Shown here: positions 1 through 64,000 of the stretch, piece by piece
How positions within the stretch are numbered: position 1 is the first letter of the stretch
How the letters are laid out: the number at the start of each line of letters is the position of its first letter
From: Microbacterium sp. TNHR37B
GTDB lineage: Bacteria > Actinomycetota > Actinomycetes > Actinomycetales > Microbacteriaceae
DNA length: 64,000 nucleotides
Direction of reading: 5' to 3'
NCBI RefSeq assembly: GCF_001620065.1
Contig: NZ_LQGV01000003.1
Coordinates: 310,001-374,000 of the forward strand
Notes under the pieces: model-generated
What the model was told of the DNA's origin: nothing
The model's database searches: none
Seen by the model: the letters and a program-made list of their open reading frames with translations, nothing else
Program-made: the position numbers and the translations under genes

Positions 1-275
1 CCGAGCGGCTCCACGACCTCACGGGTGATCACCGAACGGTAGCTCTCGGGGTGCTGAGGGTCGATGCCGACGTACTCGTCGAGAGCGAACCCGCGGACCC
101 GAGAGACGTCGATGCCGTCCAGCCGCGGCCGCAGTGCTTCGTAGACGGGAAGCGGCGTGGACCCCGTGGCAAGTCCGAGGACGGCGTCCGGCCGGGACTG
201 GACGAGGCGCACGATCTCGTCGGCGACGAGTGCACCGGCGTCGGCGGGCGTGGGGACGATGACGACTTCAGCCAC
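1..275 (-). CDS. nagB: Glucosamine-6-phosphate deaminase, C-terminus cut by window edge
   Basis: Only the first 91 codons are present. The visible part has the NagB N-terminal Rossmann-like pattern: LGLATGSTP (sugar-phosphate loop) followed by FALDEYVGI and a downstream ESYRS. NagB converts glucosamine-6-phosphate to fructose-6-phosphate and ammonia in the cytoplasm. I chose the GTG at 273-275 because an AGGAGA lies 9 bases upstream; an upstream in-frame ATG lacks this spacing. It overlaps the ROK kinase stop by 8 bases, so it is the last visible gene of the amino-sugar operon. Its presence is the best evidence that the operon handles N-acetylglucosamine or glucosamine. Confidence 0.9.
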   Translation of the reverse strand, partial: MAEVVIVPTPADAGALVADEIVRLVQSRPDAVLGLATGSTPLPVYEALRPRLDGIDVSRVRGFALDEYVGIDPQHPESYRSVITREVVEPL

Positions 276-1197
276 GGGTGAGGGTCTCCTGTTCATGGGT
301 GGACGCGCCGACCAGGGCGGCGCCGAGTGCCGCGGCCGGCGAGCCGGGGGCGAGGACGTCGACACGCTCGGGCAAATGCAGCGAGCGGAGGAAGGGGGAT
401 GCCGCAGCACGGGTCTCGAGCTCCGAGAGCACCGGTCTCAGCATACGATCCCCCAGCGCCGTGAGCCCGCCGCCGAGAACGACCGTGTCCACGTCGGCGG
501 ACAGCACCAGCACGCGGACGGCCGCCGCCACGCCGAAAGCGAGCCCGTCACGCAACGGGATGGCTCGCGCGTCGCCGCGCTCTGCCGCGTCGAAGACGTC
601 GCGCACCGGTAGGTCGCCCGGCTCCCCCCAGCGACGCGCGAGCGAACCCCCGCCGGCGTACGCCTCGATGCATCCCCGCTGTCCGCAGGGGCATTCGGGG
701 CCGTGTGGATCGATGGAGATGTGCCCGATCTCACCGGCCGCGCCCCGCGCTCCGCGCCAGACCTCTCCGGCCATCGCGATGCCCGCTGCCACTCCGGTAC
801 CGAGGTTCAGGTAGGCAAGACTCCCCCGCCCGCTGCCCCGGAGGGCCAACGCCCCTCGTGTCGCCGCCTTCACGTCGTTCTCGACCGTCGTGGGAACACC
901 CAGGGCGGCGCCGACGAGCGCCGCGAGATCGAGGTCCTCGATGCCGAGGTTGACGGCGTGGGTCACGCGGCCCGTGCCCGGAACGATCTGTCCCGGCACG
1001 CCGATGCCGATCGAGGCGAGTGAGGAAGGGGCGATGCCCGACTCGGCAGCCAGATCCCGAACGGCCGCGATCACCGTGGCGACGACGGCCTCGGCACCCC
1101 AGCCGCTGGGCCTGCGGGCGCGAGCGATGATCTCGCCCGCAGGCGTGACGGCGACGACGTCGGTCTTGGTTCCCCCGACGTCCAGTCCGATGCGCAT
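268..1197 (-). CDS. ROK family sugar kinase (probable amino-sugar/N-acetylglucosamine kinase)
   Basis: A 309-residue ROK kinase. The N-terminal phosphate loop is DVGGTKTD, the catalytic aspartate lies in ENDVKAA near residue 107, and the ROK zinc site is intact (GHIS followed by CPCGQRGCIE). There is no N-terminal helix-turn-helix, so this is an enzyme rather than a regulator. It sits directly after the two permease genes (1-base gap) and overlaps nagB. This makes phosphorylation of the imported amino sugar the likely role. Glucokinase or N-acetylmannosamine kinase activity cannot be excluded from sequence alone. Confidence 0.85.
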   Translation of the reverse strand: MRIGLDVGGTKTDVVAVTPAGEIIARARRPSGWGAEAVVATVIAAVRDLAAESGIAPSSLASIGIGVPGQIVPGTGRVTHAVNLGIEDLDLAALVGAALGVPTTVENDVKAATRGALALRGSGRGSLAYLNLGTGVAAGIAMAGEVWRGARGAAGEIGHISIDPHGPECPCGQRGCIEAYAGGGSLARRWGEPGDLPVRDVFDAAERGDARAIPLRDGLAFGVAAAVRVLVLSADVDTVVLGGGLTALGDRMLRPVLSELETRAAASPFLRSLHLPERVDVLAPGSPAAALGAALVGASTHEQETLTRG

Positions 1198-1198
1198 G

Positions 1199-2041
1199 TC
1201 AGCCTTTCACCGCTCCCGATACGAGACCGCTGGTCATCCGGCCCTGCACGATCAAGAAGAACACGATGACGGGAATCGCCATCAGGGTCGACCCTGCCAT
1301 GACGACGGCCCAGTCGGTGGCCTTGGTGGCCTGGACGAAGCTGCGGAGCCAGATGGGAAGGGTCTGCGCCTCCGGACGCGTCATGATGACGAGGGCGAAG
1401 ACGAACTCGTTCCAGGCCTGGATGAACGCGAAGATCCCGGTGGACACGAGGCCCGGCGCCAACAGGGGGAAGGTCACCCGCCAGAAGGCCTGGTTACGAC
1501 TGCAACCGTCGATCATCGCCGCTTCTTCGAGGTCGGCGGGAACGCCGTTGACGAAACCGCGGAGCGTCCAGATCGTGAAGGGCAGCACCATCGCGATGTA
1601 CACGGCGGCGAGTCCGATGACGGTGTTGAGCAGTTGCCAGCCGTCGAGCACACGGAAGGTCGAGATGATCATCGCTTCGGCGGGGATCATCTGGATGACG
1701 AGGATCGCGATGATGAACGTCTTGCGCGAGCGGAACCGGTATCGGGCCACCGCGATCGACGCGAGGAAGGCGAACAGCAGCGCCGCCACCACCGTCAGGA
1801 CCGTCACCGCCAGCGAGATCCCGAGGGCGGGGAGGAACCCGCCATCGTTCCACGCGGCCTCGAAGCTGCGGAGCGTGAACTCATCGGGCCAGAGGTGCGG
1901 CACGTCGCTCTTGACGGCGGAGCCCGGGAGGAAGGCCGTGTTGACCATCCAGTAGACCGGGAAGACCGAGCAGACGAAGACGACGATCGCCGCCGCGTTG
2001 AGGGCGACCCGGCCGGTCCGCCGGCGCGTGCGCGCGCTCAC
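1199..2041 (-). CDS. Carbohydrate ABC transporter permease, MalG type
   Basis: A 280-residue inner-membrane permease with about six hydrophobic segments. The cytoplasmic EAA loop (EEAAMIDGCSRNQAFW, ending in TFPLLAPG) docks the ATPase. It starts at a GTG whose GTGA overlaps the stop of the upstream MalF-type permease by 4 bases, indicating translational coupling. Together with that permease and the binding protein it forms a CUT1-type sugar importer. No ATPase gene is in the cluster, so a shared MsiK-like ATPase elsewhere probably energises it; that is known for many actinobacterial CUT1 importers and is inferred here. Confidence 0.92.
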   Translation of the reverse strand: MSARTRRRTGRVALNAAAIVVFVCSVFPVYWMVNTAFLPGSAVKSDVPHLWPDEFTLRSFEAAWNDGGFLPALGISLAVTVLTVVAALLFAFLASIAVARYRFRSRKTFIIAILVIQMIPAEAMIISTFRVLDGWQLLNTVIGLAAVYIAMVLPFTIWTLRGFVNGVPADLEEAAMIDGCSRNQAFWRVTFPLLAPGLVSTGIFAFIQAWNEFVFALVIMTRPEAQTLPIWLRSFVQATKATDWAVVMAGSTLMAIPVIVFFLIVQGRMTSGLVSGAVKG

Positions 2042-3000
2042 AGGTCCTCCTCCGTCTTGAGCATGGTGCGGATGTACGAGGCGGAGATGAGGAGAAGGAT
2101 GACGACGAGGATCACCGCGATCGCCCCGCCGGCTCCGAGGTCACCGGTCGCCATCGACACGCTGTAGATGTAGACGCCGATCGTGTTGGTGTCGGCGCGG
2201 ACGCCGCCCACGGTCTGCAGGGCGTAGATCTGGGCGAACACGCGGAGGTCCCAGATGATCTGGAGGATGAGCAGCACGATCAGGATCGAGCGCACGTACG
2301 GCACGACGATGAGCCGGAAGCGCTGCCAGGCGCTCGCCCCATCGAGGGAAGCGGCTTCCATCACCTCGTCGGGCACCTGCGTCAGGCCCGCGTAAGTCGA
2401 GAAGGCCACGAACGGCACGGCGCCCCAGGTGATGATGATGGCCGCGACCGAGAAGAAGCTCAGTGGATCGCTCAGCCAGCTGTGCCCGGTCCAGTCGGTG
2501 CCGGTGACCTGGGTGAGGAAGTAGTTGACGAGCCCGTAGTCGGTGTCGAAGATCCAGCCCCACACGATCGTGGCGGTCAGCGCGGGCATCGCCCAGGCCA
2601 GGAGCAGCCCCACCGAGACGACTGTCCGCATGACACGGCCGAGGGCCCGCATCATGAGGGCGATGGAGATCCCCAGCACCATCGTCGCGACCACGCTCAC
2701 GACGCACAGCACGATGCTGCGCGCCAGCACGATCCAGAACTCGCTGTCGCCGAGGACGCGGAGGTAGTTGTCGAGCCCGATGAAGGGGGCCGGGGCGCCG
2801 AAGATCTGTGCCCGCCCGTACTCCTGGAACGACATGACGACGAGCTGCACGAGCGGCCAGCCGATGAAGACGAGCAGCATCACGAGCGAGGGCAGCAGCA
2901 GCGCCAGCGGCATCCCCGTGAAGCGGCGGCGGCGTGGGGCGGCGCCGGGAGGCGGGGCCATCGCTGCCCGCTCGGGCGCGAGTGTGGTGGGGACGGTCAC
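2038..3000 (-). CDS. Carbohydrate ABC transporter permease, MalF type
   Basis: A 320-residue permease with six or more membrane segments and an EAA loop (MEAASLDGASAWQRF). It starts with GTG at 2998-3000, preceded by a very strong GGAGGA ribosome site. The N-terminus is longer than that of the MalG partner and proline-rich, as is usual for MalF types. It is separated from the binding-protein gene by a 72-base gap holding a GC-rich hairpin, and overlaps the next permease by 4 bases. Confidence 0.92.
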   Translation of the reverse strand: MTVPTTLAPERAAMAPPPGAAPRRRRFTGMPLALLLPSLVMLLVFIGWPLVQLVVMSFQEYGRAQIFGAPAPFIGLDNYLRVLGDSEFWIVLARSIVLCVVSVVATMVLGISIALMMRALGRVMRTVVSVGLLLAWAMPALTATIVWGWIFDTDYGLVNYFLTQVTGTDWTGHSWLSDPLSFFSVAAIIITWGAVPFVAFSTYAGLTQVPDEVMEAASLDGASAWQRFRLIVVPYVRSILIVLLILQIIWDLRVFAQIYALQTVGGVRADTNTIGVYIYSVSMATGDLGAGGAIAVILVVILLLISASYIRTMLKTEEDL

Positions 3001-3026
3001 CGTCCTCCTCCTTCTGTCGAGGGAGC

Positions 3027-3060
3027 CGTCCCCCCGGGGCCGGGTTTACCCGGGGGAACG
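3027..3060 (-). terminator. Intercistronic hairpin after the binding-protein gene
   Basis: The arms CCCCCGGG (3031-3038) and CCCGGGGG (3049-3056) pair across a 10-base loop, and the stem extends outward past one mismatch. It lies between the binding-protein gene and the first permease. Hairpins at this place commonly protect or partly terminate the message so that binding protein is made in excess. No U-tract follows, so full termination is unlikely. Confidence 0.5.
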
Positions 3061-3072
3061 GCGGGATCGAGA

Positions 3073-4353
3073 TCAGCCGTTGAGGATCGACTCGATCTGG
3101 GTGTCGAGATCGGCGGCGAGGGAGGCGATGTCACCCCCGTTGGCGATCTTGACGAAGAAGTCCTGCAGCAGGCCCTTCGCCTCGACGTCCGCCCACTTGG
3201 GCGAGGCCGGCGTGAGCTTCGCGTTGGCGGCCGCCTCAGCGATCACCTTCGCCAGCTCGGGCGTTGCCGCAGCGACCTTGTCTCCGAGCGACTTCTTGGC
3301 CGGGACCAGGCCGTTCTCAGCGAGGATGGTCTGGTACTCATCGCTCAGGATGATCTCCAGCGCGCTCTTGGCGAGCTCCGGGTGGGCGGAGCGGGCCGCG
3401 ATGCCGATGTTCGAGCCGCCTGCGAAGACCTGAGCGGCACCGCCGTCCTTGCCGGGGAGCGCGAAGTAGCCGAGGTTGTCGGTGAGGGCGGTGTCCTTCT
3501 TGTCCTCGTCCGCGACGATCGACCAGTAGGCCCAGCTGGGCGCCGACAGGGTCGCCGCCTTCTCCGTGCGGAACGGGACCCACGCCTCGGTCTCGTCGCC
3601 GTCCTTCGCGGCGAGCGACGCCTTGGTCATCAGCTCCTGGACCTGGGCGAGACCGGCCAGCGACGCCTCGGAGGACAACTGCGCGTCCCAGGTGCCGTCA
3701 CTGTTCTTCACCGCGACCTCGCCGCCGTTCTCCCAGATGAACGGGAGAGCGTTGTACCAGTCCTTTCCGGGGAAGTAGACGCCGGAGACCCCCGACAGCT
3801 TGTCAGCGAGCGTGACGCCATTCGACACGTAGTCGGCCAGGGTGCTGGGCGCGGAGACGCCCGCCTCCTTGTACTGCGCCGTGTTGTAGAACACCACGCG
3901 TGCGCCGGAGTAGTACGGCGCGGCGTAGAGCTTGCCGTCCCAGGTGCCGGCCTCGACGAATCCGTCCAGCAGGTCGGAGCCGCCCAGCTTGTCGGAGATG
4001 TCGCTGAGGTCCAGCAGCGCACCGGCTGACGTGAAGGCGGCCGCCTGCGTGTTGCCCATCTCGACGATGTCGGGGCTGTCGCTGGAGGAGAGGCTCGTGG
4101 TGAGCTTGTCCACGAGACCGGTCCACTGCTGTTCCTCGATCACGATCTTGCTGCCCGGGTTCGCCTCGGCGAACGTCGTGGTCAGGTAGTCGCGCGCCGC
4201 CTGGGGCGTGTCGGTCCCCACGAGCCAGACGCGCAGCTCGGCGGGTTCCGGGGTGCCGTTGCCGGTGGGCGTCGTCGCACCGCCGGTCGAACATCCCGCG
4301 AGGATGACGGCCGAAGCGCCGAGGAGCGCGAGGGCTCCGAGCTTCTTGTTCAT
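3073..4353 (-). CDS. Sugar ABC transporter substrate-binding lipoprotein
   Basis: A 426-residue family-1 extracellular solute-binding protein. The first 20 residues are a lipoprotein signal peptide ending in the lipobox LAGC (lipidated Cys21), followed by a Gly/Thr linker. The mature part has typical CUT1 binding-protein stretches such as EEQQWTGLVDKL and a C-terminal segment with QTILAENGLVP. It starts at an ATG. It is encoded between the ROK regulator and the permeases and delivers sugar to them. Ligand specificity is inferred from the linked kinase and nagB. Confidence 0.92.
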   Translation of the reverse strand: MNKKLGALALLGASAVILAGCSTGGATTPTGNGTPEPAELRVWLVGTDTPQAARDYLTTTFAEANPGSKIVIEEQQWTGLVDKLTTSLSSSDSPDIVEMGNTQAAAFTSAGALLDLSDISDKLGGSDLLDGFVEAGTWDGKLYAAPYYSGARVVFYNTAQYKEAGVSAPSTLADYVSNGVTLADKLSGVSGVYFPGKDWYNALPFIWENGGEVAVKNSDGTWDAQLSSEASLAGLAQVQELMTKASLAAKDGDETEAWVPFRTEKAATLSAPSWAYWSIVADEDKKDTALTDNLGYFALPGKDGGAAQVFAGGSNIGIAARSAHPELAKSALEIILSDEYQTILAENGLVPAKKSLGDKVAAATPELAKVIAEAAANAKLTPASPKWADVEAKGLLQDFFVKIANGGDIASLAADLDTQIESILNG

Positions 4354-4403
4354 GTTGTCTTCCTTCTTGTTTCTCTTGGTGTGTCGGACGGGATCGGGCG
4401 ATT

Positions 4404-4419
4404 CCGTCCGGAAGGACGG
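4404..4419 (-). other. Short hairpin between ROK regulator and binding protein genes
   Basis: CCGTCC and GGACGG form a perfect 6-bp stem around a GGAA loop in the 98-base gap. It is too short to call a terminator with confidence. No ROK-type operator is visible in this gap, so the binding protein may be transcribed from the regulator's promoter. Confidence 0.3.
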
Positions 4420-4451
4420 GTCGTCGACCCATCCGGGGGTGATGGAGCGCG

Positions 4452-5627
4452 TCAGGACACCCCGAGCCGTCCTGACAGGACCATGACGGCCGCGCCGCGA
4501 AGGACGATGTCCTCCCCGTGCTCCGTCATCCGCACGCGCACGCCGTCGTGGAACTCGGCCAGGGTGCGCGAACGCAGGGTCTCGACGGTCGCCTCGGCCA
4601 GCGGCCCGTCAAGCAGTTCAGCGGGACCGGAGAGCACGATCTCCGAGAGATCGAGCGCACCGACGATGGGGGCCAGCGCGATTCCCAGCCGCTCGCCGGC
4701 GTCCTGGAGGATCGCGGTGCGGTCGGCGCCCGCCGTGGCGAGCCGCCCCTCGATCGCGGGCACCGACAACCACGCCTCGAGGCAGCCGACCTTGCCGCAG
4801 ACGCACCGCGGACCCCCATCGGTGCCGACCGTGACGTGGCCGATCTCACCCGCGGCGTGGCGGCTCCCGGCCATCGGCTGCCCCCCGGAGAGGAGTCCGG
4901 AACCCACACCGCGGCCGACGCGGACGAGCATGACGTCGTCGGCGGCGCCTCCGAACGTGTACTCCGCGAGCACGGCGGCGTTCGCGTCGTTGGCGACGAG
5001 CACGGGCAGGGCCAGCGCCGAGGTGAGGGCACCCGCCAGATCGACGTCACGCCAGCCGAAGTTCGGAGCGGTCAGCACCACCCCCCGCTCATCGACGACA
5101 CCGGGACTTCCGACGCCGATGCCCAGCACGGGAGCGTGCGCGTCCGCGACGAGAGTCCGGGCCAGCGAGACGACCGCCTCGACGATGTCGACCGGATCGC
5201 TGGGCGCGGCGACTCCGTGGCGGGCGACGATGTCGCCGTCGAGCGTGAGGACGGCCCCGAGGAAGCGATCCGTTCCGGACAGGTCGAGGCCGACGATGCG
5301 GTGTCCCTCGCGATCGAGGTCGACGAGGATGGCGGGCTTGCCCGGCCCCGAGGCCTCCCGCACACCGCGCTCGGCGACGTACCCGTCGGAGATGAGCTCG
5401 GCGACGAGGTCGGAGATGGTCACGCGGGTCAGTCCCGTCTCCCGGGAGAGGTCGGCGCGGCTCATGGCGCCGTGGTGGAAGAGGTTCTGCAGCACGAGCG
5501 AACGGTTGTGCGCGCGGGCGTGCTCGGGCAGCACCTTCACCGCGTGGCGGAGGCTGCGCCCGGCGCCGAAGGCGCGACCGCCGCTGGCGAGGCCGGCAGG
5601 CTGACGCAGGGAATCCGTTCTCGACAT
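4452..5627 (-). CDS. ROK family transcriptional regulator
   Basis: A 391-residue protein. An N-terminal winged helix-turn-helix spans roughly residues 35-85 (GAMSRADLSRETGLTRVTIS), followed by a full ROK sugar-sensing domain with VANDANAAVLAEY and an intact zinc motif, CVCGKVGCLE. NagC/Mlc-type ROK regulators repress sugar genes and release DNA on binding the sugar or its phosphate. It heads the amino-sugar cluster in the same orientation. A ROK-type dyad (5632-5650) sits just before its start, suggesting autoregulation and control of the whole transcript. Confidence 0.9.
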   Translation of the reverse strand: MSRTDSLRQPAGLASGGRAFGAGRSLRHAVKVLPEHARAHNRSLVLQNLFHHGAMSRADLSRETGLTRVTISDLVAELISDGYVAERGVREASGPGKPAILVDLDREGHRIVGLDLSGTDRFLGAVLTLDGDIVARHGVAAPSDPVDIVEAVVSLARTLVADAHAPVLGIGVGSPGVVDERGVVLTAPNFGWRDVDLAGALTSALALPVLVANDANAAVLAEYTFGGAADDVMLVRVGRGVGSGLLSGGQPMAGSRHAAGEIGHVTVGTDGGPRCVCGKVGCLEAWLSVPAIEGRLATAGADRTAILQDAGERLGIALAPIVGALDLSEIVLSGPAELLDGPLAEATVETLRSRTLAEFHDGVRVRMTEHGEDIVLRGAAVMVLSGRLGVS

Positions 5628-5631
5628 GTTT

Positions 5632-5650
5632 GTTAGTAGACCTTACGAAC
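5632..5650. promoter_or_regulatory. Candidate ROK operator
   Basis: GTTAGTAGACCTTACGAAC is a 19-bp dyad with arms GTTnGTA and TACnAAC. It matches the general form of NagC/Mlc-type ROK sites. It starts 4 bases upstream of the ROK regulator start codon and lies in an AT-rich patch. Confidence 0.55.
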
Positions 5651-5815
5651 TAGACCGGCGCAAGAGAGATGCGTAATTCGGAAGGATCATTTACAAAACC
5701 GTTACATTGCCCCGCCCTCGGCACCTGCCGGTCGACGAGAGCCCCGTCGCGTACCATGGAGGAGCGCCCGTGCGCCGATCTCCGGCCTCCGCGCCACCTC
5801 CCTGGGAGTGACACC

Positions 5816-7222
5816 GTGAGCGAACCGACAACCCCCGCCGATGACGCCGCCGCGCCGACCGTGCAGTGGGCGCCCGCGACGGAAGCCCCGCGCCGCAAAC
5901 GGTGGGGCCTGCGCCTGGGGATCCCGGCCGGCGTCGCCGCGGTGGGACTGGTCGCCGCCTCCCTCGTCCTCATCGCTCCCGGCACGGCGGTGGCCGGCGT
6001 TCCGGTCGGTTTCCTCACCGCCGGCGGGGCGTCCGACGCCATCTCGCAAAGATTGGCCACGACGACGGTGACCCTCGGCGACGGCGGGCCCACGCTCACG
6101 GCCGCGGAGCTGGGAGCCGAAGTCGACGCCGGCGCCCTCGCCGGACGCGCATTCGATGCCCACCCGATGTGGAACGTTGCGCAGTGGTTCGGCGAGACGA
6201 CCGACGCCGAGATCACCCTCGACCCGACGGTCGCCGCTTCCGCGCTGCAGAAGGCGTTGCCCGACCTCTTCACCTCCCCCACGGCGGCAACGGTCACGTT
6301 CGACGGGAAGACGTACGTCGCGGAGCCCGCCGTCGTCGGCCAGGGGATCGATCTCGAGGCCCTCCAGTCAGCCCTCGACACGGCCTTCGCCGAGGGGCGG
6401 ACGACCCTCGTGATCGACCCGGTCCTCGTCCCCGTGGAGGCGGCCGCCACGACCGCCAAGGCCGAGGCCGCCGCCGACCGGCTCAACGCGCTCCTGGCCG
6501 AGGTCGGTTTCTACGTGGGCGATGAGCGCACGGTTCCCGTCTCCGCGAAGACAGCAGCCTCCTGGCTCACCATCGAGGCCTCCGACGAGGGCGACTTCAC
6601 GATCAACGCCGATGCCAGCCGAATCGAGGCCGCCGTCGCGGACCTCCGCGACGCGATCGATCAGGACGTCGCCGACGCGACCGTGGTCACCAACAGCGCG
6701 GGAGACGTCCTCCGGACCGTGAAGGAAGGCAAGGACGGTCGCGTGCTCGGCGACACCGCCGGTGTCGCGGAGACCTTCGCGGCGCAGCTCGCTGCCGGCG
6801 ACGGCGCCCTCGTGCTCCCCGTCGAGGTGACCCCGCACAAGACGACCGAGCTGGCCCGCCTGCTCGAGGTCGACCTCGGAGCCCAGCGCCTCTATCTCAA
6901 GGAGAACGGGAAGGTCGTCGACACCTGGCTCATCTCCAGTGGCCGGCCGGGGGCCGTGACGTATCCCGGTCACTTCCGCATCGGCTGGAAGACGTCCTCG
7001 CAGGACATGAAGGGCACGGCGCGCGACTCGGGCAAGGCGTACACCCAGAAGGACGTGCCGTGGGTCATGTACTTCAACGGCAACCAGGCGTTCCACGGCG
7101 CGTACTGGCACAACAACTTCGGCAATGTCATGAGTGCCGGCTGCGTCAACATGCCCCCGGCGAAGGCGAAGAGGATCTACGACTGGTCGCCGGAGGGGAC
7201 CGACGTCTGGATCCACGGATGA
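5816..7222 (+). CDS. L,D-transpeptidase (YkuD family) with N-terminal membrane anchor
   Basis: A 468-residue cell-envelope protein. A basic stretch and a single membrane segment lie near residues 30-60. A long middle region resembles the peptidoglycan-binding-like domains found before many YkuD domains. The C-terminal YkuD domain has HGAYWHNNFG and the catalytic MSAGCVNMP (Cys443, codon 7142-7144). Such enzymes form 3-3 crosslinks in peptidoglycan outside the membrane. I chose the GTG at 5816 because GGGAG lies 7 bases upstream; an in-frame ATG at 5756 is an alternative. It is divergent from the ROK cluster. Confidence 0.9.
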   Translation: MSEPTTPADDAAAPTVQWAPATEAPRRKRWGLRLGIPAGVAAVGLVAASLVLIAPGTAVAGVPVGFLTAGGASDAISQRLATTTVTLGDGGPTLTAAELGAEVDAGALAGRAFDAHPMWNVAQWFGETTDAEITLDPTVAASALQKALPDLFTSPTAATVTFDGKTYVAEPAVVGQGIDLEALQSALDTAFAEGRTTLVIDPVLVPVEAAATTAKAEAAADRLNALLAEVGFYVGDERTVPVSAKTAASWLTIEASDEGDFTINADASRIEAAVADLRDAIDQDVADATVVTNSAGDVLRTVKEGKDGRVLGDTAGVAETFAAQLAAGDGALVLPVEVTPHKTTELARLLEVDLGAQRLYLKENGKVVDTWLISSGRPGAVTYPGHFRIGWKTSSQDMKGTARDSGKAYTQKDVPWVMYFNGNQAFHGAYWHNNFGNVMSAGCVNMPPAKAKRIYDWSPEGTDVWIHG

Positions 7223-7241
7223 GTGTCGATAGTGTGGCTTC

Positions 7242-8210
7242 GTGCCGCGTTTCGACCTGAGCCGTCCAGAGCTGGAGGCTTACCTTCCCGACGTCCGTGA
7301 GCCCGCCGATTTCGACGATTTCTGGCGACAGACCCTGGCGGAGTCCCGCGCTGTGGCCGCACCTCCGGTGCTCACGCTGCAGCCGACCCCGTTCACGACG
7401 CTCGACGTCTTCGACGTCACCTTCTCGGGCTTCGCAGGTGACCCCATCAAGGGCTGGTTCACGGTCCCCCATCGCGCCGACGGCCCGCTCCCCGCGATCG
7501 TCGAGTACATCGGGTACAACGGCGGTCGCGGCCTCCCCGTGGAGCGGTTGGGCTGGGCGTCGGCGGGGTACGCCCACCTGCTGATGGACACGCGCGGGCA
7601 GGGTTCCGGATGGGGCACCGGTGGCGCCACCGCCGACCCGCACCCGAGCGGGCCTGCGGCCGCGGGATACATGACGCGGGGTATCGAGGATCCCGCGTCG
7701 TATTACTACCGGCGCGTGTTCACCGATGCCGTCCTGGCGGTCGACGCCGTCCGGACTCTGCCCCTGGTCGACCCGGCGCGGGTATCGGTGACCGGCGGGA
7801 GCCAGGGCGGCGGGATCGCCCTGGCCGCCGCGGGGCTGTCGGAAGGCCTCGTGGCCGCGCTTCCCGACGTGCCCTTCCTATGCCACTTCGAGCGTTCCGT
7901 GGGCCTCACCGACACCGACCCCTACCAGGAGGTCGTGCGCTACCTCTCGGTGCATCGCGGAGCCGATGACCGGGTGTTCGACACGCTCTCCTACTTCGAC
8001 GGCGTCAACCACGCCAAGCGCGCCACGGCAGCAGGGCTCTTCTCCGTCGCGCTCCACGATCCGATCTGCCCGCCGTCCACGGTGTATGCCGCCTACAACC
8101 ACTTCGGCGCCTCCGACAAGGCGATCGAGGTCTACACGCACAACCAGCACGAGGGTGGACAGGCCTTCCAGTGGCTGGCCCAGACGGCGTTCTTGGGCTC
8201 GCGGTCGTGA
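7242..8210 (+). CDS. Acetyl xylan esterase / cephalosporin-C deacetylase, CE7 family
   Basis: A 322-residue alpha/beta hydrolase. The nucleophile elbow is GGSQGGG (Ser near residue 187), with an RGQGSGWG loop before it, a late aspartate in ALHDPICPPST and a catalytic histidine in YTHNQHEGG. These are characteristic of CE7 enzymes, which remove acetyl groups from xylo-oligosaccharides and similar small substrates. There is no signal peptide, so it probably acts on imported sugars. It begins at GTG 7242 and its stop overlaps the start of the next kinase by 4 bases, so the two act in one pathway. Confidence 0.9.
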   Translation: MPRFDLSRPELEAYLPDVREPADFDDFWRQTLAESRAVAAPPVLTLQPTPFTTLDVFDVTFSGFAGDPIKGWFTVPHRADGPLPAIVEYIGYNGGRGLPVERLGWASAGYAHLLMDTRGQGSGWGTGGATADPHPSGPAAAGYMTRGIEDPASYYYRRVFTDAVLAVDAVRTLPLVDPARVSVTGGSQGGGIALAAAGLSEGLVAALPDVPFLCHFERSVGLTDTDPYQEVVRYLSVHRGADDRVFDTLSYFDGVNHAKRATAAGLFSVALHDPICPPSTVYAAYNHFGASDKAIEVYTHNQHEGGQAFQWLAQTAFLGSRS

Positions 8211-9145
8211 GCGCGCACGACGACGCCCTTGCGGGCGTGCTCTCCATCGACGCCGGGCAGACCGGCATGAAGATCCGGGTGCGACTGGGCGATGTGGTCC
8301 ACGAGACGACGCTTCCGGGCATCCGCACCAACACGCTGCTCCTGCCTCAGCTCGCCGACGCCGCCCGATCGGCGCTGCAGATGTCGGGCGTCGCCCCGGC
8401 GGTGCTGGCGGCGGGGGTCTCCGGCCTGACCGCGGCCGGTGCCGACCCCGCGCACCTGGCCGCGCTGTTGTCGGACACGCCTCTTCGCCGCGTGATCCTC
8501 GCGCACGACGCGACGACATCGTTCCTGGGCGCCCTCGGGGATGCCCGGGGTGCGGTCATCGCCGCCGGCACCGGGGTCGTCACCCTCGCGGTGGGACGCG
8601 ACGCGGTCGCCCGCGTCGACGGCTGGGGCCACACGATGGGCGACGCCGGCAGCGGCTTCTGGATCGGCCGGGAGGCGCTCGTCGCGGCCATGCGCGCGTT
8701 CGACGGGCGCGGGCCGGCCACGAGCCTGCGCGCTGCGGTGGAGCAGAGCTGGCCGGAGCTTTCCGATGCCTACATCCAGCTGCAGTCCGACCCGGACTGG
8801 GTCCGCCGGGTGGCCTCGTTCGCCGCGCCCGTGGCGGCCGCAGCCGCCGGTGGCGACGCGGTCGCCGTGGCGATCCTGCACCGAGCCGCATCAGAACTGG
8901 CTCAGAGCGTGCACGCGGGACTGATCCGCGTCGCGGCCGGCGACGACCCCGACGCGCGTGTCTGCGCCTTGGGCGGCGTGTTCCGCTCCCCGCTCCTGCG
9001 CGAGGCGTTCGTCTCAGAGCTCGATCGGCTCGGGGTGCATGCCCCGTTGGAGGCGCCCCGCGGCGAAGGGATCGACGGCGTCGAGGCGCTCTCGACCCTG
9101 CCCGGCGATCACCCGCTGGCCGCGCTCACGTGGACCAGCGGGTGA
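8207..9145 (+). CDS. BadF/BadG/BcrA/BcrD-type ATPase, probable sugar kinase
   Basis: A 312-residue protein of the actin-like ATPase fold. It has the N-terminal phosphate loop SIDAGQTGMK, the ALGD and AAGTGVVT segments, WGHTMGDAGSGFWIGR, and a late ALGGVF adenosine motif. This is the pattern of the BadF-type N-acetylglucosamine kinase group. The GTG start is within the GTGA overlapping the CE7 esterase stop, so it is translationally coupled to it. A deacetylase followed by a sugar kinase suggests processing of acetylated sugars. The substrate is not determined. Confidence 0.8.
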   Translation: MSAHDDALAGVLSIDAGQTGMKIRVRLGDVVHETTLPGIRTNTLLLPQLADAARSALQMSGVAPAVLAAGVSGLTAAGADPAHLAALLSDTPLRRVILAHDATTSFLGALGDARGAVIAAGTGVVTLAVGRDAVARVDGWGHTMGDAGSGFWIGREALVAAMRAFDGRGPATSLRAAVEQSWPELSDAYIQLQSDPDWVRRVASFAAPVAAAAAGGDAVAVAILHRAASELAQSVHAGLIRVAAGDDPDARVCALGGVFRSPLLREAFVSELDRLGVHAPLEAPRGEGIDGVEALSTLPGDHPLAALTWTSG

Positions 9146-9159
9146 CGCCGCGGCGGGGA

Positions 9160-11376
<2,217 letters not shown>

Positions 11377-11436
11377 GTCTGATCTCTCCTGGTGGGCGTC
11401 GCGGATCGGTGTTCAGCCTATCGCACCGCACCAAAC

Positions 11437-11454
11437 TATCTTGACGTCGAGATA
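11437..11454. promoter_or_regulatory. Palindrome upstream of icd, shared with sucCD
   Basis: TATCTTGACGTCGAGATA is an 18-bp near-perfect dyad with one mismatched pair. Its core TCTYGAYGTCGAGA recurs upstream of sucC at 40661-40674. It lies in the 149-base gap between icd (minus) and the GNAT gene (plus). Confidence 0.55.
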
Positions 11455-11525
11455 TCTGCCGAGGGGCGGGAGATGTCCCCCCGGAGACGGATGCGCGGGC
11501 TCGGCCCGGCGAGTAGCCTGGGGCC

Positions 11526-11978
11526 ATGACGGAGCTTCGCCTGGTGGAACTGTCGGCTGCGACCATCGTCGCGGTCAACGCGATGTCCCTCAAGCCGGGC
11601 CAGGAGCAGTTCCTGGCGCCGACGAGCTATGCCGTGGCCGCCGCCGTCGTCAACCCCGCCACCGCGTGGCAGCGCGTCGTCCTCGACGACAACGAGGTCG
11701 TCGGGTTCGTGAGCGCCAACTTCGACCCCGAGGCACCGCACGAGCACTTCCGTTCGGTGCTGTGGCGGATCAACGTCGATGCCGACGACCAGGGCCGCGG
11801 AGTGGGGCGCTTCGCCGTCGAGAAACTTCTCGAAGAGGCGCGCTCCCGCGGCGTCGACCACGTCAACGTCATCTACGAAGCCGGAGAGGAAGGCCCCGAG
11901 GCGTTCTTCCGGCGCGTCGGATTCACCCCGGTGGGCGAGACCGAGTTCGGCGAGGTCGTCGCCGAGGTCAGGCTCTGA
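11526..11978 (+). CDS. GNAT family N-acetyltransferase
   Basis: A 150-residue single-domain acetyltransferase. The acetyl-CoA loop is QGRGVGRFAVE (motif A, about residues 87-97), preceded by the strand LWRINVDADD and followed by the motif B region FFRRVGFTPV. The N-terminus (MTELRLVELS) and length resemble spermine/spermidine-type acetyltransferases, but the substrate is not evident. Its last 106 bases overlap the 3' end of the signal peptidase gene on the other strand. Confidence 0.85.
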   Translation: MTELRLVELSAATIVAVNAMSLKPGQEQFLAPTSYAVAAAVVNPATAWQRVVLDDNEVVGFVSANFDPEAPHEHFRSVLWRINVDADDQGRGVGRFAVEKLLEEARSRGVDHVNVIYEAGEEGPEAFFRRVGFTPVGETEFGEVVAEVRL

Positions 11979-12586
11979 TCACTCGCCGTCGCATCGTCGC
12001 CGCTTCCCTCTTGCGCGCGGGATTCACCGCGGGCCCGTGACCGGCGGCGAGGTCTCGTATCTCCCTCCCCCATCGAGGCCTCGTCGCCCTCTTCCCGGCG
12101 CGGCCAGAAGGCCCACGTGACCAGAATCGCCGCCCCGATCGTCACGACCGCCAGGACCAGGGGGTGCTGGAGCCAGGCGACGGCGGCCGCGACTCCCGGA
12201 ACCGCCCACCACACGTGCCGCACCGTCGTGGCGGTGTAGGGAACCGGGTCCTCCGAGGCGTTCGCGTCACCCTTCATCCGGAAAGTGACCCGGTCTCCGT
12301 CGACCGAATCGATCCCGACGACACGATGGGTGATCGGGAGCTCGGGATCGCGGGAGACGGTCACGACGTCGCCGACCGACATCTCGGTGGCCGGGATCTC
12401 ACGGACGAAGGCGATCGACCCCGCCGGGATCGTCGGCGACATCGAGCCGGTCGCGAACATGATGATCGTGACGCGGAAGACCACGGCAGCGACGACGAGG
12501 GCGAGACAGATGAGCCCGCCGAGCGCGAGGAGACTGAGGAGCGTCTCTCCGACGACGCGGAGTCCGCGCCGGGGCGCCTCGGTCAC
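11873..12586 (-). CDS. Signal peptidase I, SipW/ER type (S26B)
   Basis: A 237-residue membrane protease. One N-terminal membrane segment is followed by the catalytic serine in ATGSMSPTIPAGS. A histidine (LPITHRVVGID) stands where bacterial-type signal peptidases have lysine, the mark of SipW/ER-type enzymes. A second membrane segment is near residues 145-170, and a charged, Ser/Arg-rich tail follows. It is the last gene of a five-gene operon, coupled by a GTGA overlap, and probably cleaves the alternate signal peptides of the upstream products. The low-complexity tail runs 106 bases into the convergent GNAT gene; functionally the protein could end earlier. Confidence 0.85.
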   Translation of the reverse strand: MTEAPRRGLRVVGETLLSLLALGGLICLALVVAAVVFRVTIIMFATGSMSPTIPAGSIAFVREIPATEMSVGDVVTVSRDPELPITHRVVGIDSVDGDRVTFRMKGDANASEDPVPYTATTVRHVWWAVPGVAAAVAWLQHPLVLAVVTIGAAILVTWAFWPRREEGDEASMGEGDTRPRRRSRARGESRAQEGSGDDATASDQSLTSATTSPNSVSPTGVNPTRRKNASGPSSPAS

Positions 12587-13050
12587 CACGTGCAGCCCGT
12601 GATGAGTCCGGCGAGGGTCGTGGAGAACGTTCCGGTGACGGCGGGGGAACTCCACGTGTTCGACACCGCGCGCACCCGCACGTCATACGTGACTCCCCCC
12701 AGCAGCGTGGACAACAAGCCCGAGGTCGACGCCGACGTCGCCCCGGCTGCGACGGTGATGGAGGCCTGCACGACTCCCTGACGGAGGATCTCCAAGACGT
12801 AGCCCGTGCGCGGTGCGCCCGTCGTGGGATTGATCCAGGAGTAGGTGACCGAGAGCCCCAGCACGATCGAGCACCCGTTCTTGGTCGGCGCGACGACCCC
12901 CGTGGACGCGATGCTCGCCGCAGAGAGCTCCTGATCGGTCCACGCGGCCGAGACCGCCTGCGGAAGGCCGGCCGTGGGCGACAGGCCCAGGGCGCACACG
13001 AGGGCGACCGCTCCCCAGCCGGCTCGTCGTCGAACGTCTCGGCGACTCAC
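12583..13050 (-). CDS. Exported protein with SipW-type signal peptide, fibronectin-like
   Basis: A 155-residue protein. The N-terminus has Arg residues, a hydrophobic stretch and then SAAWTDQE, the same AAWTDxE boundary seen in the two larger exported proteins of this operon. The rest reads like one fibronectin type III-like domain (TGYVLEILRQGVVQA, then GVTYDVRVRAVSNTW) and has two cysteines. The GTG start overlaps the previous stop by 4 bases and its stop overlaps the signal peptidase start by 4 bases. It is probably a surface or matrix component. Confidence 0.75.
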   Translation of the reverse strand: MSRRDVRRRAGWGAVALVCALGLSPTAGLPQAVSAAWTDQELSAASIASTGVVAPTKNGCSIVLGLSVTYSWINPTTGAPRTGYVLEILRQGVVQASITVAAGATSASTSGLLSTLLGGVTYDVRVRAVSNTWSSPAVTGTFSTTLAGLITGCTW

Positions 13051-13655
13051 GGCGCGGCCTCCCGGCGCGCCCGGGCGATGCGCGCCAGCAGGAGGCCCGC
13101 GCCGACCGCCCCCAGCGCCGGCAGGAACATCATCCCGACGCGGCCGCCGCTCTGCGCCAAGCCCTCCTCGTCCCCGCGCCCCTCGCCGCGCGCGTGGACC
13201 GTGAGTCGCGCGACGCGAGCGTCCGGCGCGCCGCCGCTGTCCGCCAGCCAGATCCGCAACCGATACCATCGCGTCTCGCGGGAGGGCATCGTGGCGATGG
13301 CGGCCGCGCTGTCGGCGGACACCCTGGGGCGAACGTGCTCCCCCGATCGGCACCCCGCGGACGTCCACGCGACGTCGCACTCCCGCACCTCGACGGAGAA
13401 GGAACCGGTGGGATCGCCCCCCTCCCATCGCACGTCGATCACGCCGTCGTCGCGGGAGGCGGACACGGCGACGTCCCACGTGACCGGGACCCCCGGCTCC
13501 ATACGCCGCGCCGCCTCGCGGTCGAGCGTGGCTTCGACACGGACGATGTCGGGGTCCTCCGGCGCCTCTGCGCTGGTCGTGGGCAGCCCTCCGGAGAGGC
13601 CGGAGAGCCCCGCCGCGAGGAGCCCGGACAGGACGAGCGCGGCGATCGCGGTCAC
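13047..13655 (-). CDS. Putative cell-wall-anchored protein with LAxTG-like C-terminus
   Basis: A 202-residue secreted protein of unknown family. An N-terminal hydrophobic segment (about residues 2-22) is a classical signal or anchor and lacks the AAWTD motif. The C-terminus has LAQSGG, a hydrophobic stretch and an Arg-rich tail (RIARARREAAP), the layout of a class E sortase sorting signal, LAxTG, with serine for threonine. Two cysteines (RECDVAW and SAGCRSG) could form a disulfide. It is coupled by 4-base overlaps on both sides and may tether the operon's exported proteins to the wall. No sortase gene is seen in this window. Confidence 0.65.
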   Translation of the reverse strand: MTAIAALVLSGLLAAGLSGLSGGLPTTSAEAPEDPDIVRVEATLDREAARRMEPGVPVTWDVAVSASRDDGVIDVRWEGGDPTGSFSVEVRECDVAWTSAGCRSGEHVRPRVSADSAAAIATMPSRETRWYRLRIWLADSGGAPDARVARLTVHARGEGRGDEEGLAQSGGRVGMMFLPALGAVGAGLLLARIARARREAAP

Positions 13656-14323
13656 GGCGTGGACCCCGCGAAGCGCCACGTGACCGTCGTGGTCTGGTTC
13701 TGGACGCCATCGGCCGCCGTCGACGGGAGGGCGATACGGATGCAGTAGGTCACGGTGTTCGCGCCCGCCGCCTGCAGGTCCTGTGGGGCGTCGGGCGTCG
13801 TGGCGACGTCCGTGGACAGAGCCGTGCCATTGGGCACGATCACCGGCGCCGAAGCATTCGAAAAGAGCGCCTCCGCGCACGAGGCCCCGGAGGGCACGAC
13901 GCGCACGGCGTAGACGAGGGCCGCGGCGAGCGCGCCCGACGCCGAGGTCGCCGTCTGCATCCGCACGACACCGGGCACCGAGTCGAAGCCGCCGCTCGCC
14001 GCCGTCGCGGTGCGAATGCGTACCGTCGTGAACCCCGCGGGAGAACCGGGATAGACGCCGCCCAGCGTCGGGGTGAAGGTGATCGTTCCGCCGGGGCTCG
14101 TGGCGTGGTCGGCGAAGGCGCCGTCGCTGATGCTCCCCACGATCCCGAATCTTCCCGAGCCGACCGTGGCGGTGGCGAACTCGTTGTCCGTCCAGGCGGC
14201 GAGGGTGGCCACCGCGCCCACGCCCAGCACGATCGCCCCCGCCAGCACGGCACGCGCACGGAGGAAGAGGCGTCCGCGTCGTCCGGGGACCCGGCGCCGC
14301 CCGACGCCGACATCGGAGGACAC
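13652..14323 (-). CDS. Alternate-signal-peptide exported protein, TasA/CalY-like
   Basis: A 223-residue protein. After an Arg-rich start comes a membrane-like segment (AVLAGAIVLGVGAVATL) and AAWTDNEF, then GSGRFGIVGS and ADHATSPGG. This matches the alternate (SipW-dependent) signal peptide type known from actinobacterial and TasA-like exported proteins. The mature part is Thr/Ala/Ser-rich and beta-like, with two cysteines. The GTG start at 14323 has AGGAG 5 bases upstream. It lies 8 bases after the first operon gene and overlaps the next by 4. Confidence 0.75.
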   Translation of the reverse strand: MSSDVGVGRRRVPGRRGRLFLRARAVLAGAIVLGVGAVATLAAWTDNEFATATVGSGRFGIVGSISDGAFADHATSPGGTITFTPTLGGVYPGSPAGFTTVRIRTATAASGGFDSVPGVVRMQTATSASGALAAALVYAVRVVPSGASCAEALFSNASAPVIVPNGTALSTDVATTPDAPQDLQAAGANTVTYCIRIALPSTAADGVQNQTTTVTWRFAGSTP

Positions 14324-14331
14324 GTTCTCTC

Positions 14332-14967
14332 CTAGGACGACGCGGCCGTGAACTGCCAGACGCCGGTCGCCGAGGTGCCCTGTTCCAGCCCAGCGCTGGA
14401 GGTGACGGCGAAGCACAGCTGCTGGGCCACCCCCGCGGCGGGTGCGACAGGAGCAGACAACGAGACGCTCGTGCTGGTCACCGCCGTGTCGTCGAGAGAC
14501 CCCGCCGCCAGCGGCGTGCCCGTCGCGGTGGCCGCTCCGCACGTCGCCCCCGCGGCGAGGGGGTAGATCGCGTAGTCGAGCTCGGCGACAGCGGTGCCGG
14601 TGCCCATGAGCCCGACGAGGGAGAGGTCGGCCGGATTGGTCGTCCCCGCCGCCAGCCGCACCCAGAACCCGGCGTAGACGGTCTCCTCCGGAGCCAGCTC
14701 GTCCACCGGCAGGGAGAAGCTCAGCGTCGCCGCGCTTCCCGCCGTGTCGTGGTCGGCGTACGTACTGCCATCGACCGAGCCCTCGAGGTTGAACTGTCCC
14801 GCCGAGAAGAGGCCAGTGACGAACTCGTCATCCGTCCACGCGGCGAGGACCACTGCTCCGCCGACTCCGAGGACCAGTCCGCCGGCCAGCAGAGCGCGCG
14901 CCTTGCGGCGGCGCCTGCGGAGGATGATCGCTTCCTGTGTTTCCGTGCTCCGTACTTCCGTGCTCAC
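14332..14967 (-). CDS. Alternate-signal-peptide exported protein, TasA/CalY-like (first gene of operon)
   Basis: A 211-residue protein. A basic run (RRRRRKAR) is followed by a hydrophobic stretch and AAWTDDEF, then SAGQFNLEGSVDG and YADHDTAGSAATLSFS, the layout of SipW-dependent exported proteins. It shares the signal region and general layout with the next gene. The mature protein is Ala/Thr/Val-rich with a cysteine pair and few aromatic residues, suiting a self-associating surface protein. I chose GTG 14967 because GAGG lies upstream at good spacing. It is probably the first gene of the operon, with a promoter between here and 15127. Confidence 0.75.
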   Translation of the reverse strand: MSTEVRSTETQEAIILRRRRRKARALLAGGLVLGVGGAVVLAAWTDDEFVTGLFSAGQFNLEGSVDGSTYADHDTAGSAATLSFSLPVDELAPEETVYAGFWVRLAAGTTNPADLSLVGLMGTGTAVAELDYAIYPLAAGATCGAATATGTPLAAGSLDDTAVTSTSVSLSAPVAPAAGVAQQLCFAVTSSAGLEQGTSATGVWQFTAASS

Positions 14968-15127
14968 TGCCACACCTCGCATCCAGGGGGTGCGTCGTCG
15001 TCGACGCGAATGTGCCTGCATCGTAGCGTGGCACCGCTCCCACATAAAGGGGCCCTGCGCGAAGTGCGCGCAGGGCTGCGTCGGTGGACACCTCGCCGTC
15101 TGCGAGCGCGCCGCGTAGCGTGGCGGC

Positions 15128-15526
15128 ATGACACTCTCGCTCGGATTCATCGGCATCGTCACGCGCGACATGACCGCCTCGCTCGCCTTCTATCGCGCCC
15201 TGGGCGTCGACATCGCCGACGGCCAGGACGCGAGTCCCCACGTGGACGCATCCCTCCCCGGCGGGGTCGCCCTTGCCTGGGACACCGTCGAGACGATCCG
15301 CAGCTTCGACCCTTCCTTCGTTCCCGCGGAGGGTGGTCACCGGATCGCCCTGGCCTTCGAGCAGGCGAGCCCCGCCGAGGTCGACGCCGCCGTGGCGGCG
15401 CTGGCTGCCGCCGGGCATCCCGCCCACGTCGCCCCGTTCGACGCTCCCTGGGGCCAGCGGTACGCCACCGTGCTGGACCCCGACGGAAACTCGATCGACC
15501 TGTACGCCGCACTCCCCTCGCGCTGA
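15128..15526 (+). CDS. VOC family (glyoxalase/bleomycin-resistance-like) protein
   Basis: A 132-residue protein with two beta-alpha-beta-beta-beta units. The first has LGFIGIVTRDMTASLAFYRALG, and the second ends in RYATVLDPDGNSIDLYAAL, both common in VOC proteins. A metal-dependent enzyme or a sequestering protein is possible; the substrate is unknown. It is divergent from the exported-protein operon and followed by a strong terminator. Confidence 0.85.
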   Translation: MTLSLGFIGIVTRDMTASLAFYRALGVDIADGQDASPHVDASLPGGVALAWDTVETIRSFDPSFVPAEGGHRIALAFEQASPAEVDAAVAALAAAGHPAHVAPFDAPWGQRYATVLDPDGNSIDLYAALPSR

Positions 15527-15538
15527 TGCGGAAGACGA

Positions 15539-15573
15539 CGAAGCGCCCCGGAAATGACTCCCGGGGCGCTTCG
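15539..15573. terminator. Strong bidirectional terminator hairpin
   Basis: A perfect 13-bp stem, CGAAGCGCCCCGG (15539-15551) with CCGGGGCGCTTCG (15561-15573), and a 9-base loop. It lies between the convergent VOC and ABC exporter genes. Confidence 0.85.
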
Positions 15574-15580
15574 AGGCCTC

Positions 15581-17395
15581 TCAGACCAGAGACTCGCGCC
15601 AGGCCGCGTGCAGTTGGGCGAACTTCCCCGTGCCCGAGATGAGGGTCTCGGGGGTGTCATCCTCGATGATCCGTCCGTGCTCCATCACGAGCACCCGATC
15701 GGCGATCGCGACCGTCGACAGACGGTGCGCGATGATGATGGCCGTGCGATCGGCGAGCAGGGTCTGCAGCGCATCCTGGATCTGTCGCTCCGACGGAATG
15801 TCCAGCGAGGCCGTGGCCTCGTCGAGGATCAGTACCGCCGGGTCGGCGAGGAAGGCGCGAGCGAAGGAGATCAGCTGACGCTGTCCCGCCGAGACACGCC
15901 CCCCACGCTTATTGACGTCGGTGGCGTATCCGTCGGGGAGGCGCTCGATGAAGTCGTGCGCGCCGACCGCGCGCGCCGCGGCACGGATCTCGTCCATCGT
16001 CGCGTCGGGCTTGCCGAGCGCGATGTTGTCGGCCACCGTGCCACTGAACAGGTACGCCTCCTGGGTGACCATGACGATCGCCCTTCGCAGATCCTTGGGG
16101 TGCAGGTCCCGCAGGTCGACACCGTCGAGAGCGACGACGCCGCGCGACGGGTCGTAGAACCGCGAGACGAGCTTCGCGAGCGTCGACTTTCCCGCACCCG
16201 TGGTCCCCACCAGAGCGATCGTCTGCCCGGCCGGGATGTCGAGGGAGAAGTGGGGCAGGATCGTGCGGTCGTCGCTGTAGCCGAAGGTGACGTCGCGGAA
16301 CTCGACGTGCCCGCGCGCCGACCAGAGGTCGACCGGGTGGGCCGGGTCGGGAACGGTCGGCTCCTCCTCCAGCACGCCCGAGACCTTCTCCAGAGCGGCG
16401 GTGGCCGACTGGTACGAGTTGAGGAAGAACGCGATCTCCTGCAACGGCGAGAAGAAGTTCCGGACGTACAGCACGGCCGCCAGGAGCGTGCCCACGAGGA
16501 TCGAGCCGTCGGCGACGCGCAAGCCGCCCCAGAGCACCACCAGCGCCACCGACACCGCGGCGACGGCCATCATGCCGGGCTCGAAGACCCCGAACAAGCG
16601 GATCGAGCGCAGGTTCACGTCTCGGTACTGGCTCGAGAGCTCTCCGAACTCCTCGTCGTTGCGCTCCTCCTTGCGGAACGCCTTGACGGCGCGGATGCCG
16701 GTCATCGACTCCACGAACTTCACGATGACCTTCGCGCTGATCACGCGGGACTCGCGATAGACCTTCTGCGAGCTCAGGTAGAACCACCGCATGATGAACC
16801 ACAGCGGGATGCCCATCGCCAGAAGGATGAGGCCGGACTGCCAGTCCAGGAGCACGAGCGCGACGAGCGTGAACCCGCCGTAGAGGACGCCCGAGACGAG
16901 CTCGTTGAGACCGCCGTCGAGCAGCTCGCGGATCGAGTCCAAGTCGCTGGTCTGGCGCGAGATGATCCGGCCGGACGTGTACGACTCGTGGAACTCGAGG
17001 CTCAAGCGCTGCGTGTGCAGGAAGATCCGCTTGCGGAGATCCAGCATCACCGCCTGCGTGAGTCGAGCGGCAACGACGGCATACCAGCCGATCAGCGCCG
17101 CGCCTCCGAAGCCCGCGACGAGGTAGATGGCGACCACCAGGATGGTCGGCATCCAGTCGCCGTCGGCGAGGACGGTCTCCAGCGCGTTATTGATTCCGAA
17201 GGCGATCAGCGCAGGACCGGCCACCCGCAGGGCGGTCGAGATGACGAGGACCGTCCCGGCCAGGATGATCTGCCGACGAAGCGGCCCCACCAGCGAGCCC
17301 AGCAGGCGCAGCGAGCGCTGGCGGATGGCGCGCGACTCGTCGCGCGTGTAGTCGGAGCGGTCTTCGCCGCTGGTTCCGGTGACCGTGGTGCTCAC
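15581..17395 (-). CDS. ABC exporter subunit, heterodimer partner B
   Basis: A 604-residue half-transporter: six membrane helices (about residues 35-330) then an ATPase domain. Walker A is GTTGAGKST, Walker B is [11 protein letters not shown] with the catalytic glutamate present, and the H-loop is AHRLS. The signature is VSAGQ instead of LSGGQ. The partner gene upstream has the complementary defect, so the pair forms one normal and one degenerate ATP site. The GTG start overlaps the upstream stop by 4 bases. The cargo is probably drugs or lipids; this is inferred from family. Confidence 0.92.
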
Positions 17396-19215
17396 AGGTT
17401 CACCTCCCTCTCCCGCATGCGGGCTTGTTCGTCTTCGAGACTCGAGATCACGTGACGGTAGTGGGCGCTGGTGCGCAGCAGTTCGGAGTGGGTACCGACC
17501 GCGGTGATCCGCCCCTCCTCGAGAAGCGCCACCCGGTCGGCCAGCGTGACCGTCGAGGGGCGGTGCGCCACGATCAGCGCGGTGGTCGCGTGGAGCACCT
17601 CTCGGAGGGCGTCCTCGACGAGCGCCTCGGTGTCGACGTCGAGCGCCGACAGCGGATCGTCGAGGACGAGGACGGCTGGCCGGGCCGCGACGGCGCGCGC
17701 GAGCGCGAGGCGCTGCCGCTGACCGCCGGACAGGGACATCCCCTCCTCGCCGATGACGGTGTCGGCGCCGAGCGGAAGCTGATCTACGAATCCGGCCTGA
17801 GCCACCTGCAGGGCCTCGCGCAGGACCGCCTCGGCCTCGGGGCTTCCCGGAGCGAGGTCTTCGCGACCGAGGAGCACGTTCTCCCGCACCGTCTGCGAGA
17901 ACAGGGTCGCGTCTTCGAACGCCATGCCCACGTGGGTGCGCAGTTCGGCCAACGTCAGATCGCGCACGTCGACGCCGTCGAGGGTGACCCGCCCCGCCGT
18001 CACGTCGTACAGGCGCGCGGGAAGAGTCGTGAGGGTCGTCTTGCCCGATCCCGTCAAGCCCACGAGTGCCATCGTCTCGCCGGGCTGGAGCTCGAGGTCG
18101 ATACCGTTCAGCAGGTCGCGCTCGCTCTGCGCCGCATCCTGATAGCGGAAGTGCACGCCCTCGAACCGCAGGGCTCCCCGCGGCTCGGCCAGCCGGACCG
18201 GGTTCTCGGGGTCGACGATCGAGTTGCCCTCGTCGAACACCTCGAAGATGCGGTCGGTGGCGGTGCGCGCATCCAGCAGGAAGGAGAACAGGAAGCCGAT
18301 GGACTCCATCGGCCACCGCAGCACCGTGGCCATCGCGAAGAAGGCGATGAGCTCCGCGATCGTCAGCTGCTGCATCTGGGTGAGGACGATCCCCACCCCG
18401 AGGCACAGCGCGAAGGCGATGTCGGGCAGCAGCACGAGCCAGAACCAGATCCAGCCGACCGCACGCGCCTTGCTCAGCTCGGTCTCCCGGAGGGTCTCGG
18501 CCTGCCGGGTGAACTTGTGCAGCGCATGCGCGCCACGCCCGAACGCCTTGAGGACGCGGATGCCGTGCACCGATTCCTCGACCGAGGTGGCAAGGTCACC
18601 GGCTTGGTCCTGGCTCTGACGCGCGAGCGTGCCGTACGTCTTCTCGAAGCGGAAGCCGGCGATCCACAGCGGCGCACAGACGATCAGGAACGTGGCGCCC
18701 AGGGCCCAGTGCCAGCGGAACAGCAGCGCGGCACCGACGGCGATCGTGATCGCGTTGACCAGCAGCAGCACGAGGCCGAAGGCGAGCCAACGGCGCACCA
18801 TGCTGATGTCCTGCATCATCCGGCTGAGCAGCTGACCCGACTGCCACCGATCGTGGAACGCGACGGGGAGGCGCTGGAGACGCTGGAAGAAACCGGTGCG
18901 GAGGTCGTACTCGACCTTCGTGGAGGGCGCGATCACGAAGAAGCGCCGGGCCCACACCATGAGGGCTTCCAGCAGGCCGAGGACGAGGATCGCGACGCCG
19001 CCCCAGACGAGCTGCCCGAGGTCCTTCGAGGCGATGGGCCCCTGCACGACGGCCTCGAGGACGAGAGGAATCGACAGCGCGAGGAGGCTGGCGGCGAGCG
19101 CGCTGGCAGCTCCCAGGGCGAGGCGCGGCAGCACCGGCTTCGCGAACGGGTAGAGGCGGGCGAGCGCCCGCGGAGTGGACAGAGGGGGCGTGGGGCTCTC
19201 GGTGGAAGAGGTCAT
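17392..19215 (-). CDS. ABC exporter subunit, heterodimer partner A
   Basis: A 607-residue half-transporter with six membrane helices and an ATPase domain. Walker A is GLTGSGKTT and the signature is a normal LSGGQ. Walker B reads VLVLDDP, so aspartate replaces the catalytic glutamate. This marks the subunit that supplies the degenerate ATP site in TM287/288- or BmrCD-type heterodimers. It starts with ATG at 19215 after AAGGA. Upstream lies a gap of about 340 bases with a possible leader peptide (19357-19428), so translation-linked control is possible. Confidence 0.92.
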
Positions 19216-19356
19216 GATCCTTGAGAAATGGGTGGAGCGGATGCCGAGGCGGCGAGGTGGGGAGAGCGACGGGCGCGAGAATCACCGGTCAGGCGTGGCC
19301 TACCGGTACCGAACGCGGGGAGCGGACGAACGCTTCCCGAGAGGCGAGGAGCGGTT

Positions 19357-19428
19357 CTACCCGCGGTACGAGCGTCCGGCGACGGCGAAGAGGACACGCG
19401 GCTTCGTGATGACGATGGCCTGGGACAT
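19357..19428 (-). CDS. Possible 23-residue leader peptide before ABC exporter
   Basis: ATG at 19426-19428 is preceded by a near-perfect GAGGAGGA ribosome site with good spacing and followed by 23 codons to TAG. The product starts MSQAIVITKPRVLFAV and ends in RSYRG, with no known domain. It is the only small frame with a strong ribosome site in the 19216-19552 gap and lies 141 bases before the exporter start. Short GC-rich inverted repeats, such as ACCGGT copies near 19282 and 19301, follow it. Its role is unknown; a regulatory leader is one explanation. Confidence 0.4.
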   Translation of the reverse strand: MSQAIVITKPRVLFAVAGRSYRG

Positions 19429-19552
19429 GGCTTCCTCCTCGGGTCGGTGACAGGGACGCTGTCGCATCCGGCACCGGCGCGACAGCCCTCCAGCCTATAC
19501 CTGAGTGTTCCCTGAATGCAACGGCGATCTGCCCCGCCGCGATCGGCGCGGC

Positions 19553-20038
19553 TCAGGCCGACTCACGAGCGAGGAGGCGGCGCTTGACCTCCACTCCCCA
19601 CGCGAAGCCGCCGAGCGTCCCGTCACCGCGCAGCACCCGGTGGCAGGGGACGAACAACGCCGGGGCATTGCGGGCGCAGATCGACGCCGCCGCCCGCACC
19701 GCCGTCGGCCGCCCGAGCAGGGCCGCGAACCCCGTGTAGGTCAACGGCTCGCCGGGCGCGATACGGCGAAGCGCAGCCCACCCCTCCCGCTGCAGCGCGG
19801 TGCCCGACTGCGCGACGACCACGTCGTCGATCGCACGCACGTCGCCGTCGTAGTACGCCGCGACGGCCGCCGCGGCATCGGCCCGTCCCTCTCGAACCTC
19901 ACCCGGCGCCAGGCGCAGCCGGGCGAGGATCGCGGAGGGGTCATCGGTCCACCCGGAGGCGAGGACCCGCTGCCGCTCGTCGGCGAGGATCGTGAACGGC
20001 CCGTCGGGGGTCGCGAGGGTGTGCAGGAGGGCGGTCAT
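19553..20038 (-). CDS. ogt: Methylated-DNA--protein-cysteine methyltransferase
   Basis: A 161-residue suicide repair protein. It has the active-site motif [11 protein letters not shown], preceded by [13 protein letters not shown] (the usual Asn-Pro region), and the recognition helix [20 protein letters not shown]. It transfers the methyl group from O6-methylguanine in DNA to its own cysteine. The ATG at 20036-20038 overlaps the stop of the upstream Ada/AlkA gene by 4 bases, so the two repair genes are coupled. The active cysteine is intact. Confidence 0.93.
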
Positions 20039-21585
20039 GGTGCTCCCAGGAGTGAAGAGGGGTCGGTGTCGGGGGCAGAGGCCGGGGCGATGCGTGAGTG
20101 CGACGCCCCGCGGCGGGACGCGGGTGCACGGGGCGGCACCGCCCGCCAGAAGTGGGCCGTGAGGTAGCTCCGCCACGGCGCCGCGCGCGTGGACCATTCC
20201 GTCAGCGCGCGGGGTTCGACAGGGAGGCCGAGGGCGCCGGCACCGGTGCGGACGGCGACATCGCCGGGGAGGAAGACGTCGGGATCGTTCAACACACGCA
20301 TCCGCACGTAGTCGGCCGTCCAGGCTCCAATGCCGGCGCGGGCCATCAGCGCCTCACGCTGGACGGCGCCGTCGTCACCGGGCGAGAGGACGAGGTCGCC
20401 GTCTGCGAGGGCGGCCGCGGTGGAGGTGAGGGCACGGATCCGGGCGGCCGGCCCGCGCAGCACCTCGTCGCCGTGCTCGGCGATCGCCCGCATGGTGGGA
20501 AAGAGCCGATCGGTCCCCTCGAAGGCCGCCACCGGCTCCCCCAGCGCCTCGGTGAGAGTGCTGAGGGCGGTGCGCGCGGCAGCGACGGTGATCTGCTGGC
20601 CGACCATCGCGCGGATCAGCATCTCGTGAGGATCGGCCGCGCCGGGAACGCGGATGCCGGGGACGGCGTCGATGCGCGGCGCCAGCTCGGGGAAGGAACG
20701 CAGCGCGCTGTCGACGGCGACGGGATCGCCATCGAGATCGAACAGACGTCGAGCGCGGGTCACGACCGGCATCAGGTCGCGCAACTGCGTGAGGCGCGCG
20801 CGCAGGCGCATCCGGCCCTCGCGGTCGCGCCGCAGCTCGAACCAGGCCGGGCCTCCGTCCAGCCGCAGGGTGCGCGAGAAGGAGGTCGGTGTCGCCACCT
20901 CCACGCCCGGTACGGCACGCGCCGCCATCCAGGCGAAGAGGCCGTCGGCGTCGAAGGGCTCCCGATGGGCCAGGGTGAGCTCGATCGTCCCGGGAGGGGC
21001 GGCCTCGGCGCGCGCTCCCCGCCGGGCGCGCAAGGCCGAGGGGGTGAGCCCGAAGACCTCACGCACCGTGTCGTTGAACTGGCGGACGCTGGCGAAGCCC
21101 GACGAGAACGCGACGTCGGACGCAGGAAGGTCGGTCCCGACGAGCAGCATGCGGGCGGTGTGCGCTCGGTGCGCGCGAGCGAGGGCGAGCGGCCCGGCAC
21201 CGAGCTCCGCCGCCAGGAGCCGGGTGAGGTGGCGGGCGGAATACCCGAGCCGCGCCGCGAGACCGGGGACCCCTTCCCGTTCCACCACGCCGTCGGCGAT
21301 CAAACGCATGGCGCGGGCGGCGGTGTCGCCGCGCACGTTCCATTCCGGCGACCCCGGTGCCGCCTCCGGCAGGCAGCGCTTGCACGCGCGGTACCCCGCC
21401 TCGTGCGCGGCGGCGGAGGTCGGGTAGAAGGTGACGTTCGCCGGCTTGGGCGTCCGGGCCGGACACGACGGACGGCAGTAGATCCCCGTCGAGCGCACGG
21501 CCGTGACGAACTGTCCATCGAAGCGGGCATCACGGGCGTCGATGGCGCGATAGCGCTCATCGAAGGTCATGCTCGCGAGGGACAT
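20035..21585 (-). CDS. Ada-type regulator fused to DNA-3-methyladenine glycosylase (AlkA)
   Basis: A 516-residue three-part protein. Residues 1-80 are the Ada metal-binding methyltransferase domain with four cysteines ([10 protein letters not shown] and ACKRCLPE). Residues 85-190 are an AraC-type helix-turn-helix ([20 protein letters not shown]). Residues 200-490 are an AlkA domain with the helix-hairpin-helix and aspartate region [15 protein letters not shown]. It senses methylphosphotriesters, probably activates repair genes, and removes alkylated bases. Its coupling to ogt makes a compact alkylation-response unit. An in-frame ATG at codon 6 is an alternative start. Confidence 0.93.
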
Positions 21586-21663
21586 GCCTCCACTGTGTCA
21601 CGGAACGACGGTCTGGACTCGCGGGAATCGGACACGGTGGTGACCGCCCGATCGACGTGTCCG

Positions 21664-23268
21664 TCAGTGGAAGAAGTGACGCTCCCCCGTGAAGAACATC
21701 GTGACGTTCGCCGCCCGCGCCGCGTCGATGACCTCCTGGTCGCGCACCGAGCCGCCCGGCTGGATGATCGTCTTGATGCCGGCGTCGATGAGCACCTGCG
21801 GCCCGTCGGCGAAGGGGAAGAAGGCGTCGGAGGCCGCCACCGAACCGGCCGCGCGGTCCCCCGCCCGCTCGACGGCGAGGCGGCAGGAGTCGACACGGTT
21901 GACCTGTCCCATCCCGATCCCCACCGTGGCAGACCCCTGCGCCAGCACGATCGCGTTGGACTTGACGGCGCGGCACGCCTTCCACGCGAAGATCATTCCT
22001 TCGAGTTCCTCCGGGGCGGGGGCATCGCCGGAGACCAGCTGCCAGTCGGTGGCGACCGACTCGATCTCGTCGGGGAACCGATCGGCGTCCTGCAGCAGAA
22101 GGCCTCCCGAGACCAGGCGCACATCCATCCGCTCCTGCTTCCAGTCGGCGGGAAGGCGCAGCACGCGGAGGTTCTTCTTGAGCGCGAACACCTCCAGGGC
22201 TTCCGGCTCGAAGTCGGGGGCGACGATGACCTCGGTGAAGATGTCGCGGAGGTTCTCCGCCATCTTGAGGGTCACGGTGCGGTTGGCGGCGATGACCCCG
22301 CCGAAAGCCGACACTGGGTCGCACTCGTGCGCCCGCAGGTGCGCGGAGGCGATCGGGTCGAGGGCGTTCGGGGCACCGATCGCGATGCCGCACGGGTTGG
22401 CGTGCTTGATGATCGCCACCGCGGGCTTGACCAGGTCGAACGCGGCACGCAGGGCGGCGTCGGCGTCGACGTAGTTGTTGTAGGACATCTCCTTGCCCTG
22501 CAGCTGCGTCGCCTGAGCGATGCCGTGACCGCCGGCGCGCGTGTAGATGGCCGCGCGCTGATGCGCGTTCTCGCCGTAGCGGAGGGTCTCGAGCCGCTCC
22601 GCCGTGATCGTGAGGTGCTGGGGCAGTTCGTCGGTGGAAAGGGTCTGATCGGCGAACCACGTGGCCACCGCGCGGTCGTACTCGCACGTGTGAGCGAAGG
22701 CGCGCGCGGCGAGGTCGCGGCGCTGCGCGAGGCTCGTGCCCCCGCCGGCGACCGCGTCGATGATCGCGGGGTAGGACTCCGGCGAGACGACGATGGCGAC
22801 GTTGGCGAAGTTCTTCGCCGATGCACGCACCATCGCCGGGCCGCCGATGTCGATCTGCTCCACGACGGCGTCGCCCACCGCCCCCGAGGCGACCGTCTCC
22901 TTGAACGGGTAGAGGTTGACCACCACGAGCTCGAACGGGAGGATGCCGAGCTCTCCCAGCTGGGTCTCGTGGTCCTCGAGACGGAGGTCGGCGAGCAGGC
23001 CCGCGTGCACGTTGGGGTGGAGTGTCTTCACCCGCCCTCCGAGCGACTCGGGGAATCCGGTGATCTCCGAGACGTCGGTGACGGCGATCCCCGACTCGCG
23101 CAGGAGTGAGGCCGACCCACCCGTGGAGAGGATCTCGACCCCGGCGTCGGCGAGGGCCTGCGCGAGCGGAAGGAGGTCGGTCTTGTCGCTGACCGAGATC
23201 AGGGCGCGGCGGATCGGGACGAGATCGCGCTCGCGGTAGAGGGCAGGGTCGATGGTCGGACCGGCCAT
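21664..23268 (-). CDS. purH: Bifunctional AICAR formyltransferase / IMP cyclohydrolase
   Basis: A 534-residue protein, normal for PurH. The N-terminal MGS-like cyclohydrolase domain has [29 protein letters not shown] and [18 protein letters not shown]. The AICAR transformylase domain has [17 protein letters not shown] text ([18 protein letters not shown]) and [12 protein letters not shown], and ends in [11 protein letters not shown]. It catalyses the last two steps of IMP synthesis. It follows purN by 31 bases on the same strand. Confidence 0.97.
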
Positions 23269-23299
23269 GGGGGCTCCTGTCGTCAGGGGTGGTGAGCGT

Positions 23300-23905
23300 T
23301 CAGCGGGAGGAAGCGGTGGGGGCGGCCGCGCTCAGGTCGAGATCGCCCTGAGCGATCCGACGCACGACGTCGATGAGGAGGCGACGTTCGACGGGCTTGA
23401 TGCGGTCGTGGAGCGTGTGCTCGGTGTCCCCGGGCAGCACTGCCACGCGCTCCTGCGCGAGGATCGGCCCGGTGTCGACGCCGCCGTCGACGACGATGAC
23501 GCTCGCGCCGGTCTGGTCCACACCCGCGGCCAGCGCGTCGCGGACGCCGTGTGCCCCGGGGAACTCCGGCAGGTAGGCGGGGTGCGTGTTGATGATGCGC
23601 GGCGCCCAGGCATCGACGAACGGGGCGGGAAGAAGCCGCATGAGACCGCTCAGCACGAGGAGGTCGGGCTGCCACACCGACAGCTGCGCGTGGAGCTCCG
23701 CCCCCCATTCCTCGCGGGACTCGAAGTCGTGGAAGGGCACCAGGAGCGTCGGGATGCCGAAGGCCTCGGCGTGGGCGAACCCATCGGCCTGACGGTCGGC
23801 GCCCACCACGATCACGCGCGCGGGAAAGTCGGCCTCATGCGTCGCCTCGAGGAGGGCGCGCAGGTTGGAGCCGGCGCCCGAGATCAGGACGGCGAGGGTC
23901 AGCAC
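23300..23905 (-). CDS. purN: Phosphoribosylglycinamide formyltransferase
   Basis: A 201-residue protein. The folate/GAR site elements are [24 protein letters not shown], the catalytic [16 protein letters not shown] (His near residue 107) and [14 protein letters not shown] with the conserved aspartate. It performs the first formyl transfer of purine synthesis. The start is GTG at 23905, 4 bases after the stop of the DUF6350 gene. It forms a run with purH. Confidence 0.95.
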
Positions 23906-23909
23906 CCGC

Positions 23910-25307
23910 TCAGTCTACCGGCGGGGCCGGGCGCTGCTCGGTCCCCCGGAAGAGGTCCAGGTCCAGGCCGAGGTCCTCGGTGTCCTGATCGCCGGCGTCC
24001 TGGTCGCCGTCGACCTGGTGCCCAGTGCGCCATCCCGTGGTGGCCGGCGCGGCATCCCGCGTCGCGTGGCCCTCGGCCTCCCCCGTGACACGCGCCACCG
24101 GGTCGTCCTGCCTCCGGGGCGCCCAGAGGACGGCACCGGCACCGACGGCCACTTCGAGGCCGACCGCGAGGGCGAACGCGCCGGTCGACGGACCCACCTG
24201 CTGCAGGCGCTCCGGTCCGATACCGCCCGAGGCCACCACGGCGAGCAGGGCCGCCGAGGCCGCCGCCGCGACGGCGATGACCCCCCACACCACGAGCCGC
24301 GCGCGCCAGGAGTCATCGGCGCCCGCACGGCGCAGGCGCGCCCGTCCCACGGCTCCGGCGAGAGCACCGACGGCGACCACGGCGAGGGCCAGGAGCAGCA
24401 GCCACGGGGAGGGCTGCTCGGGGATCGCGCCGAGCACGGGGATGCCGGGCACCACGCCGAGTGCCGTCCCGCCCGGGGAGACGGCAGTACCGACCCCCAC
24501 CGCGAACCCAGGGCCGGCGGCATAGGCCGCGCCCCACACGATCATGGCGGGGAGGTAGAGGAGCTGACCGGCGGCGACCACGATCGCGCCGACGAGGTCG
24601 ACGTGGGCCGCCTCGAACAGGGCGAGGATCCGTCCGGCACCCACCGCGACGGCGACGGCCAGAACAGCCGCCCCCACCCCGACGAGACCCATCGCTCCGG
24701 CCGCGGCACCCCGCGCCGAGGCGGCGACGACGGTCGGGTCGAGGTCGAGTCGCTCTCGCACCCGGTCGAGGAGCCCGGCGTCGCCGTCGTGCCAGGCGCG
24801 GCACGCCGCGGCACCCAAAGCCGGGAGACCGTAGACAGCTGCAGGGAAGAACACCGCAGCCGCGAGATCGGTGGAGACCACCGCGTCCACCGCCGATCTC
24901 GTCGTCGACAGCGCCGCGAGGAGCGCCAGCAGTGCCGCGACCGCCGTACCGCTCACCGCGCCCACGGCCCACGCTCCGGCGCGCGCCGCGCGCAGTCCCG
25001 ACCGCGCGGCGAAGAGGGCTGTGAACACCGCGAACGCGAGCGGCGCAAGCGACAGCACGAACGTCGTGCCGTCGGCCGGGATCCCGACGTCGGTGGCGTA
25101 CTGCGCGTCGATGTGCACGTCGAGAGGCACGAGGTGTCCCGCCTGCCAGATCCGCACTGCGGCGGGCCACAGCGCCCCCCAGTCCGCGTCACCTGGCAGC
25201 CCGAAGGACCACAGCAGGGTCAGCGGCGCGAGGGATGCGGCCAGGCCGACCGCGACCGCGACGAGGGCGTCGAGGGCGGAGAGGAGGGCGACGAGGAGGC
25301 GATTCAT
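23910..25307 (-). CDS. DUF6350/PerM-like multi-spanning membrane protein
   Basis: A 465-residue, very hydrophobic protein with about ten or more membrane segments up to residue 420, then a hydrophilic Asp/Glu-rich tail. Its place directly before purN-purH is the classic actinobacterial setting of DUF6350 proteins, related to mycobacterial PerM, which affects cell division. No catalytic motif is visible. It is transcribed with purN (4-base gap). Confidence 0.8.
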
Positions 25308-25386
25308 GCGGCTTCGACCCTACCGAGCGCTCGTGTGCGTTCCCGGGGGGCGCGCGGGCGCGATACCGTCATTGCCAGGAGGATCC

Positions 25387-26841
25387 ATGACCAACCGCGC
25401 CGCCACGGCATCGACGACCGAACCCACCCCCCGGGGAGCCCTCGACCGCTATTTCGGGATCACCCGCCGCGGATCCACCGTCGGCGCCGAGATCCGAGGG
25501 GGCCTCGTGACGTTCGTCACGATGGCCTACATCGTGATCCTCAACCCGATCATCCTGAGCGGCAAGCCCGACGTCGCCGGCCACGCCCTCGAGTTCGACC
25601 AGGTCGGCGCGGTCACCGCCCTGACCGCCGGGGTCATGACGATCCTCTTCGGCCTCGTCACCCGACTGCCGTTCGCCTTCGCCGCCGGGCTCGGCATCAA
25701 CGCCTTCGTCGCGTTCAGCGTCGTCGGCGAGGTCACCTGGCCCGAGGCGATGGCGCTGGTCGTCATCAACGGTCTGATCATCGTCCTGCTCGCGGCGACC
25801 GGTCTGCGCAAGATGATCTTCGACGCCGTGCCCGTTCAGCTCAAGCTCGCCATCACGGTGGCCATCGGCCTCTTCATCGCCTTCATCGGATTCGTCAACT
25901 CCGGATTCGTGACGGCGACCCTCTCCGCCTCGCCGCCCGTGGGCCTGGGCGTCGCCGGGTCGGTCGCGACGATCCCCACGCTCCTGTTCGTCATCACGCT
26001 CCTCGTCACCGGGGTGCTCGTGGCCCGCAAGGTGAAGGGCGGCATGCTGATCGGCCTCGTCACCGGCACGATCCTGGCCGTGATCGCCGAGGCGATCTGG
26101 CACCTGGGACCGGCCACCGAGAAGGCCGGCGGCTGGGGCCTGACGATCCCGGCGCTCTCCGGTGCGCCGGTGAGCCTTCCCGACCTCGCGCTGGTCGGTG
26201 CCGTGAGCTTCGGATTCGACTTCTCCCGCGTGGGGCTCGTGACCCTCGTGATGCTCGTCTTCACCCTCGTTTTCTCGAACTTCTTCGACGCGATGGGCAC
26301 GATGACCGGACTCGCCAAGGAGGCGGGACTGGCCGACGAGAAGGGCGACTTCCCGCGCATCAAGTCGGCGCTCGTCGTCGAGGGCGTCGGCGCCGTCGTC
26401 GGCGGTTCGACCTCGTCGTCGTCGGCGACGGTCTTCATCGAGTCCGGCTCGGGCATCGGCGAGGGGGCCCGGACGGGCCTGGCGAACGTGGTGACGGGAC
26501 TCATGTTCCTCCTCGCGATGTTCTTCACCCCGCTCACCTCGATCGTGCCGACCGAGGTGGCCGCGGCCGCGTTGGTCATCGTCGGAGCGATGATGCTCGC
26601 CCAGATCGCCCACATCGATCTGACCGACTTCCGCGTGCTGCTGCCGGTCTTCCTCACCGCCACCGTCATGCCTCTGACCTACTCGATCGCCAACGGCATC
26701 GGAGCGGGATTCGTCAGCTGGGTACTGGTGCACGCCCTGTCGGGACGCGGCAAGACGATCAGCCCGCTCCTGTGGATCGTCGCCGGCGGGTTCGTGATCT
26801 TCTTCGCCCGCGGTCCGATCGAGACGCTGCTGGGCGCCTGA
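25387..26841 (+). CDS. NCS2 family purine permease (AzgA type)
   Basis: A 484-residue transporter with about 12-14 membrane segments. It opens with the AzgA pattern DRYFGITRRGSTVGAEIRGG and has TFVTMAYIVILNP, the LGINAFVAF helix and FDAMGTMTGLAKEAG, all conserved in hypoxanthine/guanine permeases. Its GGSTSSSSATVFIESGSGIG segment fits the substrate-site region. I chose the ATG at 25387 (MTNRAATAS) with GGAGG upstream. It is divergent from the DUF6350-purN-purH run, which suits a shared theme of purine supply. Confidence 0.9.
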   Translation: MTNRAATASTTEPTPRGALDRYFGITRRGSTVGAEIRGGLVTFVTMAYIVILNPIILSGKPDVAGHALEFDQVGAVTALTAGVMTILFGLVTRLPFAFAAGLGINAFVAFSVVGEVTWPEAMALVVINGLIIVLLAATGLRKMIFDAVPVQLKLAITVAIGLFIAFIGFVNSGFVTATLSASPPVGLGVAGSVATIPTLLFVITLLVTGVLVARKVKGGMLIGLVTGTILAVIAEAIWHLGPATEKAGGWGLTIPALSGAPVSLPDLALVGAVSFGFDFSRVGLVTLVMLVFTLVFSNFFDAMGTMTGLAKEAGLADEKGDFPRIKSALVVEGVGAVVGGSTSSSSATVFIESGSGIGEGARTGLANVVTGLMFLLAMFFTPLTSIVPTEVAAAALVIVGAMMLAQIAHIDLTDFRVLLPVFLTATVMPLTYSIANGIGAGFVSWVLVHALSGRGKTISPLLWIVAGGFVIFFARGPIETLLGA

Positions 26842-26859
26842 GGCTGAGGCCTGCGGGCG

Positions 26860-27834
26860 TCAGTCGCCGACACGCGGGACGCCGTCGTGCCAGACGATCG
26901 GAAGCGTGACGAGGCCGCGGTACATGTACAGCTCGTCCCACGAGTGGAAGACGAGCGTGTCGGCGCCATCGACACTCACCACATCTTGCCCGCCCGGACC
27001 GCGCAGGTCGCCGGCGCTGCGAAGGATCGGCTCGTCGAGCTTCTCGTACGGCCCCTCGATGCTCTCGGCCGTGGCCGCTCCCACGGCGTAGGAGTCGCCG
27101 CCGTAGTCGTTGGCGGAGTACAGCAGGACGTAGCGGTTGTCGCGGCGCACGAGGGTGGGGGCCTCCACGAGCGCGCCTTCCCAGTCGAGAGCCTGTCGGA
27201 TCAGGCGGACCGGCTCGTCCGTCAGCGACAGGCCGTCCGACGACAGGCGCGCCATCTCGATCCACGTGTCCTCTGCGCAGCAGTTTCCATCGGTCTTCCA
27301 GAGCAGGTAGCGCGTGCCGTCGACATCGTCGAACGTCGAGGCATCGATCGCGCCGCCCTCCTCGACCGGACACACGAGCGGTTGGTCGGAAGCGGACACG
27401 AAGTCGTCGTCGATCGTGGCTGCGGTCGCGACTCCGATGCACTGCCTGCCGGAAGCGGTGTCCTGGGCCGTCATATACATGACATAGCCCGAACCGGGGG
27501 CCGGCGCGGCGACCACCTCGGGCGCCCAGGTGCGCCCGGGAGAGGCCCAGGCGGGCAGGCGCGGCAGCACATCGCGGTTCTCGATGGTCCACTGCGCGAG
27601 GTCCGTGGAGCGTGCGATCCGGAGGTTGAGGCCGTGTCCCCCGGTGGCGAACGCCGCGAAGCCGCCCTGATCGAGGGCGACGACATCGGGATCGGGGAAA
27701 TCGGCGTCGATCGCGAACACCGTCGATGGGGCGGCAGCCGACGGCGTCGGACGCTCTGCTCCGCCGTCGGCGGCGCACCCGGCCAGCAGCAGGATGACCG
27801 CTGCAGATGCGACGGCCGCGCCCCCGCGGTTCAT
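26860..27834 (-). CDS. Glycoside hydrolase family 43-like lipoprotein
   Basis: A 324-residue secreted lipoprotein (lipobox LAGC, Cys20). A five-bladed propeller with the three GH43 acids is visible: Asp in DADFPDPDVV, Asp in GGAIDASTFDD and Glu in LVEAPTLVRRD. Family members are arabinofuranosidases, xylosidases or arabinanases. It is the last gene of an importer operon, overlapping the MalG-type permease stop by 4 bases, so it probably trims oligosaccharides at the membrane before uptake. Confidence 0.87.
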   Translation of the reverse strand: MNRGGAAVASAAVILLLAGCAADGGAERPTPSAAAPSTVFAIDADFPDPDVVALDQGGFAAFATGGHGLNLRIARSTDLAQWTIENRDVLPRLPAWASPGRTWAPEVVAAPAPGSGYVMYMTAQDTASGRQCIGVATAATIDDDFVSASDQPLVCPVEEGGAIDASTFDDVDGTRYLLWKTDGNCCAEDTWIEMARLSSDGLSLTDEPVRLIRQALDWEGALVEAPTLVRRDNRYVLLYSANDYGGDSYAVGAATAESIEGPYEKLDEPILRSAGDLRGPGGQDVVSVDGADTLVFHSWDELYMYRGLVTLPIVWHDGVPRVGD

Positions 27835-28664
27835 CCCTTGACCGCCGCTCCGGCGACGGAGTCGACGATCTGCCGTTGCGCGAACGCGAAGAGCACGAGC
27901 ACGGGCACCGAGGCGATGACCGCTCCCGCCATGACGACCCCGAAGTGCGTTCGATATGCGCCCTGCAGCATGGCAAGACCCGGCTGGAGGGTCATGTTCT
28001 CGGGCGAGAGCAGGACGTACACGGGCCACAGGAAGTCGTTCCAGTTGCCGAGGAACGACAGTACGGCCAGTGTCGCGAGTGCCGGTTTGGCCAGCGGCAG
28101 GGCGACCTGGAGGAAGATCCGGAACTCCCCCGCACCGTCGATCCGCGCCGCCTCCTCGACCTCCACGGGGAGCCCCACGAAGAACTGCCGGAGGAAGAAG
28201 ACGCCGAAGGCGCTGGCCGCCCCGGGCACCGTGATCGCCAGGATGCTGTCGAGCCAGCCGAAGTTCTCGACGATCAGGTAGTTGGGGATGAGGAAGACGA
28301 CGGGCGGCACCAGTAGCGTCGCGATGATCAAGCCGAAGATGATGCGCTTCCCCGCGAAGTCGAGGCGGGCGAGCGCGTAGGCGGCCATCGAAGCGGTCGC
28401 GAGGATCAGGACCGTCTGCAGCGTCGCCGCGGCGAAGCTGTTCCACAGCCACAGGAAGATCGGCTGCTGCCCGCTGAGCAGGAGCTGTTGGTACGCCTCG
28501 AACGAGAACGGGTCCGGAAGCGCGTACGGGTTGCGCACGGCATCCGCGTCGGTCTTGAACGACGTCAGCAGCATCCACGCGAGCGGGAAGATGACCACGA
28601 GCGCCAGCGCGCCCAGGACGGCGTAGAGCACCGAACGCGATGCCACGCGGCGGGACGAGGTCAT
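27831..28664 (-). CDS. Carbohydrate ABC transporter permease, MalG type (second importer)
   Basis: A 277-residue permease with six membrane segments and an EAA loop (VEEAARIDGAGEFRIF then ALPLAKPAL). ATG start at 28664, overlapping the upstream permease stop by 4 bases. It works with the 28661 permease and the 29628 binding protein. As with the first importer, no ATPase gene is linked. Confidence 0.92.
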   Translation of the reverse strand: MTSSRRVASRSVLYAVLGALALVVIFPLAWMLLTSFKTDADAVRNPYALPDPFSFEAYQQLLLSGQQPIFLWLWNSFAAATLQTVLILATASMAAYALARLDFAGKRIIFGLIIATLLVPPVVFLIPNYLIVENFGWLDSILAITVPGAASAFGVFFLRQFFVGLPVEVEEAARIDGAGEFRIFLQVALPLAKPALATLAVLSFLGNWNDFLWPVYVLLSPENMTLQPGLAMLQGAYRTHFGVVMAGAVIASVPVLVLFAFAQRQIVDSVAGAAVKG

Positions 28665-29638
28665 GAGACGACCCTCTCTGCGCGTTCACGCTGCAGCCGG
28701 AAGTTGATGACGCTCACGACGGCGAGGATGGCGAAGAGGATGTAGCTCATCGCAGCCGCGGGAGCCATGTTGTTCTGCGACAGGCCCTGGTCGGCGATGT
28801 ACATGATCGCGGTTCGGGTGGCCGTCCCCGGTCCCCCGTTGGTGAGCAGGTAGGACTGGCCGAACATGTTCGCCGAGGCCAGCACCGTGGTCGTCGTGAT
28901 GAAGAGCATGACAGGACGCAAGCCCGGGAGAGTGACGCTGAAGAACGCGCGGACCGGTCCGGCGCCGTCGAGCGCGGCCGCCTCGTAGAGGTCGCCGTTG
29001 ATCCCCTTCAGCCCCGCCAAGAAGATGACGGTGTTCAGCCCCGCGGTCCACCACACCGTGACGCCGACGAGCGAGACCCACACCCACGGGGTGTCGACGA
29101 CCCACGGGATGTCGTCGGGCAGGCCGAGCAGGCCCAGCAGGTGATTGAGGATCCCGGACTGCGTGTCGAAGATGTACATCCAGATCACGCCGACGATCGC
29201 GACGCCCAGGACGTAGGGAGCGAAGAACAGGGTGCGGAAGAAGGTCGCGCCGCCGAGCTTCTGATTCAGCAGTAGCGCGATCAGCAGCGGCAGCACCACC
29301 AGGAGCGGCACGCTGGCGACGACGAAGATGCCGGTGGCCCCCATCGACTCCCAGAAGTCTCCCGAGGTCGTGCTGCCCGGCGTGAACAGGTTGATGTAGT
29401 TCTTCAGCCCCACGAAGCTCTGCTCATCGCGGAACGGGCTCCAGTCGGTGAGGCTGATCCATGCGCCGAAGAACGCCGGGGCGATGACGAACGTGCCGAA
29501 CAGAGCCAGGAACGGCGCAAGGAACACGTAGGCGATGAGGGTGCGGCGCGTCCGGCCCGACACGCCCCGGCCGCCCGGCCGGGCGCCGCGCGGGCGCTCG
29601 ACCGGGACGGCCGTCGCGAGGCGGATGTCAGCCGCCAT
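28661..29638 (-). CDS. Carbohydrate ABC transporter permease, MalF type (second importer)
   Basis: A 325-residue permease with six membrane segments. The EAA loop is YEAAALDGAGPVRAFFSV, ending in TLPGLRPV. The ATG at 29638 lies inside the end of the binding-protein gene (11-base overlap), so translation is coupled. It is part of the LacI-controlled oligosaccharide importer. Confidence 0.92.
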   Translation of the reverse strand: MAADIRLATAVPVERPRGARPGGRGVSGRTRRTLIAYVFLAPFLALFGTFVIAPAFFGAWISLTDWSPFRDEQSFVGLKNYINLFTPGSTTSGDFWESMGATGIFVVASVPLLVVLPLLIALLLNQKLGGATFFRTLFFAPYVLGVAIVGVIWMYIFDTQSGILNHLLGLLGLPDDIPWVVDTPWVWVSLVGVTVWWTAGLNTVIFLAGLKGINGDLYEAAALDGAGPVRAFFSVTLPGLRPVMLFITTTTVLASANMFGQSYLLTNGGPGTATRTAIMYIADQGLSQNNMAPAAAMSYILFAILAVVSVINFRLQRERAERVVS

Positions 29639-30929
29639 ACTTGGCCTTGTTCTGCTCGATGATGGCGTCGGCCTTGGCCTTGGCGTCGTCGAGGGCGGCC
29701 TGCGGCGTCTTCTTGCCAGTCAGCGCCTCGTTGATCGCCGTCGTGATGAGGGCGTTCGCCTCGTTGATGCCGGGCGAGACCGTCTCGTAGCGGGCGTACT
29801 CGAGCTCCTCCATGAACGGCTCGAGGTTCGGGTAGGTCGACAGCAGCTCGGGATCCTCGCGGACCGTGTTGGCGGCGGGGAGCTCACCGGTCTCGGCCCA
29901 GCCGAGGGAGTTGTCGTTCATCCACTTCACGAAGGTCGCCGCCGCGGCGGTCTTGTCGGCGTCCTGGCCCTTGTTCGACGGGAACACCCAGTGGGTCGAG
30001 CTCGACCAGACGGCCTTCTCGGTGCCGATCTGGGGCACGGGCGCCGCGGCCCAGTCGAGGTCGCCGAACGCGGAGTTGGTGGTCTGCCAGACGCCGTTCC
30101 AGTTGAACGCGGTGTCGCCGGCCAGAAGCGCCTTGATGTTGCCGTCCTGCGCGACGTTGGCGGGGCTGTATCCCTTGTCGACGAGGTCGGTCATCCAGGT
30201 GAGCGCCTGCACGCCCGCCTCGGAGTTGAACGTGGCCTCGGAGACGTCCTCGTTGTAGAGCTCGCCGCCGAACTGCCACAGGAGGCTCTGGAACTCGAAG
30301 GTGCCGGTGAAGACGTATCCGTCGACCCATTCGCCCTTCACGCCCGCGTCTTTCAGAGCGTCGAGCGCGTCGAGATAGCCGTCCTTGTCAGTGGGAATCT
30401 CGGTGATGTCCGCCTTGGCGAGCACCTCCTTATTGACGAAGAGGCCGAGCGGCGTGACGCTCCACGGCACGGCGTACTGCGCGCCGTCGTAGTTGCCCTT
30501 GTCGAAGACCCCGGCGGGGAAGTCCTCCGCGCTGTAGCCGAGGTTGGAGACGATGTCGTCAGCGGGGATCAGGAGCTTCTGCGCCGCGTAGGTGGCCAGG
30601 TCGTCACCGTGGAGCACGGCGACGTCGGGGCCCTTGCCCGCCTTGATCGCCAACGGCATTTTCGCGTTGATGTCGGCCCACTCCTGCGGGACGTTCTTGA
30701 CGACGATGTTGTCGTGCTCGGCGTTGAACTGGTCGATGAGCTTGGGCACGATCGTCGGCGCCGCGCCGCCGGTCCAGCCGTGCCAGAAGGTGATCTCCAC
30801 CTTCGGACCGCTGTACTCCTCGCCGGACACCCCCTGATCGCTCGGGCCCGATCCGGCGCAGCCGGCGAACGCGAGGGCGACCGAGGCGGCAAGACCCGCC
30901 GCGAGTCCGCGCGCGATTGCCTTCTTCAT
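29628..30929 (-). CDS. Sugar-binding lipoprotein of second ABC importer
   Basis: A 433-residue family-1 solute-binding protein. The lipoprotein signal ends in FAGC (Cys24), followed by a Gly/Ser linker and EITFWHGWTGGAAPTIV, a typical start for CUT1 oligosaccharide-binding proteins. It begins with ATG at 30929. The candidate LacI operator at 30996-31009 lies about 65 bases upstream, so it heads the regulated operon of binding protein, two permeases and the GH43 lipoprotein. Confidence 0.92.
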   Translation of the reverse strand: MKKAIARGLAAGLAASVALAFAGCAGSGPSDQGVSGEEYSGPKVEITFWHGWTGGAAPTIVPKLIDQFNAEHDNIVVKNVPQEWADINAKMPLAIKAGKGPDVAVLHGDDLATYAAQKLLIPADDIVSNLGYSAEDFPAGVFDKGNYDGAQYAVPWSVTPLGLFVNKEVLAKADITEIPTDKDGYLDALDALKDAGVKGEWVDGYVFTGTFEFQSLLWQFGGELYNEDVSEATFNSEAGVQALTWMTDLVDKGYSPANVAQDGNIKALLAGDTAFNWNGVWQTTNSAFGDLDWAAAPVPQIGTEKAVWSSSTHWVFPSNKGQDADKTAAAATFVKWMNDNSLGWAETGELPAANTVREDPELLSTYPNLEPFMEELEYARYETVSPGINEANALITTAINEALTGKKTPQAALDDAKAKADAIIEQNKAKYGG

Positions 30930-30995
30930 GTGATTGCTCTCCTTTGAGTTGGTCCCCAGGTCGATCTGGGCGCTGTGGATCACGTGAGCCCGAAT

Positions 30996-31009
30996 GTACA
31001 GCGCTAGAA
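30996..31009. promoter_or_regulatory. Candidate LacI operator 1 (importer / regulator)
   Basis: GTACAGCGCTAGAA shares the core TACAGCGCT with three other sites in this cluster. It is centred on AGCGCT at 31000-31005, in the divergent region between the binding-protein gene and the LacI gene. Confidence 0.6.
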
Positions 31010-31099
31010 AATTCGTGTCAAGGCCCCGACGCGCCGGAGTCGGACGCTGTACGAGGCAGGCGGTAGGGTGGGGGCGCCGGACCGACGGAGGAGCACAGA

Positions 31100-32107
31100 A
31101 TGCGCGGACCCCGACTGCAGGACGTCGCCGAGCGGGCGGGCGTGTCGATGAAGACCGTCTCGAACGTCGTGCGCAACTACCCCCACGTGTCGCCACAGAT
31201 GCGCGCACGCGTACAGCAGGCCATCGACGAGCTGGGCTATCGCCCCAACGTCGTCGCGAGGCGACTGGCCACGGGCCGTACGGGATTCATCGCGCTCGCC
31301 TTCGCCGATGTCGCCATCCCCTACTTCGCGGAGTTGTCGCGCGCGGCCTCCCGCGCCGCCGCGGGCTTCGAGTATCGCGTGCTACTGGAGGAGACCGACG
31401 CCACCCTCGAGGGCGAACGTGCACTCATGGCCAGCTCGGAGGCAGGCCTGATCGACGGGATGATCTTCCAGCCCAGCGCGATGTCGTCGGCCGAGATCGC
31501 CCGCCACCGCATCGACATCCCGATCGTCCTGCTGGGCGAGACGCCCGCACCGCTGACGATCGACCGCGTCATGATCGACAACATCGCAGCCGCGCGGGAG
31601 ATCACCCGGCATCTGATCGCCAGCGGCCGGCGCCGCATCGGCTTCGTGGGACATGAGGCGTCGTCGCTCACCGAGACCTCGCGCCAGCGTCTGCTCGGCT
31701 ACCAGGAGGCGCTGCAGGAAGCGGGACTCGCCGCCGACCCGTCGCGGCTGGTCGCTTCCGGCGCGGTCGCGGCGTCCGAGGCGGTGGATGCCGTCCGCGA
31801 CGCGTTGGACGGTGGCCTCGATGTCGATGCCCTCGTCTGCCGCGACGACCTCGCCGCGATCGGCACACTGCGCGCTCTTCAGGAGCGCGGCATCCGCGTG
31901 CCCGACGACGTCGCCGTCACCGGCTGGGACGACACCCGCCTGAGCGCGGTGACCTTTCCGTCGCTGACCACCGTGAGCCCCGACATCGACACCATCGTCT
32001 CTCGGGCGCTCACGCTGCTCGACGAGCGCATCCGCGGCTACGACGGCGTGGGCCGGCACGAGATCGCCCCCCATCGCATCGTCGTCCGCGAGAGCGCCCC
32101 GGCCTGA
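31100..32107 (+). CDS. LacI family transcriptional regulator
   Basis: A 335-residue regulator. The N-terminal helix-turn-helix and hinge read LQDVAERAGVSMKTVSNVV and YRPNVVARRLATGRTG. The rest is a periplasmic-binding-like sensor with LGYQEAL and VPDDVAVTGWDDT, usual for the family. It is divergent from the importer operon and encoded within a cluster of glycoside hydrolases. Four near-identical palindromes nearby (30996, 32116, 34214, 34268) are its likely targets. The inducer is not known; an arabino- or xylo-oligosaccharide is likely. Confidence 0.93.
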   Translation: MRGPRLQDVAERAGVSMKTVSNVVRNYPHVSPQMRARVQQAIDELGYRPNVVARRLATGRTGFIALAFADVAIPYFAELSRAASRAAAGFEYRVLLEETDATLEGERALMASSEAGLIDGMIFQPSAMSSAEIARHRIDIPIVLLGETPAPLTIDRVMIDNIAAAREITRHLIASGRRRIGFVGHEASSLTETSRQRLLGYQEALQEAGLAADPSRLVASGAVAASEAVDAVRDALDGGLDVDALVCRDDLAAIGTLRALQERGIRVPDDVAVTGWDDTRLSAVTFPSLTTVSPDIDTIVSRALTLLDERIRGYDGVGRHEIAPHRIVVRESAPA

Positions 32108-32115
32108 CGCACGCT

Positions 32116-32129
32116 TTTACAGCGCTGCA
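32116..32129. promoter_or_regulatory. Candidate LacI operator 2, between convergent gene ends
   Basis: TTTACAGCGCTGCA is identical to operator 4 at 34268-34281 but lies between the 3' ends of the LacI gene and a GH43 gene, not in a promoter region. It also sits in the loop of a CTGACGC/GCGTCAG inverted repeat (32104-32110 and 32140-32146). Confidence 0.5.
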
Positions 32130-32156
32130 TCAGACGGGGGCGTCAGCAGTCCCCTC

Positions 32157-34175
32157 TCAGCGGCTCACCGTGACCTCCACCGGGCGACTCACCGTGGCGC
32201 CTGCCGCGTTGCGGAACTCGACCTCATAGCGGTGCACCCCCGGTGCGGCACCCGCGACGGTCAGTCGCGCGCGCTGCGCCGACGGTGTCGCCGCGGTCAG
32301 CGTGCCCTCTCCGACGACGACCCCTCCCTCACGGAAGACGTATGACGTCGCGTTCGTTCCCCACCACAGGTCGGCGGTGAGCGTGAACGCGCCGTCGCGG
32401 TCGTGGTTGTCATGGCTGAGCACCGGACGCCCCGGCGCGGCATCGGTCACGGGCACCCGCAGCGCAGCGACGGCGGTGACCCCGCGGGAGTTCACGAGCT
32501 CGCCGGTGTAGACGTACTCGCCGTCGACGCGTCCCCGGATGTCGACGGTGGCCCGCTGTGCGGCGGGAGTGGCCGGATCGAGGCGCGTCGAGGAGAGCAG
32601 CACGCCGTTCTCGTAGAGGCGGAACACGCTCGCATTCTGCCCCCACCACAGGTCCATCGTGATCGTGTAGTCGCCGTCGCGGAGCCCGGTGTCCCACCCG
32701 TTGTCCGACGAGAGCACCCCCGCCGCCGGCCGCGCGACGGCCCCGTCATCCTGCGCACGCGCGTCGACCCGGATGAGGTCGAGCTCGGCGAACCCCTGCC
32801 CCTTCGACAGGCGCACGGTGTTCTCCCCCGCCCGCAGGTCGAGATCGAGACCGGTGAACAGCCAGTTGTCCCAGCCGTTGCTCGGAAGCGCCACGGGCTC
32901 GGCGGCGGCTCCGTTCACAGACACGAGATGCGTGCTCGGCGACCCGGTGCCGTTGGAGTACCGCACGTCCACGCCGTAGAGACCGTCCGAGGGCACCGTG
33001 ACCGTGAACTCGACCCAGCTGTCGTCGAAGTCGATGTAGCCCACCTTCCGGTGCCCCGACGCTCCCGGCACCGACACATCGACCACGCGGGCCCGGTGCA
33101 CCTCGGCATCCTCCGCCTCGTACGTGCGCTGGGGGACGCTGGTGTCGCCCGAGGGCAGGGCGACCGTCTCGTACGTGGCGACCGGAGTCCCGAACACGGG
33201 CGAGCCGCCGTCCCACGAGAAGCGCTGGGCCCGGATCGTCCGCCCGTCCCACCCCCGGTCCTTCACGGTGCTCGCGTGGTAAACAATCCAGTCCTCGGTG
33301 CCATCGGGCGAGGTCGTGAAGGAATGATGACCCGGCCCCCACGCCGTGTCACGCTTGGCGAACACGCACCCGTCCGACTTCTCCCACGATGCGGGGTCGA
33401 GCACGTCGCCGCCGCGCGAGGTCAGCGTGCCGAGACAGTAGTCCTCGGTCCAGCTGCCACTGGCCGAGTAGACGATCGTCGTCACCCCGTCTCGCTCCAG
33501 CACCTCCGGACCTTCCTGGATCGGCAGCGCCACCCGCTCCCACGACTCGGTGGGCGCGGACAGACGCACTCGTTCGCCGCTGATGGTGAGCGGGTCGCTC
33601 ATGGGCGCGATGTAGAGGCTCTGGCCCTCGTCGACCGTGCCCTCCCATCCCGACCAGAGGAAGTACAGCGAGCCGTCGTGCTGCATGACCGTCGCGTCGA
33701 TCGCCCACCGGTCGGTGGGAGCGGCGATCTTCACCGGATCCGACCACGCACCCTGGGGGTCGTCGGTGAGAGCACGGATGCCGTACATCCGGTGGTTCGC
33801 GTTCGCCCCGTCGTCGGCGGCGAAGTAGATGTGCCACTCGCCGTCGATCAGCAGGATCTCGGGCGCCCAGACGTTGCAGCACAGCGGCCCGTCGGCATCC
33901 GGCTGCCACACCCGCCTCACCTCGCCGTCCGACAGCGCGGCAAGACCGGAGGACTCGCGCACCCAGATTCCTTCGGCATCGGAGCTCACCGAGATGTAGC
34001 GGTCACCCTGACGCACGACCGACGGGTCCGCGCCCTTCAGGACCGGGTTGTAGAAGTCCGCCGGAGGCTCATCGGCGGCCACCGCGACAGCCGTGCCGGA
34101 CGACGCCGCGCCGACGGCCAGGAGCAACGCCACGAGGGCCGCCGCGAGTCGAGATCGTGTGGGAGAACGGTGCAT
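32157..34175 (-). CDS. Secreted GH43 glycosidase with carbohydrate-binding and tandem C-terminal domains
   Basis: A 672-residue multidomain enzyme. A Sec signal peptide (about residues 1-34) precedes a GH43 propeller with the three acids: Asp in LKGADPSVVR, Asp in WAIDATVMQ and Glu in IQEGPEVLERD. A CBM35/CBM6-like beta-sandwich (about 350-475) begins near RTYEAEDAEVHRA. Two related domains of about 90 residues follow; their starts, LSSDNGWDTGLRDGDYTITM and LSHDNHDRDGAFTLTADLWW, are clearly homologous. It probably cleaves arabinan or arabinoxylan outside the cell. It is divergent from the GH2 gene, with candidate LacI sites between. Confidence 0.9.
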   Translation of the reverse strand: MHRSPTRSRLAAALVALLLAVGAASSGTAVAVAADEPPADFYNPVLKGADPSVVRQGDRYISVSSDAEGIWVRESSGLAALSDGEVRRVWQPDADGPLCCNVWAPEILLIDGEWHIYFAADDGANANHRMYGIRALTDDPQGAWSDPVKIAAPTDRWAIDATVMQHDGSLYFLWSGWEGTVDEGQSLYIAPMSDPLTISGERVRLSAPTESWERVALPIQEGPEVLERDGVTTIVYSASGSWTEDYCLGTLTSRGGDVLDPASWEKSDGCVFAKRDTAWGPGHHSFTTSPDGTEDWIVYHASTVKDRGWDGRTIRAQRFSWDGGSPVFGTPVATYETVALPSGDTSVPQRTYEAEDAEVHRARVVDVSVPGASGHRKVGYIDFDDSWVEFTVTVPSDGLYGVDVRYSNGTGSPSTHLVSVNGAAAEPVALPSNGWDNWLFTGLDLDLRAGENTVRLSKGQGFAELDLIRVDARAQDDGAVARPAAGVLSSDNGWDTGLRDGDYTITMDLWWGQNASVFRLYENGVLLSSTRLDPATPAAQRATVDIRGRVDGEYVYTGELVNSRGVTAVAALRVPVTDAAPGRPVLSHDNHDRDGAFTLTADLWWGTNATSYVFREGGVVVGEGTLTAATPSAQRARLTVAGAAPGVHRYEVEFRNAAGATVSRPVEVTVSR

Positions 34176-34213
34176 GGGTTCCTCTCGTGCCGCATCGTCG
34201 CGGGTCCGCCGAA

Positions 34214-34227
34214 TCTACAGCGCAGCA
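34214..34227. promoter_or_regulatory. Candidate LacI operator 3 (GH43 promoter)
   Basis: TCTACAGCGCAGCA, one base off the CAGCGCTG centre, lies 39 bases upstream of the secreted GH43 start. It matches the cluster consensus TTTACAGCGCTGCA at 11 of 14 or more positions. Confidence 0.6.
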
Positions 34228-34267
34228 AACCAAGCGTCAATGGTTTCTCCATGCCTGTTTTTTTCGG

Positions 34268-34281
34268 TTTACAGCGCTGCA
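34268..34281. promoter_or_regulatory. Candidate LacI operator 4 (GH2 promoter)
   Basis: TTTACAGCGCTGCA, identical to operator 2, lies about 11 bases before the GH2 start codon. The T-rich run just upstream suggests that promoter elements overlap it. Confidence 0.62.
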
Positions 34282-34291
34282 CTTTTGCGGC

Positions 34292-36118
<1,827 letters not shown>

Positions 36119-36135
36119 CGGCGAGCACCCCGGGT

Positions 36136-37140
36136 TCAGCGCGACTGCGAGAACGCCGCGTCGAACGAGGCGTGCGGCGGGGTGATGGCGGCGAGATCAC
36201 GAACGAATGCGAGTGCCTCCGGAGCGCCGACGAGGCGGTCCATCCCCGCGTCCTCCCATTCGACGCTCGTGGGCCCGTCGTAACCGATGGCGTTGAGGGC
36301 GCGGAAGAGCGGCTCCCACGGCACGGCGCCGTGGCCGGTCGAGACGAAGGTCCACCCGCGCCGCGGATGGGACCACGGCAGGTGGGAGCCGAGCACGCCG
36401 TTGCGACCGTCGAGATGCGTGACCGACTCCTTGCAGTGCACGTGGAAGATCCGGTCGGCGAAGTCGAGGACGAAGGCGACGCTGTCCAGCTGCTGCCACA
36501 CGAAGTGCGACGGATCGAAGTTGAAGCCGAAGCTCGGCCGGTGACCGATCGCCTCGAGCGTGCGCTGCGCGGTCCAGTAGTCGTAGGCGATCTCGGACGG
36601 GTGCACCTCGAGGGCGAAGCGCACCCCCACCTCGTCGAAGACGTCGAGGATCGGGTTCCACCGGTCGGCGAAGTCCCGGTAGCCGGCATCGATCATCTCG
36701 TCGGTGGCGGGAGGGAACATCGCGACGTACTTCCAGATGCTCGACCCGGAGAAGCCGTTGACGGTGTCGACGCCGAGAGCGGCGGCGAACCGTGCGGTGT
36801 CGATCAGCTCGGCCGCGGCGCGCTGTCGCACGCCTTCGGGATCGCCGTCACCCCACACGCGATCGGGCACGATGTCCCGGTGACGCTGATCGATCGGGTC
36901 GTCACAGACCGCTTGCCCGACCAGGTGCTGCGAGATCGTCCAGACCCCGAGTCCGTGGCGTTCCAGGATCGTTCGCCGGGACTGGACGTACTCGGCGTCG
37001 TCCCATCGCGCCACATCGATGTGATCTCCCCAGCAGGCGATCTCGAGGCCGTCGTAGCCCCACTCGCCCGCGAGGCGCGCGACCTCCTCGAAGGGCAGAT
37101 CGGCCCATTGGCCGGTGAACAGGGTGATGGGGCGAGCCAT
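36136..37140 (-). CDS. Sugar phosphate isomerase/epimerase-like TIM barrel protein
   Basis: A 334-residue xylose-isomerase-like barrel. Metal ligands are likely in [13 protein letters not shown] (Glu), [11 protein letters not shown] (Asp/His), HVHCKES (His) and SVEWEDAG (Glu). Such proteins isomerise or epimerise sugars or inositol derivatives. It follows a Gfo/Idh/MocA oxidoreductase by 22 bases on the same strand, a common pairing in the breakdown of unusual sugars. It is convergent with the GH2 gene. Confidence 0.85.
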
Positions 37141-37162
37141 GTCCGCGCCTCTCTCTCAGCCG

Positions 37163-38347
37163 TCAGCCGACGGCGGTCCAACTCGATCCGTCACCGGCGC
37201 TGCGTTCGACGGCGTCGAGCACGCGCTGGACGTGGAGGCCTTCCGCGAACGACGGACGGGGCGCCGTCCCTTCGGCCACGGCCGCGACGAAGTCCACGAC
37301 CTGGTGCGAGAAGCCGTGCTCGTACCCCAGCATGTGACCCGTCGGCCACCAGGATCCCGCATACGGGTGCACCGGATCGGTGACCAGGATGGTGCGGAAT
37401 CCCTGCTCCCCCGCCGGGTCGGTCGCGTCGTAGAACTCCAGCTCGTTCTGACGCTCGAGGTTGAAGGCGAGAGCGCCGAGCGCGCCGGAGACCTCGATGG
37501 TGAAGCCGTTCTTGCGCCCCGTGGCGAAGCGGGTGGCCTCGAACGAACCGAGGGCCCGGTAGCCGTCTCCGCCCGAGAACCTGCCGGCGAACAGGGCGAT
37601 GTCATCGACCGTCACGACGCCCCGCTCCGCGGAGGCGGTGCCCGACAGCCCCACTCCCTCGCCGAGGAGCGGGCGCTCGGGCACCACGGTGTCCAGGACG
37701 CCCGAGACGGTCTCCAGGGAGAGCCCCGTGATGAACTCCGCGAGGTCGATCGCGTGGGCGCCGATGTCGCCGAGCGATCCCGACCCCGCTCGGTCCTTCT
37801 GCAGACGCCAGGTGAGGGGCGCTTCGGCATCGGAGAGCCAATCCTGCCGGTAGGCCGCCCGCACCTGGCGGATCTCCCCCAGCCGGCCGGCCGCGACGAG
37901 GTCCCTCGCGAAGGTCGCGGCGGGCACCCGGCGATAGGTGAAGCCCACCATCGAGCGGATCCCGCGGGCGGCAGCAGCCTCGGCGGCGACCGCCATCCCC
38001 TCCGCCTCGGCCACCGAGTTGGCGAGCGGCTTCTCACACAGCACATGCTTGCCGGCCGCGAGGGCGGCCACGGCGATCTCGGCGTGGGTGTCACCGGGCG
38101 TCACGATGTCGACGACGTCGATGTCGTCCCGGTCGAGCACGGCCCGCCAGTCCGAGGCGGACTCTTCCCACCCCCACCGCTGTGCGGCCGCCGCGGCGGC
38201 CTCGGGATCACGTCCCACGAGCACTGTCATCTCCGGCGCGAGGGGCAGGTCGAAGAACCGAGGCGCGACGCGCCATCCCTGAGAGTGGGCGGCTCCCATG
38301 AAGCCGTGGCCGATCATCGCGACGCGAAGGGCGTTCGTCACAGTCAT
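37163..38347 (-). CDS. Gfo/Idh/MocA family oxidoreductase
   Basis: A 394-residue NAD(P)-dependent dehydrogenase. The Rossmann entry is VAMIGHGFMGAAHSQ, the conserved CEKPLANS carries the catalytic lysine, and the C-terminal domain includes LGDIGAHAIDLAEF. Substrates are usually sugars or inositols. I chose ATG at 38347 because an AGATGA/GGAG-like site lies close upstream and the reading frame before it is weak. It forms a two-gene unit with the downstream isomerase. A dyad, TTGnCG-CGnCAA, lies 50 bases upstream. Confidence 0.88.
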   Translation of the reverse strand: MTVTNALRVAMIGHGFMGAAHSQGWRVAPRFFDLPLAPEMTVLVGRDPEAAAAAAQRWGWEESASDWRAVLDRDDIDVVDIVTPGDTHAEIAVAALAAGKHVLCEKPLANSVAEAEGMAVAAEAAAARGIRSMVGFTYRRVPAATFARDLVAAGRLGEIRQVRAAYRQDWLSDAEAPLTWRLQKDRAGSGSLGDIGAHAIDLAEFITGLSLETVSGVLDTVVPERPLLGEGVGLSGTASAERGVVTVDDIALFAGRFSGGDGYRALGSFEATRFATGRKNGFTIEVSGALGALAFNLERQNELEFYDATDPAGEQGFRTILVTDPVHPYAGSWWPTGHMLGYEHGFSHQVVDFVAAVAEGTAPRPSFAEGLHVQRVLDAVERSAGDGSSWTAVG

Positions 38348-38396
38348 CTCCGTTGATCGCAGACGCTCACGGCGCGAAGGACCGCGCTCGAGCGAA

Positions 38397-38412
38397 TTGA
38401 CGTTTGCGACAA
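38397..38412. promoter_or_regulatory. Candidate operator upstream of the oxidoreductase-isomerase unit
   Basis: TTGACGTTTGCGACAA is a 16-bp dyad with arms TTGnCG and CGnCAA. It lies 50 bases before the start, in the most AT-rich part of the gap. It is distinct from the TACAGCGCT sites, so another regulator may be involved. Confidence 0.4.
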
Positions 38413-38419
38413 CATAACA

Positions 38420-38474
38420 GGCCACGTCCGGCCGCCGCGGGGTTTTGCGCAACCCCGGGCGCTCGGACGCGGCC
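38420..38474 (-). terminator. Terminator after sucD
   Basis: Outer arms GGCC-A-CGTCCG (38420-38430) and CGGACG-C-GGCC (38464-38474) enclose an inner stem GGGGTT/AACCCC (38439-38444, 38451-38456). It lies 44 bases downstream of the sucD stop on the minus strand. Confidence 0.65.
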
Positions 38475-38517
38475 TGGTGACGGAATCACCCGCGGTCTGC
38501 GGGCACCGTGGGAACGA

Positions 38518-40693
<2,176 letters not shown>

Positions 40694-40754
40694 CTAGTAC
40701 CTGCGCCTGAGTGCCCCTCGCCGGCGACCCGCGAGCAGTAGGCTTTCAGCCACC

Positions 40755-41423
40755 ATGAGCGACCCGACCGCCACGCCCGCCCGCCACACCGTCGTCGCCG
40801 CCGCGTTGGAGCTGTTCGCGACGCAGGGCTTCGAGGCCACCTCGGTGGAGCAGATCGCCCAGGCGGCCGGCGTCTCCCGCTCGACCTTCTTCCGCCAGTT
40901 CGGCGGCAAGGACGACGTCGTCTTCACCGATCACGACGATCTCCTCTCGCTCCTGCGCTCCTTCCTCGCGACGCCCCACGAGAATCCGTGGTCGGCGGTG
41001 TGCGACGCCTCCGTCGAGGTGTTCCGCCACTTCGCCGCCGATCCCGAGCTCGCCCGGCGCCGGTACAGCGTCGTGCGTCAGGTGCCGGCGCTGCGCGAGC
41101 GCGAGATCGTCACGGTCTTCCAATACGAGCGCGTTTTCGACGACTACCTGCGCAGCGCTCTTCCCGGGATCGATCCCGTGGAGTCGGTGGCGTTCGCGGC
41201 GGCGGTCACCGCGGTGCACAACCATGTGCTGCGGCGGCTCCTGCGCGGCACCGTGCCGGTGGACCCGTCCGTCCTCGCCGCCGCGTACGACGATCTGCTG
41301 CACCGCTTCGGCGTGCACCCGGCGGGCGAGGAGCCGGCGGTCGACGACCTCGTCATCGCCGCCTTCCCCCGTCGGATGCCGGCCGCGGAGATCGCTCGAC
41401 GACTCCGGTCGGAACTGGACTGA
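40755..41423 (+). CDS. TetR family transcriptional regulator
   Basis: A 222-residue regulator. The N-terminal helix-turn-helix is FEATSVEQIAQAAGVSRSTFFRQFGGKDDVV. The ligand domain is not diagnostic. It lies 75 bases upstream of an acyl-CoA dehydrogenase in the same direction, so it may respond to an acyl-CoA and control that gene. It is divergent from sucCD and could also act on the shared region. Confidence 0.92.
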   Translation: MSDPTATPARHTVVAAALELFATQGFEATSVEQIAQAAGVSRSTFFRQFGGKDDVVFTDHDDLLSLLRSFLATPHENPWSAVCDASVEVFRHFAADPELARRRYSVVRQVPALREREIVTVFQYERVFDDYLRSALPGIDPVESVAFAAAVTAVHNHVLRRLLRGTVPVDPSVLAAAYDDLLHRFGVHPAGEEPAVDDLVIAAFPRRMPAAEIARRLRSELD

Positions 41424-41498
41424 TCGCCTCGCTCGACGCAGTGGAACGCGGTTTCGCGCGAGGTGACACTCGGTCCCGCCGACGAGTACGCTGTTCCC

Positions 41499-42725
41499 AT
41501 GGATGCGCAGTTCCCCGGGCAATCGGTCGACGGCTACGACGTGACCGCGCCGCTCGACACCGACTACTACGCGGTGTTCGCCGACATCTCCCCCGACGAC
41601 CGCGACGTCTGGACGCGCGCGCGAGCCTTCGTCGAGGGGCTGGATGGACGCATGGCCGCGGCATGGGACGCCGCGGAGTACCCCATGGATCTCGCCCGGC
41701 GCCTCGGCGAACTCGACCTCCTCAACGACGGCGTCGCGCATCCCGCCCTCACCCGGTTCTCACCGCTGGCCGCCGGGCTCGTGAACATGGAGGTCTCCCG
41801 CGGCGACGGGTCGCTCGGAACCGTCATCGCGGTGCAGGGAGGCCTGGCCCTGCGCACCCTCGCCCTCTTCGGCAGCGAGGAGCAGCAACACCGCTGGCTC
41901 CTTCCGATTGCCCGCGCGGAGGTCCCGGCGGCATTCGCGCTGACCGAACCCGACCACGGCTCCGACTCGGTGTCCCTCGAGACCACCGCGCGTCGTCACG
42001 GCGAGGGCTGGATCCTCCGCGGCGCGAAGAAGTGGATCGGCAACGGCGCGGCGGGAGGGGTCACCTTCGTGTGGGCCCGCATCGACGACGAGGGCACGCC
42101 GCATCACGGAGCGGTCCGCTGCTTCCTCGTCGAGCAGTCGCTGCCCGGATACACCGGCACCGTGATCACCGGCAAGGCATCGCTGCGGGCGATCCACCAG
42201 GCACACATCACCCTCGACGACGTCCACGTCGGCGACGACGCGTTGCTGCCGGGGGCGCTGAGCTTCCGTGACGCCTCCACGGTGCTCCATTCCACCCGGT
42301 CGGGTGTGGCATGGTCAGCCCTGGGCCACGCGACGGCCTGCTACGAGACGGCGCTCCAGTACGCCGGCGAGCGCGTGCAGTTCGGGAAGCCGCTGGCGCG
42401 GTTCCAGATGGTGCAGGAACGGCTGGCTCAGATGCTCGCCGACCTGACCTCGATGCAGCTGTACTGTCGCCGCCTCGCCGACCTCGAGTCCGCAGGAGTC
42501 CTCCGGCCCACGCAGGCATCGCTCGCGAAATACCACAACACGCGCACGGCGCGGCGGATCGCCGCGACCGCCCGCGACCTTCTGGGCGGGAACGGCATCC
42601 TCCTCGAATACGGCGTGGCTCAGCACATGGCCGATATCGAGGCGATCCACACCTACGAGGGCACCGAGAGCGTTCAGGCGCTCCTCCTCGGCCGCGACAT
42701 CACGGGGGTCAGCGCGTTCGCGTGA
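41499..42725 (+). CDS. Acyl-CoA dehydrogenase family protein (glutaryl-CoA dehydrogenase-like)
   Basis: A 408-residue FAD enzyme. FAD and substrate motifs are AFALTEPDHGSDSVSLET and GAKKWIGNGAAGGV; the helical part has YAGERVQFGKPLARFQMVQERLA and DLLGGNGILLEYGV. The catalytic base is the Glu of HTYEGTESVQALLLGR. These patterns are closest to the glutaryl-CoA dehydrogenase group, but other acyl-CoA substrates are possible. The start at ATG 41499 excludes a weak upstream extension. It ends at a bidirectional terminator. Confidence 0.92.
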   Translation: MDAQFPGQSVDGYDVTAPLDTDYYAVFADISPDDRDVWTRARAFVEGLDGRMAAAWDAAEYPMDLARRLGELDLLNDGVAHPALTRFSPLAAGLVNMEVSRGDGSLGTVIAVQGGLALRTLALFGSEEQQHRWLLPIARAEVPAAFALTEPDHGSDSVSLETTARRHGEGWILRGAKKWIGNGAAGGVTFVWARIDDEGTPHHGAVRCFLVEQSLPGYTGTVITGKASLRAIHQAHITLDDVHVGDDALLPGALSFRDASTVLHSTRSGVAWSALGHATACYETALQYAGERVQFGKPLARFQMVQERLAQMLADLTSMQLYCRRLADLESAGVLRPTQASLAKYHNTRTARRIAATARDLLGGNGILLEYGVAQHMADIEAIHTYEGTESVQALLLGRDITGVSAFA

Positions 42726-42732
42726 GACGGAC

Positions 42733-42758
42733 CGGCCGGGCGCGTCCGCACCCGGCCG
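42733..42758. terminator. Bidirectional terminator
   Basis: CGGCCGGG (42733-42740) and CCCGGCCG (42751-42758) form an 8-bp stem with a 10-base loop. It lies between the convergent acyl-CoA dehydrogenase and repeat-protein genes. Confidence 0.7.
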
Positions 42759-42767
42759 CTCCTGCGC

Positions 42768-43397
42768 TCAGCGCCGGATGAGAGATCCCGATCCGCTCTC
42801 GCTCAGACGGCCCTCAATCTCCGCGCCCCGACGGACGAGGAGGTCGCCGGATCCCTGCTCGCGGACACTGCCGTCGATCTCGGCGCGCGCCTCCACCGTG
42901 ACGCCACCCGAGCCGCTCTCGGTGACGCTGCCGTCGACGCTGCCCGCGATACGCACGCTCCCCGCGCTCTTCTCGGTCACGCTGCCGTCCACCTCGCCGG
43001 CTCGCTCGACGATGACGCCGCCGCCGTCGGCCTCGGTGAGCCGTCCTCCCACGTCGCCGGAGACACGGATGTCTCCGTGGCCCTTCTCGCTGACGGACCC
43101 GTCGACCTCGCCCCGCACGGTGATCCCTCCGGTCCCGGTCTCGGTGACGCTCCCCTCGACCTCGCCGCGGGCGCCGATGATGACGGAGCCCTTGCCGGAC
43201 TGTCGGACGTTGCCGGTGACGGTGCCGTGGATCGTGACGGTGCCGCCGGAGACCACCAGGTCGCCACGGACGATCTTCCCGGCGGCGACGGTGTAGTCGC
43301 CGCTGCGCACGGTGTCGGCGGCCGATGCGGCGGCCGGGATCCCTGCCGCCAGCAGTGCAGTGGTGGCGCCGAGGGCTGCCAGACGTGACATCTTCAT
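42768..43397 (-). CDS. Secreted beta-solenoid-like repeat protein
   Basis: A 209-residue protein of no family I recognise. A Sec signal peptide (about residues 1-28, ending AASAA) is followed by eight consecutive repeats of 18 or 20 residues, with consensus (V/I)DGSVTExGSGxVxVxGE. The spacing of V/I and G fits a right-handed beta-helix with polar, acidic faces. It somewhat resembles bactofilin-like or polymer-forming domains but is exported. It starts at ATG 43397 with AGAGGA upstream. It stands alone between two terminated neighbours, and its role is unknown. Confidence 0.75.
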   Translation of the reverse strand: MKMSRLAALGATTALLAAGIPAAASAADTVRSGDYTVAAGKIVRGDLVVSGGTVTIHGTVTGNVRQSGKGSVIIGARGEVEGSVTETGTGGITVRGEVDGSVSEKGHGDIRVSGDVGGRLTEADGGGVIVERAGEVDGSVTEKSAGSVRIAGSVDGSVTESGSGGVTVEARAEIDGSVREQGSGDLLVRRGAEIEGRLSESGSGSLIRR

Positions 43398-43593
43398 GAT
43401 GAGTCCTCTCGTGATCGCCGGGGCTCGGGAAATCGGCCGCCGTGCAGGACCCATTCGACGCGATCCGGCTAAGCCCGGGGTGAACCGCCGATGAGATGCC
43501 TCTTAGGACGGGGTGACCGGGGACGGGCGCCCCCGCCGGCCCCGGCCCGCCGCACCCCTCGCCAACCCCGACGGCGGCGGGCAGGATGGGGGC

Positions 43594-44634
43594 GTGTACG
43601 AGATCCCCGCCCCCATGCTCGCCAAGTCCGTGCCCGAGATCCCGCGGCCCGACCGCGTCACGGGCGGGCTCAGCTACGAACCCAAGTGGGATGGCTTTCG
43701 TGCCCTCGTCGCCTGGGACGGACGCGAGGTGGTGATCGGCTCACGCGGATCCAAACCGCTCACGCGATACTTCCCCGAGCTGGTCGACGCGTTCGCCCGG
43801 CTCCTTCCCGAGCCCTGCCTCCTCGACGGCGAGATCGTCGTCGCCGTCGGGGAACCGGGAGCGTGGCGGCTGGACTGGAGTGCGCTCTCGCAACGCATCC
43901 ACCCGGCCGCCTCGCGCGTGGCACTGCTGAGTGAGACCACTCCGGCGATGTTCATCGCCTTCGATCTTCTCGCCCGCGGGCGGCGCGACCTGCAGTCGGC
44001 CCCGTTCGCCGAACGGCGGGCGGAGCTGGTGGACCTCCTGGCAGAGGTCCCCGCACCCGTCCACGTCACCCGCACGACCCCGGACGCCGACGCCGCCACC
44101 CGCTGGCTCGCTGAGTTCGAAGGGGCGGGGCTGGACGGCGTGGTCGCCAAGCCCCTGAGCGCCCCGTATGCGCCCGGAAAGCGCGCGATGTTCAAGATCA
44201 AGCATGCCCGCACGGCGGACGTGGTCGCGGTGGGGTACCGGGTGCACAAGAGCGGTGAGGGGGTCGGCTCGCTCCTGGTGGGCCTGTACGGCTCGGACGG
44301 CGAACTGCACAACGTGGGCGGGGTGTCGGCGTGGAGCGATGCGCGCCGGCGCGAGCTCATCGACGAGCTCGCGCCGCTGGTGGAGCGCGACGAGGACGGG
44401 TCGGCGGTGAGAGGTGAGACCGACCGCTCCCGCTTCTCGTCGGCGTCCGACGTCTCGTTCGTGCGACTGCGGCCCGAACGCGTGCTCGAAGTGCGCTACG
44501 ACCAGCTGGAGGGATCGAGGTTCCGCCACACCGTGCAGTTCGAGCGGTGGCGCCCCGACCGTGACCCGCGGTCGTGCACCTACGCACAGCTGGAGAGCGT
44601 GACCGCCTACGACCTCGGAGCGGTGCTGGACTGA
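43594..44634 (+). CDS. ATP-dependent DNA ligase, LigC type
   Basis: A 346-residue ligase. The nucleotidyl-transfer domain has the active lysine in EPKWDGFRAL (Lys near residue 31), plus DGEIVVA, GLDGVVAKPL and MFKIKHARTADVV. An OB-fold follows (VRLRPERVLEVRYDQLEG). There is no polymerase or nuclease domain, so it is the LigC rather than LigD form. GTG at 43594 gives a start just before the adenylation domain. A LigD-type polymerase gene at 49540-50568 is its likely partner in gap repair. Ku is not in this window. Confidence 0.9.
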   Translation: MYEIPAPMLAKSVPEIPRPDRVTGGLSYEPKWDGFRALVAWDGREVVIGSRGSKPLTRYFPELVDAFARLLPEPCLLDGEIVVAVGEPGAWRLDWSALSQRIHPAASRVALLSETTPAMFIAFDLLARGRRDLQSAPFAERRAELVDLLAEVPAPVHVTRTTPDADAATRWLAEFEGAGLDGVVAKPLSAPYAPGKRAMFKIKHARTADVVAVGYRVHKSGEGVGSLLVGLYGSDGELHNVGGVSAWSDARRRELIDELAPLVERDEDGSAVRGETDRSRFSSASDVSFVRLRPERVLEVRYDQLEGSRFRHTVQFERWRPDRDPRSCTYAQLESVTAYDLGAVLD

Positions 44635-44688
44635 CGGATCCCGTCACACGGCGCCCGGCCCGACGAGCGGCCCGGCCGAACACAGATC

Positions 44689-44733
44689 GGGCCCGCATCG
44701 GCGCCGGACTCCAGCGGCCGGACATGCGGGCCC
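44689..44733 (-). terminator. Long GC hairpin, probable end of an intergenic RNA
   Basis: GGGCCCGCAT (44689-44698) and ATGCGGGCCC (44724-44733) form a perfect 10-bp stem. The loop itself holds a CCGGC/GCCGG-like inner stem. On the minus strand, GATCTGTGTT follows it. Confidence 0.55.
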
Positions 44734-44812
44734 GAGACCTGTGAAGCCTGGGGGGGGTGAGGCTTCTGGTCTCCGACCTTACGCATCGGAGGAGACGCGC
44801 GGAGGAGTCCCC
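44734..44812 (-). ncRNA. Candidate structured small RNA with C8 loop (6C-like)
   Basis: On the minus strand, 44773-44734 folds as GAGACC-A-GAAGCCT, a loop holding CCCCCCCC, then AGGCTTC-ACA-GGTCTC, a perfect 13-bp two-part stem. A second possible stem, GTCTCC/GGAGAC-type (44769-44795), competes with its base. An AT-rich -10-like GAATAATC lies at 44826-44819, and a terminator-like hairpin follows at 44733-44689. Actinobacterial 6C RNAs have C-rich hairpin loops, but they carry two and I see only one here. A leader for the downstream thrE-type gene on the other strand is an alternative. Confidence 0.5.
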
Positions 44813-44900
44813 CGCCGTGATTATTCAGGCGTCGCGGCCTCCTGGTCCGGTCGGCGTTTGTCACGGTGCACGCGCGACGCCGAGATGCCAGGATCGAATC

Positions 44901-46202
44901 ATGGCCGACGCGCACGGCACCCCCGATCCCGACCCGACACACACCGCCGAGTTGCGGCTGGAGCCGGTCGGATTCATCGCGCGCACCGACGTGGTCGTGC
45001 GGCTGGGATCGATGATGCTCGGAGCCGGCGCGTCGTCGGCGCGGGTGAGCGACAGCATGCTGCGCACCGCGCAGGCCGTGGGCATCGAGGAGCTCCATTC
45101 GCGCGTCGGGATGAAGGACATCGTCTCGACGGCCAGCCGCGGACAGATGTTCCGCACGCGCGTGGCCGAGATCCGCAACCCGGCGATCGACGCCGACCGG
45201 CTCACCGAGCTCAAGCGGTTGACCAACCGGCTCCATCCGGGGATGTCGGCCGCCGAGGTCCAGCACGAGCTCGATGAGATCGAGCGGCTGCCGCGACGTT
45301 ACAGCGACATCGTCCGCGTGCTCGCGGCGGGGCTCGCCTGTGCCGCGTTCGCCCTCCTCAACAACGGCGGTTGGCAGGAGTTCGTGGCCGTGGGGATCGC
45401 GGCCGCCGCCGGTCAGACGGTCCGCATGGCCATCCACCGGCTGCGGACCAATGAGTTCCTCGTCGTCTTCGCCTCGGCGCTGACGGCGCTTCTGGTCTAC
45501 TTGCTGGCGGCGCACGTGTTCAGCCTGCTCGGGATGCCGGGCGGCCAGCACGATGCGGCACTGACGAGCGCCGTGCTCTACCTCGTGCCCGGGTTTCCCC
45601 TGGTCACCGGCGCCCTCGACCTCGCTCGCCTCGACCTGAACTCGGGGATCGCTCGCGTGACATATGCGGTGCTCATCCTCCTCGCGACGGGCTCGGCGGT
45701 GTGGGGCGTGGCGGCGGTGTTCGATGCGACGGTCACGCAGACGGCCGCTCCGGTGTTCGCCGAGCCGCTGCTGTCGGTCATGCGTCTGGTCGCAGGCTTC
45801 GTCGGCGTGTTCGGGTTCGCGGTGCTGTTCTCCACCCCGTGGCAGATCGCCGTGGCGGCGTCGCTGCTGGGCGGCCTCGCGAACGTGGGTCGGCTCGCGC
45901 TCGTCGACGCGGGGACGATGCCGGCGGTGGCGGCAGCCGCCGCCGCGCTGACCGTGGGCATCGGGGCCTTCCTCGTGGGCGACCGGCTGCGAGCGGCGCG
46001 GGTGACGCTCACCGTGCCCGCCGTCCTCATCATGGTTCCCGGAGCAGCCGCCTACCGCTCGATCGCCGGAGTCATCGGAGGAGACACGCTCGCCGCCATC
46101 CAGAACGGGATGCAAGCCGTCTTCGTCGTCGTGGCCCTCGCCATCGGGCTGACGGTGTCGCGCGTCCTCACGGAGCGAGAATGGCAACGCCCGGAGAGGT
46201 GA
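44901..46202 (+). CDS. ThrE-type threonine/serine exporter
   Basis: A 433-residue membrane protein. A hydrophilic N-terminal part (about residues 20-135) is followed by about ten membrane segments. The middle LVPGFPLVTGALDLARLDL and the N-terminal MKDIVSTASRGQMF fit the ThrE family, which joins two exporter halves in one chain. It would export threonine or serine. The ATG start at 44901 has an AGGA site upstream. The preceding 266-base gap holds the structured RNA candidate. Confidence 0.88.
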   Translation: MADAHGTPDPDPTHTAELRLEPVGFIARTDVVVRLGSMMLGAGASSARVSDSMLRTAQAVGIEELHSRVGMKDIVSTASRGQMFRTRVAEIRNPAIDADRLTELKRLTNRLHPGMSAAEVQHELDEIERLPRRYSDIVRVLAAGLACAAFALLNNGGWQEFVAVGIAAAAGQTVRMAIHRLRTNEFLVVFASALTALLVYLLAAHVFSLLGMPGGQHDAALTSAVLYLVPGFPLVTGALDLARLDLNSGIARVTYAVLILLATGSAVWGVAAVFDATVTQTAAPVFAEPLLSVMRLVAGFVGVFGFAVLFSTPWQIAVAASLLGGLANVGRLALVDAGTMPAVAAAAAALTVGIGAFLVGDRLRAARVTLTVPAVLIMVPGAAAYRSIAGVIGGDTLAAIQNGMQAVFVVVALAIGLTVSRVLTEREWQRPER

Positions 46203-46224
46203 CGTCCGCCTGACGAGCGGCCGG

Positions 46225-46271
46225 CCCGCACGGATGCCCCTTCCCGCACGGATTCCCTCCCGCATGGATTG
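46225..46271. repeat. Three short direct repeats
   Basis: CCCGCACGGAT at 46225, CCCGCACGGATT at 46243 and CCCGCATGGATT at 46259 repeat at 18- and 16-base steps in the gap before the AI-2E family gene. They may be binding sites or slippage copies. Confidence 0.5.
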
Positions 46272-46310
46272 GTCATGTGGGTGTGAGCGGCCATCGCGTA
46301 CGGTCGAGGC

Positions 46311-47495
46311 ATGGCTCCCTCTCCTCTGCACCGCCTGTTCGGCTCTCAGCCCCGCACCGTGCGCCTCGATCTGAGCGCGACTCCCGCCGTACCGGTCGCC
46401 GCCGGGGGCAAGCCGTGGAGTCTGTGGTCCGACGCTCTCGGTACCCTCGCGATCCGCTCGCTGCAGGTGCTGATCGTCGTGGGGATCGCCGCCGCACTCA
46501 TCCTCGGCATCCTGCAGCTCACCGTCGTGACCATTCCGCTGGTTCTCGCCCTCATCCTCGCCTCCGCGTTCGCGCCTGTGATGACCTGGCTGCGGCGCCG
46601 CGGCGTCCCCTCGCTCCTGGCGACCCTGCTGACCCTCCTCGCCATCGTCGTGCTGCTGGGCGGGGTGACCTGGCTCATCGTGTGGGCGGTGCGCGACCAG
46701 TGGGACACGCTCGCGACCCAGGCCCAGGAGGGGTTCCAGAAGTTCCTCGCGTGGGTCGGGACGCTGCCGTTCGACATCGATCAGGGCCAGATCGACGAGT
46801 GGGTCGCCTCGCTCGGAGAGTTCGTCACGAGCGCACAGTTCGGCTCGGGTGCGATCGCGGGCGTCGGCGCCGTGGCCAACTTCGTCACCGGGTTCGTCCT
46901 GATGGTCGTGATGCTGTTCTTCTTCCTGAAGGACGGACCGCAGATGTGGGCGTTCGTCCTCCGCCCGTTCCGCGGTGAGGGATACACCCGTGCGGTGCGG
47001 ATCGGCGACAAGACCGTCTCGACGCTGGGATCGTACGTCCGCGGCACGGCCACCGTCGCCGCCGTCGACGCGATCGGCATCCTCATCGGGCTCCTCATCC
47101 TGCAGGTTCCGCTCGCGATCCCGCTGGCCGTCCTGGTGTTCCTGCTCGCCTTCATCCCCATCGTGGGTGCCACGCTCGCCGGGATCCTCGCTGCTCTGGT
47201 GGCCCTTGTGGCGCACGGGCCGGTGATCGCTCTGATCGTCGTCGGAGTCGTCGTCCTCGTCAACCAGCTGGAGGGCAACCTCCTGCAGCCGTTCCTCATG
47301 GGGCGGACGATGAAGCTCCACGCGTTCGTCGTCCTCGTGGCCCTGACCGTGGGCACGGTGCTCGGCGGCATCGTCGGGGCCGTGCTCGCCGTTCCACTCA
47401 CGGCGGTCGCCTGGGGCGCCGTGCAGGTGTGGGACGGACCGCACACCCCCGCCCGCTGGGCCCGGCCGAAGCAGGCGGACGCCGCGACACGCTGA
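46311..47495 (+). CDS. AI-2E family transporter
   Basis: A 394-residue membrane protein with about eight segments: two near the N-terminus, a long cytoplasmic helical part (about 150-190), and a C-terminal bundle. VMLFFFLKDG, the IPIVGATLAGILAALVAL segment and NQLEGNLLQPFLMGRTMKLH are conserved in the family. Members export small molecules or ions (AI-2, sodium/proton); the substrate here is unknown. It starts at ATG 46311 and lies alone. Confidence 0.88.
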   Translation: MAPSPLHRLFGSQPRTVRLDLSATPAVPVAAGGKPWSLWSDALGTLAIRSLQVLIVVGIAAALILGILQLTVVTIPLVLALILASAFAPVMTWLRRRGVPSLLATLLTLLAIVVLLGGVTWLIVWAVRDQWDTLATQAQEGFQKFLAWVGTLPFDIDQGQIDEWVASLGEFVTSAQFGSGAIAGVGAVANFVTGFVLMVVMLFFFLKDGPQMWAFVLRPFRGEGYTRAVRIGDKTVSTLGSYVRGTATVAAVDAIGILIGLLILQVPLAIPLAVLVFLLAFIPIVGATLAGILAALVALVAHGPVIALIVVGVVVLVNQLEGNLLQPFLMGRTMKLHAFVVLVALTVGTVLGGIVGAVLAVPLTAVAWGAVQVWDGPHTPARWARPKQADAATR

Positions 47496-47579
47496 CCGAC
47501 TCGTTCACCGGACGGACACCCTCCCGACACCCGGCCCCTCTAGCGTGACGCGGCCGCGATGGGCGGCCCGGGAGGGAAG

Positions 47580-48911
47580 TTGTCACCGCACGTACTGGCC
47601 GTCGTGGCCTACGACTCGCAGCTCAAGTGGGCGATGGGCCTGCTTGCCGAGTTCCGACGGCGGGGATGGTCGACGCGGGTCGTGGTGCCGGCCGATGTCC
47701 GACACTCCCTGTCCGCCGAGCAGGTGCGCGCGGCAGGCGCCGACGACGTCGGCTTCCTGCCGTGGTCGAGGGTGCTCGCCGAGGCGGCCGAGGCGGGCGC
47801 CGTGGTCCTGGCCGTCCAGGGGCCCCTCGTCGAACGCTTCACCGATGACCTCCACGTGAGCCGCGGAGAGCACGGCGTTGCCGCGGCGGGCCCCGTCGTC
47901 ATCGCGGGATGGGTCGGGATCATCATCGAGAAGATCATCGCCGGCTACCTCGATCGCTGCGCGGCCGACATCGTCGCGGTCAACTCCGCCGACAACCTCC
48001 GGGACTTCCGCGCGGCGGCGAGCCTTCTGGGAATCCCGGACGCCAACCTGCTGCTGAGCGGGCTGCCGCTCCTGCCCGCGGCGCCCGCTCCGGCCGGCTC
48101 CGGCCCCGTGCGCACCGTGCTGTTCGCCGATCAGCCCACCGTCCCCGCCGGCCGTGCCGACCGCGCCTACCTGTACCAGCGGTTGGCGGACTACGCCCGC
48201 GCGCATCCCGACCGTCAGGTGCTCCTGCGTCCGCGGCATCGTCCGGGTGAGGGCACCTTCCACGTCATGCGTCACCACCCGGAGACGGTGCTCGCCGGCC
48301 TGCCGCCGACGCCGGACAACTTCGCCGTCACCTACGAGCCCATCACGAGCCTCCTGCCGCGGACCGACCTGCTGTTGACGATGTCCTCCACCGCCGGTCT
48401 CGAGGCGATCGGGGCAGGTGTCCGCACGGCCTTCCTCGGCGATCTCGGCGTGCACGAGAAGCACGGCAACCACGTGCTCCTCGCCTCTGGGCTTCTCGCG
48501 ACGTTCGACGACCTCGAGGCGGACCGGCTGCCCACCGCCCGCCGCGCATGGCTGGACGACCTGTTCGTCCGGGACCGCGACGGACGCGCGCGGCGGCCGG
48601 CCGAGCGCATCGTCGACCGTGCCGTCGAACTCCACGCCCTGCCTCCGGGCGACCGACCCGGCGCCGCGGTTGCCGCGAGCGCATTCGTGCGCGGCCGGAT
48701 CGCGGTGCGCGCGCGGCGACGGACGATGCCGCCGATCACGCGCACGGGCGTGCACTCCCCCGTCGGCGAAGGCCGTCTCGCCGATCGCCTGGGGCGGATC
48801 CGCGCGGACGCGCGGCGGCGGGCGAACTGGGGCGCCCAGGCGCTCCTCCCGCGATCCTGGGTGGAATGGCTACGTCAGCGACGCTACGCCGGGACGCGAC
48901 CGTCGCGGTGA
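47580..48911 (+). CDS. DUF6716-type putative glycosyltransferase
   Basis: A 443-residue protein. It has a GT-B-like layout: an N-terminal Rossmann-type entry (HVLAVVAYDSQLKWAMGLL) and a C-terminal domain with LLTMSSTAGLEAIGAGVRTAFLGDLG, as in nucleotide-sugar or polyprenyl-glycosyltransferases. It has no signal peptide. I chose the TTG at 47580 because GGAGGG is just upstream; an ATG at 47559 lacks a ribosome site. Its family name is from recognition of the overall pattern, and the substrate is unknown. Confidence 0.7.
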   Translation: MSPHVLAVVAYDSQLKWAMGLLAEFRRRGWSTRVVVPADVRHSLSAEQVRAAGADDVGFLPWSRVLAEAAEAGAVVLAVQGPLVERFTDDLHVSRGEHGVAAAGPVVIAGWVGIIIEKIIAGYLDRCAADIVAVNSADNLRDFRAAASLLGIPDANLLLSGLPLLPAAPAPAGSGPVRTVLFADQPTVPAGRADRAYLYQRLADYARAHPDRQVLLRPRHRPGEGTFHVMRHHPETVLAGLPPTPDNFAVTYEPITSLLPRTDLLLTMSSTAGLEAIGAGVRTAFLGDLGVHEKHGNHVLLASGLLATFDDLEADRLPTARRAWLDDLFVRDRDGRARRPAERIVDRAVELHALPPGDRPGAAVAASAFVRGRIAVRARRRTMPPITRTGVHSPVGEGRLADRLGRIRADARRRANWGAQALLPRSWVEWLRQRRYAGTRPSR

Positions 48912-48923
48912 TGTCGCTGGGGT

Positions 48924-49529
48924 CTAGAGATCCAGGAGCGCGAGGGCGATCGTGACCAGACGGTCCTTGTCGAGTCGACCCTCCTGACCCCACCGCGAGT
49001 CGCTCACGACGATCTCCACGCCGGGAACGAGGACCGACCCGGTCCCGCCGCCGACCGCGGCGGAGTCGGCGTCGAGCCACAGCCCGACACCACCGAGGGC
49101 ATCGAGCCGGGGGTCCGTGAAGTACATGTCCATTCCGTACTGCGCGGCCTCGTCGGGGTCGGGGATGTCGTCAGACCCCTCGGTGATGTCGACGGAGAAC
49201 CGCTGGATGTCGGTGAGGGCGTCGACCCCGTCTGCCGGGGTCGCCCAGACGCATCCGATGGCGTCGCTCTGCACGGAGGAGTACTCGGGGTCGAACGGGA
49301 TGCCCTCGACCAGATCGCCCACGACGGCTGCCACCTGGTCGCAGTCCGAGATGTTCGGGAGTCCGGCGGTGGGAGCCTCTCCCGAGGTGCCGCCCTCCGC
49401 GCTCTGCCCCGCCTCGGCCGGGACCTCCGACGGGGACGGCGCCGGCTCGGCAGGAGCCGAGCAGCCGGTGAGGACCACGGCGGAGAGGAGGAAGGGAGCC
49501 AACAGCGACAGACGACGGCGAGCACTCAC
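48924..49529 (-). CDS. Lipoprotein of unknown function
   Basis: A 201-residue protein starting with GTG at 49529. The lipoprotein signal ends in VLTGC (Cys23), followed by a Pro/Ser/Glu-rich linker to about residue 60. A compact domain has two cysteines (ISDCDQVAAVVGDLVEG and IGCVWATP), a pattern seen in DUF3558-like actinobacterial lipoproteins; I do not assign it firmly. It is 10 bases downstream of the LigD-type polymerase gene, so it is probably cotranscribed by position. Confidence 0.7.
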   Translation of the reverse strand: MSARRRLSLLAPFLLSAVVLTGCSAPAEPAPSPSEVPAEAGQSAEGGTSGEAPTAGLPNISDCDQVAAVVGDLVEGIPFDPEYSSVQSDAIGCVWATPADGVDALTDIQRFSVDITEGSDDIPDPDEAAQYGMDMYFTDPRLDALGGVGLWLDADSAAVGGGTGSVLVPGVEIVVSDSRWGQEGRLDKDRLVTIALALLDL

Positions 49530-49539
49530 TCGTCCGATG

Positions 49540-50568
49540 CTATCGGTCCGCCTCCGTGTCTTGCGTGCGCGCGCGACTGGGCTGCACGCGTGGCGGCTCC
49601 CCCGGCATCTTGGGGAACTCGGGCGGAAACGGCAGCTCACCGAGGCCGTTTGCGAGGTCGCGTTCCCACCACTCCAGGAGCACGTCGATGCGCCCCGGTT
49701 CGGCGGCCAGGTGCTCCCAGGGGTCGCCCTGAGCGGCCAGCCGCTCGGGCACGGTGCGCACCGTGAAAGCGGCGGGGTCCACCCCCTCGGCGAGCTCCTC
49801 CCAGGTGAGGGGAGTGGCAACCGTGGCCGTCGGGAGGGCACGCGGGCTGTAGGCGCCGGCCATCGTCCGGTCGCGGTTGGCCTGGTTGAAATCCACGAAC
49901 ACCCGACGACCGCGCTCCTCCTTCCACCAGTGGGTCGTCACGGAGGTGGGCAGTCGACGTTCGAGCTCGCGACCGGCAGCGATGACGGCGTGGCGCACGT
50001 CCAAGAACTCGTGCGTCGGCTCGATGGGGCAGAACACGTGCAGGCCGCGGTTGCCGCTCGTCTTCAGCCAGGCCTGCAGCCCCGCCTCGCGCAGCACCTC
50101 CCGCAGCACCGGGGCGACAGCGGCGGCATCGGCGAAGTCTGTGCCCGGCTGCGGATCCAGGTCGATGCGCAGTTCGACGGGATTGTCCGTGTCGGCGGCG
50201 AGCGAGGCCCACGGATGGAAGACCACCGTGTTCATCTGCACGGCCCAGACGATCGCCGCCGCCTCATCGAGCACCACCTGCGGATGGCGGCGACCGCTGT
50301 TGTACGTGCACATCACCTGATGGACGTAGTCCGGCGCTCCCCTGGGCGGGTTCTTGGAGAAGAAGCGCTCCCCGTCCACCGAGTCGGGGAAGCGCTCCAG
50401 CGACACCGGACGGTGGCCATTGGCGCGGAGGAACGGCTCGGCGACAGCAATGGCGTACTCGGCCAGTTCGTGCTTGGTGACGCCGACCTCCGGAAAGATG
50501 ACGCGATTCGGACTGGAGAGGGAGACCTCGCGATCACCGACGGTCACACTGATGCGCTCCGATGCCAT
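49540..50568 (-). CDS. LigD-type DNA polymerase (Prim-Pol) domain protein
   Basis: A 342-residue stand-alone polymerase domain of the LigD family. The metal-binding Asp pair is in LRIDLDPQPGTDF and the nucleotide-binding region is KTSGNRGLHVFCPI. The N-terminal NRVIFPEVGVTKHELAEY is typical. It has no ligase or nuclease part, so it resembles mycobacterial PolD1/Prim-PolC proteins that work with LigC in gap filling. It is transcribed away from LigC, about 5 kb away. The ATG start at 50568 is preceded by AGGG-type sequence. Confidence 0.9.
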   Translation of the reverse strand: MASERISVTVGDREVSLSSPNRVIFPEVGVTKHELAEYAIAVAEPFLRANGHRPVSLERFPDSVDGERFFSKNPPRGAPDYVHQVMCTYNSGRRHPQVVLDEAAAIVWAVQMNTVVFHPWASLAADTDNPVELRIDLDPQPGTDFADAAAVAPVLREVLREAGLQAWLKTSGNRGLHVFCPIEPTHEFLDVRHAVIAAGRELERRLPTSVTTHWWKEERGRRVFVDFNQANRDRTMAGAYSPRALPTATVATPLTWEELAEGVDPAAFTVRTVPERLAAQGDPWEHLAAEPGRIDVLLEWWERDLANGLGELPFPPEFPKMPGEPPRVQPSRARTQDTEADR

Positions 50569-50651
50569 GGCTCGACCCTAGGCGCCGGACGGGGCATGAC
50601 GACACCCCTTGCGCGAGGCGGCGATCCTGCCTCGGCGTTCGCGGACCGGGG

Positions 50652-51632
50652 TCAGGCCAGGGCCAAGACCGGAGCGAGGTCGTCGCGGTCGAGCTCGATC
50701 CACGGTCCGGCGGGATCGACCACGACGCCGGAGATCTCGGGGTCGGCGCTCAGCGCTTTGGCCAGCTGCTCTCCCGACAGCGGGAGCGGCCGGTCGCCCC
50801 GGCCCACCGCGATCACCTCGAGCGGGTGCGAGAACACCTCGAGGCGCCGGCGACCGTCGGCCGTACGGGCCTCCGCCAGCCCGATGCGGCCGGCTTCGTC
50901 GGTGTTCCCCGCCACCCAGAGCCGCACGCGGGTGAGGGCGTCGGCGACGTCGGCCGCCGTCTGCGTCGTGCGCTCGGCCACGAGAAGGGCCTTGAGTGCC
51001 AGCGTCGGCTCGCTCTCCTCCAGCGCCTTCTGGATGAGCTCGGACGGGAGGATCAGCCGCGCACCAACGCTCGCGTGGTCGAGGAAGAGGCCGGCGTAGG
51101 GTCCTGCCACGACGTTCTGGAACACGGAGACGGTGGGCTGACCGATCGCCGAAGTGGCGGAATCGCCGTCGACGCGCACGCTGTCCTGGAGTGCGGCACC
51201 GCCGGTGAAGGCCAGCATGAAACGCTGGTCACCGATCGCGGTGGCGGCGATGTTGAGAGGTTGACCGTCCGCAAGGAGAGCCTTCGCGTCGCCTTGCACG
51301 CGCACGTAGAGGTGCCCCTGCATCGCCTGACGCATGACGTTCATCACGTCGGTGTTCTGTGGCTCCGCCGGCAGTGCGGCGAGCGCCTGCTTCAGCAGCA
51401 CGTTGTCGGGAAGGCCCGGAACCGTCTGCGTGCGCGCGGGCGCTTCGGCGGCCGGACGCGCTGTCGGCGCCGACCCCGAGCCGAACGTCGAGATCGAGAT
51501 GCCGACCTCGGGCACGTCCTCCGTGGCGGCCGCTCGTTCCTCGGGAGACGGTGCCGCAGCGCCGGCCTCTCCGAGGGTCGCTGCCGGGGCCTGTTCGTCG
51601 TCGGACTTGCCGCGCCGGGAGAAGAGTGCCAT
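50652..51632 (-). CDS. SseB family protein
   Basis: A 326-residue protein. The first 90 residues are low-complexity Ala/Pro/Glu-rich. Two SseB-like alpha/beta regions follow (about 95-210 and 220-326), with the characteristic ending PLPLSGEQLAKALSADPEI. Its function is not established; actinobacterial members are cytoplasmic. It is a single gene, separated from its neighbours by a strong terminator upstream at 51661. Confidence 0.8.
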   Translation of the reverse strand: MALFSRRGKSDDEQAPAATLGEAGAAAPSPEERAAATEDVPEVGISISTFGSGSAPTARPAAEAPARTQTVPGLPDNVLLKQALAALPAEPQNTDVMNVMRQAMQGHLYVRVQGDAKALLADGQPLNIAATAIGDQRFMLAFTGGAALQDSVRVDGDSATSAIGQPTVSVFQNVVAGPYAGLFLDHASVGARLILPSELIQKALEESEPTLALKALLVAERTTQTAADVADALTRVRLWVAGNTDEAGRIGLAEARTADGRRRLEVFSHPLEVIAVGRGDRPLPLSGEQLAKALSADPEISGVVVDPAGPWIELDRDDLAPVLALA

Positions 51633-51660
51633 GTCGTCAGCCTATCCGTCGGGAAGAGAG

Positions 51661-51693
51661 GCGCCTCGGCCGGGCGCGACCCGGCCGAGGCGC
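51661..51693 (-). terminator. Strong terminator after secreted repeat protein
   Basis: A perfect 14-bp stem, GCGCCTCGGCCGGG (51661-51674) with CCCGGCCGAGGCGC (51680-51693), and a CGCGA loop. It lies downstream of the minus-strand gene ending at 51755. Confidence 0.85.
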
Positions 51694-51754
51694 AGAGACG
51701 TCCGGGGAGGCCGGGCCGTTCCCCCAGCTGCCGACGGCACCACCCCGGACGTCG

Positions 51755-52876
51755 TCATGACACCTTCTTGGTGGCCTTCGACGTCTTGGACACCGCGCCG
51801 TATCCGGTCTTCTTCCCCACCACCTTGACGGTGATCTTCTTGCCCTTCTGCGCCTTCTTCAGCACGAACGTCGACTTCGTCGCCTTCTTGATCGCCTTGC
51901 CGTTCGCGTGCCACTGATAGCTGAAGGACGTGCCCTTGGTCCACGAGCCGGGCTTGGCCGTCAGCTTCTTGCCGACCTTGGCCGTGCCGACGATCTTGGG
52001 GGTCGCGGAGGTCAGCTTCTTGGTGAGCGTGACGTTCACTCCGCCCTTGGATTGCCCGGACGTCAGGACGAAGGTCTTGGACGACTCGAACGAGCGGCCC
52101 CCTCCGTAAAAGGCGGCCGCATATCCGGCGCCGCTGGGCCCGTTCACCTTGACGGCGAGTGTGCCGTGAGCAAGGCCCGAGACGGTGTACCGCCCCTTCG
52201 CATCGGTTTTCGCCTGCGCGTACTCCCAGAAGCCCTTGCCGTCCACGCTGATCTTGCGCGCGATCATCGCCGTCGCCCCCGTGATCGGCGTGCCGCGGGA
52301 GGTGGTGACCTTCCCCGAGACGGTGACTCCGCCGACGAGCTTCGTGCCGATCCCCGATACCGTCGCGCCGCCCTTGACGGTGAAGGACTTCGCCTTCGTG
52401 ACGTTGTCGGTGTTGCCGTAGTACCGCGTGGCCGCTGCGGTGCCCTTGAGGTCTCCGAACACCGCCGAGTACGTGCCGGGCTTCACTCCGGAGATGACGA
52501 AGCGTCCGTCGGGGTCGGCGAGTGCGGCATAGCTCGTGGTCTTCCACCGGTGGTATCCCGTCTTCGCGGCGGGGACCATCAGCAGCACCACCGGCTGCTC
52601 CACCGCGACCGACGCCGTGATGGTGCCGGTGACGGTTCCGGTGCTCGCGTCTGCCGTGGCGATCAGCGCACCGGTCGCGCCGGCCTGGAGGGCAGCGGCA
52701 CCTCCAGTGGCCAGGTCCGTCGACGTCACCGCGGCCGCGGCGACGCCCGATCCGTCGACACCGGACGCGGCCGGAGCTCCCGTCGCCGCCGAGGCGGCCC
52801 CCGCCGTCAACAGCGAGGCGAACAGGATGGTGGTAGCAGCGATCGCCGTCTTTCGTGCGCGTGTCAGTGAGCGCAT
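51755..52876 (-). CDS. Secreted Ig-like repeat protein with conserved Lys-rich C-terminus
   Basis: A 373-residue exported protein. A Sec signal peptide (about 1-30, ASAA end) and an Ala/Thr/Gly-rich stretch are followed by two carboxypeptidase-regulatory-like beta-sandwich modules (about 80-175 and 175-275; ISGVKPGTYSAVF and VSGLAHGTLAVKV). The last 90 residues form a domain with KVGKKLTAKPGSW, SYQWHANGKAI and ITVKVVGKK, almost the same as in the neighbouring 53068 protein. No enzyme motif is visible; a surface or adhesion role is possible. Confidence 0.8.
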   Translation of the reverse strand: MRSLTRARKTAIAATTILFASLLTAGAASAATGAPAASGVDGSGVAAAAVTSTDLATGGAAALQAGATGALIATADASTGTVTGTITASVAVEQPVVLLMVPAAKTGYHRWKTTSYAALADPDGRFVISGVKPGTYSAVFGDLKGTAAATRYYGNTDNVTKAKSFTVKGGATVSGIGTKLVGGVTVSGKVTTSRGTPITGATAMIARKISVDGKGFWEYAQAKTDAKGRYTVSGLAHGTLAVKVNGPSGAGYAAAFYGGGRSFESSKTFVLTSGQSKGGVNVTLTKKLTSATPKIVGTAKVGKKLTAKPGSWTKGTSFSYQWHANGKAIKKATKSTFVLKKAQKGKKITVKVVGKKTGYGAVSKTSKATKKVS

Positions 52877-53016
52877 GGTTCTCCCCTCGGCGGACCCGTG
52901 CCCGCCAGCCAGATGTGCGACCGCGTTTTCCCCGGGGCCGCGGAACCCCGATGTTCCCCCTCCACTACAGCAGTGACCGCCGCACTTCTCGATGGGGAGA
53001 ACTCCCCATTATCGAC

Positions 53017-53052
53017 AGCGGCCGGTCATTCCGAAAGGAATGGCCGGCCGCT
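53017..53052 (-). terminator. Strong terminator with GAAA loop
   Basis: A 16-bp stem with one G-U pair, AGCGGCCGGTCATTCC (53017-53032) and GGAATGGCCGGCCGCT (53037-53052), closed by a GAAA tetraloop. It lies 15 bases downstream of the 53068 gene on the minus strand. A second, shorter hairpin (ATGGGGA/TCCCCAT, 52992-53009) follows. Confidence 0.85.
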
Positions 53053-53067
53053 GGGCGATATCGCGGG

Positions 53068-55029
53068 TCAGGAGACCTTTTTCGTCTTCTTCGAGGTCTT
53101 TGAGGCGGACGTGTAGCCGTCCTTCTTGCCGGTGACCTTCACCGTGATCGTCTTCCCCTTCTGGGACTTCGTGAGGGTGAACGTCGACGTCGTCGCCTTC
53201 GCGATGGCCTTTCCGCCCGCGTACCACTGGTAGCGGAGGGTCGCTCCCCGCGTCCACGCGCCCGGCTTCGCCGTGAGCTTCTTGCCGACCTTGAGGGTGC
53301 CGGAGATCTTCGGAACGGAGGTCTTCAGCCTCTGGATCTTCGGCGCGACGTCGAGATTGGTGTTGATGCCACCGGTGTTCTTCGGCGCCTTCACCGTGAC
53401 GCGGGTCGCCGACTCCGCGTCCGGCTTGTCCTTGTACCACTTCTGCCACACGACCGACGCAGCTGCCGCGGGGGCGGGGGTCAGCGGGGTGAGCGAGCGC
53501 GCACCCGCGGGAAGCGTCGGAGCCGTCGCGCTGCCCGCTCCCGCGCCGCTGCCCGCACGGTAGAACTGCACCGCGTACGTGCCGCTCTGCAGGCCCTTGA
53601 TCTTGTAGGCGCCGGACGTCGCCGCGTACGCCCAGCCGCTGTACTCCCACTCGCCGTCGGAGGCCAGCCGGTACGCGTACACGTACGCCACGCCCTTCTT
53701 GGCAGCGGAGCCCGAGACCGTCCCGGAGATCGATCCGCCGGGCTTGAGGGAGACGTTGACGTTGGTCCGGGTCGCGCCGGTCTTCATCGCGATCTTCGTC
53801 GCGGTCTTCCAGTCGGTCTTCCCCTTGTACCACTGCGCGGCGGCGGTGCCGTCGTTCGGCATCACGCGGACCTTGTAGGAGCCTGCGGGAAGCTGGTCGA
53901 TACGGTACGTGCCCGACGCGCTGACCCACGCGCTGCGGAGGTAGACGCGCTTGTCGGTGAAGACGCCGACCTCGACGTTCTTCAGCGTCGTGCCGGAGCC
54001 CTTCGGGAGAGTGACCTTGCCGCTGATGACGGCGCCCTTGACGAGCTTCGCGTTGAGCGTGCGGGTCTGGCCGGCCGTCACCTTGACCTTGGCGGCGGAC
54101 GCCCACGTGGAGGTGTTGTTCCACCACTGTCCCAGCACGTTGAGGCCGTAGCCGGAGAAGTTGACCTTGTACGTGCCCGCCGGCACGTTCTCCAGGCGAT
54201 AGGTGCCGTCGGCCTTGACGCTCGTGCTGTTGAGGTAGACCTCCTTCGTGGCCGAGTACACCGCCACGTAGAGCCCGCTCGTGTTCGTGAGCTTGATGCC
54301 TGCGGGGAGGGTGACCTTCCCCTTCAGCACGGCCGACTTCACGAGGCTCGCGTTGATCCCCGTCTTGACGTCGCCGCCCTTGACGGTCAAGGTCGTCGCC
54401 GTCTCGAAGCTCGTCTTCTTGTTCCACCACTGCTCGGTCGCACCGCTCGCGCTGAAGGAGATCTTGTAGGAGCCGGCGGGAACCCCGGTGAGGGTGTAGT
54501 TCTTCGAGCCCTGGTCGTACTGCCAGGACGCCTCCACCCCGCGCGTCCGGTCCTTCGCGTCGACGATGCGGATCGACGGCCACTCGGTTCCCGAGGGAAT
54601 CGTGAAGGTGCCCTTGATGGTCGCCCCGCGGGCGAGCGTTGCGTCGATTCCGGTGATGTTCGCCCCGGCGGCGACCTTGAGGATCGTCGCGCTGCTCCAG
54701 TCCTTCTGGTTCTTCCACCACTGGCCGGCGAGCCCGGAGGAGTCACTCACGCCGAACTTGACCCGGTAGTCGCCGGCATTCAGCCCGGTGATCGTGTAAG
54801 TGCCGTCGGTCGAGACGTTGACGAAACCGTTGTCTGTCGTCGCCACACCCTGCACACTGACGTAGACGGATCCCGGGGTGACGGACATGCCTGACGGCAC
54901 CGTGACCTTGCCGGAGATCGTCGCCGTATCGGCGGCCTGCGCCGCGGCGGGGGCGAAAGTGAACAGTGCCGCCGTGAGCACCGCGACCAGCGCGATGCCG
55001 ACGGAGCGAAGGCGCGATCGTGTGCGCAT
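53068..55029 (-). CDS. Secreted multi-module Ig-like repeat protein
   Basis: A 653-residue exported protein. The Sec signal peptide covers about 1-32 (AQAAD). Five modules of about 90 residues follow, each opening with an ISGKVTLP-type strand and closing in a W(W/Y)-containing QWWNNTSTW-like stretch, plus a GTYRLENVPAGTYKV-type loop. The final 90-residue domain matches that of the 51755 protein (KVGKKLTAKPGAW, RYQWYAGGKAI, ITVKVTGKK). I chose ATG 55029 because it gives the signal peptide. The protein looks like a surface filament or adhesin; it has no catalytic motif. Confidence 0.82.
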   Translation of the reverse strand: MRTRSRLRSVGIALVAVLTAALFTFAPAAAQAADTATISGKVTVPSGMSVTPGSVYVSVQGVATTDNGFVNVSTDGTYTITGLNAGDYRVKFGVSDSSGLAGQWWKNQKDWSSATILKVAAGANITGIDATLARGATIKGTFTIPSGTEWPSIRIVDAKDRTRGVEASWQYDQGSKNYTLTGVPAGSYKISFSASGATEQWWNKKTSFETATTLTVKGGDVKTGINASLVKSAVLKGKVTLPAGIKLTNTSGLYVAVYSATKEVYLNSTSVKADGTYRLENVPAGTYKVNFSGYGLNVLGQWWNNTSTWASAAKVKVTAGQTRTLNAKLVKGAVISGKVTLPKGSGTTLKNVEVGVFTDKRVYLRSAWVSASGTYRIDQLPAGSYKVRVMPNDGTAAAQWYKGKTDWKTATKIAMKTGATRTNVNVSLKPGGSISGTVSGSAAKKGVAYVYAYRLASDGEWEYSGWAYAATSGAYKIKGLQSGTYAVQFYRAGSGAGAGSATAPTLPAGARSLTPLTPAPAAAASVVWQKWYKDKPDAESATRVTVKAPKNTGGINTNLDVAPKIQRLKTSVPKISGTLKVGKKLTAKPGAWTRGATLRYQWYAGGKAIAKATTSTFTLTKSQKGKTITVKVTGKKDGYTSASKTSKKTKKVS

Positions 55030-55140
55030 GGACTCTCCCGGAGTTGGACGTCGTGGCGCACCGGCGGGAGCACCCAGGGTCACATTAGGGCATTCTCATG
55101 CTTCATCACTACGACGTGTCGAAACGTCGCGTGAACGACC

Positions 55141-57594
55141 TCACAACTTGGTGATGGGGGCGATCTTGATGAGGAGCTTCTTGGCGCCGGCCGCATCGAA
55201 GCGCACGTGCGCGACGCGCTTAGCGCCCTCACCGGTGACCATGTCGACGCGTCCTTCGCCGAAGTCGTCGTGGCGGATCCGGTCACCCGGCGCGAGCTCG
55301 AGGTCGCCGTTGTCGCGCACCTTGGCAGGGATCCGGTTGGCGAACTTCTCGAGGGAGCCTGCCGGTCGCTCGCGCGGGGGCAAGGGCACGAGATCGTCAC
55401 CGTAGCGGCGGCCACCCCCGCCGATGCCGCGAGAACCCGGCCGGGCGTTCAGGGCGCGGGACTGTGACCCGCCGCGCGAGTTCACGTCGCCCGGCGACTG
55501 GCGCCAGTCGATCAGGTCGTGCGGGATCTCCTGAAGGAATCGGCTCGGCATCGCGACCGAGACCTCGCCGAACTGCGCGCGCGTCATCGCGAGAGACAGA
55601 TGGAGCTTCTTCCGGGCACGCGTCAGGGCCACGTAGAAGAGGCGGCGCTCCTCCTGCGGCCCTCCGGGCTCGCCCGCGGAGATGCGGTGCGGGATCAGGT
55701 CTTCCTCCACCCCCGTCACGAAGACCGCGTCGTACTCCAGACCTTTGGCCGTGTGCATCGTCATGAGCGAGACCGTTCCCGACGCGTCATCGAGATCGTC
55801 GGCGTCGGAGACGAGCGCCACCTCGGTGAGGAAGTCGAGGATCGTGCCGTCGGGGTTGTTGCGGGCGAACTCGCGAGTGACGGCGACGAGCTCATCGAGG
55901 TTCTCCACGCGCGCTTCGTCTTGCGGGTCCTTGGACATCCGGAGCGCGTCGAAGTACCCCGACTTGTTCAGCAGGATGGTGAGGCCCTCGGTGACCGAAG
56001 TGGACGAGGCCACCTCGCCGCTGGCCGGCAGCATGATCTCCGCCGCCTCGGCCAGCACGGCGTGGAGTTGCGCGATCGCCTTCTGGATCTTGGGCCCCAC
56101 CCCGAGGGCCGAGCCGTTCGCGAGCGCCTCACGGAAAGAGATGCCCTCCTCCGCGGCGTAGCGCGCGATCGCCGTCTCGGTGACGTCGCCGATCCCCCGC
56201 CGCGGCTTGTTGAGGATACGACGGACGGCCAGATCGTCGGCAGGGTTCGCGACCGCGATGAGATAGGCCATCGCGTCTTTGATCTCGGCGCGGTCGTAGA
56301 ACTTCGTGCCGCCCATGATCTTGTAGGGCACGGCAGACCGGATGAAGATCTCCTCCAGCGCGCGTGACTGCGAGTTCGTGCGATAGAACACGGCGATCTG
56401 ACCGTACGGAAGGCCCTTCCGGTGCAGGGCTTCGATCTCGTCGGCGACGAACTGCGCCTCGTCGTGCTGCGAGTACCCGGTGAAGCCGATGATGGGGTCG
56501 CCCGCGCCGACGTCGGTCCACAGCTTCTTGTCCTTGCGGTCGAAGTTGTGGCTGATCACCGCGTTGGCCGCCGACAGGATGTTCTGCGTCGAGCGGTAGT
56601 TCTGCTCGAGGAGCACGACCTTGGCGCCCGGGAAGTCCCGCTCGAACTCCGAGATGTTGCGGATGTCCGCCCCGCGGAAGGCATAGATCGACTGGTCGGA
56701 GTCGCCGACGACCGTCAGGGATGCCCCGTCGAGCTCGGGGGTGTCGATCGTGTCGAAGATCATCATCCCGCCGCTGGAGAACGCGTCGCCGATGCCGGAG
56801 ACGGGCCGGGTGAGCTCGTGGATCAGCGAGTACTGCGCGTGGTTGGTGTCCTGGTACTCGTCGACGAGGATGTGCCGGAACCGCCGGCGATAGACGTCGG
56901 CCACCCGCGGGAAGGCGCGGAACAGATAGACGGTCTGCGCGATGAGATCGTCGAAGTCGAACGCGTTGGCCTTCTGCAGGGCGCGCTGATAGTCGGCGAA
57001 GATCTCGGCGAAGATCCGCTCGGCGGGGTCACTGAGATTGGCCTGGCGCGCGAACGACTCGGCGTCGGCGAGCTCGTTCTTGAGCTTGGAGATCCGCCCC
57101 TGCACCGATGCCGGGGTGAGACCGAAGGCGTCGGCCTCGTGGTCTTTCACGAGCCGCTTGATCAGGGCCCGGGAATCGCCCGAGTCGTAGATCGTGAAGT
57201 TGCGCGTGAAGCCGAACTGATCGGCCTCTCGGCGGAGGATGCGGACGCATGCCGAGTGGAAGGTCGAGATCCACATCCCCTGTGATGCCTCGCCGACGAG
57301 CTGGTGGACGCGCTCGCGCATCTCGCCCGCCGCCTTGTTCGTGAAGGTGATGGCGAGGATCTGGCTCGGCCATGCCTCGCGGTTGCGGAGCAGGGACGCG
57401 ATCCGGTGCGTGAGCACTCGCGTCTTGCCCGAGCCGGCACCGGCGACGATCAGCAGCGCCGGGCCACGGTAGGTGACCGCCTCCCGCTGCGGCGGGTTCA
57501 GTCCGCGCAGCAGGTCGTCGTCGGCGCGTGAGCCCCGCCCCTGCGGACCTGGCGCATCGGCGCCGACGATGACGGGTGTGATCGGGTCGCTCAT
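55141..57594 (-). CDS. pcrA: ATP-dependent DNA helicase, PcrA/UvrD family
   Basis: An 817-residue superfamily 1 helicase. All motifs are present: Walker A AGAGSGKTRVLTHR, AITFTNKAAGEM, DEYQDTNHAQ, VVGDSDQSIYAFRGAD, HTAKGLEYDAVFVTG and YVALTRARKKL. The C-terminal small domain (GDRIRHDDFGEGRVDMV) is the PcrA-type RNA polymerase-contacting part. It unwinds DNA in repair and removes stalled polymerase and recombination intermediates. It starts at ATG 57594 and is 13 bases downstream of the glycosyltransferase gene. Confidence 0.95.
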   Translation of the reverse strand: MSDPITPVIVGADAPGPQGRGSRADDDLLRGLNPPQREAVTYRGPALLIVAGAGSGKTRVLTHRIASLLRNREAWPSQILAITFTNKAAGEMRERVHQLVGEASQGMWISTFHSACVRILRREADQFGFTRNFTIYDSGDSRALIKRLVKDHEADAFGLTPASVQGRISKLKNELADAESFARQANLSDPAERIFAEIFADYQRALQKANAFDFDDLIAQTVYLFRAFPRVADVYRRRFRHILVDEYQDTNHAQYSLIHELTRPVSGIGDAFSSGGMMIFDTIDTPELDGASLTVVGDSDQSIYAFRGADIRNISEFERDFPGAKVVLLEQNYRSTQNILSAANAVISHNFDRKDKKLWTDVGAGDPIIGFTGYSQHDEAQFVADEIEALHRKGLPYGQIAVFYRTNSQSRALEEIFIRSAVPYKIMGGTKFYDRAEIKDAMAYLIAVANPADDLAVRRILNKPRRGIGDVTETAIARYAAEEGISFREALANGSALGVGPKIQKAIAQLHAVLAEAAEIMLPASGEVASSTSVTEGLTILLNKSGYFDALRMSKDPQDEARVENLDELVAVTREFARNNPDGTILDFLTEVALVSDADDLDDASGTVSLMTMHTAKGLEYDAVFVTGVEEDLIPHRISAGEPGGPQEERRLFYVALTRARKKLHLSLAMTRAQFGEVSVAMPSRFLQEIPHDLIDWRQSPGDVNSRGGSQSRALNARPGSRGIGGGGRRYGDDLVPLPPRERPAGSLEKFANRIPAKVRDNGDLELAPGDRIRHDDFGEGRVDMVTGEGAKRVAHVRFDAAGAKKLLIKIAPITKL

Positions 57595-57606
57595 GACCCC
57601 TCAAGT

Positions 57607-59157
57607 CTAGGCTCGGGCGCCGACACCGGTCATCGCACGCCGAGAGGGATCGGGGAGGACGGCGGCGACGGCCGACATCACCGGCGCCTGCTGCCCCACT
57701 GCCCGACGCGACACGAGAGTCGCGGCGAACGCCAGCGCGCACAGCACCGGCCCGAGCGGCGCCAGTGCTGCCGCCGGCGAGCCGGAGGCGACCAGGGCCG
57801 CCACCGCGATGGCGGGAGCGAGGACGAGTTCGGCCCGCAGGAGGTCGAGCAGTTGCCGCGCGCCGAGCGTGCGCTGCGCCTTCGGGGTGATCCAGAAGAC
57901 CGCCCGGCGCCCGATCGCGGTGCGGACGACGGCGGAGAGCACGACGAACATCGCGGAGGAGTAGAGCAGTCCTGTCAGGAGGAGGAAGACGACGCCGGCG
58001 ACAGGGCGGTGAACGCGCGCGCGGCGGGCCGCCTCGGGCAGGAGCGGGGCGAGGGCGCTCACCGCGGTGAGGACCATCGCCCAGAGCGGCGGTGTGGCGC
58101 CGTGCATCGCGAGGCTCACCCCCGACACCATCGCCGCCACTCCGGCCAGCGCTGCGAGCGGCACCAGCGCGGTCTCCAGCAGCACGTCGAGCCGTCCCCG
58201 GCCCTGCCACCCGCGGAGCTGGCCGGGCCGCCGCAGGAACTCCACGGCACCCTCCGTGGTCTTGCGCATCTGAGTGCGGAACGATCGGTAGTCGATCGGA
58301 TAGTCCTCCGCGAATGCGACGTCGACGTTGACGAGCCGCCACCCCCGGCGACGCAAGGCCACCGACAGGGCCAGGTCTTCGGCGACGACCTCTGGGACGC
58401 CGCCCACATCGTCGATCGCGGCGGCCCGGACGAGCGCGCCTCGGCCGAGGAGGGCGACGACCCCCGCAGCCTCGCGGCCCCGGCGCGTGGTCTCCAGATG
58501 AGTCTCCAGCAGCGGTCCGAAGTAGCGGGAGAACCACGATCTGCCCGGACGGGCGGTCGGGAGCGCCTGAGCGACGGCGACCGTCGGATCGGCCAGAGCC
58601 GAGGCACACCGGCGAGCGAGGTCGGGAGGCAGGACCACGTCGCTGTCGCACAGGAGGTAGGCGTCGAACTCCCCCCGCAGCGCAGCGAACCCGTGGTTGA
58701 GGTTGCCGGCCTTGTAGCCGCCGCGCTGGGCCCTCCGGATGATCCGGCAGCCGTGCGCGGCGGCGAAGGCGTCCAGGCGGGCCCGCGCGGCCGGATCACG
58801 GGAGTCGTCGAGGATGACCGTCGCCACCGGGACGTCTTGGCGCATGCTCGCCGCGATCGCCGGGAGGTCGGCATCGTCGGCGACGCAGTAGACGAGCGCG
58901 ATCCGCAGATCGGGAGCCGGCGCCAGCTCGCGGTCGTCTTCGCGATCAGAGCGCCCCGCGACAGCCGCGCGCCCCCAGAGCGTGACCGACCGGAAGCCTG
59001 TGCTCCACAGCACGAGGCTCGCAACGACGAAGACCGTCGCCACCCCCGCCGCAGCGCCCGCGGACATGGCCCACAGCGCGAGGACACTGGCGAGAAGACC
59101 CACCAGCACGACGGCCACGGCGGGAAGGAGACGGCCTACGAGGCGACGCATAATCAC
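57607..59157 (-). CDS. Family 2 glycosyltransferase, multi-spanning membrane protein
   Basis: A 516-residue protein. Two membrane helices come first, then a GT-A domain (about 85-310) with ILDDSRD, LLCDSDVVLPPD (the metal-binding DxD) and VAEDLALSVAL (catalytic acid). The late FRTQMRKTTEG replaces the classic QxxRW. Four or more membrane helices follow, as in processive beta-glycan synthases. The likely product is a surface polysaccharide. The start may be leaderless: GTG 59157 lies 7 bases downstream of the -10-like TATACT at 59169-59164. ATG 59151 is the alternative. Confidence 0.82.
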   Translation of the reverse strand: MIMRRLVGRLLPAVAVVLVGLLASVLALWAMSAGAAAGVATVFVVASLVLWSTGFRSVTLWGRAAVAGRSDREDDRELAPAPDLRIALVYCVADDADLPAIAASMRQDVPVATVILDDSRDPAARARLDAFAAAHGCRIIRRAQRGGYKAGNLNHGFAALRGEFDAYLLCDSDVVLPPDLARRCASALADPTVAVAQALPTARPGRSWFSRYFGPLLETHLETTRRGREAAGVVALLGRGALVRAAAIDDVGGVPEVVAEDLALSVALRRRGWRLVNVDVAFAEDYPIDYRSFRTQMRKTTEGAVEFLRRPGQLRGWQGRGRLDVLLETALVPLAALAGVAAMVSGVSLAMHGATPPLWAMVLTAVSALAPLLPEAARRARVHRPVAGVVFLLLTGLLYSSAMFVVLSAVVRTAIGRRAVFWITPKAQRTLGARQLLDLLRAELVLAPAIAVAALVASGSPAAALAPLGPVLCALAFAATLVSRRAVGQQAPVMSAVAAVLPDPSRRAMTGVGARA

Positions 59158-59164
59158 ATGCCGA

Positions 59165-59176
59165 GTATATATATAC
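59165..59176. promoter_or_regulatory. AT palindrome and likely -10 of the glycosyltransferase gene
   Basis: GTATATATATAC is a perfect 12-bp palindrome in otherwise GC-rich DNA. On the minus strand its end gives TATACT, ideally placed for transcription starting at or near the GTG at 59157. Confidence 0.45.
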
Positions 59177-59237
59177 CGACAAACGGTTTACCTCAGGGAT
59201 CACCCTGATCCTGCCCGGGTATCGCCAGCAGCGGTCG

Positions 59238-59900
59238 CTACAGCAGGCGCCGCTCGGACGCCCAAACGGTCAGCTCGTGGCGCGACGACAGCTGCAGCTT
59301 GCGGAGCACCGATGACACGTGGGTTTCCACCGTCTTGATCGAGATGAACAGTTCGGTGGCGACTTCCTTGTACGCATAGCCGCGCGCGATGAGGCGCATC
59401 ACCTCCTGCTCCCGGGCCGAGAGCCGGTCCAGCTCGTCGTCGACGGCGGCGGTCTCCCCCGCGACAGCACCGAACGCATCGAGCACGAACCCCGCGAGGC
59501 GCGGCGAGAAGACGGCGTCACCGCCGGCGACGGCGTGCACGGCGGCGCTCACCTCCGACCCCGACGACCCTTTCGTGATGTAGCCGCGGGCGCCGGCGCG
59601 GATCACCCGGACGACGTCCTCGGCGGCATCCGAGACGCTCAGCGCGAGGAAGCGCACGGTCGTGGGCAGGCACCCGCGGATCACGGACTCGCCTCCCGAC
59701 GCGTCGGCCACACCCGTCCCGCCGGGAAGGTGCACGTCGAGGAGGACGACATCGGGCGTCGTACGGCCGATCACCTCGATCGCCGACGCCACGTCGGCGG
59801 CTTCACCCACCACCTCGACGGACGCATCCAGATCCGCCCGCAGACCGGAACGGAAGATCGAGTGGTCGTCGACGATCACGACCCGCAGCTTCTCAGGCAT
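59238..59900 (-). CDS. LuxR/NarL-type response regulator
   Basis: A 220-residue regulator. The receiver domain has VVIVDDHSIFRSGL, the phosphoacceptor Asp in DVVLLDVHLPGG and Lys in YITKGSSG. The C-terminal LuxR helix-turn-helix reads LSAREQEVMRLIARGYAYKE and SIKTVETHVSSVLRKL. ATG 59900 overlaps the stop of the histidine kinase by 8 bases, so the pair is coupled. Its DNA targets probably include the divergent PspC operon. Confidence 0.93.
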   Translation of the reverse strand: MPEKLRVVIVDDHSIFRSGLRADLDASVEVVGEAADVASAIEVIGRTTPDVVLLDVHLPGGTGVADASGGESVIRGCLPTTVRFLALSVSDAAEDVVRVIRAGARGYITKGSSGSEVSAAVHAVAGGDAVFSPRLAGFVLDAFGAVAGETAAVDDELDRLSAREQEVMRLIARGYAYKEVATELFISIKTVETHVSSVLRKLQLSSRHELTVWASERRLL

Positions 59901-61155
59901 ACCGGCCCCCCGCCGTCGTGAGGCGAAGGTGCACCTCGGTGCCGCCTCCGGCGCCGGGCCGGATCGTGGCGGTCCCGCCGATCCGTCGCATCCGCCCGAC
60001 GATCGATTCGCGCACGCCCCATCGATCGGCGGGGACCGCCTCGGGGTCGAAGCCGGAACCGCGGTCGCGGACGAAGACGTCGACGGAAGTAGCCGCGCCC
60101 TCGATGTAGACGGAGATCTCCCCTCCCGCATGGCGGGCGGCGTTGAGCATCGCCTCGCGCGCGGCCGCCGCCACCTCACCGCTCGCGCGCTCGGTTGAGG
60201 AGCCCGCCGAGACGACGTCGATCCGCACCGGATAGTCCAGCTCCAACCCGCCCGCGTAGTCCCGGAGGTCGGTCGGCAGATCACTGTCGGCGGGAGCGTC
60301 ACCGTCGTAGAGCCACGCACGCAGCTCCCGCTCCTGAGCCCGCGCGAGACGGGCTGCTTCGCTCGACGCGCCCGCTCGATTCTGGATGAGGGCGAGGGTC
60401 TGGAGCACCGAGTCGTGCAGGTGCGCCGCCATCTCCGCGCGCTGCTCCTCCCGCACGCGGGCGATCCGCTCCCCCGACAGCTCCCGGTAACGCTCGATCG
60501 GCGTCGACGACAAGACGAGCACGACGCCCACGAGGGGGACGAGGACGATCGTGAGGACGATCAGCCCGTCGTACTCGATGCGCTGCGCCGGGATCCACGC
60601 GGCGATGATCATCACGACGAGCGCGAGCAGGCGCACGGCGAGCGCGTGGCGCGGACCGCGGGCGGGATCGCGGCGGTCGATGAGCGCCGCCCACAGCCCT
60701 GCACCTGCCGCCATCACCGTGGTGAACAGGACGGCCGCGGCGAGGACGACCGGGAACGACACCCACCGAGTCCCCACCGCGACCGGATAGGTGGCCCCGG
60801 ATCCCCACGAGCCGAACGTCCAGAACAGGCCCACCGCGGCAGCCGTCGCGAGCAGCCACGCGACGGGAGCGCGCCGCGTCGGCGCCTCCTCGCCCTCGTC
60901 CCAGGGCACGAACGCCCACAGCCACAGATAGAGGAGGACGCCCGCCCCGCCCAGCAGGGTCAGCGTCACGAAGAGCGCCCGGACCGCGGTCTCGGAGGCC
61001 CCCAGGTGTCGCGCGACACCGGCCGACACACCCGCGACGGCGCACGCTCGAGGGCGGCGGAGCGGAGGCCGCGAGTCGGACCCCCGCACACCGAACCGTC
61101 GGGCCGGTCGCGCGGGACGCACGACGGGCATCGCGGCGGGAGGGGTCGAGGGCAT
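59893..61155 (-). CDS. Sensor histidine kinase with N-terminal PspC domain
   Basis: A 420-residue kinase. A PspC domain (about 30-95; VAGVSAGVARHLGASETAVRAL) precedes four to six membrane segments. The HisKA_3-type motif AAHLHDSVLQTLALIQ holds the phospho-histidine, and the ATPase domain ends with GSGFDPEAVPADRWGVRESI and GGGTEVHLRLT. PspC-containing kinases of this type sense envelope stress. It is divergent from the PspC membrane protein at 61270, a common arrangement in Microbacteriaceae. Confidence 0.92.
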   Translation of the reverse strand: MPSTPPAAMPVVRPARPARRFGVRGSDSRPPLRRPRACAVAGVSAGVARHLGASETAVRALFVTLTLLGGAGVLLYLWLWAFVPWDEGEEAPTRRAPVAWLLATAAAVGLFWTFGSWGSGATYPVAVGTRWVSFPVVLAAAVLFTTVMAAGAGLWAALIDRRDPARGPRHALAVRLLALVVMIIAAWIPAQRIEYDGLIVLTIVLVPLVGVVLVLSSTPIERYRELSGERIARVREEQRAEMAAHLHDSVLQTLALIQNRAGASSEAARLARAQERELRAWLYDGDAPADSDLPTDLRDYAGGLELDYPVRIDVVSAGSSTERASGEVAAAAREAMLNAARHAGGEISVYIEGAATSVDVFVRDRGSGFDPEAVPADRWGVRESIVGRMRRIGGTATIRPGAGGGTEVHLRLTTAGGRYA

Positions 61156-61207
61156 GACAGCATCAAATCACCCGGCGCGGGCCGGCCGATACGACGGCGG
61201 GCGACAA

Positions 61208-61233
61208 TCAGGGGCCATTCAGGGGTTCACCCC
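61208..61233. promoter_or_regulatory. Direct repeat and dyad before the PspC operon
   Basis: TCAGGGG occurs at 61208-61214 and 61219-61225, 11 bases apart, one helical turn. It is followed by the dyad GGGGTTCACCCC (61222-61233). The site lies between the sensor kinase and PspC genes and could be the response regulator's target. Confidence 0.45.
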
Positions 61234-61269
61234 ATGGCCGCCGGCGTGTCGGTCGAACAGGATCGAGAC

Positions 61270-62826
61270 ATGACCACCCCACCCACCACCGACCCTGGGC
61301 CCCTGCCGCCGACACCGATCGCATTCCGTTCCCGGGGCGACCGGTTCTTCTCGTGGACCGCGGGCCTCGGCGTCGTCCGCTCCGAAGGATGGATCGGTGG
61401 GGTCGCCGCGGGACTTGCGGCTCGCCTGCGCGTGGACCCCCTCATCATCCGCGGCGTGCTCGTCGTCGCGGCATTGTTCGCCCTTCCGGCGATCCTCGCC
61501 TACGCCGTCGCGTGGGCGCTGCTTCCCGACCTCGACGACCGGATCGTGCTCCGCGACGCGCTGCACGGTCGGCTCACCGCGGCGCTCGGCGGCGTCGCCG
61601 TGTTCGCGATCGTGGGCCTGCTCCCGTCGCCGCTGCTGCTCCTGGTCACGGACCTGCCCGCGCGCGCGGCCGTGCTGGCCGTGCCGCTCGTGCTGATCCT
61701 GGTCATCGCCGCTTTCCTCGTGTTTCTGATCGTGCGTGCCTCCGGCCGCACCCCGGGTGAAGACGTCGTCGAGCCGCGATCGGCTTCCGCGGCGACGACC
61801 GGCCCGGATTCCTCCGCGGTACTGGGGTCCGGCGCGGAGGAAGCGGAGGGGGGCGCTGCGTCGGCCACGGTCGCGTCCTCCTCCGCGGTCCTCGCGCCCG
61901 CGTCGACCGCCGAGACGGTCGCTGCGGCGCCGCCGCCGGGGATCCTCGACGACACGGATGAGATGGCGCAGTGGCGCGCCCAGCACGCGGCGTGGAAGGA
62001 GCAGGATCAGCTCTGGCGCCAGCAACAACAAGACGCGGTCCGCGCCGCACGGGAACAGGCCCGCCGCGAGCGTCAGGCACGCGCCGCGGGCTTCTCCGCG
62101 GCGGCCGCGGAACGTCAGCGCGTGCGACGGGCGACGAACCCGCGCGCCCCGTTCGCCTTCATCGCCGCGGCCATCGGCGTCGGTGTCCTCGCCGGCACGA
62201 TCACGGCGCTGCAGCACGGGGGCTCCCTCGCTCCGGCGCGCGGACTCTTCGTGGCGGCCGCCGTGCTGGCGGTCGCGATGATCATCGCGGGGGTCGTCCG
62301 TCGACGCAGCGGATTTCTGGCGTTCCTCACCGCGCTCACCCTCACGGGAGGCGCGATCGCCGTCGCCGTTCCCGCGGCGATCGACCTTCATCTCGGCTCC
62401 TACGGCATCTCCAACCTGGGCCGTTCCGCCTCGTCGGACAGCGCCCCCTTCCGTCAGCCATGGGGCGATCTGAGCATCACGCTCGCCGATACCGGCCGCG
62501 ACGGCGCGACCTACGTGGACAAGCGACAGGGCTCCACGTTCATCGGGGTACAGCCCGGCGTGGAGGTGACCGTCGAAGTCACCACGGACGCCGCGGCTGT
62601 CGTGGCTTCCGGAACGGACACGCCGACACCCTGGACCGAGTTCTCGGACATGCCCGGCGGCACCGTCGAGACCCTTCCCGACGGACGACAGCTCTACCGG
62701 GTCACCGCGACGGCGGGACCCGAGCCCGCAACGACCCGCCACCGGGTCGTCATCGACCAGGACGCCGGCTACGTCGAGCTCTACTTGGAAAGCCCGGCCA
62801 CCCCCACGGAAGGCGACGGACAATGA
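61270..62826 (+). CDS. PspC domain membrane protein
   Basis: A 518-residue protein. A PspC domain is at about 35-100 (RSEGWIGGVAAGLAARLRVDPLIIRG). Several membrane segments, a charged coiled linker (about 235-290, rich in Arg/Gln/Glu) and a second membrane group follow. The C-terminal extracytoplasmic part (about 390-518; DLSITLADTGRDGATYVDKRQG) resembles a ligand or toast-rack-like beta domain. It probably signals envelope stress with the divergent kinase. ATG 61270 has AGGA upstream; 61234 is an alternative. It overlaps the next gene by 4 bases. Confidence 0.85.
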   Translation: MTTPPTTDPGPLPPTPIAFRSRGDRFFSWTAGLGVVRSEGWIGGVAAGLAARLRVDPLIIRGVLVVAALFALPAILAYAVAWALLPDLDDRIVLRDALHGRLTAALGGVAVFAIVGLLPSPLLLLVTDLPARAAVLAVPLVLILVIAAFLVFLIVRASGRTPGEDVVEPRSASAATTGPDSSAVLGSGAEEAEGGAASATVASSSAVLAPASTAETVAAAPPPGILDDTDEMAQWRAQHAAWKEQDQLWRQQQQDAVRAAREQARRERQARAAGFSAAAAERQRVRRATNPRAPFAFIAAAIGVGVLAGTITALQHGGSLAPARGLFVAAAVLAVAMIIAGVVRRRSGFLAFLTALTLTGGAIAVAVPAAIDLHLGSYGISNLGRSASSDSAPFRQPWGDLSITLADTGRDGATYVDKRQGSTFIGVQPGVEVTVEVTTDAAAVVASGTDTPTPWTEFSDMPGGTVETLPDGRQLYRVTATAGPEPATTRHRVVIDQDAGYVELYLESPATPTEGDGQ

Positions 62827-63212
62827 GCGACCTCGACGACATCCTCACCGACGAGCCGGCACCGTCGGCCACGAGCAACGCGTCGGGCCTGTCCCCGAGC
62901 ACTCGCGAGCCCGTGCCGCTGCAACCGCGGACACGCTGGGCCGCCATCGTGTGGGGCATCGTGTTCGGGGCCCTTGCCCTCGGCGGCCTCGCGCTGGTCT
63001 CCGACGGCACGCGCTTTGCCGACGTCGTGGCATGGAGCGCGGATCTGCAGCTCGCCACGGTGATCGGGTACGGTCTTCTCGTCGTCGGGAGCCTGGCGCT
63101 CATCCTCGGCGCCGTGGGCCTCCTCCGCCGCGCACAGGTCACCCTCGCCCGACGCCGCGCCGGCGAGCGGGAAGTCGCACAGGAGCTGCCCACCGTGGCG
63201 GAGCGAGAATGA
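62823..63212 (+). CDS. Small membrane protein of the PspC operon
   Basis: A 129-residue protein with two membrane segments (about 40-62 and 76-100). The N-terminus is acidic and Ser/Pro-rich and the C-terminus is basic. I recognise no named family. The ATG overlaps the PspC stop (ATGA), so it is translated with it and probably works in the same envelope-stress unit. Confidence 0.75.
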   Translation: MSDLDDILTDEPAPSATSNASGLSPSTREPVPLQPRTRWAAIVWGIVFGALALGGLALVSDGTRFADVVAWSADLQLATVIGYGLLVVGSLALILGAVGLLRRAQVTLARRRAGEREVAQELPTVAERE

Positions 63213-63216
63213 GACC

Positions 63217-63615
63217 GTGCGCACCATCCTGAACATCGTCTGGATCGTCTTCGCGGGCTTCTGGCTCTTCGTGGGGTACGTGGTGGCCGGGGTGCTGCTG
63301 TGTCTTCCGATCATCACGATCCCGTGGGCGATCGCGTCGTTCCGGACCGCCGGCTATGTCATCTGGCCCTTCGGGCGCACGATCGTCGACAAGCCGACCG
63401 CAGGGGTCGGCTCCTTTCTCGGCAACGTCGTGTGGGTGATCCTCGCCGGATGGTGGCTCGCGCTGGGCCATCTCGTGAGCGGCATCGCCCTGTGCATCAC
63501 CATCATCGGCATCCCGATGGCGATCGCCGACTTCAAGATGATCCCGATCTCCCTCATGCCGCTCGGCAAGGACATCGTCTCCACGCGTAGCGGGGCCTTC
63601 GACCCCGCCCGCTGA
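63217..63615 (+). CDS. YccF domain membrane protein
   Basis: A 132-residue protein with two copies of the YccF pattern: NIVWIVFAGFWLFVGYVVAG with TIPWAIASFR, and NVVWVILAGWWLALGHLVSG with GIPMAIADFK. Four membrane segments are predicted. Its function is unknown. It starts at GTG 63217, 4 bases after the previous gene, so it belongs to the PspC operon. Confidence 0.9.
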   Translation: MRTILNIVWIVFAGFWLFVGYVVAGVLLCLPIITIPWAIASFRTAGYVIWPFGRTIVDKPTAGVGSFLGNVVWVILAGWWLALGHLVSGIALCITIIGIPMAIADFKMIPISLMPLGKDIVSTRSGAFDPAR

Positions 63616-63665
63616 CCGTCACGAACAGACGCAAAGCGCAATCACAGGTCACACTCCTGGCCACG

Positions 63666-63689
63666 CCCACGCCGCCGGGTTAGCGTGGG
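63666..63689 (+). terminator. Probable terminator after the PspC-YccF operon
   Basis: CCCACGC (63666-63672) and GCGTGGG (63683-63689) form a 7-bp stem with a 10-base loop, 50 bases after the yccF stop. No U-tract follows. Confidence 0.5.
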
Positions 63690-63707
63690 GACCACTCACC
63701 ACACCTT

Positions 63708-63783
63708 CGCGGCGATCCGGGCGGTCCCGGGCACCGGCTCATACCCGGTCGCGTTGCGGGTTCGACTCCCGCCGTCGCGTCCA
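63708..63783 (+). tRNA. tRNA-like gene with CAU anticodon (Met or lysidine-Ile type), atypical
   Basis: The 76-base cloverleaf has an acceptor stem CGCGGCG/CGTCGCG with one G-U pair, an anticodon stem ACCGG/CCGGT with loop CTCATAC (anticodon CAT), a T arm GCGGG/CCCGC with loop TTCGACT, and an encoded CCA at 63781-63783. The D arm is unusual: CCGG/CCGG with a 6-base loop, and bases 8-10 are ATC instead of the usual T, purine, G. It could be a functional divergent tRNA, a foreign tRNA or a decaying copy. Confidence 0.6.
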
Positions 63784-63891
63784 CTCCCGAGAGGGCCCCG
63801 CCCGCGTGTGGAATGAAATGATTCGCGCTCCTCGCCGACGAGTGCCGGCGATGACGCCACACTTCGCCCCGCGTTGTTCGATCGATCTTCC

Positions 63892-63951
63892 GGTATTCCT
63901 GTACATGTGCTTACATATAAACCTGTAACTACGATCACAGGAATACCTGTA
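63892..63951 (+). promoter_or_regulatory. Repeat-rich promoter/operator region
   Basis: CCTGTA occurs at 63898, 63922 and 63946, exactly 24 bases apart, each in a TAxxCCTGTA-like context. GGTATTCCTGT (63892-63902) and ACAGGAATACC (63937-63947) are perfect inverted repeats. A -10-like TATAAA lies at 63916-63921. The region is much richer in A/T than its surroundings. Confidence 0.55.
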
Positions 63952-63965
63952 GACCGAGGAGAGCG

Positions 63966-64000
63966 ATGAAGGGCAACGAACTGGTGTGGCGCTCTCTCGC
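63966..64000 (+). CDS. Start of a gene cut by the window end
   Basis: ATG at 63966 is preceded by GAGGAGAG at good spacing. The visible residues are MKGNELVWRSL. No family can be assigned from 11 residues. It is likely to be controlled by the repeats at 63892-63951. Confidence 0.6.
   Translation, partial: MKGNELVWRSL

Follow-up and report, generated by a model that had tools for sequence, protein, structure and literature searches.

Among the genes of Microbacterium sp. TNHR37B is a compact cluster in which a SipW-type signal peptidase stands beside its apparent substrates and a protein with a sorting-like tail, raising the question of what these products might build together. The cluster comprises five frames, named A to E, at 11873-14967 on the minus strand of the 64,000-nucleotide stretch analysed here (the window). 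With moderate confidence, we consider it to encode a filament of the TasA type, built by strand donation and equipped with a dedicated peptidase, a TapA-like starter and a likely tether to the wall of the sortase type; thin protein fibres, comparable to those found in Bacillus biofilms, are the predicted product. A surface fibre or matrix system had been suggested in the initial annotation, and the predicted TasA-like fold of A, the linkage of the genes and the anchor-type C lend weight to this reading, in which fibre formation itself stays a prediction.

In the open reading frame list and its translations, all of the frames and junctions of the initially annotated five-gene operon are present: 8 bases separate A from B, and overlaps of 4 bases occur at B/C, C/D and D/E. 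A hydrophobic stretch precedes AAWTDDE in A, AAWTDNE in B and AAWTDQE in D, bearing out the AAWTDxE boundary after a membrane-like segment that had been noted as common to three products.

Gene E (11873..12586, minus strand) encodes a signal peptidase of the SipW/SEC11 type, which passes the TIGR02228 model with 61.6 bits (cut-off 51.85). Its closest solved chain is human SEC11A, to which it aligns at GSM, HRV and KGDxNA, and it has His at the position where LepB-type enzymes have Lys, in agreement with its early designation as an S26B peptidase with this substitution. S48, H87 and D107 are invariant among five aligned sequences, within the stretches that align with this ER signal peptidase, and [ST]GSM, [TS]HR and GDxN are kept in all 62 E frames examined. 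Over its final 35 codons (11873-11978), the E frame lies antisense to a convergent acetyltransferase gene (11526-11978), an overlap of 106 bases, and alignments of E to true relatives mostly end near residue 165-190, giving a core of about residues 1-165; the functional enzyme is therefore probably shorter than its frame. Tail-only "homologues" of residues 163-237 occur in many genomes, with the antisense of the acetyltransferase as their probable cause.

The partnership of this enzyme with its putative substrates extends across the genus. In 59 Microbacterium genomes, 59 matches to the NCBIfam model TIGR04088 ("SipW-dependent-type signal peptide") and 82 to TIGR02228 were found, of which 58 of the latter were kept and 24 weaker ones, probably the housekeeping signal peptidase, were set aside. 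All but two of the TIGR04088 matches (57 of 59) have a kept peptidase no more than 5 kb away; the other two are found on contigs with no peptidase match at all, 1.5 and 2.8 kb in. The linkage of peptidase and AAWTDxE proteins, on which the initial annotation had made its reading depend, is thus found in related genomes. Per genome, both occur in 32, neither in 17, the peptidase alone in 10 and the signal alone in none; the Fisher value for this co-occurrence (3e-8) is only a guide, because genomes that share ancestry are no independent samples. In the other direction the link is less tight at the sensitivity of TIGR04088, a signal match being found within 5 kb at only 36 of the 58 kept peptidase loci. 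Beyond the genus, TIGR04088 matches are present in 47 of 149 genomes of the order, representing 29 of 64 genera, and, while the nearest relatives carry protein names that point to Microbacterium, the best 120 of 270 matches to the A family include proteins from Brevibacterium, Brachybacterium, Glutamicibacter, Agromyces, Leucobacter, Ruania and Yaniella.

Gene content and order were compared in 59 loci and the host's own second operon, together the 60 best-scoring places in the genus after the window, with every frame scored against profiles built up from the window's A to E. A full set, with genes for the pilin-like protein, the peptidase, the anchor and the fn3-like protein, is present in 45 of the 51 best-matching loci (L039-L089), and the remaining nine (L090-L098) are diverged sets. 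The prevailing order among the 51 is A-A-E-C-D (32 loci, and nine more in which E and C share a frame), followed by A-E-C-D and A-A-E-D (three each), and by A-A-C-D-E (L039), a fused A-E-C and A-A-E-C (one each); L089 ends at a contig end. Genes A to E are a conserved operon and no chance grouping. The peptidase-last order of the window is the rare one among these genus loci, and in 20 loci from other genera of the order it was found in three from a single other family (A-A-C-D-E in L108; A-C-D-E in L114 and L118). The peptidase tree hints at transfer between the loci that have this order (the window, L039, L108, L114 and L118) without supporting it.

E and C are fused in one frame in ten genus loci (L041, L057, L060, L070, L074, L077, L084, L085, L086 and L088) and in three loci from three other families (L106, L113 and L115). 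The fusion in these 13 loci hints at a single membrane site for cleavage and anchoring and, if the filament reading is right, at a spatial coupling between fibre maturation and tethering. A signal-like hydrophobic segment lies between E and C in those fusions that were read.

Gene A (14332..14967, minus strand; 211 aa, GTG start) and gene B (13652..14323, minus strand; 223 aa), each with a SipW-type signal peptide, pass TIGR04088 with 25.8 and 28.5 bits, respectively (curated cut-off 19). In the A-family alignment they are 27% identical, have two invariant Cys in common, and both end without a sorting tail. The initial annotation had proposed modelling the mature proteins for a TasA-like fold, and the AlphaFold model of A (pLDDT 75) resembles TasA with middling scores: the best Foldseek match is the TasA fibre 8aur, and the best structural alignment (VIA) is to the archaeal bundling pili 7ueg, again with a middling score. 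Both are donor-strand filaments. Pilus or fibre proteins make up 17 of the 20 best structural-alignment rows; unrelated enzymes are also among the best fold rows, and unrelated rows outrank TasA in the structural alignment. Gene A is thus predicted, from its model, to have a TasA-like pilin fold, and B is counted likewise as its relative by alignment.

Residues 24-57 of A have pLDDT below 50, leaving the first mature residues disordered in the model, as would be expected of a free donor strand. W44, D46 and E48 are invariant and F54 is conserved in at least 90% of 73 sequences, and, leaving the signal peptide aside, the majority of invariant positions fall directly after the cleavage site. The predicted cleavage site and donor strand (AWTDDEFVTGLFSAG; 14797..14841, minus strand) were placed by this conservation, the low pLDDT and comparison with TasA, in which, according to PMC9674648, the donor strand spans residues 28-38 and F29 and F39 make hydrophobic contacts. 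At the level of sequence any relationship is distant: the TasA/camelysin family PF12389 gave no match in the window's A and weak matches in 10 of 73 relatives (best E 0.017), and no sequence match was found between the operon proteins and the TasA or TapA chains in the PDB.

Gene D (12583..13050, minus strand; 155 aa) joins a SipW-type boundary to an fn3/Ig-like body, and is predicted to be a TapA-like filament starter. Its score against the fn3 profile, 24.6 bits, is just under the cut-off of 25; none of four D relatives from the genus matched fn3, one of them weakly matching a different Ig-like model, and a weak fn3 match was given by one D protein of a different family. Despite its AAWTDQE, D has no TIGR04088 match at E <= 1. 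The predicted cleavage site and donor strand (AWTDQELSAASIASTG; 12898..12945, minus strand) were assigned from sequence and from resemblance to the strand of A and B. The latter was scored over the 17 residues after the motif, against a profile of 98 A/B N-termini, in the 33 of 49 D proteins with the strict motif; the 16 left out include several with variants such as AAWVDAE. The D segments scored -4.2 on average, and shuffled versions of them -20.3; 26 of the 33 did better than 95% of their own shuffles, so that in D proteins the N-terminal strand resembles that of A and B beyond the anchoring motif, while the body differs from theirs.

TapA of B. subtilis is likewise described as carrying the N-terminal strand of its pilin (PMC9674648). 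Searched against the PDB, a profile of D left the TapA chains unmatched at E <= 1. Because the strand-like segment of the pilins recurs on D, the protein looks like a TapA-type starter, and may act as one in the filament. The fibronectin-like protein that had been described as an addition to the set is therefore retained as fn3-like, just short of the cut-off, and its role is sharpened by the shared strand.

Gene C (13047..13655, minus strand; 202 aa) gave no family match in profile searches and is beta-rich, with no clearly recognisable fold, in its predicted model. Its signal peptide looks ordinary, and the SipW motif is absent from 47 of 48 C frames. The tail consists of LAQSGG, a membrane segment and a basic end, in which LAQSG (13146..13160, minus strand) appears to be a variant sorting motif; it recurs in the two closest relatives of C among the matches listed (P0215 and P0225), and the nearest relative locus, L039, has LPATG in its place. 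Among the C homologues listed, 109 of 112 have a sortase-type tail, the motif before the membrane segment being LAxTG in 91, LPxTG in 15 and LAxSG in three, with none in the other three. With sorting-signal models, as many as 43 of 62 C relatives are matched at E <= 0.1, and the window's C is not. The sorting-like tail and wall anchor of the initial annotation are thus upheld for the family, and the window's own motif departs from the usual form.

No sortase gene was found in the operon. The sole PF04203 match in the host genome (3.5 Mb, 4 contigs) is a class E sortase with 229.8 bits (cut-off 160). Class E sortases prefer LAxTG. Judged by its sequence, C is likely a sortase-type tether to the cell wall, albeit with the atypical motif LAQSG.

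These elements can be arranged in a mechanism. A, B and D would be exported by Sec, and ordinary signal peptidase would cut them poorly, with Trp as the second mature residue, a step modelled on work with TasA in E. coli. E would then cleave A/AWTDxE and so release the N-terminal strand, which in A runs from W44 to near F54. D, which is fn3/Ig-like and has this strand too, would begin the filament in the manner of TapA by giving the first donor strand, after which A, and B as its relative, would be added by insertion of the free strand into the next subunit. C, exported in the ordinary way, would be attached to peptidoglycan by the class E sortase, whose gene lies outside the operon, and so hold the base of a fibre with a possible part in biofilms. 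PMC10269814 reports that aromatic P2' residues hinder E. coli LepB and that the TasA signal is cut very inefficiently, so a special peptidase makes sense for substrates of this kind. The P2 Trp of TasA, found to block LepB most (PMC10269814), is absent from the signal boundaries in the window, which have Trp at the predicted P2'. This absence, and the unrelated rows that outrank TasA, slightly temper confidence in the filament reading.

The same proteins could do other work. A, B and D might be separate surface proteins, such as adhesins or camelysin-like proteins, that never polymerise, with C a wall protein with its own task. The relatives, where named, are mostly called "SipW-dependent-type signal peptide-containing protein" or similar, the Pfam family matching most of them, if weakly, is camelysin/Peptidase_M73, and the fold scores of A are middling, with unrelated enzymes in the best rows; we nevertheless regard this as rather unlikely, since pilus or fibre proteins dominate the structural rows, the segment after the cleavage site holds the majority of invariant positions beyond the signal peptide and appears again in D, whose body is different, and a fixed gene set with an anchor suits assembly better.

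That the housekeeping signal peptidase cuts A, B and D, with E having another target and the motif reflecting shared signal-peptide ancestry, is improbable given the linkage and the absence of any genome, in 59, with signals and no peptidase. It would fit the weaker peptidase matches, the altered motifs of some D proteins and the missing P2 Trp, whereas the Trp at P2' speaks against it, such residues being those reported to hinder LepB (PMC10269814). A classical, sortase-polymerised pilus of the SpaA type, to which the tail of C might point, can be given very little credence: A and B, the shaft candidates, lack an LPXTG tail, the operon has no sortase gene, and the genome's only PF04203 match is of class E and not a class C pilin sortase.

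The donor-strand filament has its nearest counterpart in the tapA-sipW-tasA operon of B. subtilis, which likewise has overlapping genes, a SipW-type peptidase beside its substrates, a pilin that A resembles in predicted fold, and an Ig/fn3-like accessory protein that shares the pilin's N-terminal strand, as D appears to do. It differs from the window in that here there are two A-family proteins and an extra sortase-tailed C, fused to E in some relatives, with no sequence match to TasA or TapA PDB chains. The sipW-tasA-capP(bc1280)-calY system of Bacillus cereus is described as combining two TasA/CalY subunits, one accessory protein and SipW, and is called sortase-independent by its authors (PMC13082335), in contrast to the sortase-tailed protein of the window; PMC10151520 and PMC9715654 were also consulted. 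Archaeal bundling pili (7ueg) are archaeal and only 12% identical.

Part of this is known already: NCBI designates A and B after their signal peptide, and we place the system as a variant of TasA-type filaments. Its novelty lies in the predicted anchor of the sortase type and in the fusion that joins this anchor to the peptidase. The TIGR04088/TIGR02228 pair covers A, B and E, naming signal and enzyme, and leaves C, D and assembly uncovered. No paper on SipW in Microbacterium was found, nor, by title or abstract among the matches listed, one on an actinobacterial SipW/TasA operon, in a search whose coverage excluded most subscription papers. We tentatively propose an actinobacterial, wall-anchored donor-strand pilus, matured by SipW-type cleavage, begun by an fn3-like starter and covalently tied to peptidoglycan by a sortase-type base protein, which in some lineages would be fused to the peptidase. 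If true, this would join strand exchange with sortase anchoring, fibre strategies of Gram-positive bacteria that are described apart in those portions of the literature compared. Many such proteins are named only by signal peptide or as "hypothetical protein" among the matches listed; should the reading be right, they would make up a filament system that can be tested.

The host genome has a second, diverged operon (L001/L098) on contig C1 at about 242.3-244.5 kb, and all four of its TIGR04088 matches at E <= 1 fall within this operon and that of the window. Its frames encode an AAWSDNVF protein (A), a SipW-type peptidase (E), a LAATG-tailed protein and an AAWTDSTSAS protein. The window profiles match its A and E and, weakly, the AAWTD protein, with no match to the LAATG-tailed protein, and TIGR04088 scores the second operon at 14.4 and 14.7 bits, below the cut-off of 19.
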